Source: Lachnoclostridium sp. An196 (GTDB taxonomy: Bacteria; Bacillota; Clostridia; Lachnospirales; Lachnospiraceae). From it: a stretch of 64,000 nucleotides of DNA. Made by a program: the position numbers and the translations under genes. The notes beneath the pieces are model-generated. The model saw nothing but the letters and a program-made list of their open reading frames with translations. It had not been told where the DNA came from and ran no database searches. The stretch covers positions 124,001-188,000 of the forward strand of contig NZ_NFJZ01000001.1 in the NCBI RefSeq assembly GCF_002160135.1, written 5' to 3'. Positions within the stretch are counted from its first letter, which is position 1. Each line of letters begins with the position of its first letter. This document shows positions 1 through 64,000 of this stretch, piece after piece.

Positions 1-2
1 AT

Positions 3-2384
3 GCGGCAGAGGAAGAGAACCGCATCAGCGTATATTCCATGCTGCTTTCGGTAGGAGCTTCTTCTCTGCGGGAGAGCATGACAAAAGGAGCGTCCGAAGA
101 AGAGATTCAACGCTGGATGGAAGGATATTCCGAGCAGGTAGAAGAAACCCTGGGCGCTTTTATTATCGATCCCTATGCGGTGGTGGACGGAAAGATCGTT
201 GCGGCTGTTTCCTGGGAGGGAGACGAAGAGTATGATTACCGGGATACCCAGTGGTACCGGAAAGCAGAGGAAGAAAAAGAGCATGTAGTCTATACGGATG
301 TCTACGAGGACGCTATCACAGGCAAAAAGATCGTCACTCTGGCGAAAGCGCTGAATGAAAAAGGAGATGTGCTGGCGTTTGACATTCTGATGGAAAATTT
401 TCATACTCATAAAAACAAGGCGTCGCTTCCGGAGTCAAGTATCTACCTGCTGTTCGATTCACAGAATCATCTTATGTACATTTCCGGAGAAGAAGATATA
501 GTAGAGGAGGCCGGAGGGACATATCTTGGGGAGCTGGTCACCAGTATCCGTCAGGGGGAAATGGTGTCTCATGATGCGACGATCACCGGACCGGATGGAA
601 GAAAATGGAGCGTATACTATTATGAGATGAGCAATGGATGGCTTTCTGTGATTTCCATGCCTCTTGCGGTGATTCTTCAGGATGGATGGGACGGTATTGT
701 TCTGGCGCTGGGGGTGATCTGCGCGGTTCTCGCGGTGATCGCCGGTTCTATCATGCTCAGCGGTTATTTCAGCGACAGGAAGGCGGATCAGATCGCTCAG
801 ACGCTTCAGATTCTTGGAGATTCGTATTACGCGATTTATCGGATTGACCTGAATAATGAGACTTATATAACGGTAAAAGGATCAGCCGATGTAAAAGAAG
901 CCCTGGGGGACTCCGGCTCTTACCGGCATCTTCTGGATGTGGTAAAAGAGGTGGTAGATGAAACGACACATGAAAAATTTGAGGAAAACCTTTCCATCGA
1001 TAATATCCGCAGGCTGATCCGGGATGGAGTCTATGATTTTGGCGGGGATTATCAGAGAAATTTCGGAGGTGAATATAAATGGGTAAATATTCAGGTACTT
1101 TACAATGAAGGAGCGCACGTAAATGAAGTGATTCTGGCTTTTCGCGAAATTGACCGCGACAAACGCCGGGAACTTCAGCAGCATGCGCTGCTTCAGAACG
1201 CACTGGCCGCGTCCAGACAGACGGTACAGCAGAAAACCATGTTTTTCAGCAACGCTTCCCACGATATGCGCACGCCGCTGAATGCGATCATCGGTCTGGC
1301 GAAGCTGGCCAGAAGAGAAGATAATGACCGGGAAACGGTGGAAGAATATCTGGAGAAGATCGAAAGATCCGGAAAGCAGATGCTTACTCTGGTCAATGAT
1401 GTTCTGGATATGTCACGTCTGGAGCATGGAAAGGGCGGCGTCCTGGACTATGCGCCTATGGACATCTGCTCATGTATCCGGGAGACGGCAGCCATTTTCC
1501 GTGATCAGGCAAGAGAAGAAAACAAGACGCTGGCAGAAGAGTACCAGGTGGAACGCAGGATGGTGCTTTGCGACGCGGCGCGTCTGGGACAGATCGTCAA
1601 CAACCTTATATCCAACGCTTTGAAATACAGCAGTGAAGGGGCGAAGATATGTCTGTCGGTCAAAGAGATCAATCACAAGACCGGACACAGCAAATACCAG
1701 ATCGTAGTCAGCGATACGGGGATCGGCATGTCGGAGGAGTTTCAGGAACGTATCTTCGAGCCGTTTGCCCGCGAAGCCTCTTTCTTTTCCCGAAAAGTGT
1801 CCGGAACCGGGCTTGGAATGCCTATCGTGAAGACGATTGTCCAGCAGATGAGCGGAGAGATCACGGTACAGAGCGCCCTGGGAGAGGGGAGCACATTTAC
1901 GGTGACGATTCCGCTGCAGAATCTGGACGAGGAAGAAAGACCGGCGGAAGAAAAACAGGAAGAAGGAGGAACATTCAGCCTGGAGGGAAAAACGATTCTG
2001 CTGGCGGAAGACAACGAGATTAACATGGAAGTGGCCGGAGAGTGCCTGAAAATGCTTGGAGCAAAAGTGCTGGAAGCGTGGAACGGACAGGAAGCCGTAG
2101 ATGTCTTTGCGGCTCAGGAACCGGGCAGGATCGACGCGGTCCTGATGGATATGCAGATGCCGGTTATGGACGGCTGCGAAGCGGCCAGGACGATCCGCTC
2201 CATGGACAGAGAGGACGCCGGGACGGTACCGATTATTGCCGTCACAGCCAATGTATTTGCCGAAGATATCGCCAGAACTACAGAAGCCGGTATGAACGCG
2301 CATATTGCGAAACCTATAGATTTTCAGGAATTACAGAAAGTACTGGCGGTTTATGTGGATCTGGAACAGAGAGGGCGGAATTAG
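3..2384 (+). CDS. Hybrid sensor histidine kinase / response regulator, 5' truncated
   Basis: Membrane two-component hybrid kinase. The frame is open to the left window edge, so the true start lies upstream; the first internal ATG is at 39. Order: an extracytoplasmic Cache-like sensor (WYRKAEEEK and YTDVYEDAITGKK segments), one membrane helix at about residues 220-243 counted from that ATG, a linker, HisKA with phosphoacceptor His in FFSNASHDMRTPLNAI, HATPase boxes NNLISNALKYS, DTGIGM and GTGLGM, then a C-terminal receiver with AEDNEIN, phospho-acceptor Asp in LMDMQMPVMDG, and a KP near the end. An N-terminal helix before the sensor would be expected in the missing part. The output partner is not in the window; the ligand is unknown. 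The 3' end overlaps the convergent VWA gene by 4 bp. Confidence 0.9.
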   Translation, partial: AAEEENRISVYSMLLSVGASSLRESMTKGASEEEIQRWMEGYSEQVEETLGAFIIDPYAVVDGKIVAAVSWEGDEEYDYRDTQWYRKAEEEKEHVVYTDVYEDAITGKKIVTLAKALNEKGDVLAFDILMENFHTHKNKASLPESSIYLLFDSQNHLMYISGEEDIVEEAGGTYLGELVTSIRQGEMVSHDATITGPDGRKWSVYYYEMSNGWLSVISMPLAVILQDGWDGIVLALGVICAVLAVIAGSIMLSGYFSDRKADQIAQTLQILGDSYYAIYRIDLNNETYITVKGSADVKEALGDSGSYRHLLDVVKEVVDETTHEKFEENLSIDNIRRLIRDGVYDFGGDYQRNFGGEYKWVNIQVLYNEGAHVNEVILAFREIDRDKRRELQQHALLQNALAASRQTVQQKTMFFSNASHDMRTPLNAIIGLAKLARREDNDRETVEEYLEKIERSGKQMLTLVNDVLDMSRLEHGKGGVLDYAPMDICSCIRETAAIFRDQAREENKTLAEEYQVERRMVLCDAARLGQIVNNLISNALKYSSEGAKICLSVKEINHKTGHSKYQIVVSDTGIGMSEEFQERIFEPFAREASFFSRKVSGTGLGMPIVKTIVQQMSGEITVQSALGEGSTFTVTIPLQNLDEEERPAEEKQEEGGTFSLEGKTILLAEDNEINMEVAGECLKMLGAKVLEAWNGQEAVDVFAAQEPGRIDAVLMDMQMPVMDGCEAARTIRSMDREDAGTVPIIAVTANVFAEDIARTTEAGMNAHIAKPIDFQELQKVLAVYVDLEQRGRN

Positions 2385-4087
2385 AGCCTGCGCAGTTTTT
2401 CGCGGATCAGGTAAGTCACTGCATCGGCCATCTGTTCTTCTGTTCCGGCCCATGCCACGTCATTGCCATAGATCTCTCTGGCAGCGGGGAGATCTTTTTC
2501 ATGCCCGGTACAGACGGCGAGAACACCTACATTCTGACGGCGCAGCCGGCTGACTTCCGCGGCGGCGTCCCGGATGCCGTGCGTTCCCCCATAGTCGTAC
2601 GAAAAAGGAATCGGTCCTTTTCGGGAAGAGTACCGGTGGTCGTCATTGGGACTGCAGTCCGACAGAACGATCAGCAGCCGGTTTTCATAACCAGAATTCA
2701 GCAGCCGGTATCCCGTAATCCGGATAGCGAGACCGTCCCGGTTCCATCCTGCGGAACAATATTCGAAAATTCTTTTGTTATCCTGGGGATTCTCATAATC
2801 CCGGAAAATACGGAGGACTGTACAGCCGTTCACAGAGCAGTATGAACAGACACGGACAGGCAGACGGCACCGGGTCAGGCTTTCCGCGATGATAAACCCC
2901 TGTGCGGCAATGCGTTCCTGGCGGTCCATCTGCGAAGCGGATGCATCCAGCAGGATATCTATGGAGAGATTCCCTTTTTCACAGGGAGTTGTACCGGCGA
3001 AGATCTTTTCATCGTGAAGTCGGATACCGCGCCACACCCGTGCGGCTATTAACCGTCCGCTGCGCGCCCGGTAAAGCTGTTCTCCGTCGTCAAACAGCAG
3101 CACATTGCGGATCTGGTCGGTCATGCGGGATATGGCGGTCATGTGATCTGCCAGATGCGCATGGTGGAAGGAAAGATTTCTCTCCTTCTGGAACAGCATG
3201 GCCTGGCGGAAGGAATTCTGAGCTTTCGAGGAGGTGCGCCGGTATTCCCCGCGGGTTACATGCAGATGGCAGGAACGGTGGCCTTCTGTACAGAGCATGC
3301 GCTCCAGTTCTTCCTGCTCCTGTGAAGTATAGACAGATATGCCGAAGTTTGTTTCCAGCCAGGAGCGAAGGGTCTGCTTTCCGGATCTGACCAGGAGCAC
3401 CGGAAGAGTCAGCGTGACAGGAGCATGCATACCGCCGCCATCTTCCTCAGAATGGACGCGGGTGACGAAGGCCGGGCGGCCATGCAGCGCCGCTATGACC
3501 AGGCGGAAGGGAAGGACGCGGTGCGATCTCGCTTCGTGCAGTTCCGGAAGACGGCAGCGGAAGAATTCCTTAAGAATATGAACCATCTGATCCGCTATGG
3601 CGCGGGAGTCCAGAGAGGGACTGAAAAGTACCGCTTCCATAATGCGCTTTTCCCGGCGACGGAGTCTGGCAGTCTGTCCCAGCAGTCCCGCGCAGTATGC
3701 GGTCTGGAGACGTTCCAAAAGCTCCTGGTCCCAGTAAGGACGGGAATGGGATACGACGTCTCTGGCGTATTCCAGCCGCAGCGTCTCCAGTACGGGACGG
3801 TCCTCTTTCGCGGCGGGATAAACGCTGTGGGCAAGCCCGAACCACAAAAGCCCTTCATACAGGGCCGCATCCGGCAGCTGTCCGATCCGCACGAAGAGAT
3901 CCTTAAGCGGACGATAATCATAATAGCGGTGAACCGCTCCGATGATACAGTTCAGATAGAGGTCTGCCGCTCCTTCCGGTGTGAAGGAAAGAAAATCCGG
4001 AGTAAAATCATAGTCTCCGGCCGCGTTCCATATGATGTTTTTCGCTCTTCGTTCTTCGGCTTCTGAAGCATGCAGCATGATACTCAC
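2381..4087 (-). CDS. VWA domain protein paired with a MoxR ATPase
   Basis: 568-residue cytoplasmic protein with a C-terminal von Willebrand A domain. The metal-ion-dependent adhesion motif is visible as DILLDASASQ (DxSxS), and a later VLSDCSPNDD fits the rest of the metal site. The N-terminal two thirds match no domain I recognise beyond general similarity to VWA proteins of the NorD/CobT type. The likely start is GTG at 4087, which overlaps the TGA of the upstream MoxR gene; ATG at 4078 is an alternative. MoxR/VWA pairs act as AAA+ chaperone and adaptor that remodel or load cofactors into client complexes; the client here is not identifiable from neighbours. Confidence 0.85.
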   Translation of the reverse strand: MSIMLHASEAEERRAKNIIWNAAGDYDFTPDFLSFTPEGAADLYLNCIIGAVHRYYDYRPLKDLFVRIGQLPDAALYEGLLWFGLAHSVYPAAKEDRPVLETLRLEYARDVVSHSRPYWDQELLERLQTAYCAGLLGQTARLRRREKRIMEAVLFSPSLDSRAIADQMVHILKEFFRCRLPELHEARSHRVLPFRLVIAALHGRPAFVTRVHSEEDGGGMHAPVTLTLPVLLVRSGKQTLRSWLETNFGISVYTSQEQEELERMLCTEGHRSCHLHVTRGEYRRTSSKAQNSFRQAMLFQKERNLSFHHAHLADHMTAISRMTDQIRNVLLFDDGEQLYRARSGRLIAARVWRGIRLHDEKIFAGTTPCEKGNLSIDILLDASASQMDRQERIAAQGFIIAESLTRCRLPVRVCSYCSVNGCTVLRIFRDYENPQDNKRIFEYCSAGWNRDGLAIRITGYRLLNSGYENRLLIVLSDCSPNDDHRYSSRKGPIPFSYDYGGTHGIRDAAAEVSRLRRQNVGVLAVCTGHEKDLPAAREIYGNDVAWAGTEEQMADAVTYLIREKLRRL

Positions 4088-4998
4088 TCCATGAAAACTG
4101 AGGTTTTGTCCAGATCCTGAGGAATTCTTGACCGGATCAGGTCGCTGACCAGCTGACGTTCATAAGAATCAAAGATTTTGTTTACAATGCCAAGGCGCAA
4201 GGCCCTTACGGCGGGCAGACCTTTCCGGATCAGGCGGACAGAAGCGATAAGCCCCCTCAGATCCAGCGCTTTGGCAGAGATTTCCCCGCTGGCGCATTTT
4301 TTCTGAAGCTCCTGGAAAAGCTCGGAGAACTGCCGGTTCCAGAGATCGGAGAGAGAAGGGAATTCCCGGCGCAGGAGCTTTTGCAGATATTCATCGGAGA
4401 TAAGAGGCATCTCGATCACGACAAAGCGGGAAGCCAGAGCCTCGTTCAGTTCTCTCGTTCCGGCATAGCCGTAGTTCATGGTAGCGATAAAACGCGAAGC
4501 CGGGTGAAGCCGTATCTGGTCGTATCCGGGAATATCGATGCACCTGCGGTAATCCAGCGTTTCGTGAAGAACTGCCAGGGCTTCATTTTTCGCCATATTG
4601 ATTTCATCCAATACCCCGAAACCGCCAAGACGGGCGCATCTGCTCACCGGACCTTCCCGGAAAACTACTTCTCCGTTTCGGAAAGTATCAGAGCCTACCA
4701 GGGAAGCGGCGTCCGAATGGATGCTCAGAGAAATATTCCACACGGGGCGTCCGAATGCCGCCGCCAGATTTTCCGCGAATACATTTTTCCCGGTGGCCTT
4801 TGGACCGGTCAGGAGCAGATTTTCGCCGCAGAGCAGGGCTGATAAAGCCTCTTCCCAGAGATCGGGACCGTAATAAAAATAACGGGGAGGAGACAGTCGA
4901 CGGCGCGCTTCCTCCGGTACGTCATAGGAAGCGCGAAATTCTGACAGTTCCCGGATCAGCGTCGGGGATACTCCTTCCTCTTTCAGAAAATCCAGCAA
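4084..4998 (-). CDS. MoxR-family AAA+ ATPase
   Basis: 304-residue AAA+ ATPase of the MoxR / dynein-related branch. Walker A is LLTGPKATGKN; Walker B is FGVLDEINMAK, with the sensor 1 region IATMNYGYAGT following. Start is TTG at 4998, chosen because AAGGAGG sits about eight bases upstream. It is the first gene of a two-gene minus-strand operon and overlaps the VWA gene (stop TGA inside the next GTG start), so the two products are probably made in fixed ratio. Family role: ATP-dependent chaperone working with its VWA partner; the substrate is unknown. Confidence 0.9.
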   Translation of the reverse strand: MLDFLKEEGVSPTLIRELSEFRASYDVPEEARRRLSPPRYFYYGPDLWEEALSALLCGENLLLTGPKATGKNVFAENLAAAFGRPVWNISLSIHSDAASLVGSDTFRNGEVVFREGPVSRCARLGGFGVLDEINMAKNEALAVLHETLDYRRCIDIPGYDQIRLHPASRFIATMNYGYAGTRELNEALASRFVVIEMPLISDEYLQKLLRREFPSLSDLWNRQFSELFQELQKKCASGEISAKALDLRGLIASVRLIRKGLPAVRALRLGIVNKIFDSYERQLVSDLIRSRIPQDLDKTSVFME

Positions 4999-5030
4999 GA
5001 TGAACCCTCCTTCACGGTAATTCTGAAAAT

Positions 5031-5094
5031 ATTATAGCACCCGCAGGAGAAAACAAAAGAAAAACTTTTGCCGCGGCATATTTTCCTTTATAAT
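5031..5094. promoter_or_regulatory. Divergent promoter region for moxR-VWA and the DUF4445 gene
   Basis: Rightward: TTTTGC (5066-5071), 17-bp spacer, TATAAT (5089-5094), followed by GGAGG at 5111 and the start at 5122. Leftward: a TATAAT at 5036-5031 on the minus strand sits 30-40 bp before the TTG start of the MoxR gene, with only a weak -35. The two promoters face away from each other within about 60 bp. Confidence 0.55.
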
Positions 5095-5121
5095 GGTAGC
5101 ATAATATACAGGAGGAAGCCT

Positions 5122-6645
5122 ATGGACGGATTGAGCAGAAAGATATATCTGGAACTGAAAGAGCCTTCCAGAGAGGATGCGGCGTCTTCTCAGGAACGGA
5201 TCCTGCGCGCGCTGCGTGCGGATTATGGGGAAGTGTATATGCCGTGCAGAATCCTGCGTATGCTGTATCCCATATGTGAAGAAGCAGACTGGAGGCTTAC
5301 GGTGTCTCTTGGATGGAATGGCGGCCGCTGGGAAGTGATAAAGATGGAAAAAGGAGATACTTCCGCAGCTCATTACGGTATGTGTGCAGATCTGGGCAGC
5401 ACCACTGTGGCCGTGCAGATGATAGACCTCTGCACAGGTGAGATTCTGGCCTCATCCAGCGTGTATAACCGGCAGACGGCATTTGGGGGAGACATTCTGA
5501 CGAGAATTTTCTATACGAAAGACCATCCGGAGCATCTGGACGAGATCCGTCAGGCCACGATAGACACTTTTACGGATGCGTTCGCAGATCTGCAAAGACA
5601 GACCGGAATTCCTCCGGAAGCCTGTACGGCTATGACTGTGGCGGGAAACATGACCATGATTCATTTCCTGATCGGCATGGATCCGTTTGGAGTCTTCTCT
5701 GCGCCTTATGCGGTGCGGGCGGATCGTCCGGATTTTCTCCCGGCAGAGGAATTGGGTTTTCCGTTTCACGGATATGTTTACTGCTATCCCGGCAGGGCAA
5801 ATTATCTGGGAGGAGATATTATCAGCGGGATTATCGCGTCCGGGATTGCGCGGAAGGAGGAGATCTGCGTCTTTCTGGATATTGGTACCAACGGAGAGCT
5901 GGTCGTCGGCAACCGGGAATTTCTTCTCTGCGGAGCCGGAGCGGCCGGACCGGCCCTGGAAGGCGGAAGCGTGAAGACGGGCATGTGCGCCCGGACAGGC
6001 GCGGTACAGCATGTACGGATGGACGGCCGGCAGTTTATATGCGACGTGATCGGCGGCGGAGAAGCGAAAGGGATCTGCGGTTCGGGGATCGTGGACCTGA
6101 TCGCGGAGCTTTTCCTGCATGGCTGGGTGGATATCCGGGGACGTTTTGTGCCGGAGGCCTCGGACCGGATTGTGGAAAGAGAGGGCGAATACGCGGTGGA
6201 GTATGCTCCGTCGCTGTATTTCTATCAGTGTGACCTGGATGAATTCCTGAGTACCAAGGCTGCTGCCGCCACCATGGTGGAATATATGATGAACCTGATA
6301 GGACTGTCCATGCAGGACGTGGGAGAGTTCCAGGTGGCAGGTGCTTTCGGGGCATATATTGACAAAGAGTCGGCAGTCGCGATCGGTCTTTACCCGGATC
6401 TGGACCGCAGCCGCCTGATCTCGGCCGGAAATACCTCTCTGAAAGGAGCGTATGAAATGCTTCTCCATAAAGAGTATCTGGCAGAGGCGGCAGATATTCT
6501 GGACAGGATGGAATATGTGCAGTTCGGGGAAGTGGAAGATTTTATCCAACTGATGGGAGCCGCGCGGGCTTTGCCGCATACGGACCTCTCCAGATACCCG
6601 TCTGTGGTTGAAAAACTGAGAAAAAATGGTATTCCGGGGGTTTAA
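5122..6645 (+). CDS. DUF4445 / RACo-type ASKHA ATPase without ferredoxin domain
   Basis: 507 residues. ASKHA-fold protein of the corrinoid-activating family (RACo, RamA relatives), which reactivate Co(II) corrinoid proteins of methyltransferase systems using ATP. Seen: a linker-type N-terminus (KIYLELKEPSREDA), nucleotide phosphate-1 motif CADLGSTTVAVQ, a second motif FLDIGTNGELVVG, and GAGAAGPALEGG. Classical members start with a [2Fe-2S] ferredoxin domain of about 90 residues; this protein begins where that domain would end and has no Cys cluster. Start at 5122 is chosen over an upstream in-frame ATG at 5068 because GGAGGAAG lies just before it. The electron donor would have to be another protein. 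No corrinoid protein or methyltransferase gene is intact nearby; a T-protein-like pseudogene lies at 18.6 kb. Confidence 0.8.
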   Translation: MDGLSRKIYLELKEPSREDAASSQERILRALRADYGEVYMPCRILRMLYPICEEADWRLTVSLGWNGGRWEVIKMEKGDTSAAHYGMCADLGSTTVAVQMIDLCTGEILASSSVYNRQTAFGGDILTRIFYTKDHPEHLDEIRQATIDTFTDAFADLQRQTGIPPEACTAMTVAGNMTMIHFLIGMDPFGVFSAPYAVRADRPDFLPAEELGFPFHGYVYCYPGRANYLGGDIISGIIASGIARKEEICVFLDIGTNGELVVGNREFLLCGAGAAGPALEGGSVKTGMCARTGAVQHVRMDGRQFICDVIGGGEAKGICGSGIVDLIAELFLHGWVDIRGRFVPEASDRIVEREGEYAVEYAPSLYFYQCDLDEFLSTKAAAATMVEYMMNLIGLSMQDVGEFQVAGAFGAYIDKESAVAIGLYPDLDRSRLISAGNTSLKGAYEMLLHKEYLAEAADILDRMEYVQFGEVEDFIQLMGAARALPHTDLSRYPSVVEKLRKNGIPGV

Positions 6646-6650
6646 GCATA

Positions 6651-6697
6651 TGAAAAAGGCGGTACAAGAATCTGTTCTAAAAATTCTTATACCGCCT
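6651..6697 (-). terminator. Rho-independent terminator read leftward
   Basis: Arms at 6657-6671 and 6683-6697 form a 15-bp stem (one G-T pair) around an 11-nt loop. On the minus strand the stem is followed by TTTTTC, whereas on the plus strand only a poor T tract follows, so the main direction is leftward. It closes the transcription unit expected from the promoter at 7126-7099. Confidence 0.75.
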
Positions 6698-7092
6698 ATT
6701 GTACTGTTATTTCCAATGGACTTTAAACCTCATAATCTTTCATCTATATTTTATGAATCCTTACGGATTTCTTTTTGCCCTTCTGTCCATCCGCGATGGA
6801 TATAAGGCGTTCTCCGGTTTGTATACCGGTCCATGTGGTTTTTTATTAACAAGGTATTGTTCCTTTACCTTCTCAAAAACATCTTCTGTTTTACCAACAT
6901 CCTATGTGGTAATATTCTTATATTATATTTTTATCTATATTTAGTTTTTTATGGATAAGTAAATATGTTCGGTGGTCTGTACCTTCCTTTCTGATATACT
7001 ATGGGGTGGAACGTTAAGTTTTGATTGGACTCTCCTCCTTTACATGCTCCTCATCCTCGGGATTTTTCTTTTTTGTTTTCTCTTTGTTTTAT
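6653..7092 (-). ncRNA. Candidate leftward transcript of about 440 nt, no intact gene
   Basis: A 580-bp gap between genes that is much more AT-rich than its neighbours. On the minus strand a consensus promoter and a strong terminator bracket about 440 nt. Within it are small local stems: CCGGT/ACCGG around 6815-6833, TCCATC/GATGGA around 6787-6802, and AATCC-GTAA-GGATT around 6756-6770. No frame is open throughout; short minus-strand frames exist (for example about 46 codons from about 6900 to 6766, without a good start). It may be a structured small RNA or the decayed remnant of a small gene. I do not recognise a known RNA family. Confidence 0.35.
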
Positions 7093-7098
7093 GAGTTT

Positions 7099-7126
7099 AT
7101 TATAGCATGATAATTATATTTGTCAA
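7099..7126 (-). promoter_or_regulatory. Consensus sigma-A promoter pointing left
   Basis: On the minus strand TTGACA (7126-7121), 16-bp spacer, TATAAT (7104-7099). Both boxes are perfect consensus matches. Transcription would start near 7092 and run into the AT-rich spacer, not into the aldo/keto reductase gene. Confidence 0.75.
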
Positions 7127-7225
7127 CATATTTTTTGAAAAAAAATTAATTATCTGAAATTTGACGGATGAAGGCGCATTTGATACACTGAATTCCAGAA
7201 AAGAAACTGCGGAAAGGGGGCTGCC

Positions 7226-8404
7226 ATGCAGTACAGAACCGACCGGAAGGGAACCAGGCTGTCTGTCCTGGGATACGGATGCTTACGTTTTACGAAAAAG
7301 AACGGGAAAATTGACCTGGACAAAACAGAAGCTGAGATCATGGAAGCGATCCGAAGCGGCGTGAATTATTTCGATACTGCCTACGTCTACGGAGGAAGTG
7401 AAGCGGCGCTGGGGGAGATCCTGAAAAGAAATAATTGCCGGGAGCAGGTATACATTGCCACAAAACTGCCTCATTATCTGATCAAGTCGAAGGCCGGGCT
7501 GGAGCGCTGCTTTCAGGAACAGCTGTCCCGTCTGCAGACGGACTATGTGGATTATTATCTGATGCACATGCTGAATGACGCGGATACCTGGGAACGTCTG
7601 AAAGAGAAGGGCGTAGAGGAATGGATCGCCGAGAAAAGGGCGGCGGGACAGATTCGCAATATCGGATTTTCGTATCATGGAAATACGGAACATTTTAAAG
7701 AAGTTCTGGACGCCTATGACTGGGATTTCTGCCAGATACAATACAATTATATGGACGAGCATACCCAGGCGGGAAGAGCAGGCCTTGAATATGCCGGAAC
7801 CAAGGGGATACCGGTGATAATCATGGAACCGCTGAGGGGAGGAAAACTGGTGGAACTTCTTCCGGAAGAAGCAAAGAAGCTTTTCCGGGAAAAGTCTCCG
7901 GACAGTACACCGGCCCAGTGGGCGTTCCGGTGGCTCTGGGATCAGAGGGAAGTGACAGTGGTGCTGTCCGGCATGAATTCTCTGGGAATGGTGCGCGAGA
8001 ATATAAAAACCGCCGATGAGGCCAGAGTCGGGATGATGACAGAAGAAGACCGCAAATTTCTGGAGGAAGTTAAAAGGGAAATTAACCGTAAGATCAAAGT
8101 GGGCTGTACCGCGTGCGGCTATTGCATGCCGTGTCCGCAGGGGATCGATATCCCGGGAACCTTCCGCTGTTATAACGAAATGTATACCGAGAGGCCCAGG
8201 GTGGGGAAAAAGGAATATCTGATGACCACGGCATTCCGTAAAAATCAGAATCCGGCGTCCAAGTGTATCCGGTGCGGGAAATGCGAAAGGCATTGTCCCC
8301 AGAAGATCGAGATACGGAAGGAGCTGAAAGCCGCCGCTGCGGAACTGGAAGATCTGCGCTACAAAGCGTTGTCTGCGCTGGTACGTATTCTGAAAATCTG
8401 GTGA
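7226..8404 (+). CDS. Aldo/keto reductase with C-terminal ferredoxin domain
   Basis: 392-residue cytoplasmic oxidoreductase. The N-terminal (beta/alpha)8 aldo/keto reductase domain shows the catalytic tetrad as FDTAYVYGGSE (Asp, Tyr), IATKLP (Lys) and YYLMHML (His). The last 110 residues hold two cysteine clusters, CTACGYCMPCP and CIRCGKCERHCP, for two [4Fe-4S] clusters. Such fusions are common in anaerobes and may couple the reductase to ferredoxin-type electron carriers; the substrate is not known. Start ATG 7226 has GGAAAGGGGG about six bases upstream. deoD follows after 73 bp. Confidence 0.9.
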   Translation: MQYRTDRKGTRLSVLGYGCLRFTKKNGKIDLDKTEAEIMEAIRSGVNYFDTAYVYGGSEAALGEILKRNNCREQVYIATKLPHYLIKSKAGLERCFQEQLSRLQTDYVDYYLMHMLNDADTWERLKEKGVEEWIAEKRAAGQIRNIGFSYHGNTEHFKEVLDAYDWDFCQIQYNYMDEHTQAGRAGLEYAGTKGIPVIIMEPLRGGKLVELLPEEAKKLFREKSPDSTPAQWAFRWLWDQREVTVVLSGMNSLGMVRENIKTADEARVGMMTEEDRKFLEEVKREINRKIKVGCTACGYCMPCPQGIDIPGTFRCYNEMYTERPRVGKKEYLMTTAFRKNQNPASKCIRCGKCERHCPQKIEIRKELKAAAAELEDLRYKALSALVRILKIW

Positions 8405-8477
8405 AAAATACATTGACAGAAACGGGGTTATCCCTGAAAATAAAATCAAAATACAAAAGGGAAGAGAGGTAATGGAT

Positions 8478-9194
8478 ATGTCGACACCACACAATTCAGC
8501 GGAAAAAGGGCAGTTTGCCAAATGCGTCCTGATGCCGGGAGATCCGCTTCGGGCAAAATTCGTAGCAGAGCATTTTCTGGAAGATATCAAGCTGGTAAAC
8601 CAGGTGCGGAATATGCTTGCTTATACTGGAACTTATCAGGGGAGGCCGGTCAGCGTCATGGCCAGCGGCATGGGGATGCCGTCCATCGGGATTTATTCCT
8701 ATGAGCTTTACAAATTCTATGATGTAGACAGCATTATCCGGATCGGCTCAGCCGGCGCGTACGATGAAAAGCTGAAGCTTTACGATCTGATTCTGGCAGA
8801 CAGCGCCTACAGCCGTTCCTCCTATGCGCTCTGCCAGAGCGGAGACACAGAGGAGATACAGTATCCGGATGCGGGACTGAACTATTCGATCCAGGATGCG
8901 GGAAAGCGTCTGGGGATTCCGGTGACTCTGGGAAGAATCCATTCCAGCGACGCGTTTTACTGTGAACCGGGACAGCCGGGATATGAGTTCTACCGGAAAG
9001 AAAAGAACTGTCTCTGCGTGGAAATGGAAAGCTTTGCTCTGTTCCACAATGCGAAGGTGCTGGGCAAGAAGGCTGCCTGCCTGCTGACCATCTCCGATTC
9101 TGCTGTCACGAAGGAAGAGACTACCGCGAAAGAGAGGCAGAACGCGTTTACCAACATGATGAAAGTTGCTCTGGAGGCAGCTGTCCGTGAGTAA
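8478..9194 (+). CDS. deoD: Purine nucleoside phosphorylase DeoD type
   Basis: 238-residue hexameric-type purine nucleoside phosphorylase: (deoxy)nucleoside plus phosphate gives base plus (deoxy)ribose-1-phosphate in purine salvage. Seen: N-terminal MSTPHN with the conserved His, phosphate loop MPGDPLRAK, nucleoside-site VEMES, and SDSAVTKEETTA with the catalytic Asp. Start at 8478 is chosen over ATG 8472 because MSTPHN is the family N-terminus and AGAGAGG is better spaced for it. The stop overlaps the GTG start of the next gene, suggesting coupled translation. Confidence 0.92.
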   Translation: MSTPHNSAEKGQFAKCVLMPGDPLRAKFVAEHFLEDIKLVNQVRNMLAYTGTYQGRPVSVMASGMGMPSIGIYSYELYKFYDVDSIIRIGSAGAYDEKLKLYDLILADSAYSRSSYALCQSGDTEEIQYPDAGLNYSIQDAGKRLGIPVTLGRIHSSDAFYCEPGQPGYEFYRKEKNCLCVEMESFALFHNAKVLGKKAACLLTISDSAVTKEETTAKERQNAFTNMMKVALEAAVRE

Positions 9195-9696
9195 AGATAA
9201 TATTACGCTGATCGGGATGCCGGGAGTGGGGAAAAGCACCGTGGGCGTGGTGCTGGCGAAGGTGCTGGGTTACCGTTTCCTGGATTCCGATCTGGAGATT
9301 CAGGAACAGACCGGAAAACTGCTTCACGAGCTGATCGAGGAATACGGCGGCGACGGATTTCTGGAAATAGAGAATCGGGTCAATGCCGGACTTGAGGTCA
9401 GCCGGTCAGTGATTGCCACCGGCGGCAGCGCGGTTTTCGGGAAAGAGGCCATGGAACATCTCAGGGACATCTCCACCGTCGTTTATCTGCGTCTGCCCTG
9501 TGAACAGCTCCAGGATCGCCTGGGGGATCTTCACCAGAGAGGCGTGGTACTGAAACCGGGACAGACGCTGCAGGATCTGATGCAGATGAGGGCTCCGTTT
9601 TATGAGAAATACGCGCACATCATCGTTGACGAAGAAGATCTGGACATTCGTGGAATCGTAAAAAAGATCACGACAGCGTTAAAAAATAGCGAATGA
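9187..9696 (+). CDS. Shikimate-kinase-like P-loop kinase, atypical
   Basis: 169 residues with the shikimate kinase fold: Walker A GMPGVGKST, DSD after strand 2, and a late MRAPFYEKYA matching the conserved Arg region. Departures: the shikimate-binding FRxxE motif reads FLEIE (key Arg replaced by Leu) and the GGG loop reads ATGGS. It may therefore phosphorylate something other than shikimate. The GTG start at 9187 overlaps the deoD stop and has GGAGG about ten bases upstream, so a role near nucleoside or pentose metabolism is possible (inference). An automated aroK label should be treated with care. The 3' end overlaps the convergent glutamine amidotransferase gene by 29 bp. Confidence 0.7.
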   Translation: MSKDNITLIGMPGVGKSTVGVVLAKVLGYRFLDSDLEIQEQTGKLLHELIEEYGGDGFLEIENRVNAGLEVSRSVIATGGSAVFGKEAMEHLRDISTVVYLRLPCEQLQDRLGDLHQRGVVLKPGQTLQDLMQMRAPFYEKYAHIIVDEEDLDIRGIVKKITTALKNSE

Positions 9697-10306
9697 GCAG
9701 TTCGCCGTCGGCCAGGCCCGGCTGCCGGAAAGAGAACCCCGTCCTCTCGGGATGCCATTGCACGCCGAGGACGGGTTTTTTCATATGCTCCACGGCTTCC
9801 GCCACTCCGTCAGGCGCCGTCTGGGTAATCCTCAGATTGCTTCCCGTGCGTCCCAGGCCCTGATGATGGGCACTGTTGACCAGACAGGATGGTCCATAGA
9901 GCCGGTAAAGCGCGGAACCGGGCAGACAGGTCACCGTATGTCGGCGGTCCTCACTGTTCCAGGCATGGAGGGCAGATGAGGGCAGATCCTGCTGAATTGT
10001 GCCGCCGAAATAAACATTCAGAAGCTGCATGCCCCGGCAGATGCCGAGCACCGGACGATTCAGGCGGATGAATGCGTCCAGCAAAGTGAACTGCGCCTGA
10101 TCCAGGGCAGGATCGATGTGGAGCGAGCCCCGGTTCTCTTCTCCGAAGAATGCCGGATCCACATCCCCGCCTCCGGGCAGCAGCAGAGCATCGAACAGAG
10201 ATACAGAGACGGGGGAAAGGCTTACCTGTGTTTCGACGCCCGCCAGGCGAAGCGCATTTTCATAATTTTTCGTAAGATCGGGGATACCCGCTATCAGAAC
10301 ACGCAT
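9668..10306 (-). CDS. Class I glutamine amidotransferase, gamma-glutamyl hydrolase family (C26)
   Basis: 212-residue peptidase C26 / PuuD-like protein that would hydrolyse gamma-glutamyl amide bonds. Catalytic Cys sits in LGICRGMQLLN, and His and Glu in VQWHPE; the glycine-rich LLLPGGGDVDP is typical of the family. Members act on gamma-glutamyl-GABA or related amides; there are no polyamine genes nearby to confirm that. Slightly short for the family (about 230-250 residues), but all catalytic parts are present. Confidence 0.85.
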   Translation of the reverse strand: MRVLIAGIPDLTKNYENALRLAGVETQVSLSPVSVSLFDALLLPGGGDVDPAFFGEENRGSLHIDPALDQAQFTLLDAFIRLNRPVLGICRGMQLLNVYFGGTIQQDLPSSALHAWNSEDRRHTVTCLPGSALYRLYGPSCLVNSAHHQGLGRTGSNLRITQTAPDGVAEAVEHMKKPVLGVQWHPERTGFSFRQPGLADGELLIRYFLTLS

Positions 10307-10399
10307 ATATTTTCATGGACCTACCGGTCTGAAATGTGAACTTAAAGTATTGTATTCCGGCCGCAGAAAAAATGTGCGCCGCCATGGAGGAGGATGGAT

Positions 10400-11440
10400 A
10401 TGCAGATTCAGGAACAGTATATGGAACAGGCCAGAAAACTTCATCAGGCCTGCCCGGTCGCAGATGCGCATCTGGACCTGGCAGGAGAACTGCTGCTCCA
10501 CGTGAATAACGGAGAAAGGGAGGCGCTCCGGCGCCATTATCTGGATGAACTGAGAGAAGGCGGATTCAATCTGGTCGTTTCATCGGTATACCTGGAAAAT
10601 GAATATTTGCCCGAAATGGGACTCAGGAAGGCCATGGATCAGATCGGCGTCCTGCTGGAGGAACTGGATCAGAATGAAGAATTTCTGCTGGTGAAAAATG
10701 TAAGGGATCTGGATCGGGCTCTGGAAGAAGACCGGATCGGAGTGTTGTTATATCTGGAGGGAATGGATTTTGTCGGGACAGATTTTCATTTGCTCCGGAC
10801 ACTGTGGGAAGCCGGAGTAAGAGGCGCTTCCCTGACCTGGAGCAGGAGAAACGCGCTGGCCAGCGGATGCTGCGTGGCGTCAAAAAGAATCCCTGTTCCG
10901 GGAGGCCTGACGGATGAAGGAGTGGAAGCCGTGCGCCGGATGGAAGATCTGGGTATGTTTCTGGACATCAGTCATCTGAACGACGACGGTTTTGAAGATG
11001 TATGCGCAGTGGCGTCAAAGCCGTTCGCGGCGACGCATTCCAACAGCCGGACCATTTACTTCAATTATCGGAATCTGACTGATGAGCAGATGAAAAAACT
11101 GGCGGCGCAGAGAGGCGTGATAGGTCTGAACGGCTGCCGTTTTCTGGTGGGAAAGGGACAGGGAGAGGAAGCTCTGGACTGGCTCTGCAGCCATCTGGAA
11201 TATATGGCGGGACTGGTAGGAGCGGACAAAGTGGGATACGGATTTGACTTCTGCGACGCGTATGACGACGCGAGAGACGGCGGAACGCAGAAAAAAAACC
11301 ACAATGACTGTCTGGTCAGCCACTGCCATGTGCCGGAACTGACCGCGGCGCTCCTGCAGAGGGGCATGTCGGAAGAGGATGTCAAAGGAGTGATAGGAGG
11401 AAACTGGATCCGGTATTTTCGTCAGGTGCTTCCAAAATAA
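10400..11440 (+). CDS. Membrane dipeptidase, peptidase family M19
   Basis: 346-residue zinc dipeptidase of the renal dipeptidase family. Metal ligands fit VADAHLDL (HxD), LEGMDF (bridging Glu), ATHSNSR (His), and GYGFDFCD later in the barrel. No signal peptide is visible, so it is probably cytoplasmic. ATG at 10400 is preferred to ATG 10394 because GGAGGAGG ends directly before 10394. It precedes the tyrS T-box but has its own end; the tyrS promoter starts 11 bp after its stop. Confidence 0.85.
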   Translation: MQIQEQYMEQARKLHQACPVADAHLDLAGELLLHVNNGEREALRRHYLDELREGGFNLVVSSVYLENEYLPEMGLRKAMDQIGVLLEELDQNEEFLLVKNVRDLDRALEEDRIGVLLYLEGMDFVGTDFHLLRTLWEAGVRGASLTWSRRNALASGCCVASKRIPVPGGLTDEGVEAVRRMEDLGMFLDISHLNDDGFEDVCAVASKPFAATHSNSRTIYFNYRNLTDEQMKKLAAQRGVIGLNGCRFLVGKGQGEEALDWLCSHLEYMAGLVGADKVGYGFDFCDAYDDARDGGTQKKNHNDCLVSHCHVPELTAALLQRGMSEEDVKGVIGGNWIRYFRQVLPK

Positions 11441-11451
11441 TCAGAAAAGTC

Positions 11452-11480
11452 TTGACATTCAGATTTGTTTTCTTTACAAT
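11452..11480 (+). promoter_or_regulatory. tyrS promoter
   Basis: TTGACA (11452-11457), 17-bp spacer, TACAAT (11475-11480). It lies directly before the T-box leader, giving a start near 11487. Confidence 0.8.
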
Positions 11481-11486
11481 GGCTCT

Positions 11487-11765
11487 ATGACCTACAGGCG
11501 ATGAAAAGAATAAGTAGTGATTCCCGGAATCCACAGAAAGCAGCCGGTCGATGAGAGGCGCGGAGAAAAGGAATCATGAATACCTCTTGGAGCTTCCCTC
11601 TGAAACCGCAGCGCGCGTGCGGCAAGTAGGAGGAGACGGACGCACCCGTTATCGTGCAGGGTATCATGGCGTACCTGGTAAGGCGGCAGGCGTGAGCGTG
11701 CCGTGAAAAAAGGTGGTAACACGGGATCTGGCTCTCGTCCTTTTAAGAGGATGGGAGCTTTTTTG
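11487..11765 (+). promoter_or_regulatory. T-box leader of tyrS (tRNA-Tyr sensing)
   Basis: Leader of about 280 nt with T-box hallmarks: a specifier region with GAATACC, where UAC at 11581-11583 is the likely Tyr codon; the conserved T-box AAAGGTGGTAACACGGG near 11709-11725; and a terminator with arms GCTCTCGTCCT and AGGATGGGAGC followed by TTTTTT at about 11759-11764. Uncharged tRNA-Tyr would bind the specifier and the T-box bulge, favouring the antiterminator and tyrS expression. The specifier agrees with the downstream gene. Confidence 0.92.
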
Positions 11766-11819
11766 TGATTGCGTGGAAGCCCCGGCCAGCAGTTTTTAGA
11801 AAGAAAAGGAGCAGAGAAG

Positions 11820-13040
11820 ATGCAGGTATATGACGAACTGGTAGCCCGGGGCCTGATCGCCCAGGTGACCAACGAAGAAGAGATCCGGAAAATGGTAAAC
11901 GAAGGGAAAGCCACTTTCTATATCGGGTTTGATCCTACGGCGGACAGCCTTCATGTAGGACATTTTATGGCGCTCTGTCTGATGAAGCGTCTGCAGATGG
12001 CGGGAAACAAACCGATTGCGCTGATCGGAGGCGGTACCGCGATGGTGGGAGATCCTTCCGGCAGAAGCGATCTGCGGCAGATGATGACGGTGGAGACGAT
12101 TCAGCACAACTGCGAGTGTTTCAAAAAGCAGATGAGCAAATTCATTGATTTCTCCGACGGCAAAGCGCTGATGGTCAACAATGCGGACTGGCTGATGAAT
12201 CTGAATTATATTGAAATGCTCAGGGATGTAGGAGTGCACTTCAGCGTGAACCGGATGCTTACCCATGAGTGCTATAAGAAACGTATGGAACGCGGACTTA
12301 CGTTCCTGGAATTCAACTATATGATCATGCAGAGCTATGATTTCCTGATGCTGTATGAAAAATACGGCTGCAATATGCAGTTCGGCGGGGACGACCAGTG
12401 GGCGAACATGCTGGGCGGTACGGAGCTGATCCGCAGGAAGCTGGGCAAAGACGCGCACGCCATGACGATCACGCTGCTTCTGAATTCGGAAGGGAGCAAG
12501 ATGGGCAAGACGGCCAAGGGCGCCGTGTGGCTGGACCCGGAAAAGACGAGTCCGTATGATTTTTACCAGTACTGGAGAAATGTGGACGACGCGGATGTGA
12601 TCAAGTGCCTGCGCATGCTCACCTTTCTTCCGCTGGAGCAGATCGACGAAATGTCTCACTGGGAAGGCAGCCAGCTGAACCAGGCAAAAGAGATCCTGGC
12701 TTATGAACTGACCAAGCTGGTGCACAGCGAAGAAGAAGCGAAGAAAGCTCAGGACAGCGCGCGCGCTCTGTTCGGAAGCGGAGACGCGGCAGAGATGCCG
12801 ACCGCTGAACTTTCTATGGATGATCTCCAGGACGGAAAGGCGGATATCCTGACGATCGTACACAAATCCGGTCTCTGCGCGTCCCGTTCGGAGGCCCGCA
12901 GAAATGTGCAGCAGGGCGGCGTGAGCGTGGACGGGGAGAAAGTGACAGACATTGCAGCAAGTTACACGCTGGATCAGCTGAAAGCAGGTATTGTGGTAAA
13001 ACGCGGAAAGAAAAATTTCAAGAAAGTGGTTGTAAAATAG
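11820..13040 (+). CDS. tyrS: Tyrosyl-tRNA synthetase
   Basis: 407-residue class I aminoacyl-tRNA synthetase that charges tRNA-Tyr. HIGH-type motif is [10 protein letters not shown]; the KMSKS-type loop is [10 protein letters not shown]; the last 70 residues are an S4 RNA-binding domain ([18 protein letters not shown]). ATG 11820 is preferred to upstream in-frame TTG 11769 because AAAAGGAGCAGAG precedes it. rlmCD begins at the next base after the stop, so both are probably under the T-box. Confidence 0.97.
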
Positions 13041-14198
13041 ATGCCTTCTGAAAAAATACCGCCATGTCCTCTCGCAAAGAAATGCGGCGGATGCGATTAT
13101 CAGGGGATGCCCTATGAACAGCAGCTTCGCGAAAAGGAAAAGCTGGTGAAGAAGCTGCTGGGCAACATGGGCGAGGTGCGCCCGATCCTGGGAGCGGAAA
13201 CGCCGTACCATTACCGGAATAAAGTTCATGCAGTATTTTCCAGAAAGAGAAACGGCGAAGTTATCTCCGGTATTTATCAGGAAGGAACGCACCGGGTTGT
13301 CCCTGTGAATGCCTGTCAGATTGAAAATGAAAAAGCGGACGAGATCATAGTCACGATCCGGGGACTGCTGAAATCTTTCCGGATTCGGGTTTATGACGAG
13401 GATACGGATTTTGGGCTGCTGCGCCATGTAATGGTGCGCACTGCCGCGGCTACCGGACAGATTATGGTGGTTCTGGTAGTGCGCACACCGGTGTTCCCGT
13501 CCAAGAATAATTTTGTGAAAGCTCTGCGCGCCGTACATCCGGAGATCACTACCGTGGTGCTGAACGTCAATGAAAGGCGGACGAGTATGGTGCTTGGTGA
13601 GCGCAATATACCGATCTACGGGAAAGGGTATATCGAGGATGTGCTCTGCGGCTGCAGTTTCCGCATTTCGCCGACTTCATTTTACCAGGTGAACGCCGCG
13701 CAGACGGAAAGACTGTATAAGACGGCCATGACGCTGGCGAGACTGAACAAGAGAGACCGGGTTGTGGACGCCTATTGCGGGATCGGGACCATCGGCATGG
13801 TGGCGGCGAAGACCGCCAGAGAAGTTATCGGAGTGGAGCTGAACAAAGAGGCAGTCCGGGACGCCGCCCGGAATGCCGTGCGCAATCATATGGACAATAT
13901 CCGTTTTGTGCAGGGCGACGCGGGCATGTTCCTGGAAGGCATGGCGGACCGGGAAGAGCCGGTGGATGTGGTATTCATGGATCCGCCCCGGAGCGGGAGC
14001 AGCGAAGCGTTTTTAAAATCGCTGCTGGTCCTGAAGCCGAAAAAGATCATCTATATCTCCTGTAATCCGGAGACCCAGGCCAGGGATCTGAAAATGCTGA
14101 AAGGAGATTACCGGGTGGAAACGATCCAGCCGGTGGATATGTTTCCTTTTTGCGGGCATGTGGAGACGATAGTGTTGCTACAAAGAGAAACCTTGTAG
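13041..14198 (+). CDS. rlmD: 23S rRNA (uracil-C5)-methyltransferase RlmCD type
   Basis: 385-residue SAM-dependent RNA m5U methyltransferase of the TrmA/RumA family. An N-terminal [4Fe-4S] motif is seen at Cys9, Cys15, Cys18 (CPLAKKCGGC) with a probable fourth Cys in VNACQIE; SAM motif VVDAYCGIGTIG; FMDPPRSG; catalytic Cys in YISCNPET. It lacks the N-terminal TRAM domain common in longer relatives. Start ATG abuts the tyrS stop. The gene's 3' end (HVETIVLLQ) is a familiar integration target for conjugative elements of Firmicutes, and a decayed mobile island follows at once. Confidence 0.9.
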   Translation: MPSEKIPPCPLAKKCGGCDYQGMPYEQQLREKEKLVKKLLGNMGEVRPILGAETPYHYRNKVHAVFSRKRNGEVISGIYQEGTHRVVPVNACQIENEKADEIIVTIRGLLKSFRIRVYDEDTDFGLLRHVMVRTAAATGQIMVVLVVRTPVFPSKNNFVKALRAVHPEITTVVLNVNERRTSMVLGERNIPIYGKGYIEDVLCGCSFRISPTSFYQVNAAQTERLYKTAMTLARLNKRDRVVDAYCGIGTIGMVAAKTAREVIGVELNKEAVRDAARNAVRNHMDNIRFVQGDAGMFLEGMADREEPVDVVFMDPPRSGSSEAFLKSLLVLKPKKIIYISCNPETQARDLKMLKGDYRVETIQPVDMFPFCGHVETIVLLQRETL

Positions 14199-14342
14199 AA
14201 ATCCTTAGATTTAGGCACTTTTCCCGTCATGTGGTGTTTGACGCAGAGGGTGATAAATACCGTAATAAGCGTATTGAGGACTATATCACCGTTTCGGTAG
14301 TCATTGATATGGAGTGTGGGAACACAAAAAATTGAATAGTTG

Positions 14343-14426
14343 ACGAGAAAGGACATCGTGCAAGCGGTGTCCTTTTCTCATAGGCCCAGCCGCAGATTTT
14401 GAAAAAGTCTGCGGCTTTTTTTGCGC
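14343..14426 (+). terminator. Two tandem stem-loops before the island genes
   Basis: First stem: GAGAAAGGACA.. with TGTCCTTTTCTC at about 14346-14380. Second: AGCCGCAGA with TCTGCGGCT at about 14388-14418, followed by TTTTTTT, a good terminator. They separate rlmCD from the element's first gene. Confidence 0.65.
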
Positions 14427-14451
14427 CCAAAACCAGAAAGGAGGCGATGCC

Positions 14452-14685
14452 ATGTATTTTACATCCGGCAGCGATCGCGCCTTTAAAAGCTTCATGCAAG
14501 GCAAGCCCGGCTTCGACCACTACGACAGCGGCGACGCCGGAGCGTCGGAGGGTTGCGGCGATTGCCGTTTCTACCGTCCCGACTGGAAGTATCAGTTTTG
14601 CGTGTATTCAGAGTGTCCCTACCAGCCGGGCAAGCTCACCGCTTATGACGTGGTTCTATTCCAAGTGAAAGGAGTTGACGACGAG
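14452..14685 (+). CDS. Small Cys-rich element protein, in frame with next gene
   Basis: About 78 codons from ATG 14452 (AAAGGAGGCGATGCC upstream). It carries a zinc-type pattern GCGDCRFY .. CVYSECPYQ. Similar small ORFs precede replication initiator genes in Tn1549-like elements (recalled, not searched). There is no stop before the next gene: the frame runs on into the initiator at 14686, so either the stop was lost or the two are made as one protein in addition to internal initiation at 14686. Function unknown. Confidence 0.5.
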
Positions 14686-15306
14686 ATGGCAGTTTTTCGT
14701 GTGGAGAAAAACCGGGGCTACGCGGTGATGTCCAACCATCACCTGCGGAACAAAGACCTGTCCCTGAAAGCCAAGGGCCTGCTTTCGCAAATGCTGTCCC
14801 TGCCGGAAGATTGGGACTATACGCTGAAAGGTTTGTCCCTTATCAACCGGGAAAGCATCGACGCCATACGGACGGCGGTGTGGGAACTGGAAAAGGCCGG
14901 GTATATCACCCGCCAGCAGAACCGGGACGGCAAGGGCAAGATGGCCGACATGGTTTATACCATCTACGAACAGCCGCGACTCCGGCCAGAGGCAGCGGAG
15001 AAAGAACAGCTGGGATTGGAAACCCGGTGTTGGAAAATCCAACATCGGATAATCCAACGTCGGAAAACCTGGTATCGGGAAATCCAATGCAAATAAATAA
15101 AGATATATCAAGTAAAGAAAAATCAATTACTGATCCATCAAATACCCATTCCATTCCTATCCATTCCCCCACCCCCTGCGGAGGGCAAGGCGGCACAGCA
15201 ACCGGAACGGAAGCGAAAGGAAATGACCCGCCAGACCCTTGCCAAGCTGGACACCATGACCGACGCTGACTTTGCGGCGTTGTTTTTATATAGCTTTAAA
15301 GGCTAA
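14686..15306 (+). pseudogene. Replication-initiator-like HTH protein, double frameshift
   Basis: From ATG 14686 (GAAAGGAG upstream) the reading frame encodes an N-terminal winged-helix region starting MAVFRVEKNRGYAVMSNHHL, typical of RepA_N / phage-replisome-organiser-like proteins in conjugative elements. After codons for GLET near 15022 the frame is lost; shifting by one base restores repeats of the type ENPTSDNPTSEN and KDISSKEK. A second shift in the C run near 15166-15176 restores a last segment MTRQTLAKLDTMTDADF ending at 15306. Two single-base losses in C runs explain both breaks. The 3' end overlaps the kinase gene on the other strand. Confidence 0.7.
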
Positions 15307-16452
15307 AATCATGTCACGAATATTTTGAAATCTTTTTGTTTTATCCGGGTTCAACCCCCTCTCAACAAAAGTTCGTAAATTCGGATTGGAAATTTTTTCT
15401 GTATTAGTTTTGCCTGTCATCACAAAATAAATAACTCTGGTAAGGGCATAAGTTTCGTGAACGATGCCATAAGTATCAAACCCCTCTACGACAAGTGCAG
15501 GATCGTTAAAATATCCCTTGAACTCCGTATTAACTGTTGTTAATGTACTATCCGGAATTTTTACAAGCCCAAAATCTGAAAGTTTAACCACAAGGGTATC
15601 GTCATATTCCTTTATTAAAATATTTTTAGGGCTTATATCACGATGCAGATGTCCTTTTGAATGAAGATAATCAAAAGCGCGTAATATTTGTTGAGCAATA
15701 CCTTTTCGTTGTATAATTGTCAGTTTCGAGTTATGAGCAGTAACATATTCATCCAGTGTATAATCCATATATTCCATAATATATTCATTTTTGTCTGGAT
15801 TGTAGCAATAAACCTCAAGTATGTATGGAGAAGATAGTTCATTCATTACATCAAATTCTCGTTTGAAACGAGCGATCTCTTTATTGGTAAGTTCCTTTTT
15901 TGCACGTTTCAAAATGAAAGGGCGATTATAAAATGTGTCCTTATATTTGTAAACATTGGCATAAGAACCGCTTCCAATCAGTTTCAACTCAAATGTAAAG
16001 TCTTGTTGTTTATGTGAAATTGTTATGCTGTTAAGTGGCATAAAAATGGGAAGTGTATAGTATAAGTCCACTTTTGCCATATGGGGTGGTAATGAACTTC
16101 CGCCACTGGAACTAAGAAAATCTCGACAACGTGTAAGTAAATCTAAATAGTATGAGTCAATTTGAAATGCTAAAGGAGTTCCTTTTAGTGAACTAAATAA
16201 GCTAAATATTATATCAATTCTCTTAATTAAATCTCTGCTTGGTTCTGCCCAAAAGTGAGCTTCATATTCCCCTGTTGGCAACCTTTCATTCATTGTTCTA
16301 AAAAGCCCGATCAAATCATGATGTAAGGTCATAAGGATTTCTCGAAGTTTTTGATTCTTAAATGGTTTATATAAATCGGAGTATTCCGCATTTATTTGAC
16401 TACATGCTAATAATTCTCTATACTGTGATTCAATATAATTTTCAATATTCAT
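15286..16452 (-). CDS. Hanks-type serine/threonine protein kinase, accessory
   Basis: 388 residues from ATG 16452. Residues 1-150 form a mostly helical region with no recognised domain. Residues about 155-388 are a complete eukaryotic-like kinase: glycine loop GSGSYANVY (160-168), Lys182 in FILKR, HRDISPKN (His270), DFG at 293-295. No transmembrane or PASTA segment, so it is not the usual cell-wall PknB. Base composition is far more AT-rich than the flanks, a sign of transfer. ATG 16452 is chosen over 16515 because a promoter lies between them and GGTGAAACTCAC precedes 16452. It sits in a mobile island beside Fic, so an anti-phage or regulatory cargo role is plausible (inference). Confidence 0.85.
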   Translation of the reverse strand: MNIENYIESQYRELLACSQINAEYSDLYKPFKNQKLREILMTLHHDLIGLFRTMNERLPTGEYEAHFWAEPSRDLIKRIDIIFSLFSSLKGTPLAFQIDSYYLDLLTRCRDFLSSSGGSSLPPHMAKVDLYYTLPIFMPLNSITISHKQQDFTFELKLIGSGSYANVYKYKDTFYNRPFILKRAKKELTNKEIARFKREFDVMNELSSPYILEVYCYNPDKNEYIMEYMDYTLDEYVTAHNSKLTIIQRKGIAQQILRAFDYLHSKGHLHRDISPKNILIKEYDDTLVVKLSDFGLVKIPDSTLTTVNTEFKGYFNDPALVVEGFDTYGIVHETYALTRVIYFVMTGKTNTEKISNPNLRTFVERGLNPDKTKRFQNIRDMILAFKAI

Positions 16453-16486
16453 GTGAGTTTCACCGCTTCCAACCTTGTTTTGCAGT

Positions 16487-16515
16487 ATTATATCATGCAA
16501 CTTAATAATCGACAA
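16487..16515 (-). promoter_or_regulatory. Promoter of the Ser/Thr kinase gene
   Basis: On the minus strand TTGTCG (16515-16510), 17-bp spacer, TATAAT (16492-16487). The expected start near 16480 lies downstream of the first in-frame ATG (16515) and so supports the start at 16452. Confidence 0.65.
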
Positions 16516-16738
16516 TTACTCCAAAACGCCGGGCGCGGGGGTTGTATAGCCTCTGCGTCCGGCGCTGTTTTGTCTTTATGACTGCTCCATCGGAGAATTC
16601 GTCAGGGCTTCCGCCAAAGAAAACTAAAAATGGGTATAAGAAAAGCACCTACCTTGTGATAGATGCTTAATCTTATTATCATACAAATTTCCTTAAACAC
16701 TCTCTATATTTAAGGGAATATAGGTTTTATTGAGGGAA

Positions 16739-17785
16739 TCACTTCAATCTGTAATAGCAGATATTCTTTCCCTTGCCTTCTCGTTTCAGTTCACCGGATG
16801 CTACCAGTTTACGTAGCGCCCCCTCTACGGAACTGACGCTCAGAGAAGGACAAAGTTCACGGATATCCTGCTTCGTAAAACGCCCGATTTTATTCATTGA
16901 AGCTCGGCGTACCGTTTCCAGTGCCGACAGTTTTGTTTCTACCAGAGCAAAGCGGTCTTCGAAGTCATGGTATGCAGCAAGGATAGTGCCCAGCAGATAT
17001 TTGATAAACGGAATAGGGTCATCCGTTCCTTCGCGCCATCCGATCTGCGTTTGACCGAGAGCATCGTAATACAAATCTTTGTTCTTTGCGATTTTCGCCT
17101 CCAGGGAGATGTATTTTCCCACATAGAATCCATTTCTATAGAGCAGAAGCGTGGTCAACAGGCGGCTCATTCTGCCGTTGCCGTCATTAAACGGATGGAT
17201 GCACAGGAAATCGTGAATGAAAATCGGAATAACAATCAGCGGTTCAACTTCCATATTGCCAATGACACGATTATATTCCTCGCAGATTCTGTCCAGTGCC
17301 TCCGGTGTTTCGTAGGGTGCGAGAGGCGTAAAGAGGGTTTCTACATGACCATCCGGGTAGGTGGCGCTGATATAGTTCTGCACACTCTTGGTTCTGCCCG
17401 CCATAGGGTTATTCATATGACTGTAGAGAATTTTATGAAGCTGCAGGATATAGTTCTGCGTGATTGGAATAGCATCAAAACCTTCATGGATGATATTCAG
17501 CACATCACGATAACCTGCGATTTCCTGTTCATCGCGGTTCCTGGGCATTGTTTTTTCCTCAACAAGCTGCTTGATTCGTGTATTCGTGGTCACAATGCCT
17601 TCTATGGCATTGGAGGCCTCAGTACTCTGTATCTTGGCAATTTCAACGAGTTTTTCCAGTTCCTGCGGGCACTGTTTCAGATACAGTTCCTGTTTGCCTG
17701 CTTCTTTATAGATTGCTGCAATCAGGCCGAGAATATCAGAATCCCACTTTTGGTTTTTTATCTCAGAATAATTAAATGTTCGCAT
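16739..17785 (-). CDS. Fic family protein with C-terminal winged helix
   Basis: 348 residues. The Fic core motif is complete, HPFNDGNGRMSR at about 197-208, so AMP or other nucleotide transfer to a target hydroxyl is expected. An N-terminal inhibitory helix of class II type is seen as STEASNAIEG (about 54-63), so activity is probably self-restrained. The C-terminal 60 residues (FTKQDIRELCPSLSVSSVEG) look like a winged helix, suggesting DNA binding. The start has GGAGGTGAGG just upstream. Inverted repeats with AAGGGAA cores lie directly before the gene. Part of the rlmCD island; no antitoxin gene is adjacent. Confidence 0.88.
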   Translation of the reverse strand: MRTFNYSEIKNQKWDSDILGLIAAIYKEAGKQELYLKQCPQELEKLVEIAKIQSTEASNAIEGIVTTNTRIKQLVEEKTMPRNRDEQEIAGYRDVLNIIHEGFDAIPITQNYILQLHKILYSHMNNPMAGRTKSVQNYISATYPDGHVETLFTPLAPYETPEALDRICEEYNRVIGNMEVEPLIVIPIFIHDFLCIHPFNDGNGRMSRLLTTLLLYRNGFYVGKYISLEAKIAKNKDLYYDALGQTQIGWREGTDDPIPFIKYLLGTILAAYHDFEDRFALVETKLSALETVRRASMNKIGRFTKQDIRELCPSLSVSSVEGALRKLVASGELKREGKGKNICYYRLK

Positions 17786-17800
17786 AACCTCACCTCCGAG

Positions 17801-17870
17801 ATTTTCCCTTAAAATATATCACAAAATAAGGGAAAATTCAATCGGGTAAGGGGAAGTTCCCTTATTAGTA
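17801..17870. promoter_or_regulatory. Inverted repeats with AAGGGAA cores before fic
   Basis: An 11-bp perfect inverted repeat: ATTTTCCCTTA at 17801-17811 and TAAGGGAAAAT at 17827-17837, 15 bp apart. A second pair: TAAGGGGAA at 17847-17855 and TTCCCTTA at 17857-17864. Related AAGGGAA words lie near the fic 3' end (about 16712 and 16733). They look like operators, possibly for the Fic protein's own winged helix (inference). Confidence 0.5.
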
Positions 17871-17913
17871 TTGCACTATTAAGGAAAAATATTCTGGCAT
17901 TATATAAACAAAA

Positions 17914-18006
17914 GGCCCCGGCTGTCTCAAGGCGACGGACGACAGTTTCTGTGAGGAACATCAGAAGCTGGAAAACCAGCAGTACGAAAAGTACGGCCGG
18001 GACTGA
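17914..18006 (+). pseudogene. Fragment of HNH endonuclease N-terminal region
   Basis: 30 codons, open from the left with no start, reading GPGCLKATDDSFCEEHQ and ending EKYGRD before TGA. The PGC..CEEH pattern is the N-terminal zinc segment of small phage-type HNH endonucleases. The HNH catalytic part is absent. It marks a deletion or rearrangement inside the island. Confidence 0.5.
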
Positions 18007-18080
18007 TATCTGCAATCTGATTCTGACAGGAGTTGTGAACACAGATAAATCTTGACAGTTGACTGACGCAGCTGGCTCTG

Positions 18081-18530
18081 CTATTTTTTGCTGTTCCACG
18101 TATGCGCTAAAATGTCTTTTAATACTAACATAGCGTCTAAATCATTGTAGCCATACTGCATTTTCAAACTATCAAGCAGGTTTTGTATTTTAGTTGCATA
18201 ATCACTAATTGCTACTGTTTTTTGATAGGTTGTAAGAACTGGGTACTTCTTTCCCCAAACACTTGTCCAATCAATTTTCTGCTGTTTTTCATCACTAATA
18301 TTTTCGATAGCTTCTTCAATTTCTTTTTGGTCAATATCAAAATCTATCAATTCATCCAGCGTGAGATGATAAAGTTGAGATAATTTTTTTGATTGGCGTA
18401 TGTCTGGAAGTGTTTCATCAAGCTCCCATTTTGAAATTGTTTGTCTGCTTACGCCCAGCTTTTCGGCAACAGCTTCCTGTGATAATCCGCTCTTTTTACG
18501 GGCGTTATAAAGACCGCTTCCTAAACTCAT
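18081..18530 (-). CDS. XRE-family transcriptional regulator
   Basis: 149 residues from ATG 18530. N-terminal Cro/C1-type HTH at about residues 3-60 with SQEAVAEKLGVSRQTISKWE. The C-terminal 90 residues are helical and unassigned. ATG 18530 is chosen over upstream in-frame ATGs at 18548 and 18539 because AAGGAGATGAAAATT precedes it. A TATAAT lies about 30 bp upstream. It is the last intact gene of the island; target unknown. Confidence 0.85.
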   Translation of the reverse strand: MSLGSGLYNARKKSGLSQEAVAEKLGVSRQTISKWELDETLPDIRQSKKLSQLYHLTLDELIDFDIDQKEIEEAIENISDEKQQKIDWTSVWGKKYPVLTTYQKTVAISDYATKIQNLLDSLKMQYGYNDLDAMLVLKDILAHTWNSKK

Positions 18531-18641
18531 AATTTTCATCTCCTTCATTTTTTAAATAATTATAACCGGAAGATGAAACTAAATCTAGCAAAGTAAGCTT
18601 TCATTTTTGCCCGTTTTCTTAACATTTTCCAGGAATAGTAG

Positions 18642-19304
18642 GGGCTGCTGTCTATCGCAGGGCATGATGTACGTATCCTGCGGTCCGGTATGGCCGGGAA
18701 TCTGGGCTTTGAGGTCCAGGGCGAGGTGGAAGACATGCTGGACGTCTATAAAAAGCTGATCGAAGTAGGCAACAAATACGGCATCCGGGAAATCGGCTTC
18801 CACTGCTACTGCATGAATCACAACGAAGGCGGCTATCCGCAGGCTTCCGAGCACTTTATGAGCGCGTCCATGACGGATAAAGGTTTCCAGGAATGGCAGC
18901 GCAAAACCTTTGAAAACGAGTATAACTCTGCCTTTGACGGCGGAGGATTTGAAGGCCAGCTGGAATCGTTTGATTTCTGCGGAACAGCCTATGACGAGTT
19001 CAATATCGAACACTATTATTTTAATCCTATTGAGCTGGGACTGGGATATTGCATTAACTGGAATCATGACTTCCGCGGCAAACAGGCGCTGATTGACTAT
19101 AAGGCGTCCGGCCATACCCGCAATATAGTGACTCTCGAGTGAAATGTGGAGGATATTATCGATGTGTACCGTTCCCAGTGGGATCTTGACGAGGAACCGT
19201 ATTTCCCGATTGACGATATGTCCTATACGCCGCCCAAATATACGAAGACGCTGAAGGGCGCGCTGCAAACGCATCCGTGCTGCTGTGGCGAAATTCCCCT
19301 ATAA
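18642..19304 (+). pseudogene. Aminomethyltransferase (GcvT / folate-dependent demethylase family) remnant
   Basis: The frame begins mid-protein (no start, stop codon at 18639) with IAGHDVRILRSGMAGNLGFE and runs through a recognisable T-protein-like fold (ELGLGYCINWNHDFRGKQAL). At 19140-19142 TGA stands where a Trp (TGG) fits LEWNVEDIIDVYRSQ, then the same frame continues to 19304. So it lacks its N-terminal part and has an internal nonsense mutation. Relatives move one-carbon units from glycine or O-methyl aromatics to tetrahydrofolate. The 5' loss coincides with the right edge of the mobile island. Confidence 0.75.
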
Positions 19305-19391
19305 TAAACATCATGAGCGGACCGGATACTCTTTGTAAAATATCCGGGTAAAAATACTGTCCAGGCATGATAAACGATGAAATATGGGTAT

Positions 19392-19420
19392 TTTACAGGC
19401 AGAAGACGTGGTAGTATACT
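19392..19420 (+). promoter_or_regulatory. Promoter of the CMD-domain gene
   Basis: TTTACA (19392-19397), 17-bp spacer, TATACT (19415-19420), then AGGAGG at 19442 and the ATG at 19457. Confidence 0.65.
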
Positions 19421-19456
19421 AAAACCAGTAAATGAGAACATCAGGAGGTATTTAGT

Positions 19457-20149
19457 ATGAACTATCGTGAGACAGACCCGGAATTTGCAGAACGGTTTGA
19501 ACACTTTGCATTTGAAGAAGTCGTGAATGAGGAAGGGCAGCAGCTGGATGACGTGACCCGCAATATGGCGATCCTGGCTGCTCTTTTAGGGTGCCAGGGA
19601 GTGGATGAATTCCGTCTGGCGCTTCCGCGCGCGCTGGATCAGGGCTTGACCCCGGTGATGGTAAAAGAGATTGTCTACCAGGCTGTTGATTATCTGGGAA
19701 TCGGCAGGGTGCTTCCGTTCCTGAACGCGACGAACGAGATCCTGACAGAACGGGGCGTGAAGCTGCCGCTGGAAGGACAGACGACCACTACCATGGAGAA
19801 CCGGCTGGAAAAAGGCGCCCAGGCGCAGGTAGACATTTTTGGCGACGTCATGAAAGACGCATGGAAAAAAGGCCATATCAACCGCTGGCTTGCGGCGAAC
19901 TGTTTCGGAGATTATTATACCAGGACCGGGCTCAGCTATGCGCAGAGGGAGATGATTACTTTCTGCTTCCTGGCCGCGCAGGGCGGATGCGAGCCGCAGC
20001 TTACCTCCCATGCGGGAGGAAATATGAAGGTCGGGAACGATAAGGATTTCCTTATCCGCGTCGTGTCCCAGTGTCTGCCGTACATAGGATATCCCCGCAG
20101 TCTGAATGCCATCGCCTGCGTCAATAAAGCGGCGGAAACACAAAAATAA
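19457..20149 (+). CDS. Carboxymuconolactone decarboxylase-family protein, two CMD repeats
   Basis: 230 residues with two CMD-type helical repeats: LDDVTRNMAILAALLGCQG in the first half and LSYAQREMITFCFLAAQGG in the second. Neither repeat has the CxxC redox pair of AhpD-type members, so a decarboxylase- or hydratase-like role or an unknown one is more likely than peroxide reduction. Start ATG 19457 is supported by AGGAGGTATTTAGT. It lies downstream of the aminomethyltransferase pseudogene and may once have shared a pathway with it (weak inference). A strong terminator follows. Confidence 0.8.
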   Translation: MNYRETDPEFAERFEHFAFEEVVNEEGQQLDDVTRNMAILAALLGCQGVDEFRLALPRALDQGLTPVMVKEIVYQAVDYLGIGRVLPFLNATNEILTERGVKLPLEGQTTTTMENRLEKGAQAQVDIFGDVMKDAWKKGHINRWLAANCFGDYYTRTGLSYAQREMITFCFLAAQGGCEPQLTSHAGGNMKVGNDKDFLIRVVSQCLPYIGYPRSLNAIACVNKAAETQK

Positions 20150-20165
20150 AATAACATGAAAAAAG

Positions 20166-20215
20166 CCCTCTGCGGAATACTATGGATATAGATTAGTAGA
20201 CGCAGAGGGATTTTT
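20166..20215 (+). terminator. Terminator after the CMD-domain gene
   Basis: CCCTCTGCG (20166-20174) pairs with CGCAGAGGG (20201-20209), followed by ATTTTT. Confidence 0.8.
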
Positions 20216-20249
20216 ATGCTTTTTTAACACATTATTAAGGATCCTCCGG

Positions 20250-20278
20250 TTGCGCTTCCAAAGGTTTCAGGCTATAAT
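20250..20278 (+). promoter_or_regulatory. Promoter of the DUF368 gene
   Basis: TTGCGC (20250-20255), 17-bp spacer, TATAAT (20273-20278). Its place argues for the gene start at 20319 rather than the upstream in-frame start at 20250. Confidence 0.7.
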
Positions 20279-20318
20279 AGGCGTGTTATTTCTGCATAAA
20301 ATGAAGAAAGGAATCTAT

Positions 20319-21161
20319 ATGAGAGAAAATAAAACAGGAACTTTGATGTTTGCTCTCCGTGTCCTGCAGGGCGTGCTGCTGGGAGTGGGAGCGGTACTGC
20401 CGGGGATTTCGGGCGGCGTGCTGTGTGTGGCGTTTGGAATTTATAAACCGGTCATGGAGGTTCTGTCTGATCCGTTTGGAAAGTTTAAAACCCATCTTCC
20501 TCTGCTGGTGCCGATTCTGGCAGGAGCTGCGGCAGGTTTCCTCGGAGTGGCCAGGATACTGTCCTTTTTCCTGGAAGCATATCCGAACCAGTCAGTCTGT
20601 CTCTTTGTGGGACTGATCGCAGGGATGCTTCCGTCTTTGTTCCGTGAAGCGGGAGAGAAAGGAAAACCGAAAGGGTGTATGACGGCGCTTCTGGCGTGTT
20701 TCGCAGGGATTGTTTTTCTGCTGGCGTCTTTGGAGATTTTTTCCGTGTCGATTGTACCCAGTAAAAGATGGTACCTTTTCTGCGGATTTTGCATGGCGCT
20801 CAGCGTTATCGTGCCGGGGATGAGTTTTTCCACGCTTCTGATGCCGATGGGACTGTACGCTCCCTTTGTGGACGGACTGGGGAGTCTGAATCTGACAATC
20901 CTGATCCCTGCGGGTATCGGGGCTGTGCTCACAGTGGTCGCTCTGGCAAAGTTTGTTGATACTATGATGAAGAAGCATTATGCGCTGGTGTTTCATGGGA
21001 TCATCGGTATTGTGATCGGCGCTACGGTTATGACGGTGCCGTTTTCCGGTTTCGCCGGCTCTTTTGCCGCAGCTGCGGTGAATACCGTGTGCATCGCGGC
21101 GGGATTTGCGGCCGCGCTGGCGCTGGATCATTTTAACAGTAAAATTTCCACGCAGGGCTGA
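20319..21161 (+). CDS. DUF368 polytopic membrane protein
   Basis: 281 residues, strongly hydrophobic, about eight or nine membrane helices. The signature LPGISGGVLCVAFGIY near the N-terminus and VIVPGMSFSTLLMPMGLY in the middle form the two related halves typical of DUF368, a family linked to undecaprenyl-phosphate translocation. Here such a role in lipid carrier recycling is inference from the family. Start ATG 20319 has AAAGGAA about six bases upstream. Confidence 0.85.
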   Translation: MRENKTGTLMFALRVLQGVLLGVGAVLPGISGGVLCVAFGIYKPVMEVLSDPFGKFKTHLPLLVPILAGAAAGFLGVARILSFFLEAYPNQSVCLFVGLIAGMLPSLFREAGEKGKPKGCMTALLACFAGIVFLLASLEIFSVSIVPSKRWYLFCGFCMALSVIVPGMSFSTLLMPMGLYAPFVDGLGSLNLTILIPAGIGAVLTVVALAKFVDTMMKKHYALVFHGIIGIVIGATVMTVPFSGFAGSFAAAAVNTVCIAAGFAAALALDHFNSKISTQG

Positions 21162-21195
21162 TGCCCTGCGTGTTGTGCAAAGGAGGAAATATTTT

Positions 21196-21444
21196 ATGGA
21201 AGAGAACGGACGTCTGTCCAGGGTCCTCGCGTTTGTAAAAGAGCGGGGATGGCGTTATACAATGTCCGAAGAGGACGGATGCGGCAGCATCGATTTTGAA
21301 TACCGCGGAGTTCCATACCATATCTGGGAGTTTTATGACGGCGAGTGGGGAGTGGAGACCAATCTGCGGCACGGAGGCCGTCAGGAGGAGATTCTGGGGG
21401 ATTATGAGTCGGAAATGCTGGAAATTATGAAAGACTGGCATTAA
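21196..21444 (+). CDS. Small acidic protein, unknown function
   Basis: 82 residues, no membrane segment. ATG 21196 has AAAGGAGGAAATATTTT upstream. The sequence alternates acidic and aromatic residues (YHIWEFYDGEWGVETN) and could be a small beta-rich fold. I do not recognise a family. It lies between DUF368 and the HD-GYP regulator in the same direction with short gaps, so it may be co-transcribed. Confidence 0.7.
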   Translation: MEENGRLSRVLAFVKERGWRYTMSEEDGCGSIDFEYRGVPYHIWEFYDGEWGVETNLRHGGRQEEILGDYESEMLEIMKDWH

Positions 21445-21473
21445 AGACAAGACCCAGAACAGGAGGCAGGAAA

Positions 21474-22550
21474 GTGAATAAAACAGAGATGATGTTGATC
21501 GTAGATGACAATGAGATCAACCGGATGCTTCTGGACAATATTTTTTCCGGGGACTACCGGATCCTGGAGGCAGAGAACGGACAGGAGGCCATGGAGAAGC
21601 TGATCAGGTATAAAGACAGTATCTGCGCGGTCTTGCTGGATGTGGTCATGCCGGTTATGGACGGGATGGAAGTTCTGGAAAAATTAAAGATGATGGGGTG
21701 GACAGAGTGGATGCCTGTATTTCTCATTACGGCGGAGACAGAAGGCAGTACGCTTCAGCGGGCCTATTCTCTGGGAGTTATGGATGTGATCCATAAGCCG
21801 GTGGTTCCGTATATAGTAGAAAGACGAATCAATTCTGTCATCGAATTGTTCCAGGCAAGAAAGAGACTGAAACATAAAGTAGAAGAACAGCAGACAGAGA
21901 TACTGGCTCAGGCAAGAAGAATTATTGATCTGAATGTGGGGCTCATCGAGGCTCTGGCTACCACCATTGAATTCCGGAGCGGCGAGTCCGGCTCCCATGT
22001 ACGCCGGATTCATGATATTACCAGGCATTTGCTGCTCTATACAGAACTGGGACAGGGACTGTCGGAAGAAACTGTAGAGCAGATAGCGCTGGCATCAATC
22101 ATGCATGATGTGGGAAAAGTGGCTATACCGGACGCGATTTTGAATAAGCCGGGGAAACTGACGCCGGAGGAGTATGAGATTATGAAGACGCATACTCTGA
22201 GAGGGGCGGAGCTCCTGGAGCGGATCCCGCAGCTGAAGGATCAGGAAGCGTATCAATATGCTTACGATATAGCCCGTCATCATCATGAAAGATGGGACGG
22301 GAACGGTTATCCGGACGGACTGAAAGGAGATGAGAATACTATATGGGCCCAGATCGTCTCCATCGCGGATGTGTACGACGCGCTGGTAAGCCGCAGAGTA
22401 TACAAAGACGCCTATGGCGCGGATACCGCCGTCCGGATGATACAAAACGGAGAATGCGGAGCCTTTAATCCGCTTCTTTTAGAACAGTTTATGAGTGTGG
22501 AAAAAGATCTTCGCGCTTTGTATGTAAAGGACGTGACAGAAAATGGATAA
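21474..22550 (+). CDS. Response regulator with HD-GYP domain
   Basis: 358 residues. N-terminal receiver with IVDDNEIN, phospho-acceptor Asp in LLDVVMPVMDG, and KP near residue 108; a coiled linker; then HD-GYP with HDVGK and RHHHERWDGNGYPDGL. HD-GYP domains hydrolyse cyclic di-GMP, so phosphorylation would probably tune c-di-GMP turnover. GTG start at 21474 follows AGGAGGCAGGAAA. The 3' end overlaps the alpha-amylase start by 8 bp. The sensor kinase is not adjacent; the hybrid kinase at the left edge is a distant candidate only. Confidence 0.92.
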   Translation: MNKTEMMLIVDDNEINRMLLDNIFSGDYRILEAENGQEAMEKLIRYKDSICAVLLDVVMPVMDGMEVLEKLKMMGWTEWMPVFLITAETEGSTLQRAYSLGVMDVIHKPVVPYIVERRINSVIELFQARKRLKHKVEEQQTEILAQARRIIDLNVGLIEALATTIEFRSGESGSHVRRIHDITRHLLLYTELGQGLSEETVEQIALASIMHDVGKVAIPDAILNKPGKLTPEEYEIMKTHTLRGAELLERIPQLKDQEAYQYAYDIARHHHERWDGNGYPDGLKGDENTIWAQIVSIADVYDALVSRRVYKDAYGADTAVRMIQNGECGAFNPLLLEQFMSVEKDLRALYVKDVTENG

Positions 22551-24012
22551 TGTGACGATGATGCAGTATTTTGAATGGTATCTGCCGGAAAACGGTACGC
22601 TCTGGAAAAGATGCTCAACCCGGGCGGAAAGCCTGAAGAAAGCGGGAATCAACATGGTATGGCTGCCTCCGGCTTACAAGGGCGCCGCAGGCTCCGGAAG
22701 TGTCGGTTACGATGTATACGACGTCTATGACTTGGGTGAATTTGACCAGAAGGGATCCGCCCGAACAAAATATGGGACTAAGGACGAGTACCTGGAAGCT
22801 GTTCGGGCGCTGCAGAATCAGGGAATTCAGGTCTTAGCCGACATTGTCCTGAATCATCGGATGGGAGCGGACGGGACGGAGACGGTGATGGCGGAGGAAT
22901 GCCTGAATACAGACCGGAATAAAGACATAGGAGAAGAACGGCAGATCACAGCCTGGACCCGCTTTGATTTCCCGGGCAGGGCAGGAAAATATTCCGCTTT
23001 TCGGTGGAACGCTTCCCATTTCAGCGGAACAGACTGGGATGAAGGCGCGAAACGCAAAGGAATCTTTCGCTTTGCGGGAAAAAACTGGGAACGCAAGATT
23101 GACGATGAGAACGGCAATTATGATTACCTTATGGGAGCAGACCTGGATACGGACCAGCCGGAAGTGGTGAAGGAGACAGCAGACTGGGGAAAATGGTATC
23201 TGGATACGGTACATATGGATGGTTTTCGGCTGGACGCCGTAAAACACATCGGTTTTGATTTTTACCGGGAATGGCTGAAATGTATGCGCGCGCATGCGGG
23301 GAGAGACTTGTTTGCCGTGGGGGAATACTGGTCCAGGGATCTGAAAAAGCTGACGGAATATCTGGAAGTCCTGGAGCACAGTCTCAGTCTGTTCGATGTG
23401 CCGCTGCATTTTCATTTCCTGGAAGCCGCTGCTTCCAATGGAAATTACGATATGAGCAGGTTGTATGAGAATACGCTGACCGGAACGGATCCTGAACATG
23501 CAGTGACTTTTGTGGACAATCATGATACGCAGCCGGGGCAGGCTCTGTATTCTTTCATCCCGGCATGGTTTAAGCCGGCTGCCTATGCGCTGATCCTGCT
23601 GCGTGCCGCGGGAACGCCCTGTGTGTTTTACGGAGACTATTACGGCATCGCTCGTGACGGTATAGGAGCGGTTCCCGGACTGGCGCGCTTTATAAAGATA
23701 CGGGAGAAATATGCTTACGGAAAAGAGAACCTGTATTTCGACCATCCTTCGGTTGTGGGCTTTACCAGGGAAGGAGATACGGACTATCCGGACTCCGGTA
23801 TTGCCGTGCTGCTTACAGACAGTACGGCCGGAAAGAAACGCATGTATATGGGAATACAGCATGCGGGAAAACACATGGCTGACGCGGCGGGCAGAATCTC
23901 CGGAACTGTGACGGTGGGAACGGACGGCTGGGCAGAATTCTGTGTGGGAGACGGTTCTGTGTCTGTATGGGTGTTTGAAAACGCATGGAAGACATTATGT
24001 ATAGAAACATAG
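22543..24012 (+). CDS. Alpha-amylase, GH13 family, cytoplasmic type
   Basis: 489 residues, no signal peptide, so it acts on intracellular alpha-1,4-glucans such as glycogen or imported maltodextrins. GH13 boxes are complete: ADIVLNHRMG, nucleophile Asp in GFRLDAVKH, acid/base Glu in AVGEYW, and FVDNHDT. A small C-terminal beta domain follows the barrel. ATG 22543 lies inside the HD-GYP gene, so translation is probably coupled. Followed by a convergent XRE gene after 34 bp. Confidence 0.93.
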   Translation: MDNVTMMQYFEWYLPENGTLWKRCSTRAESLKKAGINMVWLPPAYKGAAGSGSVGYDVYDVYDLGEFDQKGSARTKYGTKDEYLEAVRALQNQGIQVLADIVLNHRMGADGTETVMAEECLNTDRNKDIGEERQITAWTRFDFPGRAGKYSAFRWNASHFSGTDWDEGAKRKGIFRFAGKNWERKIDDENGNYDYLMGADLDTDQPEVVKETADWGKWYLDTVHMDGFRLDAVKHIGFDFYREWLKCMRAHAGRDLFAVGEYWSRDLKKLTEYLEVLEHSLSLFDVPLHFHFLEAAASNGNYDMSRLYENTLTGTDPEHAVTFVDNHDTQPGQALYSFIPAWFKPAAYALILLRAAGTPCVFYGDYYGIARDGIGAVPGLARFIKIREKYAYGKENLYFDHPSVVGFTREGDTDYPDSGIAVLLTDSTAGKKRMYMGIQHAGKHMADAAGRISGTVTVGTDGWAEFCVGDGSVSVWVFENAWKTLCIET

Positions 24013-24046
24013 AAAAATAGAAAAAGCAGGATGGAATGCCGGGTGC

Positions 24047-24391
24047 TTACGGTTCCGTCCTGCTTTTCTGCTCCAGGAAATCTATAAAATCCAGCGCTTC
24101 TCTCTGGCTTTCCGGAGGAAGCGCATAAAATGTACGGCACAGTCTGCCGGCGTCCTCCGGAAGAGACGCGAAGGGATCCGTATCTCTTTTGCCTAAAACC
24201 AGCCAGTCCAGAGAGACATCGTACAATTCTGCCACATTTTTGACCAGATCCAGGTCAGGGGTGCGGACGCCGCGTTCGTATGCGGAATACGTCTGGCGGG
24301 CAATATTTAGTTTTTTGCTGAACTGAGCCTGAGTCATGCCATTCTGGATACGAAGCTCTTTCAAGGCCTCCGGAATCTTATTGTCCCCCAT
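24047..24391 (-). CDS. XRE-family transcriptional regulator
   Basis: 114 residues. Cro/C1-type HTH at about residues 7-61 with TQAQFSKKLNIARQTYSAYE; the C-terminal part is short and helical with a small hydrophobic tail (REALDFIDFLEQK). Convergent with the amylase gene. No operator evident; target unknown. Confidence 0.85.
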   Translation of the reverse strand: MGDNKIPEALKELRIQNGMTQAQFSKKLNIARQTYSAYERGVRTPDLDLVKNVAELYDVSLDWLVLGKRDTDPFASLPEDAGRLCRTFYALPPESQREALDFIDFLEQKSRTEP

Positions 24392-24470
24392 GTTTCACCC
24401 CTCCAATGTCGCTTTATTATAACAATTACTCAGTTTTTTATGTTAGGATGAAACAAATAGGAGAATTTTA

Positions 24471-24498
24471 TTGCATATAGTTAGGATAAAAGTATAAA
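24471..24498 (+). promoter_or_regulatory. Promoter before the 49-codon ORF
   Basis: TTGCAT (24471-24476), 16-bp spacer, TATAAA (24493-24498), placing a start about 45 bp before the ATG at 24549. Confidence 0.5.
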
Positions 24499-24548
24499 AT
24501 AGATAATGAAATGTCAATATATGAAGACACAAGTGCAAGGGGGATTAT

Positions 24549-24698
24549 ATGAAACACCGGTGGAAAGGCATATATTTTGAAATGCGCATCCGGCTGCGGC
24601 TTCTGCGCCTGAAGTTCGTACGTGTCAGAAGACCGCCGGATGCGAAAAGTCCGGAAGAGATGCTGGAAGAGATCAAAAAGAAGTCAAAGTTTACTTAG
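24549..24698 (+). CDS. Small basic protein, 49 residues, unknown
   Basis: ATG 24549 preceded by AAGGGGGATTAT and a plausible promoter. The product starts MKHRWKGIYFEMRIRL, has an Arg/Leu-rich first half and a charged second half ending EEIKKKSKFT. It could bind nucleic acid or lie along the membrane; nothing firmer can be said. Its 3' end overlaps the convergent CYTH gene by 15 bp. Confidence 0.5.
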   Translation: MKHRWKGIYFEMRIRLRLLRLKFVRVRRPPDAKSPEEMLEEIKKKSKFT

Positions 24699-25133
24699 AT
24701 TGCTGTTGTGATATTCGGGGGAAGAAGTTACGTCATCTCCGAACCAGTCCGGTTTCCGGAATTGAAGCGCTTCCTCTTCAGAAGGAAATTCCACTTCCGC
24801 CAGGATCAGATCCGGAAGGGGAGAAGAAAAAAGATCCAGTTCGATCATATATCCCTGATAAGGAATCCGGTAACGCTGTTTGGAAATCAGTTTTCCGTCG
24901 GTCTTGGACTTCAGGTGTTCATAAGCCTCTCCGGTCAGAGGGAGATTGTATTCTTCGCGGACCATAAGTCCTTTCGATTTATAAGTGAGCCAGTATTCCT
25001 CGTCCTGTCTGCGGATGCGGACAACGGGTTCCGTGCACAGATATCCCTGTTCGATCTGGCTGGAAGGGAAAGAATCCAGATTTTCCGGCAGTGCTTTTAC
25101 CAGAAATTTGCGTTCGATTTCATAAGATTTCAT
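24684..25133 (-). CDS. CYTH domain protein (triphosphate tunnel metalloenzyme)
   Basis: 149 residues, complete CYTH fold size. The N-terminal signature EIERKFLV gives the metal-binding ExExK, and alternating charged strands (VRIRRQDEEYWLTYKSKG, IELDLF, LAEVEF) line the tunnel. Bacterial relatives hydrolyse inorganic triphosphate or thiamine triphosphate; which one applies cannot be told from the sequence. It stands alone between unrelated genes. Confidence 0.88.
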   Translation of the reverse strand: MKSYEIERKFLVKALPENLDSFPSSQIEQGYLCTEPVVRIRRQDEEYWLTYKSKGLMVREEYNLPLTGEAYEHLKSKTDGKLISKQRYRIPYQGYMIELDLFSSPLPDLILAEVEFPSEEEALQFRKPDWFGDDVTSSPEYHNSNLSKL

Positions 25134-25277
25134 AAAGGCCTCCTTATATGACTGGCTGAAAAAACAAAATTTTTTAGTATCATATTCCGCAATTAGTATA
25201 GCACAACTTTTTTAAAAGTGATACACTGTACGCATAGGCAAAGAATGGAACGCAAAGCAGAAAAGGAGGCGTAGAAT

Positions 25278-25835
25278 ATGAGCCGTGTATGTGTGTTTCT
25301 TGCAGACGGATTTGAAGAGATTGAGGGGCTGACAGTGGTAGACATACTGCGCAGAGCAGGAGTGGAAGTGTCTGCGGTGTCGATTACGGATGAGAAGATG
25401 GTGACGGGAAGCCATGGCATCCGTGTGGAAGCGGATGCGCGCATGAAGGAGCTGGATTTCAAAAACACAGAGATGCTGGTGCTGCCGGGAGGCATGCCGG
25501 GCACGCTCCATCTGGGCGAATGCAAAGAACTGACAGATCTGCTTCTCCGGTTCCATGAATCCGGGAAAAAAGTGGCTGCGATCTGCGCCGCGCCCAGCAT
25601 CCTGGGAGATCTGGGTATCCTGAAAGGAAGAGACGCCGTCTGCTATCCTGGATTTGAAGACCGTTTGGAGGGCGCTAATGTGACCCGGGCAAAAGTGGCT
25701 GCTGACGGCGGCGTGACTACCAGCCGGGGGATGGGAACAGCGATCCCGTTTGCGCTGGCGCTGGTGGAGCAGCTGGTATCGAAAGAAAAAGCGGCGGAAG
25801 TGAAAAAGAGTATTATTTACGGCCATGAAAACTGA
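25278..25835 (+). CDS. DJ-1/PfpI family protein
   Basis: 185 residues. Conserved Glu in DGFEEIEGLT and nucleophile Cys in AAICAAPSILG match the DJ-1/YajL type rather than an intracellular protease. Such proteins act as glyoxalase III or protein/nucleotide deglycase-like stress enzymes; the exact reaction is disputed for the family. AGGAGGCGTAGAAT precedes ATG 25278. Confidence 0.88.
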   Translation: MSRVCVFLADGFEEIEGLTVVDILRRAGVEVSAVSITDEKMVTGSHGIRVEADARMKELDFKNTEMLVLPGGMPGTLHLGECKELTDLLLRFHESGKKVAAICAAPSILGDLGILKGRDAVCYPGFEDRLEGANVTRAKVAADGGVTTSRGMGTAIPFALALVEQLVSKEKAAEVKKSIIYGHEN

Positions 25836-25861
25836 AGATTTGTTTCAGGCAGAAACTTCCA

Positions 25862-25890
25862 GCATGTTCTCTGCGTTTTAGCGGATAATA
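25862..25890 (+). promoter_or_regulatory. Sigma-G-like promoter of the SASP gene
   Basis: GCATG (25862-25866), 17-bp spacer, GATAATA (25884-25890), near the forespore sigma-G pattern (GnATR, then CATnnTA with one mismatch). Confidence 0.45.
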
Positions 25891-25910
25891 GGAGCATGGA
25901 GGTGAACAGC

Positions 25911-26132
25911 ATGACGAATCAGAACAGCAGTTCCGGAAGCAGCAGCATGGCTGTGCCGGAAGCAAAAGCTGCCATGAACCGTTTTAAAGAGGAAGTCGCC
26001 AGCGAACTGGGCGTTCCGTTAAAAGACGGTTACAACGGCGATCTGACCAGCAAGCAGGCAGGTTCCATCGGCGGAGAGATGGTCAAAAAGATGATCATGA
26101 AGCAGGAACAGCAGATGTCTTCCGGTCAGTAA
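25911..26132 (+). CDS. Alpha/beta-type small acid-soluble spore protein
   Basis: 73 residues. The core KEEVASELGVPLKDGYNGDL followed by TSKQAGSIGGEMVKKMI is the alpha/beta SASP signature, with the germination protease site at EVA-S. These proteins coat DNA in the dormant spore and protect it. Start at 25911 (GGAGGTGAACAGC upstream) is preferred over ATG 25896. Shows that the host makes, or descends from, spore formers. A terminator follows. Confidence 0.95.
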   Translation: MTNQNSSSGSSSMAVPEAKAAMNRFKEEVASELGVPLKDGYNGDLTSKQAGSIGGEMVKKMIMKQEQQMSSGQ

Positions 26133-26156
26133 AGATAAGATAAGAAGAAATTTCAT

Positions 26157-26222
26157 CCAAGGGCTGTCTGGGCCGGGAACGCGGTATATTTGCGGGAAAA
26201 GCCTAGACAGCCTTGGTTTTTT
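26157..26222 (+). terminator. Terminator after the SASP gene
   Basis: CCAAGGGCTGTCTGGGC (26157-26173) pairs with GCCTAGACAGCCTTGG (26201-26216), then TTTTTT. Confidence 0.75.
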
Positions 26223-26303
26223 GTGTTATACTTTCAAAATGTCTACGAGTATGTAAATAAGGATATACTTATATATAAATACAAGGAGGATATTTTCGAG
26301 ACA

Positions 26304-27590
26304 ATGAGTGTACAGGTAGAAAAACTGGAAAAGAACATGGCAAAACTTACGGTGGAAGTTCCCGCCGAAAAAGTAGAGAAAGCGATTCAGACCGCATATC
26401 AGAAAAACAGAAAAAGCATCAATATTCCTGGGTTCCGGAAGGGCAAAGCGCCGCGTCAGCTGATCGAGAAGATGTATGGAAAAGAAATTTTTTACAATGA
26501 CGCGATCGACGAGATGCTTCCGGGAGAATACGCGCAGGCAGTAGAAGAGTGCGGCGAGGAGATCGTATCCCGCCCGCAGCTGGAAGTCGTGCAGATGGAG
26601 AGCGGAAAACCTTTCATTTTCGCAGCGACGGTTGCGGTGAAACCGGCTGTGACGCTGGGAGAATATAAAGGAGTGCAGGTGGAGAAGGCTCCCGTAGAAG
26701 TGACGGACGAAGAGATCAGCGCAGAGATCAATAAAGAGAGAGAAGCAAATTCCAGAACCATCACGGTAGACGACCGCCCGGTGGAGAAAGGAGATATTGT
26801 CTCTCTGGATTTTGAAGGATTTGTGGATGGAGAGGCGTTTGAAGGCGGCAAGGGAGAGAACTATGATCTGACCATCGGTTCCAATACCTTTATTCCGGGA
26901 TTTGAAGACCAGCTGGTCGGCGCGGAGATCGGCAAAGAACTGGATGTGAACGTAACCTTCCCCGAAGAATACGGTCAGGCGGATCTTGCCGGTAAAGCTG
27001 CCGTATTTAAATGCAGAGTAAACGGTATCAAGGTAAAAGAGCTTCCGGAAGCAGACGATGAATTTGCACAGGAAGTATCTGAATTTGATACTCTGGACGA
27101 ATATAAGGATGATATCCGGGCAAGACTTCTGAAAGATAAAGAAGAAGAGGCAAAACGGGTGAAAGAAGACGCAGTGATCGAGAAGATCATTGAGAATGCT
27201 CAGATGGAGATCCCGGACGCCATGGTAGAGTATCAGGCAGAACAGCTGATGGATGATTTCGCGCGCAGACTGCAGGCGCAGGGCCTGTCTCTTCCGGTTT
27301 ATTTCCAGTATACGGGTATGACCGAGGAGCAGTATCTGGAGCAGATGAAGCCGAGAGCGCTGAAGAACATTCAGAGCAGACTGGTTCTGGAAGCAGTGGC
27401 GGATGCGGAAAATATCGAGATAACGGAAGAAGATATGGAAGCCGAGATGAATCGGATGGCAGAAACCTACAAGATGGAAATCGAGAAGGTAAAAGAGCTT
27501 CTTGATGATTCCCAGAAGGAAGAAATCAAGAAAGATCTCGCGATCCAGAAAGCGATTGACCTGGTGACAGAAGCGGCAGCAGAGGCTTAA
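26304..27590 (+). CDS. tig: Trigger factor
   Basis: 428 residues, normal length. Ribosome-bound chaperone and peptidyl-prolyl isomerase. N-terminal ribosome-binding signature [24 protein letters not shown]-type isomerase domain in the middle ([20 protein letters not shown]); helical C-terminal arms. ATG 26304 follows AAGGAGGATATTTTCGAGACA; a longer in-frame extension to 26190 runs through AT-rich leader and is not credible. First gene of the tig-clpP-clpX series. Confidence 0.97.
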
Positions 27591-27612
27591 TTCACGCGAA
27601 GGCAGTATTTGA

Positions 27613-27640
27613 GGGCATGGCGGGTTGGCTGTGCCCTTTT
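27613..27640 (+). terminator. Weak stem-loop between tig and clpP
   Basis: GGGCA (27613-27617) with TGCCC (27632-27636) followed by TTTT. A short stem, perhaps a partial terminator that lowers readthrough into clpP. Confidence 0.4.
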
Positions 27641-27664
27641 ATTCCCGGAAGGAGGAGAACATAT

Positions 27665-28246
27665 ATGGCATTAGTACCTTACGTCATCGAGCAGACGAGC
27701 AGAGGAGAGAGAAGTTACGATATTTATTCCCGACTGTTGAAAGAGAGGATCATTTTCCTCGGGGAAGAGGTGAATGAGACGACGGCGAGTCTGGTAGTGG
27801 CTCAGCTGCTTTTCCTGGAGTCTGAGGATCCGGGAAAAGATATCCATCTGTATATCAACAGTCCGGGCGGCTCCGTGACTGCCGGGATGGCGATTTTTGA
27901 CACTATGAATTATATTAAATGCGATGTATCCACGATCTGTATCGGCATGGCGGCCAGCATGGGCGCGTTCCTGCTGGCAGGAGGAGCAAAGGGAAAGCGT
28001 TTCGCGCTCCCCAACGCGGAGATTATGATCCATCAGCCGCTGGGAGGAGCCCAGGGGCAGGCTACGGAGATCGAGATTGCCGCGAAGCATATCCTGCGAA
28101 CAAAAGAGAAACTGAACAGTATACTGGCAGAGCGGACCGGGCAGCCCCTGGAAGTGATCGAGAAAGATACGGACCGCGACAATTATATGACTGCGGAAGA
28201 GGCGATGGCTTATGGGCTGATCGATCAGGTGATCGCAGGACATTAA
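27665..28246 (+). CDS. clpP: ATP-dependent Clp protease proteolytic subunit
   Basis: 193 residues. Serine protease that forms a tetradecameric chamber fed by Clp ATPases. Catalytic triad: Ser in GMAASMGAF, His in EIMIHQP, Asp in DTDRDNYM. Starts with [15 protein letters not shown], the usual processed N-terminus. ATG 27665 follows AAGGAGGAGAACATAT. clpX follows 18 bp later. Confidence 0.97.
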
Positions 28247-28264
28247 GGGAGAAAAGAAAACAGC

Positions 28265-29488
28265 ATGGCAAGAAATGAAATCAGATGTTCTTTTTGCGGC
28301 AAATCAGAAAGTCAGGTTCTGAAACTTCTGAAAGGTCCGAATGGAGTCTATATCTGCGACGAGTGCGTGGAACTCTGCTCGGAGATTATTGAAGAGGAGC
28401 TGGGCACGGAGGAAGAAGAGAGCGAGCCGGAAGAGATCAATCTTTTGAAACCGGAGGAGATTAAGCGGTTTCTGGATGACTATGTGATCGGACAGGAGAA
28501 TGCCAAGAAGGTATTGTCCGTAGCGGTATATAATCATTATAAAAGAATTCTGGCAGGCCAGGATCTGGATGTGGAACTCCAGAAGAGCAACATCCTGCTT
28601 CTGGGACCTACCGGTTCGGGAAAGACGCTGCTGGCCCAGACTTTGGCCAAGATTCTGAATGTGCCGTTTGCCATCGCGGATGCGACGACACTGACGGAAG
28701 CAGGATATGTGGGGGAGGATGTGGAGAACATCCTGCTCAAGATCATCCAGGCGGCCGATTACGATATTGAACGGGCGCAGAAGGGTATCATTTATATCGA
28801 TGAGATTGACAAGATTACCCGTAAATCAGAAAATCCGTCTATTACAAGGGATGTGTCAGGAGAAGGAGTACAGCAGGCTCTTTTAAAGATTCTGGAGGGA
28901 ACGGTGGCTTCTGTGCCGCCGCAGGGAGGCAGAAAGCATCCTCATCAGGAACTTCTTCAGATCGATACGACAAATATCCTGTTTATCTGCGGAGGGGCCT
29001 TTGAGGGGCTGGATAAGATTATTGAGACACGCATGGACCGCAAGTCCATCGGGTTCAATGCGGATATCAGGGAACGGCGCAGAGAAAATGTCGGAGAACT
29101 GCTCCGCAACGCGCTGCCGGAAGACTTCATCAAATATGGTATGATTCCGGAGTTCATGGGACGCGTTCCGATTTCCGTATCGCTGGATCCTCTGACGCGG
29201 GATGACATGGTAAGGATCCTGCTGGAACCGAAGAACTCCATCGTGCGCCAGTATCAGAAACTGTTCGAGCTTGACGGCGTGGATCTGAAATTCGACAGGG
29301 AAGCTGTGGAAGCCATAGCGGAAAAGACCCTGAAGAGAAAGACCGGGGCGAGAGGGCTTCGTTCGATTATGGAAGAGACTATGATGGATCTGATGTTTAC
29401 GATTCCGTCAGACAACAGTATCAAAAATTGTACCATTACGCGAGAAGCTGTGGAAGGTACCGGCGAACCAGTGATAACAAGAAAGTAA
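28265..29488 (+). CDS. clpX: ATP-dependent Clp protease ATP-binding subunit ClpX
   Basis: 407-residue AAA+ unfoldase. N-terminal zinc-binding domain CSFCGKSE .. CDECVELC; Walker [11 protein letters not shown]; Walker [12 protein letters not shown]-terminal small domain with [12 protein letters not shown]. Recognises tagged substrates and feeds them to ClpP, encoded just upstream. A terminator follows, so lon has its own control or depends on readthrough. Confidence 0.97.
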
Positions 29489-29495
29489 GAGAAAA

Positions 29496-29519
29496 GGGGC
29501 CTGTTGACGGCCCCTTTTT
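29496..29519 (+). terminator. Terminator after clpX
   Basis: GGGGCC (29496-29501) and GGCCCC (29509-29514) followed by TTTTT, preceded by AAAA: compact intrinsic terminator. Confidence 0.85.
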
Positions 29520-29534
29520 CAGACAGGAGAGAGA

Positions 29535-31850
29535 ATGGAAAAAGCAGAACAGAGAATCCCCGCGGTGGCGCTGCGGGGAATGACGATTCTTCCGGAAATG
29601 ATCACACATTTTGACGTCAGCCGTTCCCGTTCTGTGAAAGCGGTGGAACAGGCGCTGAAACAGGGACAGAGGCTCTTCATCGTCACGCAGAAAAGTCCGG
29701 AGACCGAGAATCCCGCCAGGGAGGATCTGTTTGTCATGGGCACTGTCGCGGAAGTAAAACAGATTGTCAAGATGCCCCACAACATCCTCCGCGTACTGGT
29801 GGAAGGACTGGAACGGGCGAAACTTGTGTCTCTGGAAGAGGGAGACTACCTGGAAGCGGATGTGGCCGGCGTGGAAACGGAAGGATTCGGAGACCTTCCC
29901 CCGGAAGGAAAAGAAGCTATGTACCGCAACCTGAAAGAGATCTTTCAAAAATACTGCGAAACCAGCGGGAAAGTCGGAAAGGATCTGGCACGGCAGGTGC
30001 TGGATGCGCCGAACCTGGAACGCCTTATGGTACAGGTGATGATACATACCCCGTTTGGCTGGGAGCAGCAGCAGAAACTTCTGGAGACATCGGATCTTTC
30101 TGCCTGCTATGAAGCGCTCTGCATCATGCTGAACAACGAGATAGAGATCGAGCATTTCCGGAGAGGGATTCAGGAAAAAGTCAAGGCGCGGGTCGACAAA
30201 CAACAGAAAGAGTATTTGCTGAGAGAGCAGATGAAAGTGATCCGGGAGGAACTGGGAGAAGACGGTCCCGGAGCGGAGGCTGCCCAGTTCCGCAAAGCAG
30301 TCTCGGAACTGGAAGCATCCCAGGAGGTGAAAGACCGGATCGAGAAGGAGATCCGGAGGTTTGTGAACGCCGGGATGAATTCTGCAGAGGCTTCGGTGAT
30401 CCGCGGGTATATTGAGACGCTTCTGGAACTGCCGTGGGATAAGCGCAGCGAGGACTGTCTGGATCTGGAAAAGGCCAGAGAAATTCTGGAATCAGAGCAT
30501 TACGGTCTGGAGAAGGTGAAGGAACGCGTACTGGAATTTCTGGCTGTGCGGGGAATGCTGAACCGGGGAGAAAGTCCGATTTTGTGCCTGGTGGGCCCGC
30601 CTGGTACCGGCAAGACATCGATCGCCCGCTCCATCGCTCATGCGATGAATAAAAAATATATCCGCATCTGTCTGGGCGGAGTCCGCGACGAGGCGGAGAT
30701 CCGCGGACACCGCCGCACATATATCGGCGCCATGCCGGGAAGGATTGTGGCTGGCATCCGTCAGGCGGGAGTGAAAAACCCTCTGATGGTGCTGGACGAG
30801 ATTGACAAGATCAGCACGGATTACCGGGGCGACACTTTTTCAGCTCTTCTGGAGGTGCTGGACAGCGAACAGAATTCACATTTCAGGGACCATTATGTGG
30901 AACTGCCGGTAGATCTGTCGGAAGTCCTGTTCCTGACCACTGCCAACGATATTCAGACGATCCCGCGTCCTCTCCTGGACCGCATGGAAGTGATTGAGAT
31001 CAGCAGTTATACGGAAAATGAAAAGATGCATATAGCCAAAGACCATCTGCTTCCCAAACAGAGAGAAAGACATGGCCTGAAAAAAGAACAGTTTCAGATC
31101 AGCGACAAGGCCATGGGGATCCTGATCCGCCAGTATACCAGAGAGGCCGGCGTGCGCGGCCTGGAACGGCGCCTGGCCGCCCTGTGCCGGAAGGCAGACC
31201 GGGAGATCCTGGAAAAAGGACGCCGGAAGGTGCGTGTGACAGAACGCAATCTGGGGAAGTACCTGGGAAAGCCGCTTTATGACTATCAGGAGCGCAATGA
31301 GAATGATGAGATCGGTATCGTGCGAGGCCTGGCCTGGACCAGCGTAGGAGGAGATACTCTGGAGATCGAAGTGAATCTGATGCCCGGGAAAGGGAATTTT
31401 GAGCTGACCGGACAGCTGGGAGACGTGATGCAGGAATCGGCAAAAGCCGGAATCAGTTATATCCGTTCCATCGCGGACCGATATGATCTGGGCAGAGAAT
31501 TCTTCCAGGAGCATGATATCCATATTCATATTCCGGAGGGAGCGGTGCCGAAAGACGGGCCGTCCGCGGGAATCACCATGGCGACGGCCATGCTCTCGGC
31601 TATGCTGGAAAAACCGGTGAGGGCCGATGTGGCCATGACGGGAGAAGTGACTCTCAGGGGACGCGTACTCCCGGTCGGAGGATTGAAAGAAAAACTTCTG
31701 GCCGCAAAAAACGCCGGCATGAAAAAAGTTATTGTGCCGAAAAAAAACCGCCGGGATATCGAGGAATTATCCAGAGAGATCACGGGAGGCCTGGAACTGG
31801 TTTATGCAGAGACGATGGATGAAGTGATAGCCAATGCATTTGCAGAATAA
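29535..31850 (+). CDS. lon: ATP-dependent protease Lon
   Basis: 771 residues, standard LonA. N-terminal LAN substrate-binding domain ([15 protein letters not shown]), coiled linker, AAA+ core with GPPGTGKTS and [10 protein letters not shown], and a C-terminal protease domain with catalytic Ser in [10 protein letters not shown] and Lys in [10 protein letters not shown]. Degrades misfolded and regulatory proteins in the cytoplasm. GACAGGAGAGAGA precedes ATG 29535; ysxC follows 12 bp after the stop. Confidence 0.97.
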
Positions 31851-31862
31851 AGGAGATACAAT

Positions 31863-32453
31863 ATGATCATAAAGAAAGCGGAACTGGAGACGGTATGCGG
31901 AATCAGCAGCAGGATACCGGAATCGTCCAGCCCGGAAGTGGCGTTCGCAGGGAAGTCCAACGTGGGAAAGTCTTCTCTGATCAACGGGCTTTTGAACCGG
32001 AAATCTCTGGCCAGGACTTCTTCCCAGCCGGGGAAGACGCAGACGATCAATTATTATAATGTCAACGATATGCTGTATCTGGTGGATCTTCCCGGGTACG
32101 GCTACGCCAAGGTAAGCGAAGAGGTCCGGGAAAAATGGGGCAGGATGATCGAACGCTACCTTCATGGATCGCGTCAGCTGAAGGCAGTCTTCCTGCTGGT
32201 GGACATCCGCCATGCTCCGTCGGAAAATGACCGCACCATGTATCAGTGGATACTGTATCAGGGATACGAGCCGGTTATTATAGCCACGAAGCTGGACAAG
32301 ATCAAGCGGAGTCAGGTGTCCAGACAGCTGAAGATTCTGAAAGAAGGGCTGGAAGTGAAACCGGGTACGAAAATGATTCCGTTTTCTGCGGAGACCAGGC
32401 AGGGGCGTGATGAGATATGGGAACTGATCGAAGATGTGACAAAGGAGGCATAG
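31863..32453 (+). CDS. ysxC: Ribosome biogenesis GTPase YsxC/EngB
   Basis: 196 residues. TRAFAC GTPase needed for 50S subunit assembly. G1 AGKSNVGKSS, G3 VDLPGYGYAKV, G4 ATKLDK. The lon-ysxC order is common in Firmicutes. AAGGAGATACAAT precedes the start; the AI-2E family gene starts 2 bp after its stop. Confidence 0.95.
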   Translation: MIIKKAELETVCGISSRIPESSSPEVAFAGKSNVGKSSLINGLLNRKSLARTSSQPGKTQTINYYNVNDMLYLVDLPGYGYAKVSEEVREKWGRMIERYLHGSRQLKAVFLLVDIRHAPSENDRTMYQWILYQGYEPVIIATKLDKIKRSQVSRQLKILKEGLEVKPGTKMIPFSAETRQGRDEIWELIEDVTKEA

Positions 32454-32455
32454 CC

Positions 32456-33613
32456 ATGAGCGAAAACCTGCGGGAAAGTCAGGAACCGCCAGGCGCGAGA
32501 ATCCGCAGAAATCTGGTAAATATCGGTTTTTTCCTGGTTAAAGTATTACTGTTGGTCTTTGCGGGACCGCCGGCGATACGCTTTTTCATGCCGGTGATCG
32601 TGGGGTGGATCATCGCGCAGATCGCCAATCCGCTGGTGCAGTTTCTGGAGAAACGGCTGCATATTGTACGGAGACACAGTTCCATGGCGATTATGGCAGG
32701 ATCTATTTTTCTGATCGTCCTGGCCTGCTACGGAGCGGCGCGCTGGCTGGTCAGGGAATCCGCCGCCCTGATAAAACGTCTGCCGCAGTATTATCAGGCA
32801 ATGATGGAAGGGTTCGGGCGGATCGGTGAAAATCTGGAGAAGTTTGCGGGAAGACTGTCGCCGGAAACACAGCAGAATATTGAAAGCGTCATGGGAAGTC
32901 TTTCTGAAAGTCTGAGCCGGTTCGCGGGGAGTCTGGGCGGAGGCACTGTGGAAGCGGCGGGAAATGCCGCCAGAAACATTCCGTCTCTGTTGATATCCTT
33001 TATATTTGTTCTCCTGTTCGCGTATTTTTTCATTGCGGAAAGAGAACGGATCCAGAAAATCGGGCGTATCCTCGTCTCGGAAGAGGACCGGAAACATCTG
33101 TGCATGATCTGGAGTAACTTGAAATCGGCAGTGGGAGGTTATTTCCGCGCGCAGTTTAAGATCATGGGCGTAGTATTTATATTGATGCTGGCGGGACTTT
33201 TGATTCTGAGAGTGGATTATGCCGTGCTTCTGGCTCTGGCCATTTCCTTGCTGGACTTTCTGCCCATGCTGGGGACGGGAACGGTATTGCTGCCCTGGGC
33301 GCTTTACTGCGCGCTCAGCGGAGGGCTTCCGCGAGCGGCAGGACTGCTGATCCTATACGGGGTGACTCAGTTCACCAGACAGCTGATTCAGCCCAAGATG
33401 GTAGGTGACAGTGTGGGCATCGATACGCTGACCACGCTGTTCCTGATTTTTATCGGATACCGGATATACGGAATCATAGGTATGATTATAGCGATCCCGG
33501 TAGGGCTGATACTGATCCAGTTATATGAAGCGGGGGCGTTTGAAAATGTGATCCGCAACTTCAAAGAACTTCTGGAGACCGTCTGCGAATGGAGAAGGGA
33601 TCGTTCTTCATAG
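32456..33613 (+). CDS. AI-2E family transporter
   Basis: 385 residues, polytopic membrane protein of the AI-2E (PF01594, TqsA/YtvI) family with about seven or eight helices and a soluble segment (residues about 110-190) between the second and third hydrophobic blocks. Conserved C-terminal LILYGVTQFTRQLIQPKMVG. Members export signals or ions (some are Na+/H+ antiporters); substrate unknown here. Start ATG 32456 has AAAGGAGGCATAGCC. Overlaps the convergent DUF4364 gene by 6 bp. Confidence 0.88.
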   Translation: MSENLRESQEPPGARIRRNLVNIGFFLVKVLLLVFAGPPAIRFFMPVIVGWIIAQIANPLVQFLEKRLHIVRRHSSMAIMAGSIFLIVLACYGAARWLVRESAALIKRLPQYYQAMMEGFGRIGENLEKFAGRLSPETQQNIESVMGSLSESLSRFAGSLGGGTVEAAGNAARNIPSLLISFIFVLLFAYFFIAERERIQKIGRILVSEEDRKHLCMIWSNLKSAVGGYFRAQFKIMGVVFILMLAGLLILRVDYAVLLALAISLLDFLPMLGTGTVLLPWALYCALSGGLPRAAGLLILYGVTQFTRQLIQPKMVGDSVGIDTLTTLFLIFIGYRIYGIIGMIIAIPVGLILIQLYEAGAFENVIRNFKELLETVCEWRRDRSS

Positions 33614-34120
33614 AAGATTCTGCATAACGTAAGCATAGATCTCCTGGCTTTTATCCTTCCAGTGGGCGCATACAGCCTGCGCCTGTTCTTCGGAAGGAAC
33701 GGAGAGAGTCAGGTCGATCAGAGTAGAATCCTGTTCCCGCACCTGGCATCTGGCCAGATAGCCGCTGTGGGCGCCGGGAAAATAATCTGCAGTGGTGGAG
33801 AGAGAATCACGGATCTCCACCTCTTTTTCTTTCAGATAAGACCGGATCTCCTGGCAGATGGCTCCGGAAATCTTGTCACCGAAATATTCCAGGGTATCCC
33901 GTCCCGGATCCGTGATCCGGTAAAGAGACGTGTTGCGCATAGATGAGACGGTGACCAGTCCGGACTCGTCCAGCTCGGAAAGGATCTGCTGGAGTGTAAA
34001 ATAATTGGTGTACTCTTTCCCCAGGATAAACTCGGAGATCTGAGAGTTGGAAAGCGGCGCGTCCGCCTGATCCAACATTTTCAGGACAATCAGTTTGTAA
34101 AGTGTCTGTGTGTCAGCCAT
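33608..34120 (-). CDS. DUF4364 winged-helix protein
   Basis: 170 residues. N-terminal winged-helix-like region (APLSNSQISEFILGKEYTNY, QQILSELDESGLV) and a C-terminal alpha/beta part. DUF4364 is typical of Clostridia; a regulatory role is assumed, not shown. Lies 16 bp downstream of the radical SAM gene in the same direction, probably one operon. Confidence 0.85.
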   Translation of the reverse strand: MADTQTLYKLIVLKMLDQADAPLSNSQISEFILGKEYTNYFTLQQILSELDESGLVTVSSMRNTSLYRITDPGRDTLEYFGDKISGAICQEIRSYLKEKEVEIRDSLSTTADYFPGAHSGYLARCQVREQDSTLIDLTLSVPSEEQAQAVCAHWKDKSQEIYAYVMQNLL

Positions 34121-34136
34121 AAAACTTCTGCCTCCT

Positions 34137-35069
34137 TTATAAGTCTTGACCGTATTTTTTGCCCTGCCAGGTGTCCTGCAGGCGGAATTCCCGGTGGATG
34201 TTGTTGAGTACCTGGCGTTTGGCGCTGCTCCACAGGGGAGCGATCAGCAGATCTTTCGGTCCGTCCCCGGTCAGCCGGTGGATGACGATATCCTGGCGCA
34301 GTCTTTCCACGCAGGCCACTGTCATTTTTACATATTCATCCATGGTAAAGACCGGAAATGGTTTCTGTATATACTGTTCTGCCAGATCTGTTCCTTTCAG
34401 AATATGCAGCAGATGAAGTTTTATACCCTGGATGTCCAGGCGGTTCAGGTAATCTATAGTTTCCAGCATCTGTGAGACATCCTCGCCGGGGAGCCCCAGG
34501 ATAACGTGAACGATCACCTCGATTCCGGTCCGGCGCAGCCGGTGCACGGCGTCTTCAAAGACGGAGAGACTATACCCGCGCCGGATGCGTTTCGCGGTAT
34601 CTTCATGCATGGTCTGCAGTCCCAGCTCGATCCATACCGGTTTGACCTGGTTTAATTCTGCGAGCAGATCCATCACATCATCGGGCAGGCAGTCCGGACG
34701 GGTGGCCGCAGACAGTACGGCGATTTCCGGGCAGGAGATCGCTTCGGTAAATAAAGCGCGCAGATAGGGAACGGGGGCGTATGTGTTGGTGAAAGCCTGA
34801 AAATAGGCGATATAAGTCTGAACAGGCCGTTTCTTCGCCAGCCGTTTTTTTCCTTCTTCGATCTGTTCGCGAACAGACAGAGCCGGATCGGCGGCAAATT
34901 CTCCGGAACCGCCGCCGCTGCAGAAGATGCAGCCGCCGTATCCTACGCGGCCGTCACGGTTGGGGCAGGTCATGCCGCCGTTCAGCGCGAGGCGGTATAC
35001 CTTTTCTCCAAAACGATTTTTCAGTTCATAGTCCAGTGAATGGTAAGGTTTGTCATTCCAGAATTTCAT
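34137..35069 (-). CDS. Radical SAM protein, TIGR01212 (YhcC-like)
   Basis: 310 residues. The SAM/iron-sulfur motif has the Elp3-like spacing CPNRDGRVGYGGCIFC (three Cys for a [4Fe-4S] cluster). The rest matches the TIGR01212 family (WIELGLQTMHEDTAKRIRRG, HVILGLPGE), whose reaction is unknown. An AT-rich upstream region of 60 bp separates it from the divergent rho promoter. Confidence 0.92.
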   Translation of the reverse strand: MKFWNDKPYHSLDYELKNRFGEKVYRLALNGGMTCPNRDGRVGYGGCIFCSGGGSGEFAADPALSVREQIEEGKKRLAKKRPVQTYIAYFQAFTNTYAPVPYLRALFTEAISCPEIAVLSAATRPDCLPDDVMDLLAELNQVKPVWIELGLQTMHEDTAKRIRRGYSLSVFEDAVHRLRRTGIEVIVHVILGLPGEDVSQMLETIDYLNRLDIQGIKLHLLHILKGTDLAEQYIQKPFPVFTMDEYVKMTVACVERLRQDIVIHRLTGDGPKDLLIAPLWSSAKRQVLNNIHREFRLQDTWQGKKYGQDL

Positions 35070-35130
35070 ATCTTCAATCTATCATAGTGAAGGCGGAAAA
35101 TCAAGCAGAGGCTTTTTTGCAAAATTCTGC

Positions 35131-35159
35131 TTTTCAATTAGGGGGAAAGCGTGTATACT
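35131..35159 (+). promoter_or_regulatory. rho promoter
   Basis: TTTTCA (35131-35136), 17-bp spacer, TATACT (35154-35159), giving a leader of about 155 nt before the rho start. Confidence 0.6.
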
Positions 35160-35179
35160 ATAGACAAATCAGAGAGCAT

Positions 35180-35197
35180 TCTGCCGGATCCGGCAGA
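35180..35197 (+). promoter_or_regulatory. Perfect 18-bp palindrome in the rho leader
   Basis: TCTGCCGGATCCGGCAGA, fully self-complementary, about 20 nt after the expected transcription start. In RNA it would fold only with a loop opened in the centre; in DNA it could be a dimer binding site. rho leaders are often autoregulated by Rho itself; whether this element takes part is unknown. Confidence 0.5.
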
Positions 35198-35321
35198 GAT
35201 TCCCCAGTGATTTATATCAAAAGTACGGACAACTGCCGGGCGGACAGGCAAATATCAGAACAGAAATGTCTGCACAGGCGGCGGACGTGTCCATCCAGAG
35301 GAAACAGTAACAGGAGGAAAT

Positions 35322-36662
35322 ATGAGCGAAAACATGAAAGAAAAGTATGAGTCCTTGTCCCTGGCGGTGCTGCGCGACGTGGCAAAGAGCAGGGGAATAA
35401 AAGGGACCTCCGCCATGCGTAAAGAGGCGGTGATTCAGGCAATGCTCGCGGAAGACGAGAAGACGGCCGCGGCGGAGACGATCAAGGCCCAGGCCAGTGA
35501 GAATGGAAAAAGCGTGTCCGATATGGAACAGCTGGACAGCGGACAGACGGCTCATGGAATTATTGAGGTCATGGCGGACGGATTTGGATTTATCCGGAGC
35601 GCCAATTATCTGCCGGGAGAAAATGACGTATATGTATCGCCGTCACAGATCCGCCGGTTTAATCTGAAGACCGGGGATATTGTGACGGGAAATACAAAGG
35701 TCAAGACGGAGAAGGAAAAATTCAGCGCGCTGCTCTATGTGAAAAGCATCAACGGACAACATCCGGAAGCCAATACCCGAAGACCTAATTTTGAAGATCT
35801 GACGCCGATTTTTCCCAATGAAAGAATTCGTCTGGAGCGGCCGGGCGGGAGCATCGCCATGCGTATTGTGGACGAGATTTCACCGGTGGGAAAAGGACAG
35901 AGAGGCATGATCGTATCGCCGCCCAAGGCCGGAAAGACCACGCTTCTGAAGGATGTGGCCAAGTCCATTACGAGGAATCATCCGGATATGTATCTGATTA
36001 TCCTGCTGATTGACGAGAGACCGGAAGAAGTAACGGATATCAGGGAGGCCATCGAAGGAAAGCATGTAGAAGTCATCTATTCTACCTTCGATGAACTGCC
36101 GGAACACCACAAGAGAGTCTCCGAGATGGTCATCGAGAGGGCAAAACGTCTGGTGGAAGGCGGAAAAGACGTGGTGATCCTTCTGGACAGCATCACGCGT
36201 CTGGCGCGGGCATACAATCTTACGGTGCCGCCCAGCGGACGTACTTTGTCCGGAGGTCTGGATCCGGCGGCGCTGCATATGCCCAAACGCTTCTTCGGCG
36301 CGGCCAGGAAGATGAGAGAAGGCGGCAGTCTGACCGTGCTGGCTACGGCGCTGGTGGATACAGGAAGCAAGATGGACGACGTGATCTTCGAGGAATTTAA
36401 AGGAACGGGTAATATGGAACTGGTTCTCGACCGGAAACTGTCAGAGAAAAGGGTGTTTCCCGCCATTGACATTCAGAAATCCAGCACCCGCCGGGATGAT
36501 CTTTTGCTGACGCCGGAAGAGCAGCAGGCCATGGATAACATACGAAAAGCCCTGAACGGAATGAAGGCGGATGAGGCTGTGGAAAATATTCTGAATCTGT
36601 TCACCAAGACCAAAACCAACGAAGAGTTTATACAGAGTGTGAAACGTATGCGCTTTTTCTAA
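35322..36662 (+). CDS. rho: Transcription termination factor Rho
   Basis: 446-residue hexameric RNA helicase that ends transcription on unstructured RNA. N-terminal Rho-N helical part ([20 protein letters not shown]), RNA-binding cold-shock-like domain ([20 protein letters not shown]), Walker [12 protein letters not shown], Walker [15 protein letters not shown] modest lysine-poor insertion lies between the first two domains. Start has AGGAGGAAAT. Confidence 0.97.
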
Positions 36663-36679
36663 AGAATTTCTAAAATATC

Positions 36680-36894
36680 TTGCATCCATGATTGCCCTGT
36701 GGTATAATCATGAAGCTAACGTTGAAACTGGGCGCGAAGGTGCCGGACAGACTTTTTAAGAGTATCTGTCAAAAGAACTGCAGGGACTTGCAGGGATAGT
36801 CCGGGATATCTTGCCGTGGAAACATCGGAGCGGCATTGGCCGGAAATCGGCAAAGAGCCGGAAGTTCACAATATATGAGAGAGGTGAATAGAAT
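36680..36894 (+). promoter_or_regulatory. rpmE promoter and structured leader
   Basis: TTGCAT (36680-36685), 17-bp spacer, TATAAT (36703-36708), then about 180 nt of leader before ATG 36895. Such a long leader is typical of autoregulated ribosomal protein genes, and L31 leaders of Firmicutes are known; I cannot confirm the fold by eye. GAGAGGTGAATAGAAT gives the ribosome site. Confidence 0.6.
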
Positions 36895-37098
36895 ATGAAA
36901 GAAGGAATCCATCCGAATTATTATCAGGCAACTGTGACCTGCAACTGTGGCAACACGTTTGTAACCGGATCCACGAAGCAGGACATCCACGTGGAGATCT
37001 GCTCCAAGTGTCATCCGTTCTATACAGGACAGCAGAAGGTTGCAACTGCCCGCGGACGTATTGATAAATTCAATCGTAAATACGGTGTCAGCAAATAG
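36895..37098 (+). CDS. rpmE: 50S ribosomal protein L31, zinc form
   Basis: 67 residues, bL31 of the zinc-binding type: Cys16, Cys18 (TCNCG) and Cys36, Cys39 (EICSKC). This form is normally replaced by a Cys-less paralogue under zinc limitation; no such paralogue is in the window. Own promoter, long leader and terminator make it a single-gene unit. Confidence 0.97.
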
Positions 37099-37112
37099 GC
37101 TTGCTAAAAGTA

Positions 37113-37146
37113 AGGTTGAGGTTAGGACTAATCTCAACCTATTTTT
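37113..37146 (+). terminator. Terminator after rpmE
   Basis: AGGTTGAG (37113-37120) pairs with CTCAACCT (37133-37140), followed by ATTTTT. Confidence 0.8.
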
Positions 37147-37157
37147 ACAATAAAGAT

Positions 37158-37204
37158 TAACAGTTCAGGACGGCGGGAAAGGAAGATGCGCCGCCCTGAA
37201 CTGT
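37158..37204. repeat. Palindrome copy 1 of the TTAACAGTYCAGGACGGCG type
   Basis: ACAGTTCAGG (37160-37169) pairs with CCTGAACTGT (37195-37204) with further GGCG/CGCC pairing inside. The left arm shares TTAACAGT-Y-CAGGACGGCG with a second palindrome at 48637-48670. Confidence 0.6.
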
Positions 37205-37222
37205 ATAAAAGGATGTGAGAAT

Positions 37223-38155
37223 TTGAAACCATCAGGAATCGGCGGTCAGGCGGTACTGGAAGGAATCATGATGAAGAACCAGAGCCGTTACTCGGTGGCT
37301 GTCCGTAAACCGGACGGGGAAATCGAGGTGCATACGGACGAGTATGAAGGTATCGCCGGCGGCAGGCATTGGGCGAAGCTGCCACTGATTCGGGGTGTGG
37401 TCAATTTTATAGATTCCCTGGTCCTCGGCATGCAGACTCTGACGTTCTCTGCCGGCTTTTATGATGACGACGAGGATCAGGAACCGGGAAAATTCGAAGA
37501 ATTTCTCCAGAAAACATTTGGTGAAAAAGCGGAAAAAGTGGTGATGGGATGCACTGTGGCTTTCTCCATCGTGATGGCGGTGGCGATATTTATGCTGCTT
37601 CCCTATTTTATTTCTGATTTTTTTCGAAGGTATGTGCCTTCCGATACTCTTCTGGCTGTGCTGGAGGGTGTGATCCGGCTGGGAATTTTTGTGCTCTATG
37701 TGGTGCTGATCTCTTCGATGAAGGATATACGCAGAGTATACATGTATCATGGGGCGGAACACAAAAGCATCAACTGTATTGAGCATGGCCTGGAGCTGAA
37801 TGTGGAAAACGTACGGAAGAGTTCCCGCTATCATGCCAGATGCGGGACCAGTTTTCTGTTTATCGTTATGATTATCAGCATTATTTTCTTTATCTTTATC
37901 CGTGTGGATTCACCGGTGCTGCGCGTGGTTTTCCGTATCCTGCTGGTGCCGGTGATCGCGGGAGTGTCTTACGAATTTATCCGTCTGGCGGGAAAGAGTG
38001 AAAATCCGCTGGTGAAACTTTTGAGCCTGCCCGGGAAGGGGATGCAGATGCTGACGACCCGTGAGCCGGATGATTCCATGATCCAGGTGGCGATCGCCGC
38101 CGTGGAAGCGGTATTCGACTGGAAGAGTTTTCTGGGAGAGGATGAAACGGTATGA
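37223..38155 (+). CDS. DUF1385 membrane protein (YqhQ family)
   Basis: 310 residues. N-terminus KPSGIGGQAVLEGIMM is the YqhQ signature. Four or so membrane helices: about residues 110-135 and 150-175, then two after residue 205, with the motif YHGAEHKSINCIEHG between. Function unknown; in Firmicutes it often precedes prmC and prfA, as here. Start is TTG 37223, chosen by the family N-terminus and GGATGTGAGA upstream. Overlaps prmC by 4 bp. Confidence 0.9.
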   Translation: MKPSGIGGQAVLEGIMMKNQSRYSVAVRKPDGEIEVHTDEYEGIAGGRHWAKLPLIRGVVNFIDSLVLGMQTLTFSAGFYDDDEDQEPGKFEEFLQKTFGEKAEKVVMGCTVAFSIVMAVAIFMLLPYFISDFFRRYVPSDTLLAVLEGVIRLGIFVLYVVLISSMKDIRRVYMYHGAEHKSINCIEHGLELNVENVRKSSRYHARCGTSFLFIVMIISIIFFIFIRVDSPVLRVVFRILLVPVIAGVSYEFIRLAGKSENPLVKLLSLPGKGMQMLTTREPDDSMIQVAIAAVEAVFDWKSFLGEDETV

Positions 38156-38982
38156 CGTTATCCGGGCTGTTAAGAGAAGGGCGGGAGGCTCTTCAGGCGG
38201 CGGGAATCCCGGAGTGGGACCTGGACGCCTGGTATCTGTTGGAATACGCGGCGCACTGTACAAAGAATGAGTACTTTCTCCGCCCGGAAAAGGAGGTGCT
38301 GCCGCAGGAGAAACAGTTATACCGGACCTTGATCCGGAAGAGAAGCGCCCATATCCCGCTGCAGTATCTGACCGGCAGCCAGGAATTTATGGGGCTCTCC
38401 TTTTTTGTAGATGAAAATGTACTGATCCCCCGGCAGGATACGGAAATCCTTGTGGAAGAGGCGCTTCGGGCGCTTGGCTCCGGCATGCGCGTGCTGGATG
38501 TGTGCACCGGATCCGGGTGTATCCTGCTGAGCCTTCTGAAGCTGTGCGCCGGTCTGGAAGGCACCGGAACAGATCTGTCGGAGAAAGCGCTTCAGGTGGC
38601 GGGAGAGAATGCCCGCCGGCTGGGGGTGGAAGCTTCCTTTGTGCAGGGAGACCTGTTTGAACCGGTTTCGGGAAAATACGATTGTATTGTCTCGAATCCG
38701 CCCTATATTGCCAGTCGGGAAGTGGATGTTTTGATGGAAGAAGTCAGGGACCATGAACCCCGTATGGCTCTGGACGGCGGAGAAGACGGGCTGTATTTTT
38801 ACAGAAAGATTGCCGCACAGAGTCCGAAGTATCTGAAAGACAGAGGGCGGATTTTCCTGGAGATCGGCTTTGATCAGGGAGAAGCGGTGGCCGGGCTTCT
38901 GGTTCCGGCTTTTGACGAGGTTAGAATCGTGCAGGATCTTGCCGGTCTGGACCGTGTGGTATGCGGCATCCTGCGTTCATAG
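38152..38982 (+). CDS. prmC: Release factor glutamine methyltransferase PrmC
   Basis: 276 residues. SAM-dependent N5-methylation of the GGQ glutamine in release factors. N-terminal helical substrate domain, SAM motif VLDVCTGSGCILLSL, catalytic NPPY (CIVSNPPYIASREV). Directly upstream of its substrate gene prfA with a 20-bp gap. Confidence 0.95.
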   Translation: MTLSGLLREGREALQAAGIPEWDLDAWYLLEYAAHCTKNEYFLRPEKEVLPQEKQLYRTLIRKRSAHIPLQYLTGSQEFMGLSFFVDENVLIPRQDTEILVEEALRALGSGMRVLDVCTGSGCILLSLLKLCAGLEGTGTDLSEKALQVAGENARRLGVEASFVQGDLFEPVSGKYDCIVSNPPYIASREVDVLMEEVRDHEPRMALDGGEDGLYFYRKIAAQSPKYLKDRGRIFLEIGFDQGEAVAGLLVPAFDEVRIVQDLAGLDRVVCGILRS

Positions 38983-39002
38983 AATAGATGGAGGAGTAAC
39001 AC

Positions 39003-40076
39003 ATGTTTGATAAACTGGAAGACCTGGTACGCAGGTACGAGGAGATTACGAACGAGCTGACAGAACCGTCCGTAGTCAATGACCAGAAGCGTTTCCGGAC
39101 ATTGATGAAAGAACAGTCGGATCTGCAGCCGCTGGTGGATACTTATACAGAATATAAAAAATGCAGGGAGACAGAGAGCGACAGTCTGGCCATGCTGGAG
39201 GAAGAATCCGAGGAAGAAATGAGAGAGATGCTGAAAGAAGAACTCTCCGACGCGAAGAAGCGGATGGCCGATCTGGAGCAGAAACTGAAGATTCTGCTGC
39301 TTCCCAAGGATCCAAACGACGACAAAAACGTCATCGTGGAGATACGCGCCGGGGCTGGCGGCGACGAGGCGGCTCTTTTTGCGGCGGAGATCTACCGGAT
39401 GTATGTTCATTATGCCGAGTCCAGACGCTGGAAAGTGGAACTGATGGAAGCGGATGAGATCGGGATCGGCGGGATGAAGAGCGTGACTTTTATGATCAGC
39501 GGCCAGGGAGCGTACTCGGTGATGAAATATGAGTCCGGCGTGCACCGCGTACAGCGTGTGCCGGAGACAGAGTCCGGCGGACGGATCCATACATCCACGA
39601 TCACGGTGGCAGTGATGCCGGAGGCGGAAGAAGTAGATGTGCATATTGATGAAAAGGACATCCGGATCGATGTGATGCGTGCTTCCGGAAACGGCGGCCA
39701 GTGCGTCAACACCACTGATTCGGCTGTGCGTCTGACTCATTACCCTACGGGGATTGTAGTATACAGTCAGACGGAAAAGTCCCAGCTGCAGAACAAGGCA
39801 AAGGCATTTGCCCTGCTGAGGGCAAAACTCTATGATATCGAGTGCCAGAAGGCGCACGATGCGGAGGCGGAAGCCAGGAGAAGTCAGATCGGCACGGGCG
39901 ACCGCTCCGAGAAGATCCGTACTTACAATTTCCCGCAGGGACGGGTGACGGATCACCGGATTAATCTTACCCTGTATAAACTGGACAAGATTATGGACGG
40001 AGATATTCAGGAAATTATTGACGCCTGCATTGCGGCGGATCAGGCGGCGAAGCTGGCAAAAATGGGAGAGAATTGA
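39003..40076 (+). CDS. prfA: Peptide chain release factor 1
   Basis: 357 residues. Class I release factor for UAA/UAG. The peptidyl-tRNA hydrolysis loop reads [19 protein letters not shown], with the GGQ intact. Long acidic N-terminal helix ([20 protein letters not shown]). GGAGGAGTAAC precedes ATG 39003. glmM starts 14 bp after the stop. Confidence 0.97.
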
Positions 40077-40089
40077 GAGGATTGGAAAG

Positions 40090-41424
40090 ATGGGAAAGTA
40101 TTTTGGAACGGACGGCTTCCGGGGAGAAGCCAATGTATCGCTGACCGTGGAACATGCTTTTAAAGTGGGACGGTTCCTGGGATGGTACTATGGACGGGAT
40201 CACAAAGCGCAGGTCGTTATCGGCAAAGACACCAGAAGATCCAGCTATATGTTTGAGTATTCTCTGGTGGCGGGACTTACCGCATCCGGGGCAGACGTGT
40301 ATCTGCTGCATGTGACGACGACCCCCAGCGTATCCTATGTAGTGCGCACGGAAGGATTTGACTGCGGGATCATGATTTCCGCCAGCCATAATCCGTTTTA
40401 TGACAATGGCATCAAGGTGATCAACAGCATGGGCTACAAGCTGGAGGCCTCCGTGGAGGAGCAGATCGAGGCCTATATCGACGGGAAGACAGAAGAACTG
40501 CCTCTGGCAGTGCGCGAGAACATCGGGCGTACCGTGGATTTTTCGGCGGGAAGAAACCGTTACATCGGTTATCTGATCTCATTGCCTACACGTTCTTTCA
40601 AGAACATGAGAGTTGGTCTGGACTGTTCCAACGGCAGCGCTTCGTCCATCGCCAAAAGTGTGTTTGACGCTCTGGGGGCAAAAACGTATGTGATTCACAA
40701 CGAACCGGACGGAACCAATATCAATCTGAACTGCGGTTCTACCCATATCGGGGCGCTGCAGCAGCTGGTGAAAGAAAAAGGTCTGGACGTGGGATTTGCC
40801 TATGACGGAGACGCGGACCGCTGCCTGGCCGTGGATGAACACGGCAATGTGGTAGACGGCGATCTGATCCTGTATATCTGCGGAAAATACATGAAAGAAC
40901 TGGGCCAGCTGAAGGACAATATGATCGTGACGACGGTCATGTCCAACATCGGTCTTTACAAAGCCTGCGACCGGGAAGGACTGAGTTATCAGAAGACCAG
41001 GGTGGGAGATAAATACGTATTTGAAAATATGATGGAGAATGGTTATCTGCTGGGAGGCGAGCAGTCCGGGCATATTATTTTCAGCAAACATGCCACGACG
41101 GGAGACGGCATCCTGACGTCTCTTAAGATCATGGAGGTGCTGCTGGAGAAAAAGACGACTCTTGGGACCCTGGCGTCAGAAGTGACTATATATCCCCAGC
41201 TGCTGGAAAATCTGCGCGTGACGGACAAAAAAGCAGTTCTGGAGCACCCGGCAGTGGTCGAAGCCATCCATAAAGTAGAAGAAGCACTGGGCACGGACGG
41301 CCGGATTCTGGTGCGGGAGAGCGGTACAGAACCTCTGCTCAGAGTGATGGTAGAGGCAACGACTCAGAAACTCTGCAAAGAATATGTATCTGAAGTCATC
41401 AACGTAATGAAAAGCGTGATGTAA
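40090..41424 (+). CDS. glmM: Phosphoglucosamine mutase
   Basis: 444 residues. Converts glucosamine-6-phosphate to glucosamine-1-phosphate for peptidoglycan precursors. N-terminal KYFGTDGFRGEAN and phosphoserine loop MISASHNPFYDNG; metal site DGDADR; C-terminal phosphate site RESGTEPLLRVM. Start ATG 40090 (GGATTGGAAAG) is preferred over an in-frame start inside prfA. A phosphomannomutase specificity cannot be excluded. Confidence 0.9.
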   Translation: MGKYFGTDGFRGEANVSLTVEHAFKVGRFLGWYYGRDHKAQVVIGKDTRRSSYMFEYSLVAGLTASGADVYLLHVTTTPSVSYVVRTEGFDCGIMISASHNPFYDNGIKVINSMGYKLEASVEEQIEAYIDGKTEELPLAVRENIGRTVDFSAGRNRYIGYLISLPTRSFKNMRVGLDCSNGSASSIAKSVFDALGAKTYVIHNEPDGTNINLNCGSTHIGALQQLVKEKGLDVGFAYDGDADRCLAVDEHGNVVDGDLILYICGKYMKELGQLKDNMIVTTVMSNIGLYKACDREGLSYQKTRVGDKYVFENMMENGYLLGGEQSGHIIFSKHATTGDGILTSLKIMEVLLEKKTTLGTLASEVTIYPQLLENLRVTDKKAVLEHPAVVEAIHKVEEALGTDGRILVRESGTEPLLRVMVEATTQKLCKEYVSEVINVMKSVM

Positions 41425-41446
41425 AAGAGATAATCAGGAGGAAACC

Positions 41447-42364
41447 ATGAGAAAAACTACATTGGTCGTCATGGCGGCCGGGATCGGAAGCCGTTTTGGC
41501 GGCGGCATCAAACAGCTGGAGCCGGTAGGACCTTCCGGCGAGATCATTATGGATTATTCGGTATATGACGCAATTCAGGCCGGATTTGACAAAGTTGTGT
41601 TCATTATTCGAAAGGATCTGGAAAAAGATTTCCGGGAGATCATCGGAAACCGGATGGAGAAGATCGTCGAGACCGCATACGCATTTCAGGAGCTGGACGA
41701 TCTTCCGGCAGGTTTCCAAAGACCGGAGGGAAGGACCAAACCCTGGGGAACCGGTCAGGCGATTCTCTGCTGCAAAGATCTGGTTCAGGAGCCGTTTGCA
41801 GTGATCAATGCGGATGATTATTACGGAAAAGAAGCTTTTGTAAAAGTGCACGATTATCTTGCCGGGGAACATCCGGCCTGCGGGAAGATGGATTTCTGCA
41901 TGGCGGGGTTCCAGCTGGGCAATACTCTCAGTGAGAACGGCGGCGTGACCCGGGGAATCTGCAGCGTGAATGAAGACGGCCATCTGACGAAAGTAACTGA
42001 GACGAAAAATATTGTAAAGACCCCGGAAGGGGCGGCAGTGAAGGGGGAAGACGGGCGTCTGACCTCTGTGGCGGCAGACTGTCCGGTATCCATGAACATG
42101 TGGGGATTTACTCCGGAAATTTTCGAAGTGCTGGAAAACGGATTTGCAGAGTTCCTGAAAAATCTGTCAGATCCGATGAAGGGAGAGTATCTGATCCCGA
42201 CCATCGTGGACGGACTGATCCAGGAACAGAAAGCGAATGTGACGGTTCTGGAATCCCGGGACAAATGGTTCGGCGTGACTTATAAGGAAGACAAACCCGC
42301 GGTCGTACGGTCTTTCCGTGAGCTGATTGACGCCGGCGTCTACAGAGAGAAACTGTTTGGTTAA
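41447..42364 (+). CDS. Sugar-phosphate nucleotidyltransferase
   Basis: 305 residues. Nucleotidyltransferase fold with the signature VVMAAGIGSRFGGGIKQLEP and metal site AVINADDYYGKEA. Lengthy C-terminal part lacks hexapeptide repeats. The family activates a sugar or phosphocholine-like group with CTP or UTP; no partner sugar gene is adjacent, so the substrate is open. AGGAGGAAACC precedes the start. Confidence 0.85.
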   Translation: MRKTTLVVMAAGIGSRFGGGIKQLEPVGPSGEIIMDYSVYDAIQAGFDKVVFIIRKDLEKDFREIIGNRMEKIVETAYAFQELDDLPAGFQRPEGRTKPWGTGQAILCCKDLVQEPFAVINADDYYGKEAFVKVHDYLAGEHPACGKMDFCMAGFQLGNTLSENGGVTRGICSVNEDGHLTKVTETKNIVKTPEGAAVKGEDGRLTSVAADCPVSMNMWGFTPEIFEVLENGFAEFLKNLSDPMKGEYLIPTIVDGLIQEQKANVTVLESRDKWFGVTYKEDKPAVVRSFRELIDAGVYREKLFG

Positions 42365-42382
42365 AAGAGGAAAGAGGAGAAC

Positions 42383-43276
42383 ATGGAGATTCCGTTTAAG
42401 AGACCGGAACTTGAAGACCGGGAAACGATCCTGCGCCATTTTCAGGCGAGAAAATCCAGGGGATGCGAGCGTACGTTCGCGAACATCTATCTCTGGGCCA
42501 GATTTTACAATCTGACCTGGGCCGAGATCCTGGATACCGCGGTGTTCCGCAGTGAATTTGATGGAAGATATTCTTACACGTATCCTATAGGGAAAGGGGA
42601 TCCCGGGGCGGTGATGGAACTTTTACTGGAGGACAGCCGGGAAAAAGGATATCCTTTCCAGCTCCATGCAGTGAGCGAAGCGGAATTTCAGGAGATCGAG
42701 TCTCTTTTTCCGGGGAAATTTAAAGTTGAGTATTCCAGAAACGATGCAGATTACGTGTATGAGACGGAAAAGCTGATCAATCTGTCCGGGAAGAAATATC
42801 ATGGAAAGAAAAACCATCTGAATCAGTTTAAGGCATTATATCCGGACTGGTCTTACGAGCCGATTACGGATGACAATGTGGAGGAATGTTTTCAGATGGC
42901 GTTGAGATGGAGAGAGTTCAACGGCTGTGAAGGCGATCCGAATAAAAACAAAGAAATGTGCGTGGCGCTGAATTCTCTTCGCCTGTTCAAAGAACTGGAG
43001 CTGAAAGGCGGCGCGCTGCGGGCAGGAGGGGAGATCGTGGCGTTTACCATGGGCGAGCCTGTCTGCAGCGATACATTTGTGGTGCATATCGAGAAGGCGT
43101 ACTCGGATATAAGAGGCGCCTATACGATGATTAATCAGCAGTTCCTGGAGCATGAGGTATCGGCGTATCCGTATGTGAACCGGGAGGATGATACGGGAGA
43201 CGAGGGCCTTCGCAAGGCAAAGCTGTCTTACCGGCCGGTATTTATGGTGGAGAAAGGGATCGTCACGCTGGCGTGA
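42383..43276 (+). CDS. DUF2156 GNAT-fold protein
   Basis: 297 residues, two tandem acyltransferase-like folds. DUF2156 members relate to the lysyl-phosphatidylglycerol synthase catalytic domain. Typical stretches: KYHGKKNHLNQFKALYPDW, and near the end ENGCEG-like NGCEGDPNKN and YPYVNREDDTGDEGLRKAK. No membrane domain, so it probably uses an aminoacyl- or acyl-donor in the cytoplasm; substrate unknown. AAAGAGGAGAAC precedes the start. Confidence 0.8.
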   Translation: MEIPFKRPELEDRETILRHFQARKSRGCERTFANIYLWARFYNLTWAEILDTAVFRSEFDGRYSYTYPIGKGDPGAVMELLLEDSREKGYPFQLHAVSEAEFQEIESLFPGKFKVEYSRNDADYVYETEKLINLSGKKYHGKKNHLNQFKALYPDWSYEPITDDNVEECFQMALRWREFNGCEGDPNKNKEMCVALNSLRLFKELELKGGALRAGGEIVAFTMGEPVCSDTFVVHIEKAYSDIRGAYTMINQQFLEHEVSAYPYVNREDDTGDEGLRKAKLSYRPVFMVEKGIVTLA

Positions 43277-43303
43277 CGGCGAGGATAAAGGAGAGAAAAG
43301 AAT

Positions 43304-44371
43304 ATGGGAGCATGGGAAGAGAACGTGCGGAAAGTGACCCCGTATACTCCGGGGGAGCAGCCGAAGAGACAGGATATCATCAAGCTGAACACCAATGAAA
43401 ATCCGTACCCGCCGGCTCCCGGAGTGGGCCGGATTCTGGAGAGGTTCGATCCGGAAGAACTGCGGCTCTATCCGGATCCTGCGGCGTGTACACTGAAAGA
43501 AGCACTGGCGGAAACATATCGGGTAAAAACAGAACAGATTTTTGTGGGCGTAGGATCAGATGATGTGCTGGCCATGGCGTTTCTGGCTTTCTTTAATTCG
43601 GAAAAACCGATTCTTTTCCCGGATATTACCTATTCTTTCTATCCGGTGTGGGCGGAAGAATTTCGGATTCCCTATGAGGTGTGCCCTCTGGACGAGAGGT
43701 TCCGTATTGTGAAGGAAGATTATTACGGGGAAAATGGAGGCGTTGTTTTTCCTAATCCTAATGCGCCTACCGGACTTTTCATGGGTCTTGAAGATGTGGA
43801 GGATATTATACGTCACAATCAGGACGCGGTGGTGATCGTGGATGAAGCCTATGTGGACTTTGGCGCAGAATCGGCGATGCCTTTAACAGAGAAATATGAA
43901 AACCTGCTGGTAGTGCAGACCTTTTCAAAATCCCGTTCTATGGCCGGTATGAGGATCGGATTCGCGGTGGGCTCGCCGAAGCTGATCCGGTATCTGGAAG
44001 ATGTGAAATATTCTTTTAATTCCTATACAATGAGCCGTCTTGCCCTGAGGTGCGGCGCGGAGGCGGTCAGGGACAGGGCGTATTTTGAGGAAACCACGGC
44101 ACGCATCCGGGAGACAAGAGAACGCGCAAAAAAGATCCTGGGGGAGATGGGATTCGTCTGTACAGATTCCATGGCGAATTTTCTGTTTGCAGCCCATCCG
44201 GAACACAGGGCTGCGGATCTTTTTCAGGCGTTGAAAGAAGCAGGGATCTATGTGCGTTACTTCGCAAAGCCGCGAATCGATGATTATCTGAGGATTACGG
44301 TGGGAACAGACCAGCAGATGGAAGTTTTATACGGCTTTCTGCGAAATTATCTGTCTCACAGAGGAAAATAG
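43304..44371 (+). CDS. hisC: Histidinol-phosphate aminotransferase-like PLP enzyme
   Basis: 355 residues, class II aminotransferase of the HisC family. N-terminal LNTNENPYPP, conserved NPNAPTG, VDEAYVDF, and PLP lysine in FSKSRSMAGMRIG. Histidine synthesis needs it to make histidinol phosphate from imidazole acetol phosphate, but no other his genes are nearby, so a related role such as another amino acid or cobalamin-side aminotransferase/decarboxylase is possible. Confidence 0.8.
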   Translation: MGAWEENVRKVTPYTPGEQPKRQDIIKLNTNENPYPPAPGVGRILERFDPEELRLYPDPAACTLKEALAETYRVKTEQIFVGVGSDDVLAMAFLAFFNSEKPILFPDITYSFYPVWAEEFRIPYEVCPLDERFRIVKEDYYGENGGVVFPNPNAPTGLFMGLEDVEDIIRHNQDAVVIVDEAYVDFGAESAMPLTEKYENLLVVQTFSKSRSMAGMRIGFAVGSPKLIRYLEDVKYSFNSYTMSRLALRCGAEAVRDRAYFEETTARIRETRERAKKILGEMGFVCTDSMANFLFAAHPEHRAADLFQALKEAGIYVRYFAKPRIDDYLRITVGTDQQMEVLYGFLRNYLSHRGK

Positions 44372-44419
44372 AAACGGCGCCGTCATGGCGGCCGGATATA
44401 CAGAAGAAAGGAAGAATAT

Positions 44420-44920
44420 ATGGAAGGTTTAGTTACATGGTTTATGGAGGTTCTGGGAGGAAAGATCTCCAAGGAGATGATTGTCTTTGTCATCTCCATG
44501 GTGCCTATTCTGGAACTGAGAGGAGGGCTTCTGGCGGCGTCTCTTCTGAACATCCCGATTGTCAGGGCCATCTGGTACTGTGTAATTGGCAATATTATAC
44601 CGGTGCCCTTTATTCTGCTGCTGATCACCCCGATTTTTAATCGGCTCAAAAAGATGAGGCTGTTTCGTCCTATGGTGGAAAAGCTGGAGTCACGCGCTCT
44701 GGGTAAGAGCGAGCAGATTGAAAGGTATGAGTTCTGGGGCCTGGCGCTGTTCGTAGGTGTGCCGCTTCCGGGAACCGGAGCGTGGACGGGGGCGCTGATA
44801 GCGTCTCTTCTGGGCATTCGTTTCCGTAAAGCATTCCCTGCGATCATACTGGGAATTTTTATCGCGACAATTATCATGTCGATTGTATCATACGGACTTT
44901 TGGGGGCGCTGATTCATTAA
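44420..44920 (+). CDS. COG2426 putative small multidrug export protein
   Basis: 166 residues, four or five membrane helices. Signatures VPILELRGGLLAAS and VGVPLPGTGAWTGALIASL fit COG2426 (PF06695). The multidrug name is a family label without direct support here. AAGGAAGAATAT precedes ATG 44420. Lipid kinase gene follows 18 bp later. Confidence 0.82.
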   Translation: MEGLVTWFMEVLGGKISKEMIVFVISMVPILELRGGLLAASLLNIPIVRAIWYCVIGNIIPVPFILLLITPIFNRLKKMRLFRPMVEKLESRALGKSEQIERYEFWGLALFVGVPLPGTGAWTGALIASLLGIRFRKAFPAIILGIFIATIIMSIVSYGLLGALIH

Positions 44921-44938
44921 TCAGACGAGGTGTTTCTT

Positions 44939-45835
44939 ATGGGACAGACAAAAAGGCTGTTTTTCATCTATAATCCCTGTTCCGGAAGAGGGCTGATCCG
45001 AACAAAGCTCTTCGGAATTCTGCAGGTGTTTTCGGACGCGGGATATGAGATGACGGTGCATCCTACGCGCGCGTGCAGAGACGCGGTGGAACAGATCCGC
45101 GGGCTGCCGGACGGATATGACCTGGTAGTCTGCAGCGGCGGGGACGGTACATTGGACGAGGTGGTTCAGGGAATGATGCAGAGGGAGAAAAAGATTCCTG
45201 TCGGCTATATTCCCGCGGGAACAGTCAATGATTTTGCCCGCAGCCTGAGGATCCCCAGAAACATGGAGAGCGCGGCCAGGATCGCTGTGGAAGGGCAGAA
45301 CTATCCGGTGGATATCGGGACTTTCAACAGCGAGTATTTTGTCTATATTGCGGCGTTCGGTGTCTTTACGGATGTATCCTATTCGACTTCGCAGGATATG
45401 AAAAACGTCCTCGGGCATATGGCTTATCTGCTGGAAGGGGTAAAGCGGCTGACTAACATCCCTTCTTACCATATTCGGCTGAAAAGTCAGGAAGTCACTG
45501 AGGAGGGAGATTTTATCTTCGGTATGGTGACTAATTCCCGATCTGTGGGCGGTTTCAAAAATATTATAGGCAGGAGAGTGCATTTTGACGACGGTGTATT
45601 TGAGGTGACTTTTATCCGCAGGCCGCAGAATGCGGCAGAGCTGCAGGAGATTCTGGGGGCGATTCTTTTAAAAGAAATGAATCTGAAATACATGTGCTCG
45701 TTCCGCACAGCCTGTCTGGAAGTGACGGCCGAGGAACCGGTGCCCTGGACGCTGGACGGAGAATACGGAGGCGACTGGCAGGAAGCAGTTATACAGAATC
45801 ATCAAAAAGCTCTGGAAATTCGCGTGAATCCTTGA
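44939..45835 (+). CDS. Diacylglycerol/lipid kinase (YegS/DagK family)
   Basis: 298 residues. Cytoplasmic lipid kinase fold with FIYNPCSGRG and nucleotide loop CSGGDGTLDEVVQG; later PAGTVNDFARSL is typical. Probably phosphorylates diacylglycerol or a related lipid with ATP, recycling it into phospholipid synthesis. ATG 44939 is preferred to GTG 44930 because GACGAGGTG lies upstream. Last gene of the run that begins at 37223. Confidence 0.88.
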   Translation: MGQTKRLFFIYNPCSGRGLIRTKLFGILQVFSDAGYEMTVHPTRACRDAVEQIRGLPDGYDLVVCSGGDGTLDEVVQGMMQREKKIPVGYIPAGTVNDFARSLRIPRNMESAARIAVEGQNYPVDIGTFNSEYFVYIAAFGVFTDVSYSTSQDMKNVLGHMAYLLEGVKRLTNIPSYHIRLKSQEVTEEGDFIFGMVTNSRSVGGFKNIIGRRVHFDDGVFEVTFIRRPQNAAELQEILGAILLKEMNLKYMCSFRTACLEVTAEEPVPWTLDGEYGGDWQEAVIQNHQKALEIRVNP

Positions 45836-45861
45836 AAAAATCACGAAAATTTTTAAAATGC

Positions 45862-45890
45862 TTGCATTTTTTGCAATGATCGTGTATTTT
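45862..45890 (+). promoter_or_regulatory. Promoter of glnN
   Basis: TTGCAT (45862-45867), 17-bp spacer, TATTTT (45885-45890). Weak -10, which would suit a regulated promoter. A start near 45898 leaves about 90 nt of leader. Confidence 0.5.
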
Positions 45891-45922
45891 ATATACATCA
45901 ATTTCATATTTATATTAGCGAA

Positions 45923-45967
45923 GAACGAAGGCGTTCCACTGACAGGTGGAGCGCCTTCTTATTTTTC
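45923..45967 (+). promoter_or_regulatory. Attenuator-like leader of glnN with alternative hairpins
   Basis: Terminator-type hairpin: arms 45927-45939 and 45946-45958 (13 bp, one G-U), loop TGACAG, then TTATTTTT, ending 20 bp before the ribosome site. A competing small hairpin GAACG-AAGG-CGTTC (45923-45936) uses the same left-arm bases. The two cannot form together, the layout of a terminator/antiterminator switch. Nitrogen genes of Clostridia are often controlled by ANTAR-type antitermination, but the hexaloop rule is not clearly met here. Confidence 0.55.
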
Positions 45968-45988
45968 GGGGAAAGGATGGAATGGTTT

Positions 45989-48073
45989 ATGAGTGTAAAC
46001 GTAGCAGAAGTATTCGGACAAGACGTGTTTAATGAAGCGGTCATGAAAGAACGCCTTCCGGAGGTTACCTACAAGCAGATGCTGAAGCTGATGGAGGACG
46101 GCGGCGAGATCACGCTGGAACTGGCAGACATTGTGGCGAAAGCAATGAAAGAGTGGGCCATCGAAAAAGGAGCAACCCATTATACCCATATTTTTCAGCC
46201 GTATATTGTGAGCATCGGCGCGGAGAAGCATGATTCTTTCGCGGATATCCCTCAGGGGGGCAAGATCGAGAACAGCTTTTCGGGAAAAGATCTGATGATG
46301 GGCGAGCCGGACGCCTCCTCTTTCCCGTCCGGAGGACTTCGGGCCACCTGCAGCGCCAGAGGCTATACCGCGTGGGATGTGGGATCGCCGGCTTATGTGA
46401 AGGACGGTATCCTCTGTATCCCGACCGCATTCTGTTCTTATACCGGTGATTCTCTGGACACCAAGACTCCTCTGCTGAAATCCGTGGATGCGGTGAGTAA
46501 GGCGGGGGTCCGCTTCGTAAAGATGTTCGGCAACGACAAGGCGAAAAAAGTAAGATCCTACGTGGGTCCCGAGCAGGAATACTTTATTGTCAGCCGTGAA
46601 AAGTACCTGGAGAGACCGGACCTGATCTATGCGGGACGCACCCTGTTCGGCGCTCCTGCTCCGAAAGGTCAGGAGATGGAAGACCAGTATTTCGGGCCGC
46701 TGAAAACCAATGTGGCAGACTTTATGGCGGATGTGGATGAGCAGCTCTGGAAATTGGGCATCACGGTGAAAACACAGCATAACGAGGTGGCGCCGGCCCA
46801 GCATGAGATCGCCCCGATTTTTGCCCCGTCCGACGCGGCTCTGGACAGCAACTATCTGGTGATGGATGTGCTGAAGAGTACAGCGACCAAGCACGGCCTC
46901 GCATGCCTGCTTAATGAGAAGCCGTTCGCGGGCGTCAACGGTTCCGGAAAACATAACAACTGGTCTCTGGGAACGGATGACGGCGTGAACCTGTTCAAGC
47001 CGGGCAAAGAACCAAATAAGAACCTGCAGTTCCTGTGCGTGCTGGCCTGCCTGATGGAAGCGGTGAAGAAACATTCCCTGCTGCTGCGCGCGGCGGCGTC
47101 CAATGCCGGCAACGACCATCGTCTGGGAGCCAACGAGGCTCCGCCCGCAATCATTTCGATCTATATGGGCGACCAGGTAGGAGAAATCGTGGACGCGATC
47201 GTGAACGGCGTGCCTTTCGATGAGCTGCCCTGCGCCAAAGTAGAGCCTCTGGATCTGGGTGTGAGCACGCTGCCGGTGATCCCGAAGGATCCTACAGACC
47301 GGAACCGTACGTCGCCGTTCGCGTTTACCGGAAACCGTTTTGAATTCCGCATGGTGGCTTCTTCCGTGTCCATCGGAGACGCCAACACCGTGATGAACTC
47401 CATGATGGCCGAAGCCTTCAACAAAGCCTGCGATGTGCTGGAAGGGGCGGAAGATTTTGAGAAAGCGGCGGTTGATTATATCTATAAGACTATGAAAGAG
47501 AACAAGGATATCGTCTTCAACGGCAACGGATATTCGGACGAATGGGTGGAAGAAGCCGCCAGAAGAGGACTTCCCAATGTAAAGAGCGTGGTAGATGCCA
47601 TTCCTGCATATGTGAGCGATTCTACAGTAGAAATGTTCGAAAAACTGGGCGTTATGACCAGAAGAGAACTGGAAGCCAGAAAAGAAATCAAGCTGGATGA
47701 GTATGCGGGCCTGATCAATATCGAAGCACGCACCATGGTTGATATGGCGGCAAAACTTTATATTCCGTCGGTCATCTCCTTCGTAAACCGCGTGGCGTCT
47801 TCCATGAGTACGGTTAAAAGCGCATGCCCGTCCGCGGACACTTCCGCGCAGGAAGCGATTCTGATGGAGTCCAGCGCCCTGCTGGCCGAGACTCAGAAAG
47901 CGATGGAAGATCTGAAGAAAATCACCGACGAAGCCGAGACCGCGAAAGATTACCATGAGAAAGTGCTTCCGGCTATGGCGAAACTAAGAACCCCGGTGGA
48001 TAAACTGGAAACCATCGTGGACAGAGAGTTCTGGCCGGTGCCGACCTACGGCGAGCTGATGTTTGAGGTTTAA
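45989..48073 (+). CDS. glnN: Glutamine synthetase type III (GlnN)
   Basis: 694 residues, the size of GSIII. Makes glutamine from glutamate, ammonia and ATP. Seen: Glu-rich catalytic segments GPEQEYFIV, NEVAPAQHEIAPIF, GVNGSGKHNNWSLGTD, RLGANEAPPAI. ATG 45989 (GGGGAAAGGATGG) is preferred over ATG 45977. Probably regulated by the attenuator-like leader just upstream. Main ammonia-assimilation enzyme expected in this group. Confidence 0.95.
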   Translation: MSVNVAEVFGQDVFNEAVMKERLPEVTYKQMLKLMEDGGEITLELADIVAKAMKEWAIEKGATHYTHIFQPYIVSIGAEKHDSFADIPQGGKIENSFSGKDLMMGEPDASSFPSGGLRATCSARGYTAWDVGSPAYVKDGILCIPTAFCSYTGDSLDTKTPLLKSVDAVSKAGVRFVKMFGNDKAKKVRSYVGPEQEYFIVSREKYLERPDLIYAGRTLFGAPAPKGQEMEDQYFGPLKTNVADFMADVDEQLWKLGITVKTQHNEVAPAQHEIAPIFAPSDAALDSNYLVMDVLKSTATKHGLACLLNEKPFAGVNGSGKHNNWSLGTDDGVNLFKPGKEPNKNLQFLCVLACLMEAVKKHSLLLRAAASNAGNDHRLGANEAPPAIISIYMGDQVGEIVDAIVNGVPFDELPCAKVEPLDLGVSTLPVIPKDPTDRNRTSPFAFTGNRFEFRMVASSVSIGDANTVMNSMMAEAFNKACDVLEGAEDFEKAAVDYIYKTMKENKDIVFNGNGYSDEWVEEAARRGLPNVKSVVDAIPAYVSDSTVEMFEKLGVMTRRELEARKEIKLDEYAGLINIEARTMVDMAAKLYIPSVISFVNRVASSMSTVKSACPSADTSAQEAILMESSALLAETQKAMEDLKKITDEAETAKDYHEKVLPAMAKLRTPVDKLETIVDREFWPVPTYGELMFEV

Positions 48074-48105
48074 TCGCAGCCGTATATTATGGAACCGGAC
48101 CTCTC

Positions 48106-48134
48106 TTGCACTTATTGCCCTGATTTGCTATACT
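48106..48134 (+). promoter_or_regulatory. rpiB promoter
   Basis: TTGCAC (48106-48111), 17-bp spacer, TATACT (48129-48134), 38 bp before the ATG. Confidence 0.75.
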
Positions 48135-48171
48135 GTAACAAACGAACGGTGAATTTTCGGAGGGTAATGAC

Positions 48172-48630
48172 ATGAAAGTTGGTTTTGGCTGCGATCATAC
48201 AGCGATCGAACTGAAAAAGGAACTGATGGAGTATATGGAGTCCAAAGGATATGAGTGCGTGGACTACGGCGCGTATGACGCTGCGAAACGAGTGGATTAT
48301 CCGGATCAGGGGCTGAAAGTGGCGGAGGCGATCAAAGCCGGAGAAGTGGAAAAAGGTGTGCTTCTCTGCGGGACAGGAATCGGCATTTCCCTGGCGGCCA
48401 ATAAAGTGCCGGGAATCCGTGCGGCCGTGTGCAGCGAGCCTTATTCAGCCATGATGACGGCGAAGCACAACGCATCCCAGATTATTGCCATGGGAGCGCG
48501 CGTAGTGGGCAATGAACTCGCGAAGATGATTCTGGACGCTTTCTTCAATACTGAGTTCGAGGGAGGCCGGCACGCGGAGCGTGTGCAGAAGATCTGCGAC
48601 ATCGAAGCGAAATACAGCAGGACAGAATAA
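48172..48630 (+). CDS. rpiB: Ribose-5-phosphate isomerase B
   Basis: 152 residues. Interconverts ribulose-5-phosphate and ribose-5-phosphate. N-terminal GFGCDHTAIELK, active Cys in VLLCGTGIGISLAANK, His in AKHNASQIIAMGARV. GGAGGGTAATGAC precedes the start. Galactose-6-phosphate isomerase relatives have a similar fold, but a single gene with this Cys points to RpiB. Confidence 0.93.
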   Translation: MKVGFGCDHTAIELKKELMEYMESKGYECVDYGAYDAAKRVDYPDQGLKVAEAIKAGEVEKGVLLCGTGIGISLAANKVPGIRAAVCSEPYSAMMTAKHNASQIIAMGARVVGNELAKMILDAFFNTEFEGGRHAERVQKICDIEAKYSRTE

Positions 48631-48636
48631 AGATCT

Positions 48637-48670
48637 TAACAGTCCAGGACGGCGTGCCGCCCTGGACTGT
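48637..48670. repeat. Palindrome copy 2 of the TTAACAGTYCAGGACGGCG type
   Basis: ACAGTCCAGG (48639-48648), inner GGC-GT-GCC, CCTGGACTGT (48661-48670). Left arm matches the palindrome at 37158. It follows the rpiB stop by 8 bp and may act as its terminator, although the T tract is poor (TTGTTGG). Confidence 0.6.
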
Positions 48671-48695
48671 TGTTGGTAAATCACTGAAAAGTCAG

Positions 48696-48793
48696 CATGC
48701 CGGGGCATTTGCCCCGGCATGTGGTTCCTTTGATAATTCAAAGGCGGTTATATGATTAGAAAGGGAGGATGCCGGGTGCTGCCCACCCGGCAT
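48696..48793. repeat. Two further GC-rich perfect hairpins
   Basis: CATGCCGGGGC (48696-48706) with GCCCCGGCATG (48711-48721), loop ATTT. ATGCCGGGTG (48769-48778) with CACCCGGCAT (48784-48793). They share the word ATGCCGGG. No T tract follows either closely on the plus strand. From 48631 to 49401 there is no convincing protein gene; the sequence between the hairpins and 48990 is AT-rich and plain. Confidence 0.6.
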
Positions 48794-48989
48794 TATTATG
48801 AAAAAGTTTATTGAAATATAACTGATTGGCTTCTTGATGATATTATTATATGAAAGAGATTTGAAGGAATTTTGTGCAGTCGGTGAACCTTTTTTAAAAG
48901 ATACATGAACAAATTATGAACGCCGAAAAGTGAAAAATATAAAGGAAATAAAGAAAAAACCGAATATTTTACGGAATCCTGGAAAAGAG

Positions 48990-49017
48990 TTGACAATGAT
49001 CCCGGAATGAGTATAAT
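48990..49017 (+). promoter_or_regulatory. Consensus sigma-A promoter in the rpiB-nanE gap
   Basis: TTGACA (48990-48995), 16-bp spacer, TATAAT (49012-49017). Both boxes perfect. It lies about 385 bp before nanE, which has a separate promoter. Confidence 0.75.
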
Positions 49018-49023
49018 TACCTA

Positions 49024-49226
49024 CATCAGAGAGAGCGATCAAAGAAGATGGCACCCACCGATAGGGTAGCTGTCTTTTTTATTGATATGGTTTCTCTGCT
49101 GATAGTTTTTCTCTATCCCCTTAGTAGTTACATATATTTCTGCCAAGAGCCCCAGGATGTCCGACCTGGGGCTCTTGGCATACTGCTCCTGATGGAACAT
49201 AAAATGTTCTGTCAGGAGTTTTTTTA
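49024..49226 (+). ncRNA. Candidate structured RNA of about 200 nt
   Basis: From the promoter at 48990 to the terminator ending near 49226. Three stems: (1) 49042-49080, about 16 bp around ACCGATA with T-rich right arm, itself flanked by a longer-range pairing of CATCAG and ATCAA with TTGAT and CTGATAG; (2) a perfect 16-bp hairpin, 49141-49156 with 49165-49180; (3) terminator CTCCTGA..TCAGGAG (49186-49218) plus seven T. A 61-codon ORF (49048-49233) overlaps, with a hydrophobic N-terminal stretch after MAPTDRVAVFF, but has a poor ribosome site. It could be a small RNA, a leader, or a type I toxin-like locus. Family not recognised. Confidence 0.45.
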
Positions 49227-49300
49227 TTTGTAAAAATGTAACAGCTCGGAATGCTGGTTCTTCCTGCTGCCTCTGACCGGTTTCGTAAAATTCATCAAAA

Positions 49301-49320
49301 AAATGAAAATAGTTTCATTT
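49301..49320. promoter_or_regulatory. Operator 1, TGAAA-N4-TTTCA palindrome
   Basis: AAATGAAA-ATAG-TTTCATTT, perfect 8-bp arms, upstream of the nanE -35 box. The TGAAA-N4-TTTCA layout is common for RpiR-family regulators, and an RpiR gene lies next to nanE. Confidence 0.65.
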
Positions 49321-49332
49321 CAATTAGTTATA

Positions 49333-49361
49333 TTGACAAAAATACTTTCGCGTGTTATAAC
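49333..49361 (+). promoter_or_regulatory. nanE promoter
   Basis: TTGACA (49333-49338), 17-bp spacer, TATAAC (49356-49361), between the two operator palindromes. Confidence 0.8.
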
Positions 49362-49363
49362 AA

Positions 49364-49383
49364 TATTGAAAATAATTTCAATA
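49364..49383. promoter_or_regulatory. Operator 2, TGAAA-N4-TTTCA palindrome
   Basis: TATTGAAA-ATAA-TTTCAATA, perfect 8-bp arms, starting 2 bp after the nanE -10 box, so binding would block transcription. Spaced 63 bp (six helical turns) from operator 1, suitable for cooperative binding. Confidence 0.7.
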
Positions 49384-49401
49384 ATAAAAAGGAGGTTGAA
49401 A

Positions 49402-50082
49402 ATGCTCGATAAAGTAAAAGGCGGTTTGATCGTATCCTGTCAGGCTTTGCCGGAGGAACCTTTACATTCGTCCTTCATTATGGGAAGGATGGCGCTGGCG
49501 GCAGATCAGGGGGGCGCAGTCGGTATCCGCGCCAATACAGCTTCAGATATTCACGAGATCGAGAAGAATACGAAGCTGCCGATTATAGGGATTGTCAAGC
49601 GGGATTATGAAGGAACGCCCATCTACATTACGCCCACCATGAAAGAGATCGAAGAGCTGGCAGAAACGTCCTGCGCGATGATCGCCCTGGACGCGACTGA
49701 CCGGGTGCGTTTTCAGGGGCAGAAACTGGAAGAGTTTATAAAAGAAGCGAGAACTCTTGTGCCGGATAAACTTCTGATGGCGGACATTGCCACACTGGAT
49801 GAGGCGATAAGGGCAGAGCAGCTGGGATTTGACTGTGTTTCCACGACCTTGATGGGCTATACGGAACAGTCGCAGGGTCACAATATTGCGGATAATGATT
49901 TTGAACGTCTGAAAGAAATCCTGAAGGCCGTACAGATTCCGGTGATTGCCGAAGGGCATGTAGATACTCCTGCAAAAGCAAGACGCTGTATAGAAATAGG
50001 CGCGCATGCTGTGGTCAGCGGAGGAGCGATCACACGTCCCCAGCTGATTACGAAAGCATTCGTAGAGGCTATGCGCGGTTGA
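49402..50082 (+). CDS. nanE: N-acetylmannosamine-6-phosphate 2-epimerase
   Basis: 226 residues. Epimerises ManNAc-6-P to GlcNAc-6-P. TIM barrel with GGLIVSCQALPEEPLH, catalytic Lys in IGIVKRDYEG, Asp/Glu in MADIATLDEA, and PVIAEGHVDTP, plus phosphate loop AVVSGGAITRP. ATG 49402 (AAGGAGGTTGAAA) is preferred over an in-frame start at 49303, which lies before the promoter. Convergent with the RpiR gene, 8 bp apart. Confidence 0.93.
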   Translation: MLDKVKGGLIVSCQALPEEPLHSSFIMGRMALAADQGGAVGIRANTASDIHEIEKNTKLPIIGIVKRDYEGTPIYITPTMKEIEELAETSCAMIALDATDRVRFQGQKLEEFIKEARTLVPDKLLMADIATLDEAIRAEQLGFDCVSTTLMGYTEQSQGHNIADNDFERLKEILKAVQIPVIAEGHVDTPAKARRCIEIGAHAVVSGGAITRPQLITKAFVEAMRG

Positions 50083-50090
50083 CAGCCCGT

Positions 50091-50900
50091 TCAGGATTCC
50101 CGGTGGAAAAGGATCTGAAGAGCGTGATCGCGGTTTTCGCGGCAGGTGTCGTTTTCCAGCAAACGGTATGAGACAGCGTCTATTAAAAACATCAAAGGCA
50201 TCTGAGAGTTTATAAAGAGCCGGTCGCCGGTCTGGTGGATGTCTCCGGCGTAGAGGACAGAATCAGCGATCTGTGTCAGCTCTGTCTGATTCCGCTGTGT
50301 CAGAAGGCCGATCTGGGCGCCCACGGATTTAGCGATGCGGCAGGCGCTGACGACTTCCGGAGTTTCGCCGGAATTGGAAACCGCGATGACCAGATCTTTT
50401 GGAGAGAAGAGACTGCTCTGTACTCTCATCAGAAAAGTGTCTGTCATAGCGCTGGATGTGAACCCCATCTGTACCAGGCGCATATTGAATTCGCTGGCCG
50501 TAAGGCCGGAACTGCCGAGACCGAAGATGACGATCTTATTGGCCTGGTGAATGCGGGATACGAAGGTATCCAGGTCTTCCGGGTTTACGAGTTCGCTGGC
50601 GGAGGACAAAACACGGTTATAATAGTCCGCAATCTTCTGCAGCACTTGTCCCGGAACTTTGCGGGGAGCTGACTCGGCGGACAGAAGAGTTTGAAACTCA
50701 ATAAAATTGCGATACCCCAGTTTCTGACAAAAACGGGTCAGGGTGGAATTGGACGTTCCGGTGGACATGGCCAGCTCCCGGCTGCTTGCCAGACGTGCCT
50801 GCTCGGGATGTTCGACAATATATGCGGCAATTTTGCGTTCGCTTTTACTCAGGTGGTGGCCGTACACCTGAATCCGGTTTTGAAAGCTGAGATGATCCAT
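50091..50900 (-). CDS. MurR/RpiR family transcriptional regulator
   Basis: 269 residues. N-terminal HTH_6 domain (SSRELAMSTGTSNSTLTRFCQ) and C-terminal SIS sugar-phosphate domain (IFGLGSSGLTASEF, AVSNSGETPEVV). Probably senses an amino-sugar phosphate and controls the flanking nanE and PTS genes through the palindromes at 49301 and 49364 (inference). Divergent from the Gfo/Idh gene with a 100-bp AT-rich gap. GGAGGCGCCC precedes its start. Confidence 0.9.
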   Translation of the reverse strand: MDHLSFQNRIQVYGHHLSKSERKIAAYIVEHPEQARLASSRELAMSTGTSNSTLTRFCQKLGYRNFIEFQTLLSAESAPRKVPGQVLQKIADYYNRVLSSASELVNPEDLDTFVSRIHQANKIVIFGLGSSGLTASEFNMRLVQMGFTSSAMTDTFLMRVQSSLFSPKDLVIAVSNSGETPEVVSACRIAKSVGAQIGLLTQRNQTELTQIADSVLYAGDIHQTGDRLFINSQMPLMFLIDAVSYRLLENDTCRENRDHALQILFHRES

Positions 50901-51002
50901 GGGCGCCTCCGTACAAATGTAGATTCTTTAACAATCATAGTATATGACAATTAAATTTGCAACTAAAAAACATAATTAAAAATAAAGAAAGGATGTTGAA
51001 AC

Positions 51003-52004
51003 ATGAGTGAACAGATCAAAGTAGGCGTCATTGGATTCGGACAGATGGGACAGGTACATGCGGGAATTTACAATAAACTTCCCGGCGTAAAGCTGACAGC
51101 GGTGTGCGAATATAATGACGAACGCCGTGCGCAGGCGGCGGAACAGTACGGGTGTAAGGTTTATAAGGATTATAAGGATCTTTTGACTGACCCGGAGATC
51201 GAAGCGGTTTCTATCGTACTGCCGGACAATATGCACAGAGAGGCTGTGGAGATCGCAGTAGCAAACAAAAAGCATATTCTGCTGGAAAAACCTCTGGCGA
51301 AGGAGCTGGCTGACGGAGAAGCAATGTATGAGATTCTGAAAGACTATGACAAAGTATTTTCCGTAGGTTTCCTGCTGCGTTTCGACCCGCGTTTTAACCT
51401 GATCAAACAGTCTCTGGACGCGGGGGAACTGGGGGACATTATCCATATGTACTGCCGCCGCAACAGCCCGATCGTGGGACCGCGCCGGTATATCGGGGCA
51501 TCCGACCTTTCCATGCATGTAATGATCCATGATATCGACTACGTGAACTGGTTTATGGGATGTAAGCCGGTAAAGGTATTCGCCAAGGCTCGCAGCGTAC
51601 TGCTCAAAGAATACGACATGGATGATGTGATCTACGCATTGGTTACCTACGAAAACGGCGCGGTAGCCTGCCTGGAGGCATGCTGGGTACTTCCGGAGAA
51701 TTCCCCGACGATCATCGACGACAAAGTGGAACTGGTAGGCACCAAAGGAGTAGTCTATGTGGACGCCTGCGATAACGGCGTGCGGTTTGTAACAGGCGAC
51801 AGGGTGCAGTATCCGGATTCCCGCCACTGGTACAATGTAAACGGCGCTCCTTCAGGCGATCTCTCGGAAGAGATTATGGCGTTTATCGGGAATATCGTAA
51901 ACGGAACGAAATCGATCATCACGCCGGAGGACGCCCTGAATTCGCTCAAAGTGGTGGACGCTATCGAAAGATCCATCGCGGAAGGCTGTGAAGTGGAACT
52001 GTAA
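51003..52004 (+). CDS. Gfo/Idh/MocA family oxidoreductase
   Basis: 333 residues. N-terminal Rossmann fold with VGVIGFGQMGQVHAG, the family EKP motif in LLEKPLAKEL, and a C-terminal alpha/beta substrate domain with HDIDYVNWFMG. NAD(P)-dependent oxidation, reduction or epimerisation of a sugar or its derivative. First gene of a five-gene plus-strand run with PTS IICB, HAD, IIA and ROK genes. A link to sialic-acid-type substrates is possible since relatives oxidise such sugars, but no lyase is present. Confidence 0.88.
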   Translation: MSEQIKVGVIGFGQMGQVHAGIYNKLPGVKLTAVCEYNDERRAQAAEQYGCKVYKDYKDLLTDPEIEAVSIVLPDNMHREAVEIAVANKKHILLEKPLAKELADGEAMYEILKDYDKVFSVGFLLRFDPRFNLIKQSLDAGELGDIIHMYCRRNSPIVGPRRYIGASDLSMHVMIHDIDYVNWFMGCKPVKVFAKARSVLLKEYDMDDVIYALVTYENGAVACLEACWVLPENSPTIIDDKVELVGTKGVVYVDACDNGVRFVTGDRVQYPDSRHWYNVNGAPSGDLSEEIMAFIGNIVNGTKSIITPEDALNSLKVVDAIERSIAEGCEVEL

Positions 52005-52040
52005 AGATGTTCATAAAATAAAAAGCAGGGAGGGTAAAGA

Positions 52041-53444
52041 ATGTCTGTACGTGTAATGATTCAAAAGTTTGGAAGCAAACTCAGTAACATGGTCATCCCT
52101 AATCTGGGAGCGTTTATCGCCTGGGGGCTTTTGACGGCGGTCGGCATCGGCATTAACAATGAGATGCTCAGAGGATTCGTGACGCCGATGCTGAATTATC
52201 TGCTTCCTCTTCTGATCGCGTTTGCAGGTGGTAAAATGGTGTATGATTACCGCGGAGGCGTGATCGGGACTGTAGCGACCATTGGCGTTATCATCGGCTC
52301 CAGCGTGACGATGTTCATCGGAGCTATGATTCTGGGACCGCTTTCCGCATGGGTGCTCAAGAAATTTGACCAGGTTATCGACGGAAAGATTCCCATGGGG
52401 TTTGAACTTCTTGTTAATAACTATTCAATCGGAATTATAGGGGCTGTGCTGGCAGTCTTCGGATGTGTTATACTGGGACCGGCGATTTCTTCCCTTACTA
52501 CAGTGTTTGCAGGCGGTGTAGACGTACTGATCAATACAGGGCTTCTGCCGTTGACCGCAATCCTGATTGAGCCGGCGAAAGTGCTGTTCCTGAATAACGC
52601 GATCGGGCAGGGAATTCTGACTCCTATGGGAACCACGCAGCTTGAATCACTCGGAAAATCCGTGCTGTTCCTTCTGGAAAGCAATCCGGGACCGGGTCTT
52701 GGAGTACTGCTGGCCTATATGTTCTTTGGAAAAGGAACTTCCAGATCTTCTGCATGGGGCGCGTCCGTGATCCATCTGTTTGGCGGTATTCATGAGATTT
52801 ATTTCCCGTTCGTGCTGATGAATCCGGTCCTGATACTGCCGTTGATTGTAGGCGGAGCTGTCGGTACCTTTTTGTTTAACCTGTTTGGCGTAGGTCTGGT
52901 AGGAGTCGCTTCTCCGGGAAGCATCATCTCGATTATGATGATGTCGTATCCTGGCGACAGGCTGATGATCTGTCTGGCTATTCTGGCTGCCTGCGCGGTT
53001 TCGTTCCTGATTTCGGTACCGCTGGTGAAACGCGCATCCGGAAATGACGAGTCCCTGAGAGAAGCGGCGCAGCAGATGAACGAGCTGAAAGGCAAGAAGA
53101 GCCGTATCTCTTCCGTATTTGAGGCGGAGGAAAAAGAGTTTGATTTCGCATCGGTTACCCGTATCGCGTATGCATGTGATGCAGGTATCGGTTCTTCCGC
53201 AATGGGAGCGACGATCCTTCAGAAAAAATGCAAGGCGGCAGGGCTGGAAGACATCAAAGTTTTCCATATCGCTATAGAAAATCTGCCTACGGACTGCCAG
53301 GTGGTGGTGACGCAGGAACTTCTTCTGGACCGTGCGAAAGACGCGCAGAAAGACGCGTACTGTATTGCGGTTACAGATTTTGTAAACGCGCCTCAGTACG
53401 ACGAGCTGATCGAAAAAATCCGCAAAGCGCGCGGACTTTCCTGA
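52041..53444 (+). CDS. PTS mannitol-family IICB permease
   Basis: 467 residues. IIC membrane domain of the mannitol family (residues about 1-335; SNMVIPNLGAFIAWGL, NNAIGQGILTPMG, GGIHEIYFPFVLMNP) joined to a IIB domain with phospho-Cys in YACDAGIGSSAMGA. IIA is encoded separately at 54166. Imports and phosphorylates a sugar or sugar alcohol. Substrate is uncertain: the neighbours suggest an amino sugar rather than mannitol, because no mannitol-1-phosphate dehydrogenase is present. AGGGAGGGTAAAGA precedes the start. Confidence 0.9.
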   Translation: MSVRVMIQKFGSKLSNMVIPNLGAFIAWGLLTAVGIGINNEMLRGFVTPMLNYLLPLLIAFAGGKMVYDYRGGVIGTVATIGVIIGSSVTMFIGAMILGPLSAWVLKKFDQVIDGKIPMGFELLVNNYSIGIIGAVLAVFGCVILGPAISSLTTVFAGGVDVLINTGLLPLTAILIEPAKVLFLNNAIGQGILTPMGTTQLESLGKSVLFLLESNPGPGLGVLLAYMFFGKGTSRSSAWGASVIHLFGGIHEIYFPFVLMNPVLILPLIVGGAVGTFLFNLFGVGLVGVASPGSIISIMMMSYPGDRLMICLAILAACAVSFLISVPLVKRASGNDESLREAAQQMNELKGKKSRISSVFEAEEKEFDFASVTRIAYACDAGIGSSAMGATILQKKCKAAGLEDIKVFHIAIENLPTDCQVVVTQELLLDRAKDAQKDAYCIAVTDFVNAPQYDELIEKIRKARGLS

Positions 53445-53505
53445 AATTAAATTGTTGGCGGCGCCGTGTTTGTGTACGGCGCCGCCAGAAAGAGGATGGA
53501 GAAGA

Positions 53506-54153
53506 ATGCTGAAAACAATCATTATGGATTTTGACGGACTGATCGTGGACACAGAAAATGTCTGGTATCATATATTTAAAGAATGGTTTCAAAAATATAA
53601 AGGGTATGATCTTTCTGTCATGGAATTCCTGAAATGCGTAGGTTCTAATTCGGAGGATCTGTTCCGGGAACTGGATGGAAAAGGGATTCATGTGGATCGG
53701 GAGCAGTTTTCCCATGATACCACGGAAAGTTTTATTGAAGCCAGCAGCATCCTTCCGGCAAAAGAAGGAGTGGAGACATTTCTGAGGAAGTCTAAAGAGA
53801 ATGGACTGTTTGTTGCGCTTGCCACTTCTTCCGGGAAAAAGAAACCGACGGTACATCTTAACCGGCTGGGTTTGATGAAGTATTTTGATTTTCTGGTGAC
53901 AGCTGAAGACGTGGAACACATTAAGCCGGCACCGGATCTGTTCCTCGCGGCGGCGGAGAAAACAGAGGCCGCGCCTCAGGAATGTCTGGTCGTGGAAGAC
54001 TCATTAAACGGGCTCAAAGCCGGACTTAATGCAAAAATGCGTGTACTGGTGGTGCCTAATGAGGTGACCCGCCACTGCGCGTTTGAAGGGCAGTACCGTA
54101 TAGAGAATTCTTTGGCTGATGTGGACGTAAGAGAATTGATAGAAAATTTTTAA
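53506..54153 (+). CDS. HAD family hydrolase, beta-phosphoglucomutase-like
   Basis: 215 residues. HAD motif I IMDFDGLIVDTE with the DxD, cap domain, motif II LATSSG, Lys region HIKPAPDLF, motif IV VVEDSLNGLKAG. Sugar-phosphate phosphatase or mutase. ATG 53506 (GGATGGAGAAGA) is preferred over in-frame 53452, which lies in a GGCGGCGCCGT/ACGGCGCCGCC hairpin (53457-53487) between the two genes; this hairpin may tune expression of the downstream genes. Confidence 0.88.
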   Translation: MLKTIIMDFDGLIVDTENVWYHIFKEWFQKYKGYDLSVMEFLKCVGSNSEDLFRELDGKGIHVDREQFSHDTTESFIEASSILPAKEGVETFLRKSKENGLFVALATSSGKKKPTVHLNRLGLMKYFDFLVTAEDVEHIKPAPDLFLAAAEKTEAAPQECLVVEDSLNGLKAGLNAKMRVLVVPNEVTRHCAFEGQYRIENSLADVDVRELIENF

Positions 54154-54165
54154 GGGGGAAAATAT

Positions 54166-54606
54166 ATGCTGCTTGAAACCATCACAGAAAAAGACGTTCA
54201 GCTTGGTCTTTCCGCAGGGGACTGGGAGGAAGCGGTCCGGAAAGCTGCCGAGCCTTTAAGAGCAGCGGGGGCGGTGGAACAAAGTTATATAGAAGGAATC
54301 GTACAGTCCGTACATGATAACGGACCGTATTTTGTCCTGACGAAAGGATTTGCTCTGGCTCATGCGCGCCCGGAATGCGGGGCCAACCGTCTGGCCTTAA
54401 ACTTTTCAACTTTTGATCCCCCGGTAACATTCGGGGCGGGAGCGAATGACCCTGTACGCCTGATCATTACGCTGGCGGCTACAGATCCTGACAGCCATAT
54501 TGATCTGCTGGGAGAACTTGCCGACGTATTGATGGATGAATCCCGTATGGAAAAGATGTTCCGGGCAGAAACTCCGGAAGAGTTCCTGGAGGCGCTGGGC
54601 AGATAG
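54166..54606 (+). CDS. PTS IIA component, mannitol/fructose type
   Basis: 146 residues. PTS EIIA type 2 fold with the phospho-His in FALAHARPECGA. Passes phosphate from HPr to the IIB domain of the permease two genes upstream. AAGGGGGAAAATAT precedes ATG 54166. Confidence 0.9.
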   Translation: MLLETITEKDVQLGLSAGDWEEAVRKAAEPLRAAGAVEQSYIEGIVQSVHDNGPYFVLTKGFALAHARPECGANRLALNFSTFDPPVTFGAGANDPVRLIITLAATDPDSHIDLLGELADVLMDESRMEKMFRAETPEEFLEALGR

Positions 54607-54621
54607 GGAGGACGCGAAACA

Positions 54622-55521
54622 ATGGTTCTTTGTTTTGATATCGGAGGAACGTCTGTCAAATATGGAATAGCGGACGTCTGCGGCGCCGGACTGAGGCTGA
54701 ACGACTGTAAAGAGATGCCCACAGATGCAAAGCAGATCGGAGGGGCCGGAATTGTAGAACGGATCCTGAATAAGACGGAGGAGTACCGCGAAAAGCATAT
54801 TTTGGACGGAGTGGCCGTTTCGACGGCAGGTATGGTGGATCCTCAGTCGGGCGAGATTCTGTACGCAAATGAAAACATCCCGGGATATACGGGATGCAAT
54901 CTGAAGAAAGCGGTGGAAGAGCGTTTTTGTCTGCCGTGCGCGGTGGAAAATGACGTAAACTGCGCGGCTCTGGGCGAGAGTATATATGGGGCCGGGCGAG
55001 GCGCGTCCAGCGTCCTTTGCATGACCGTGGGAACGGGAATAGGAGGAGCGGTTATCCTGAATAAAAAAGTATGGAGAGGCCATACAGGAAGCGCCGGAGA
55101 GGTGGGATATATGCCGGTGGAAGGAGAACCGTTTGAATGTCTGGGCTCTGCGTCGGCTCTGGTGCGCCGGGCAGCAGAGAGGACAGGGGAGCAGATGGAT
55201 GGAAAGCAGATTTTCTCGCGGGCAAAAGAAGGTGACCGGGCCTGTGCGGACGCCATTGATGAAATGTGCAGGATTCTTGCCCAGGGAATCGTATGCGGAA
55301 TCTGTCTTCTGAACCCGGAAAAAGTGATACTGGGAGGCGGAATCATGGCGCAGAAGGAATACCTTCGGCCTGTTCTCGAACCGTATCTGGGAAAGTATGC
55401 CACACCCTACCTTTTAAAAACCTGTGAAGTAACATTTGCGGAACTGGGCAACCAGGCAGGCATGGCCGGAGCCTATTACTGGTGGGAGACATCCTGCTCC
55501 CGCGTTTCCGGCATATCCTGA
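54622..55521 (+). CDS. ROK family sugar kinase
   Basis: 299 residues. ATP-binding DIGGTSVKYGIA at the N-terminus, catalytic Asp in VENDVNCAALGE, MTVGTGIGGAVI, HTGSAGEVGYM. The zinc motif usual in glucokinases and NanK (CxCGxxGC) is not there (the region reads FECLGSAS). Phosphorylates a hexose or amino sugar such as ManNAc or GlcNAc (inference from nanE). The 3' end overlaps the convergent LysR gene by 46 bp. Confidence 0.88.
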   Translation: MVLCFDIGGTSVKYGIADVCGAGLRLNDCKEMPTDAKQIGGAGIVERILNKTEEYREKHILDGVAVSTAGMVDPQSGEILYANENIPGYTGCNLKKAVEERFCLPCAVENDVNCAALGESIYGAGRGASSVLCMTVGTGIGGAVILNKKVWRGHTGSAGEVGYMPVEGEPFECLGSASALVRRAAERTGEQMDGKQIFSRAKEGDRACADAIDEMCRILAQGIVCGICLLNPEKVILGGGIMAQKEYLRPVLEPYLGKYATPYLLKTCEVTFAELGNQAGMAGAYYWWETSCSRVSGIS

Positions 55522-56372
55522 ATCAGTGAGATGACGGCGTTTAAAGTTTTAGTAAGATATTTGTTTTGATGCCAGATCAGGTAATAATGGCGAAGGAAGG
55601 CATCTCCAAGAAGAGAGATCTGAGTCAGGCGTCCGGCCTGAACACTGGGAGCGGTCAGTTCTTTCGACAGGATAGTAAATCCGAGTCCTTTTTCTGCCAT
55701 GCGGATCAGGGCTGTGGAGCTGGAGCTTTCTGCCAGGGGAGTGCATAGACAACTATGGCGGCTGAAGACCGCGTCAACAGCGGCGCGGCTTCCGCTGCCT
55801 TTTTCTCTTAACAGAAGACGTTCTCTGGAAAGAGCGGGTACGGACAGGAAAGCGGGAGGATGCGCGGAACCCGTGACGACAGACATTTCTTCTGTATAAA
55901 GCAGTTTAGTGTGCCAGAAAGACTCCCGGGGGAGGCGGTCCATGATGGCAAGATCAATTTCGTTTTGAGTCAGCATTTTTTCTATAGCATCAGAACTGCT
56001 GATCTGCACAGAGAGGTTCAGACTGGGAAATTTTTTCAAAAGATGTGCTGCGAGGTCTGAAAGCCTGGTTTCAGCGACAGTGACATTGACACCCAGACGG
56101 CAGGATTCGGGAATATGTTCTCTGCGAAGCACATCTGTTGATTCTTCAAACTGGTTCAGGATTGTCTCTGCATAGGGAAGCAGTGCCTTTCCGGAATCGG
56201 TCAGATAGATCTTCCGGTTTCTTCTTTCAAATAATCTCGTCTGATAAAAACTTTCCAATTCTTTAATGGCCAGACTGACGGCTGGCTGTGTCATATTTAT
56301 TCGTGCAGCAGCTTCAGTGATGCTTCCCGTATGACATACAGTACGGAAGATATGCAGATGTCTCAGTGTCAT
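55476..56372 (-). CDS. LysR family regulator
   Basis: 298 residues. HTH at residues 1-60 (TGSITEAAARINMTQPAVSLAIKELE), then a LysR substrate-binding domain. Divergent from the chromate transporter pair, so probably its regulator. Between them lies ATGAATTTCAT (56401-56411), an 11-bp palindrome that could be part of a LysR box. Confidence 0.9.
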   Translation of the reverse strand: MTLRHLHIFRTVCHTGSITEAAARINMTQPAVSLAIKELESFYQTRLFERRNRKIYLTDSGKALLPYAETILNQFEESTDVLRREHIPESCRLGVNVTVAETRLSDLAAHLLKKFPSLNLSVQISSSDAIEKMLTQNEIDLAIMDRLPRESFWHTKLLYTEEMSVVTGSAHPPAFLSVPALSRERLLLREKGSGSRAAVDAVFSRHSCLCTPLAESSSSTALIRMAEKGLGFTILSKELTAPSVQAGRLTQISLLGDAFLRHYYLIWHQNKYLTKTLNAVISLIQDMPETREQDVSHQ

Positions 56373-56479
56373 ATTTTCTCCGATCTATTAGTGAATACTT
56401 ATGAATTTCATATTAACATATGAATTGAATTATAACAATACATATGGCATGATAGTCTCGCAGAACAGGAGATGAACAG

Positions 56480-57031
56480 ATGGGAAAAAGAAAATATTTG
56501 GATCTATTTTTGACGTTTCTGAAAATAGGAGCTTTTACGTTTGGAGGCGGGTATGCCATGATTCCGCTGATTCAAAGGGAAACTGTAGATAATCACGGTT
56601 GGATTGCGAACGAGGATATATTGGAGATTGTGGCGATTGCCGAGTCTACGCCCGGACCGGTAGCGATTAATTCAGCCACATTCGTAGGCCATAAAATCGG
56701 CGGGTTTTTTGGGGCGGCCAGTGCTACAGCGGGCGTAATTCTGCCTTCTTTTGTGATTATCTATGTGATTTCTTTTGTCCTCAGACAATTTGAAGAGTTA
56801 AAAGCAGTACAGTATGCCTTTGCCGGTATCCGTGCGGGAGTGCTTGCGTTGATCATCCAGGCGCTTGTATCCATGTACAGGCAGTATCCTAAGGATCAGG
56901 CGGCGTATCTGATTATGGCCGGAGCCTTTGCGGCAGTTGCGTTATTTGGTGTGAATGTTTTGCTGGTAATTGTCTGCTGTGCGCTGGCAGGATTTCTGTC
57001 CGCAGGATTGGCAGAGAGGAGAAAAGCATGA
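56480..57031 (+). CDS. Chromate transporter, first half-subunit
   Basis: 183 residues, about six membrane helices. CHR family signature FGGGYAMIPLIQ and a later ESTPGPVAINSATFVG. Half-length members work as a pair with the next gene. They move chromate/sulfate-like or other anions; the natural substrate in gut anaerobes is unclear. Overlaps the second gene by 4 bp. Confidence 0.88.
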   Translation: MGKRKYLDLFLTFLKIGAFTFGGGYAMIPLIQRETVDNHGWIANEDILEIVAIAESTPGPVAINSATFVGHKIGGFFGAASATAGVILPSFVIIYVISFVLRQFEELKAVQYAFAGIRAGVLALIIQALVSMYRQYPKDQAAYLIMAGAFAAVALFGVNVLLVIVCCALAGFLSAGLAERRKA

Positions 57032-57597
57032 TTTATTTGGATTTATTTTGGACCTTCTTCAAAATAGGAGCCTTTACGTTTGGAGGCGGATACGCCATGA
57101 TTCCGCTGATTCAGTCAGAAGTGACATCCCACGGATGGATGACTGCGGAAGAAGTAGTTAACTTTGTGGCGGTTAGCGAGAGTACGCCGGGACCTTTTGC
57201 AGTGAACGCGTCTACTTATGTCGGGGCTCAGACGGCCGGCCTTCCGGGAGCGTTTTGCGCTACTCTTGGCGTGGTGCTGCCTTCTTTTGTGATTATATTG
57301 GTTGTGGCAGGATGTCTGGACCGGTTTCGGAAAAGCCGTGTCGTACAGGGATGTATGTCAGGTCTTCGTCCAGCAGTAATCGGATTGATCGGAGCAGCGG
57401 CGGTGACCACCGGGAAGACAGTTTTTTTCCCCGCAGGCATTTCTTTAACCGGTTTAAGTACTCCCGCTTTTTATTCAGCAGCAGTGATTTTTCTTCTGAT
57501 GCTTTTGCCGGCGTTAAAAAAGGTGCATCCGATACTGATAATTGTGGCGTCTGCCGTGCTGGGGATCGCAGCCGGTTTTTTGATCAATATTCTTTGA
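57028..57597 (+). CDS. Chromate transporter, second half-subunit
   Basis: 189 residues, about six helices, clearly related to the upstream gene (shared GAFTFGGGYAMIPLIQ and ESTPGPFAVNASTYVG). The pair likely forms a heterodimer in inverted topology. The 3' end overlaps the convergent LysR gene by 14 bp. Confidence 0.88.
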   Translation: MIYLDLFWTFFKIGAFTFGGGYAMIPLIQSEVTSHGWMTAEEVVNFVAVSESTPGPFAVNASTYVGAQTAGLPGAFCATLGVVLPSFVIILVVAGCLDRFRKSRVVQGCMSGLRPAVIGLIGAAAVTTGKTVFFPAGISLTGLSTPAFYSAAVIFLLMLLPALKKVHPILIIVASAVLGIAAGFLINIL

Positions 57598-58471
57598 AAA
57601 GATCTTTCATAAGCCTCACAAAGCGTTTCAGAGGCTCATTTCCATCCAGACTTTTATAATACAGCCCATAACAGACGGGAGCGATCCCCTCTATGGGTAT
57701 ATGGCAAAGATCCGGTTCCATCTGCATGGTAAGCGGAAACGGCAGGATACAGATTCCCAGTCCGGCCTGCGCCAGGATCGAAGCGGTCCCCGGAGATTCG
57801 CAGAAATATACGTCAGCAGGCGACCGGCCTTCCATCAGCCGTACCTGTATCTGGATCAAAGGTTCCGGAGAGCGCAGGGGATCCACAAGGATCAGTTTTT
57901 CCCCGGCCAGGTCGGAGATAGACAGGCTTTCTTTTTCTGCCAGCGGATTGCCGGAAGAACAGAGGCAGGCGATGGGAAGCCTGCCCAGCTCCAGAAAGAT
58001 GCCCGGCATTTTATGAATATCCGGTTCCTGGAAGCTGATGATGGCGTCCACTTGTTCTTCCTCCAGCAGCCGGTACAGATGCTGGAAAGGGACAACCCGA
58101 AGCTGCGGGTGCAGATTGGGGAATTCCGCTGTCAGCTGTTTCAGCACCGGAGGCAGGATCTGAAGCTGCGCATGGCTGTGGCAGCCGATGGGAAAAGGAA
58201 GTACATTCTGTCCTGACGGCATGCGGAATCTGTTTTTGGCCCGCAGTGAAATCTGCAGGATCTGCTGGGCATCATCCATCAGGAGAATACCGGCAGAAGT
58301 AAGAGAAACACTGCGGGTGGTGCGGTGAAAGAGTTTGGTATTCAGTTCCTGTTCCAGAGAACGGATCTGATGGGTGACGGCGGGCTGCGTAATATTAAGC
58401 TGTTCCGCGGCTCTCGCGAAATTCAGGTTTTCGGCTACAGCCAGAAAACATTCCAGTTGAAAAGTATTCAT
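57584..58471 (-). CDS. LysR family regulator
   Basis: 295 residues. N-terminal HTH (NFARAAEQLNITQPAVTHQI) and a substrate-binding domain with few unusual features. Divergent from the MarR gene across 146 bp and convergent with the chromate pair. Target unknown; either neighbour is possible. Confidence 0.9.
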   Translation of the reverse strand: MNTFQLECFLAVAENLNFARAAEQLNITQPAVTHQIRSLEQELNTKLFHRTTRSVSLTSAGILLMDDAQQILQISLRAKNRFRMPSGQNVLPFPIGCHSHAQLQILPPVLKQLTAEFPNLHPQLRVVPFQHLYRLLEEEQVDAIISFQEPDIHKMPGIFLELGRLPIACLCSSGNPLAEKESLSISDLAGEKLILVDPLRSPEPLIQIQVRLMEGRSPADVYFCESPGTASILAQAGLGICILPFPLTMQMEPDLCHIPIEGIAPVCYGLYYKSLDGNEPLKRFVRLMKDLFKEY

Positions 58472-58617
58472 GGGGTGTCTCCTTGATTGATTAATAAAAT
58501 CCTTTTATCAATAATAAGCCTTTTTGAATTCACATTCAAGAGAAAATGCGTAAAATAGTTCGTGAGCGGTAGGTTCGGAAACGAACATTCCACCGTTGTG
58601 AAAGGAGTACACAAGAG

Positions 58618-59079
58618 ATGGAAAGAAACAGCGGATTCCGGATCCTGTGGCTGATCCGGGAAGTGGAGATTTCCATGAGGCGTTACGGAAACAGGAGGCT
58701 TCGGCAGGAAGGGAATATCTCTTTTATGCAGAAACTGATCCTGGAATATCTCGTATCGCGCGGGGAGAAGAAGGTCTGCGCTTCCGATATCCGGGCGGAA
58801 CTGGATATCCCTAAGGCTTCTCTTTCCGATAATCTGAAAGCGCTCTGCAGAAAAGGGTATCTGAAGATGGAGACCAGTCCCGAGGATGAACGGAGAAAAT
58901 GGATCGCCCTGACGGACCGGATCGACGAGAACGAGCGGTATATGGAACAAAGCCTGGAAGAAGACCAGACGCGCATCTGCCGTGGAATCTCAGATGACGA
59001 TCAGAGAATTCTGGAACGTGCACTTGGAAAAATGCTGGAAAATCTCCGTGAGGAGAACAAGAGGAGGACGAATGTATGA
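58618..59079 (+). CDS. MarR family regulator
   Basis: 153 residues. Winged-helix core (VCASDIRAELDIPKASLSDN) with wing SPEDERRKWIALT, helices at both ends for dimerisation. Overlaps the first ABC gene by 4 bp (stop TGA inside its ATGA start), so it almost certainly controls the exporter. A hairpin GGTTCG-GAAA-CGAAC lies about 30 bp upstream of the ribosome site and may be an operator. Confidence 0.9.
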   Translation: MERNSGFRILWLIREVEISMRRYGNRRLRQEGNISFMQKLILEYLVSRGEKKVCASDIRAELDIPKASLSDNLKALCRKGYLKMETSPEDERRKWIALTDRIDENERYMEQSLEEDQTRICRGISDDDQRILERALGKMLENLREENKRRTNV

Positions 59080-60827
59080 TAAAGACGTTAATCAGTCAGG
59101 TGGGGGAATATAAAAAAGTTTCTCTGCTGACGCCGCTTTTTACGGCGCTGGAGGTGCTGATGGAAATTTTGATCCCGTTCATCACCGCCTCCATAATTGA
59201 TAAAGGGATTGAGGCAGGAGATATGAGACAGGTCTGCTTTTACGGGGCCATCATGCTGATTCTGGCATTTTTAAGCCTTACTTTCGGCGTATTGGCAGGA
59301 AGGTACGCGGCGGCCGCTTCGGCGGGTTTTGCCTGTAACCTGAGAGAAGGGATGTACAAAAATATTCAGACCTTTTCTTTTTCCAATATCGATAAATTCA
59401 GCACGGCAGGTCTGGTTACCCGTATGACTACCGATGTGACAAATCTGCAGATGGCGTATCAGATGTGCCTGCGCATCGCGGTCCGGTCGCCGCTGATGCT
59501 GGTCTGCAGTATGGCTATGTGCTTCTTCATCAATGTGAGACTGAGCGCGATTTTCCTGGTCGCCATGGTAGTGCTGGGATGCGGCCTGTTTTTCATTATG
59601 TCCCGGACGACGAGGGTTTTCCGGGAAGTATTCCGCAAATATGACGAACTGAACGCCAGCGTTCAGGAAAACGTGGCCGCGATCCGGGTGGTCAAAGCGT
59701 TTGTAAGAGAAATTTATGAGAATGAGAAGTTCCGCAAGGCGGCGGACCGTCTGTACAAACTGTTTGTAAAAGCAGAAGGGACGTTGGCGTTCAACAGCCC
59801 GCTGATGATGCTGGTGGTATACGGATGTATCATCTCCCTGTCCTGGTTCGGCGCGCACTTTGTAGTGGCGGGAAGCCTGACCACCGGAGAACTGACATCC
59901 ATGTTTTCCTATATTATGAGCGTGCTTATGTCCCTGATGATGCTCTCCATGATTTTCGTCATGCTGACGATGAGCATGGCAAGCGGAGAACGTATCGCGG
60001 AAGTATTGAATGAAAAGGCGGATCTGGCAAATCCTGTGCAGCCGGTCATGGAGATCGAAGACGGAAGCATCGATTTTAACCATGTGGGTTTCTCCTATAA
60101 GCACGGCAGCGGCGAAGAAACGCTGCATGACATCGACCTGCACATTAAGTCCGGGGAGACCATCGGCATCATCGGCGGCACCGGCTGCGGAAAATCCAGT
60201 CTGGTCAGCCTGATCAGCCGGCTGTACGACGTGACCTCCGGTTCTGTGTATGTGGGAGGAAAAGACGTCCGCAGTTATGACATGGAGACGCTGCGCAACC
60301 AGGTGGCTGTGGTACTGCAGAAGAACGTTCTGTTTTCCGGAACAATCCTTGACAATCTGCGTTGGGGCAAAGAGGACGCTACGGAAGAAGAATGTATCGA
60401 AGTCTGCCGGCAGGCATGCGCGGATGAATTCATCGAGCGGTTTCCGGACCGTTATAATACCTGGATCGAGCAGGGCGGCAATAACGTGTCCGGAGGACAG
60501 AAGCAGAGACTCTGTATCGCCAGGGCGCTTCTGAAAAAACCGAAGGTTTTGATACTGGATGATTCTACAAGCGCGGTGGATACCGCGACGGATGCCCGGA
60601 TCAGGGAAGCGTTTGCGAAGAAAATTCCGGGTACTACGAAGCTGATTATTGCTCAGAGGATTTCCAGCGTACAGGACGCGGACCGCATCGTGGTCCTGGA
60701 CGACGGCCGGATAGGCGGAATCGGCACCCACCGGGAACTGCTGGAGAACAACAAAATCTATAAAGAAATTTATGAAGCCCAGAGCAAAGGCGGCGGAGAT
60801 TTTGACCATCCGGGAAAGGAAGGGTGA
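59076..60827 (+). CDS. ABC exporter half, degenerate nucleotide site
   Basis: 583 residues: six-helix type 1 exporter domain, then an ATPase domain with Walker A GGTGCGKSS and signature NVSGGQKQRLCIARA. The Walker B acidic residue reads VLILDDSTS (Asp in place of catalytic Glu) and the switch His is Gln in IIAQRISSV, the pattern of the non-catalytic partner in heterodimeric exporters (BmrC/TM287 type). Works with the next gene to export drugs or lipids. Confidence 0.92.
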   Translation: MIKTLISQVGEYKKVSLLTPLFTALEVLMEILIPFITASIIDKGIEAGDMRQVCFYGAIMLILAFLSLTFGVLAGRYAAAASAGFACNLREGMYKNIQTFSFSNIDKFSTAGLVTRMTTDVTNLQMAYQMCLRIAVRSPLMLVCSMAMCFFINVRLSAIFLVAMVVLGCGLFFIMSRTTRVFREVFRKYDELNASVQENVAAIRVVKAFVREIYENEKFRKAADRLYKLFVKAEGTLAFNSPLMMLVVYGCIISLSWFGAHFVVAGSLTTGELTSMFSYIMSVLMSLMMLSMIFVMLTMSMASGERIAEVLNEKADLANPVQPVMEIEDGSIDFNHVGFSYKHGSGEETLHDIDLHIKSGETIGIIGGTGCGKSSLVSLISRLYDVTSGSVYVGGKDVRSYDMETLRNQVAVVLQKNVLFSGTILDNLRWGKEDATEEECIEVCRQACADEFIERFPDRYNTWIEQGGNNVSGGQKQRLCIARALLKKPKVLILDDSTSAVDTATDARIREAFAKKIPGTTKLIIAQRISSVQDADRIVVLDDGRIGGIGTHRELLENNKIYKEIYEAQSKGGGDFDHPGKEG

Positions 60828-60832
60828 ATGCG

Positions 60833-62701
60833 ATGAGAAAAGATGTATTAAAACGAATATTAGGATACATGCTGAAATATTACAAAGGCTCCTGCCTGGC
60901 TGTGATCGTATGCGTGCTGGGATCGGCCCTGTGCACGCTGCAGGGGACTTTGTTCATGCAGAGTCTGATCGACGATTATATTTTGCCGATGACGGTGGCG
61001 GATGCTCCGGATTTCAGCGGCCTGGCCGCGGCGCTGATAAGACTGGCAGCGGTCTTTGTTATAGGAATTATATGCGCGTATGGATATAACCGGATCATGG
61101 TAAACGTGAGCCAGGGAACCATGAGAAGGCTGAGGATGGAGCTGTTTACACATATGGAGGCTCTTCCGATCCGCTACTTTGATTCGCATGCCCATGGCGA
61201 TATCATGTCGGTCTATACCAACGATGTGGATACGCTGAGACAGCTGATCAGCCAGAGTATTCCGCAGACGTTGAATTCCATGGTGACGCTGGTGACTACG
61301 TTTGTGAGCATGCTGGTGTTGGATATTCCGCTGACGGTTCTTTCCGTGCTGATGGTGTGTGTGATGCTGTTTACCACCTCCAGGCTGGGCAGCCGTTCCG
61401 GCAAGTATTTCAGCCGTCAGCAGAAAGACCTGGGACGGGTAAACGGATATATTGAAGAGATGATGGAAGGTCAGAAGGTCGTCAAGGTATTCTGCCATGA
61501 GGAGAAAACATTTGAAGAGTTCCAGAAGCTTAACCAGGAGCTTCGGGTGAGTGTGGAGAACGCGAACAAATACGCCAATATCATGATGCCTGTGAATGCC
61601 AATATCGGTAATATCAGCTATGTGCTCTGCGCAGTGATCGGAGCGCTTTTAGCTCTCGGAGGATTCGGGGGGCTGACGCTTGGCACGCTGGTTTCTTTCC
61701 TGACGCTGAATAAAAACTTTACCCAGCCGGTGACTCAGATCAGTCAGCAGATGAACAATATCATCATGGCCATGGCGGGCGCTTCCCGTGTGTTCAAGCT
61801 GATGGACGAGACGCCGGAGACCGACGACGGTTATGTGGAATTGGTCAATGCGAAAGAAAACCCGGACGGCACTCTGACAGAGAGCGCGGAACGGACCGGT
61901 ATCTGGGCCTGGAAACATCCGCACCGGGCAGACGGGACGGTTACTTATCAGAGACAGGAAGGTCATGTGACTTTTGACGATGTGGATTTCGGATATACGG
62001 ACGACAAGATTGTGCTGCATAACATTACGATGGATGCCAAACCGGGTCAGAAGATTGCTTTCGTAGGAAGTACCGGCGCCGGCAAGACGACGATCACGAA
62101 TCTGATTAACCGATTTTATGATATTCAGGACGGCAAGATCCGGTATGACGGTATCAATATCAACAAGATCAAGAAGGGCGATCTGCGCCGTTCCCTGGGT
62201 ATGGTGCTTCAGGATACCCATCTGTTTACCGGAACGGTCATGGACAATATCCGGTACGGAAAACTGGACGCCACTGATGAAGAGTGTATTGCGGCGGCAA
62301 AACTGGCCAATGCGGACGGATTTATCCGCCGCCTGCCGGACGGTTATCAGACGATGCTGACCGGAGACGGTTCAAACCTGAGTCAGGGGCAGAGACAGCT
62401 TCTGGCCATCGCCAGAGCGGCAGTGGCGGATCCGCCTGCACTGATTTTGGACGAGGCCACATCTTCCATAGATACCAGGACAGAGACGCTGGTACAGGAA
62501 GGCATGGACCGTCTGATGAAAGGCAGAACTACATTTGTGATCGCCCACAGACTTTCTACGGTGCGGAACGCGGACTGCATCATGGTGCTGGAACAGGGAC
62601 GGATCATAGAGAGAGGGACTCACGATCAGCTGATCGAGGCAAAAGGCCGTTATTATCAGCTGTATACGGGCCATGCTCCGGAGGAAAAAAAGGGCGCCTG
62701 A
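60833..62701 (+). CDS. ABC exporter half, catalytic nucleotide site
   Basis: 622 residues. Six-helix membrane domain with a longer linker (residues about 330-390), then ATPase with Walker A GSTGAGKTT, signature LSQGQRQLLAIARA, full Walker B LILDEATSS and switch His in FVIAHRLSTV. Complements the degenerate partner upstream. ATG 60833 (GGAAGGGTG) is preferred over GTG 60824. Forms the MarR-ABC-ABC operon. Confidence 0.93.
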   Translation: MRKDVLKRILGYMLKYYKGSCLAVIVCVLGSALCTLQGTLFMQSLIDDYILPMTVADAPDFSGLAAALIRLAAVFVIGIICAYGYNRIMVNVSQGTMRRLRMELFTHMEALPIRYFDSHAHGDIMSVYTNDVDTLRQLISQSIPQTLNSMVTLVTTFVSMLVLDIPLTVLSVLMVCVMLFTTSRLGSRSGKYFSRQQKDLGRVNGYIEEMMEGQKVVKVFCHEEKTFEEFQKLNQELRVSVENANKYANIMMPVNANIGNISYVLCAVIGALLALGGFGGLTLGTLVSFLTLNKNFTQPVTQISQQMNNIIMAMAGASRVFKLMDETPETDDGYVELVNAKENPDGTLTESAERTGIWAWKHPHRADGTVTYQRQEGHVTFDDVDFGYTDDKIVLHNITMDAKPGQKIAFVGSTGAGKTTITNLINRFYDIQDGKIRYDGININKIKKGDLRRSLGMVLQDTHLFTGTVMDNIRYGKLDATDEECIAAAKLANADGFIRRLPDGYQTMLTGDGSNLSQGQRQLLAIARAAVADPPALILDEATSSIDTRTETLVQEGMDRLMKGRTTFVIAHRLSTVRNADCIMVLEQGRIIERGTHDQLIEAKGRYYQLYTGHAPEEKKGA

Positions 62702-62706
62702 AAATT

Positions 62707-62735
62707 TTGCAAATATGTGCGGACAATGATATAAT
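62707..62735 (+). promoter_or_regulatory. Promoter of the DUF1653 gene
   Basis: TTGCAA (62707-62712), 17-bp spacer, TATAAT (62730-62735). A stem CCGGAATGTGCC/GGCACATCCGG (about 62754-62780) and GGGAGGAG follow before ATG 62825. Confidence 0.75.
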
Positions 62736-62824
62736 GGACAGGAAGTGCAGAACCGGAATGTGCCTTTCGGCACATCCGGTGATTGCCGCGCGGGGTTCCG
62801 CCCGGCCGGGAGGAGTGAATCAGT

Positions 62825-63382
62825 ATGCGTGAAGTCAGACAAGGACAGTTTTACCGACATTTTAGGAACCGCCTGTATCAGATTGTGGCGGTAGCAGAAC
62901 ATTCCGAGACAGGAGAACAGATGGTGGTCTATCAGGCGCTGTATGGAGATTACCGGGTGTATGTGCGCCCTTATGAGATGTTCGTCAGCGAAGTGGATCA
63001 TGAAAAATATCCGGATGTCTCCCAGAAATACCGTTTTGAACTGGTAGAATTTACGCGGAAAGAGGACGGACAGGAGAACAGACAGGAGACGGCGCGGGAA
63101 GATCCTGCGGAAGAGGAAGTACAGAAAAAACAGCCGGTTCCGCGGACGGACGAGATGAACCAGGTAGATCCGGTACTGCTGGAATTCCTGGACGCGGACA
63201 CGCTGGAAGAGAAGATGCATATTCTGGCATACAACCGGAACAGGATGACGGAAGGGCTGTTGAACAGTATCGCCATCTCCCTGGATCTGGTGGTGGAGAA
63301 AAAAGGCATACAGGCGCAGTACGACGAGATCATGAACTGTCTCGGCACGATGGAACGGTTTGAGTGCAATCGTATGCGCTAG
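62825..63382 (+). CDS. DUF1653 domain protein with C-terminal extension
   Basis: 185 residues. Residues 1-70 match DUF1653 (VRQGQFYRHFRNRLYQIVAVA, LYGDYRVYVRPYEMF). The rest is an acidic, Glu/Gln-rich linker and a helical C-terminal domain (DPVLLEFLDADTLEEKMHIL) with no known family. DUF1653 often occurs alone as a short protein; the extension is less usual. Function unknown. Confidence 0.82.
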   Translation: MREVRQGQFYRHFRNRLYQIVAVAEHSETGEQMVVYQALYGDYRVYVRPYEMFVSEVDHEKYPDVSQKYRFELVEFTRKEDGQENRQETAREDPAEEEVQKKQPVPRTDEMNQVDPVLLEFLDADTLEEKMHILAYNRNRMTEGLLNSIAISLDLVVEKKGIQAQYDEIMNCLGTMERFECNRMR

Positions 63383-63407
63383 AAAAGAAAAAGAGAGGTT
63401 GGAGAAA

Positions 63408-64000
63408 ATGGAAGAAAAATCCTGTAAAAGCGGGTGCAGCCGCGAAAGCTGCGAGGGCTGTGAACATGCGTCGGCGGAAGGAAAGACGAACAGCTTCCTG
63501 GCAAAATTAAACGAACAGTCGAAGATCGGACATGTGATCGGCGTCGTCAGCGGAAAAGGAGGCGTAGGAAAGTCCATGGTTACAGCGTCCCTGGCCAATC
63601 AGATGGCAAAGGAAGGATACCGTGTAGGGATCCTGGATGCGGACATTACAGGACCTTCAATTCCAAAGATGTATGGAATCCATGGACCGGCCGAGATGTG
63701 GGGGGAGAACAATATTCTGCCTGTGTCTACGGAGAATGACATCGAAGTGATGTCAATTAATCTGCTGCTTCCGGATGAAGAGTCTCCCGTGATATGGAGA
63801 GGCCCGATCCTGGCCAATATGGTGAAACAGTTCTGGAGTGACGTGGTCTGGGGAGAACTGGACTATCTGTTCGTAGATATGCCGCCGGGAACCGGTGATG
63901 TGCCGCTTACGGTATTCCAGTCCATTCCGGTGGACGGGATCGTAGTGGTGACGTCTCCGCAGGAACTGGTGCGGCTGATCGTGAAGAAAGCGCTCCATAT
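63408..64000 (+). CDS. Mrp/NBP35-type ATP-binding protein, 3' truncated by window end
   Basis: 197 codons to the window edge with no stop. N-terminal Cys-rich start (CKSGCSRESCEGCEHA), which can bind an iron-sulfur cluster, then the deviant Walker A VVSGKGGVGKSMV, and DMPPGTGDVPLTV. Iron-sulfur cluster carrier/assembly ATPase (ApbC/Mrp family). GAGAGGTTGGAGAAA precedes ATG 63408. C-terminal CxxC, usual in this family, lies outside the window. Confidence 0.9.
   Translation, partial: MEEKSCKSGCSRESCEGCEHASAEGKTNSFLAKLNEQSKIGHVIGVVSGKGGVGKSMVTASLANQMAKEGYRVGILDADITGPSIPKMYGIHGPAEMWGENNILPVSTENDIEVMSINLLLPDEESPVIWRGPILANMVKQFWSDVVWGELDYLFVDMPPGTGDVPLTVFQSIPVDGIVVVTSPQELVRLIVKKALH

What the first reader, a model, noticed from the sequence alone, without database searches (positions are those of the whole stretch)
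15286..17785. Ser/Thr kinase and Fic protein as cargo of a decayed rlmCD island
A soluble Hanks-type kinase with an unassigned 150-residue N-terminal region and strongly AT-rich DNA sits next to an autoinhibited Fic enzyme inside an element remnant. Both modify proteins post-translationally and both occur in phage-defence or toxin systems. The kinase lacks PASTA and membrane segments, so it is not the housekeeping kinase. Retention of intact frames while the element around them decays suggests selection.
Basis: partly seen in the sequence, partly recalled or inferred. Interest (0 to 1): 0.5.

Follow-up and report, generated by a model that had tools for sequence, protein, structure and literature searches.

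The report
Mobile kinase gene from phage-defence islands
The finding is a small bacterial protein kinase gene that hops between unrelated bacteria on many kinds of mobile DNA, often beside known virus-defence genes, and that swaps its front end with a domain known from other virus-defence proteins, so it is probably a one-gene alarm that shuts down infected cells; its neighbour, a Fic enzyme, is there by chance.

Summary
In detail: an intact soluble Hanks-type kinase (true start 16452, 388 aa, GC 33%) sits beside an intact Fic gene in a decayed element at the 3' end of rlmD. The paired reading fails: the Fic gene moves separately and is adjacent to the kinase only here (0 of 42 other kinase loci within 5 kb). 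The kinase is the interesting part. It belongs to a rare, horizontally spread family (about 1% of sampled Bacillota genomes) found in several phyla, on ICEs, plasmids, prophages, Mu-like transposons and an integron array. At least 12 of 39 loci have a named defence system within 2.5 kb, often in operon-like contact. Its N-terminal 150 residues form a confidently modelled domain with no Pfam, PHROG or clear PDB match; in related kinases this domain is replaced at least twice, once by the abortive-infection domain AbiJ_NTD3. Best explanation: a stand-alone abortive-infection kinase, N-domain as infection sensor, kinase as toxin. The architecture (Abi N-domain plus kinase) was predicted in 2013; the sensor domain, the swap on one kinase scaffold, and a kinase-specific hairpin-bracketed cassette appear new. 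No function was tested.

The parts
15286..16452 (-). Soluble Ser/Thr kinase gene (388 aa): N-domain residues 1-150, Hanks kinase residues about 155-388
16003..16452 (-). N-terminal domain, mostly helical, proposed infection sensor; no Pfam, PHROG or clear PDB match
16487..16515 (-). Sigma-70-like promoter of the kinase (TTGTCG-17-TATAAT, TG before the -10); the -10 part is conserved in L015, L038, L017, L004
16523..16563 (-). 37-nt hairpin with T tail at the upstream edge of the kinase cassette; relatives carry a second direct copy just after the stop codon, lost here
14452..15270 (+). Decayed ICE/plasmid-type replication-initiator gene (frameshifted here, intact in L049)
13041..14198 (+). rlmD-type 23S rRNA methyltransferase gene whose 3' end is the presumed integration site
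16739..17785 (-). Fic protein gene; neighbour by chance, not part of the kinase system
18081..18548 (-). HTH_3 regulator gene travelling with the Fic gene (segment 17396-18706 is 99% identical in G006)

Best explanation
The kinase is a stand-alone, mobile anti-phage gene of the abortive-infection kind. The N-terminal domain (1-150) recognises a product or consequence of infection; this releases or dimerises the C-terminal Hanks kinase, which autophosphorylates its activation loop (Thr305/Thr309 are candidates) and phosphorylates host proteins, halting growth before phage release. Different N-domains on the same kinase scaffold give different triggers. Shown here by computation: intact catalytic residues, purifying selection, wide horizontal spread, frequent defence-gene neighbours, interchange of the N-domain with AbiJ_NTD3. 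Inferred: sensing, activation route, toxicity, defence itself. The Fic gene is an unrelated passenger.
For: Catalytic residues and activation-loop Thr305 and Thr309 invariant in 28 of 28. dN/dS 0.050-0.069 against four relatives; no difference in 480 bp against L049 while the adjacent replication gene is frameshifted. Named defence systems within 2.5 kb in at least 12 of 39 loci: L018 (type II restriction, methylase, Vsr; kinase 11 bp after Vsr), L019, L026 (retron-type RT), L027 (Hachiman HamB, E=0, 196 bp), L030 and L036 (ISP restriction, E=0), L032 (type III Mod/Res, 13 bp), L050 (type IV, 7 bp), L052 (AbiLi/AbiLii, 62 bp), L054, L057, L058 (PD-T7-5). L113: kinase between genes that read as HsdM/HsdS and HsdR (by eye). 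N-domain of L050, L051, L052 is Pfam AbiJ_NTD3, E 1.8e-55, 7.1e-49, 3.7e-50; L057 and L113 are the same type. Kinase tree: at least 2, best 3, N-domain changes; L047 (a third, unassigned N-domain) nests with type-I L020 and L021. Vehicles: ICE relaxase neighbours (by eye), 95 plasmid records, prophage-like contigs, Mu-like genes (by eye), integron array. Precedent: PMC3710099 passages report AbiJ-NTD1 and NTD3 fused to kinases and propose that the N-domain meets viral targets and the C-terminal enzyme is a toxin.
Against: No phage test exists for this family in anything I read. The far control (genes 5.5 kb or more away) is not clean of defence genes: 109 PADLOC families among 121 proteins against 238 among 114 near ones, and the number of distinct proteins behind those counts is not given. 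PADLOC kinase labels are unspecific (PMC11514479 passages: a protein called PD-T4-6 has a PknB-like kinase domain followed by repeat modules, on my reading the housekeeping kinase), so the kinase's own PADLOC hits prove nothing. In the window itself no recognised defence system is adjacent. Several loci (L023, L024, L033, L035, plasmids L064, L066) showed me no known defence neighbour. Mobile cargo could also serve element maintenance.
Confidence: 0.68

Rival explanations
1. The kinase regulates its mobile element (excision, transfer, prophage quiescence) by phosphorylating an element or host regulator, as the KKP kinases silence Pf prophage; defence neighbours only reflect shared cargo sites.
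For: It rides on ICEs, plasmids, prophages and Mu-like elements. KKP precedent: passages of PMC11341870.
Against: The same kinase serves unrelated elements with no shared element gene beside it, sits directly behind or inside restriction operons and in an integron array. No phosphatase gene adjoins it in the window.
Confidence: 0.14
2. It is an addiction or toxin gene that stabilises elements, with an antitoxin not yet recognised, and any anti-phage effect is secondary.
For: Solitary kinase on mobile DNA; purifying selection.
Against: No conserved small partner gene: no neighbour cluster is shared beyond related elements.
Confidence: 0.1
3. Kinase and Fic form a two-gene protein-modification defence or toxin system.
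For: Adjacent and on one strand here, 223 bp between the ORFs as listed.
Against: Fic within 5 kb in 0 of 42 other kinase loci; Fic in 8 of 17 genus genomes, kinase in 1 of 17; different GC, and a promoter-like site and hairpin between them.
Confidence: 0.03
4. A non-functional leftover of a dead element, kept by chance.
For: The surrounding element is decayed.
Against: Identical kinase stretch in L049 and dN/dS near 0.06 in the clade. Because the L049 copy may be very recent, selection on the window copy itself is not proven.
Confidence: 0.05

Closest known systems
AbiJ-NTD / protein-kinase fusions (Anantharaman et al. 2013, PMC3710099, passages read)
   Same: Short N-terminal domain joined to a C-terminal protein kinase, linked to restriction and Abi genes; AbiJ_NTD3 is found on the sister kinases here.
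   Different: The window's N-domain is not AbiJ_NTD3 (no Pfam match, hhalign probability 0.5%) and does not resemble the presumed AbiJ-NTD1 of Ymh proteins.
Stk2 of staphylococci (Depardieu 2016; only the reference entry seen, content recalled)
   Same: Single eukaryotic-like kinase linked to abortive infection.
   Different: PADLOC Stk2 model matches only the kinase region (residues 176-407 to model 128-352 of 500), not its other parts.
PD-T4-6 (E. coli) as modelled in PADLOC
   Same: Kinase-domain similarity.
   Different: Only the kinase domain matches, with the kinase near the start of the models; ours has a 150-residue domain in front.
MAD6 of MADS and PglW of BREX
   Same: Kinase domains in multigene defence systems; the best single PADLOC score is mad6, 130 bits.
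   Different: NCBIfam 79 bits against cut-off 460 (MAD6) and 45.8 against 990 (PglW); no partner genes recognised.
KKP kinase-kinase-phosphatase module (PMC11341870, passages read)
   Same: Phage-inhibiting Ser/Thr kinases on prophages.
   Different: KKP needs two kinases and a phosphatase, with extra domains after the kinase; here one kinase, domain in front, no phosphatase in the window element.

Membership tests
Abi N-domain + kinase architecture (2013 proposal) | A small N-terminal domain fused to a catalytic kinase domain | tested here: met
Abi N-domain + kinase architecture (2013 proposal) | The N-domain of the window protein is AbiJ_NTD3 (PF18860) | tested here: not met
   no Pfam hit for the window N-domain at E 10 and hhalign 0.5%; met for L050, L051, L052
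Abi N-domain + kinase architecture (2013 proposal) | The N-domain is AbiJ-NTD1 | tested here: inconclusive
   no similarity to 7 Ymh proteins; that L117 and L118 carry AbiJ-NTD1 is recalled, not tested
Abi N-domain + kinase architecture (2013 proposal) | Association of the family with defence genes | tested here: met
   at least 12 of 39 loci; the window locus itself has none
Abi N-domain + kinase architecture (2013 proposal) | Protects against phage by growth arrest or death | not testable with these tools
   needs an experiment
Stk2 | Full-length match to the Stk2 model | tested here: not met
   kinase region only
PASTA (PknB/PrkC) housekeeping kinase | NCBIfam NF033483 cut-off 450 bits, PASTA repeats, membrane segment | tested here: not met
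   87.1 bits; no PASTA, no hydrophobic segment
MADS MAD6 | NCBIfam cut-off 460 bits | tested here: not met
   79.1 bits
KKP | Two kinases plus phosphatase in an operon | tested here: not met
   ORF list 10000-24000 read; Pfam on 8 proteins shows one kinase and no phosphatase
SoFic (the Fic gene) | NCBIfam ProtAdlyltaseSoFic cut-off 550 bits | tested here: not met
   58.4 bits; PADLOC SoFic model 127 bits over residues 18-289
Integron gene cassette (L031 copy only) | Flanking attC-like sites in direct order and an IntI-type integrase nearby | tested here: met
   92-nt repeats on both sides, GGCGTTA after successive genes, tyrosine recombinase with an internal stop; attC and IntI assignments made by eye from recall

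The most novel reading that the evidence does not exclude
The window's N-domain is an undescribed infection-sensing domain, functionally exchangeable with AbiJ_NTD3 and a third unassigned domain on one conserved kinase scaffold, so that bacteria re-target a single-protein suicide kinase by swapping its front end; and in the window's clade this gene moves as a discrete cassette bracketed by a kinase-specific hairpin.
Probability: 0.5. Interest if true: 0.68.

Novelty: new variant of a known kind. Interest (0 to 1): 0.52.

Why it matters
Protein phosphorylation as a bacterial antiviral output rests on few cases. A small, single-gene, host-crossing kinase whose sensor is naturally exchanged offers a direct test: move N-domains between kinases and ask whether the phage trigger moves with them. 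It also shows that generic PADLOC kinase calls hide at least one distinct defence-associated family.

Tried and rejected
Fic as partner: rejected. Known fold for the N-domain: Foldseek on the domain alone gave no PDB match at E 0.001 (best 0.39) and none in BFVD (best 0.64); VIA-align best Z 5.3 among unrelated helical proteins, which shows neither a new nor a known fold. Profile search of PDB sequences gave a best E of 8.6e-5 over 33 residues to a designed lectin (MITSUBA-1), judged chance. In Pfam, 9 of 27 N-domain members gave a weak match to Leu_Phe_trans (best E 0.00066, at a limit of 10), the window member none; judged chance. The full-length model matched kinases. Right-hand attachment repeat: not found. 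Flanking repeats as a general property of the family: beyond the window's clade only L031 clearly exceeded the shuffles (31 loci named in the script). Hairpin elsewhere: 2 of 250 genomes of the family, both kinase carriers; none in viral contigs; a hairpin-and-promoter stretch of L015 gave no plasmid match. Phage records: 4 weak kinase-domain matches only. Prior description: ten paper searches found no paper on this kinase family; the library lacks most subscription papers, so this is weak. In the tree 2 loci were dropped because my G-loop pattern missed them (L114, L066) and 27 were listed to be skipped as duplicates or partial; one duplicate pair (L071, L116) was left in by mistake, hence 43 rows, 42 different.

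Full report
What is there. The window lies in an unnamed 3.25 Mb genome. Between an rlmD-type gene (13041-14198) and a carboxymuconolactone-decarboxylase-like gene (19457-20149) lies a low-GC stretch with a frameshifted replication-initiator gene, a kinase, a Fic protein, an HTH regulator and the tail of a demethylase-like gene. The kinase reading frame is 15286-16515, but close homologues begin at the ATG at 16452. Kinase GC is 32.9%, Fic 45.6%, window 50.5%.

The element. In relative G007 the rlmD gene ends differently and is followed by unrelated genes, with none of the island in the 8 kb read, so something entered at its 3' end in the window's lineage. The sister genome G006 matches the window at 91% up to 14239 and then its contig stops; another contig starts at 17396 and is 99% identical to 18706, while the flank beyond 19337 is 88%. 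The Fic-HTH segment therefore moved between the two species recently. Locus L049 (Candidatus Hungatella pullicola) matches 14403-15770 at 97%: its replication gene is intact, and its 480 bp of kinase show no difference from the window. No right-hand repeat was found.

The kinase travels alone. Of 61 relatives searched, 2 hold a full-length copy (own and G031); all 61 hold some other kinase match. N-domain searches found 4 of 398 genomes of the phylum, all with frames of 391-409 aa; kinase-domain searches at E 1e-60 found 5 of 391 in the class and 4 of 398 in the phylum, own included each time. A genome-contig scan returned 41 loci, from Bacillota, Gammaproteobacteria, Oligoflexia, Melainabacteria and Akkermansia by record title; tblastn found 95 plasmid records (62 Campylobacter, 26 Lactococcus; 86 covering at least 80% of the query, all under 60% identical) and the viral contigs gave 7 loci. 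No neighbour is shared across the family; the shared clusters belong to related elements. Among 42 other loci a Fic gene lies within 5 kb in none.

Defence neighbourhood. I took 39 loci as non-redundant by eye. Individual scans of selected neighbours (not all 180 near ORFs were scanned singly) found a named system within 2.5 kb in at least 12 of 39: L018, L019, L026, L027, L030, L032, L036, L050, L052, L054, L057, L058. Candidate defence families lie beside L029, L041 (and, by its sequence, near-copy L056) and L053; a caspase-like gene by L022 and a HEPN_Swt1 protein by L028. In L018, L032, L036, L050 and L052 the kinase follows the defence gene by 7-62 bp on the same strand. PADLOC families at E 1e-10: 238 for 114 near proteins, 109 for 121 far ones; family counts overlap, so this is a rough contrast. 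Other loci showed no known defence gene.

Domain exchange. Six of 43 rows in the kinase tree lack the window-type N-domain: L047, L050, L051, L052, L057, L113. Five of these share one N-domain (44-72% identity among themselves), which in L050, L051 and L052 is Pfam AbiJ_NTD3 (E 1.8e-55, 7.1e-49, 3.7e-50). L047 has a third domain without a Pfam match. The tree needs 3 changes of N-domain, at least 2 on well-supported branches; L047 groups with the window-type L020 (98/74) and L021 (96/95), inside the clade that includes the window (98/97). Host taxonomy is scattered on the same tree. So the kinase stayed while its front end was replaced, once by a domain that PMC3710099 (passages) reports on AbiJ, nucleases, TIR domains and kinases and interprets as a module that meets viral targets.

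Structure and activity. The model of the whole protein has mean pLDDT 88; that of the N-domain alone 87, pTM 0.82, mostly helical, with no clear structural match. Motifs around Asn55-Thr60, His66-Arg73 and Ser116-Ser119 are largely invariant. The kinase is of the RD type; the segment that usually holds the APE motif (recalled) reads FKGYFNDP in nearly all 28, and Thr305 and Thr309 never vary. That these are autophosphorylation sites is inference.

Cassette edge. Homology between the window and L015, L016, L004 and L038 covers only 15283 to about 16565. At the upstream edge stands a 37-nt hairpin; in L015, L016, L004, L038 and L017 (5 of 5, of which L015, L016 and L004 are near-copies) a second direct copy follows the stop codon within 10 bp. 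The two copies of L038 differ at one of 41 positions. The window keeps only the upstream copy. In 250 genomes of the family the pattern occurs only in the two that carry this kinase, 1 and 2 copies. It may be only a pair of terminators left by a duplication, or the scar of cassette insertion; the data do not decide.

Integron. In L031 (Gammaproteobacteria) the kinase lies between two 92-nt repeats, 88% identical, in an array of same-strand genes with GGCGTTA after successive genes and a damaged tyrosine recombinase that reads like an integron integrase. L034 has the same core 39 bp before its kinase.

Judgement. The case for a stand-alone defence kinase rests on three lines: neighbourhood, vehicles, and exchange of its N-domain with a known Abi domain. 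None is a functional test. The general idea (Abi N-domain plus kinase toxin) is in print since 2013; this N-domain and its exchange on one scaffold I did not find in ten paper searches of an incomplete library. Papers read: passages only of PMC3710099, PMC11514479, PMC11341870, PMC13092281, PMC12322248 and PMC9519451; abstract and outline of PMC13373217.

Noticed in passing
window 16527-16563; L015 9892 and 11172; L038 9894 and 11175; L017 1877 and 3158; L004 1457 and 2738: A 36-37-nt hairpin with T tail brackets the kinase in direct orientation in the relatives and was found nowhere else in 250 family genomes; possibly a self-contained gene cassette.
   Followed up: partly
L031 6600-15135: The kinase homologue is a cassette of what reads as an integron array in a gammaproteobacterial MAG; the integrase reading frame has an internal stop.
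   Followed up: partly
L057-L062: Prophage-like contigs carry divergent copies of the kinase in an accessory position; in L058 next to a PD-T7-5-type gene.
   Followed up: partly
L063, L128 (Campylobacter plasmids): 62 Campylobacter plasmid records, including one named pTet, carry a kinase about 44% identical, beside an AAA ATPase and a HicB-like gene in the two regions viewed.
   Followed up: no
window 17396-18706 versus L099: Fic-HTH segment is 99% identical between two species whose flanks are 88-91% identical: a recent transfer.
   Followed up: partly
window 18690-19142: Fragment of a vanillate/syringate O-demethylase-like (GcvT-fold) gene, replaced by about 43 nt in G006.
   Followed up: no
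L039, L042, L043, L044, L046, L048 (and related L037): In Gastranaerophilales-type genomes the kinase sits beside genes that read as Mu-like transposition genes, with a conserved small gene directly before it in six of them.
   Followed up: no
literature, PMC11514479: PADLOC's PD-T4-6 label was given there to a protein with a PknB-like kinase domain and repeat modules, so that label is unspecific.
   Followed up: no
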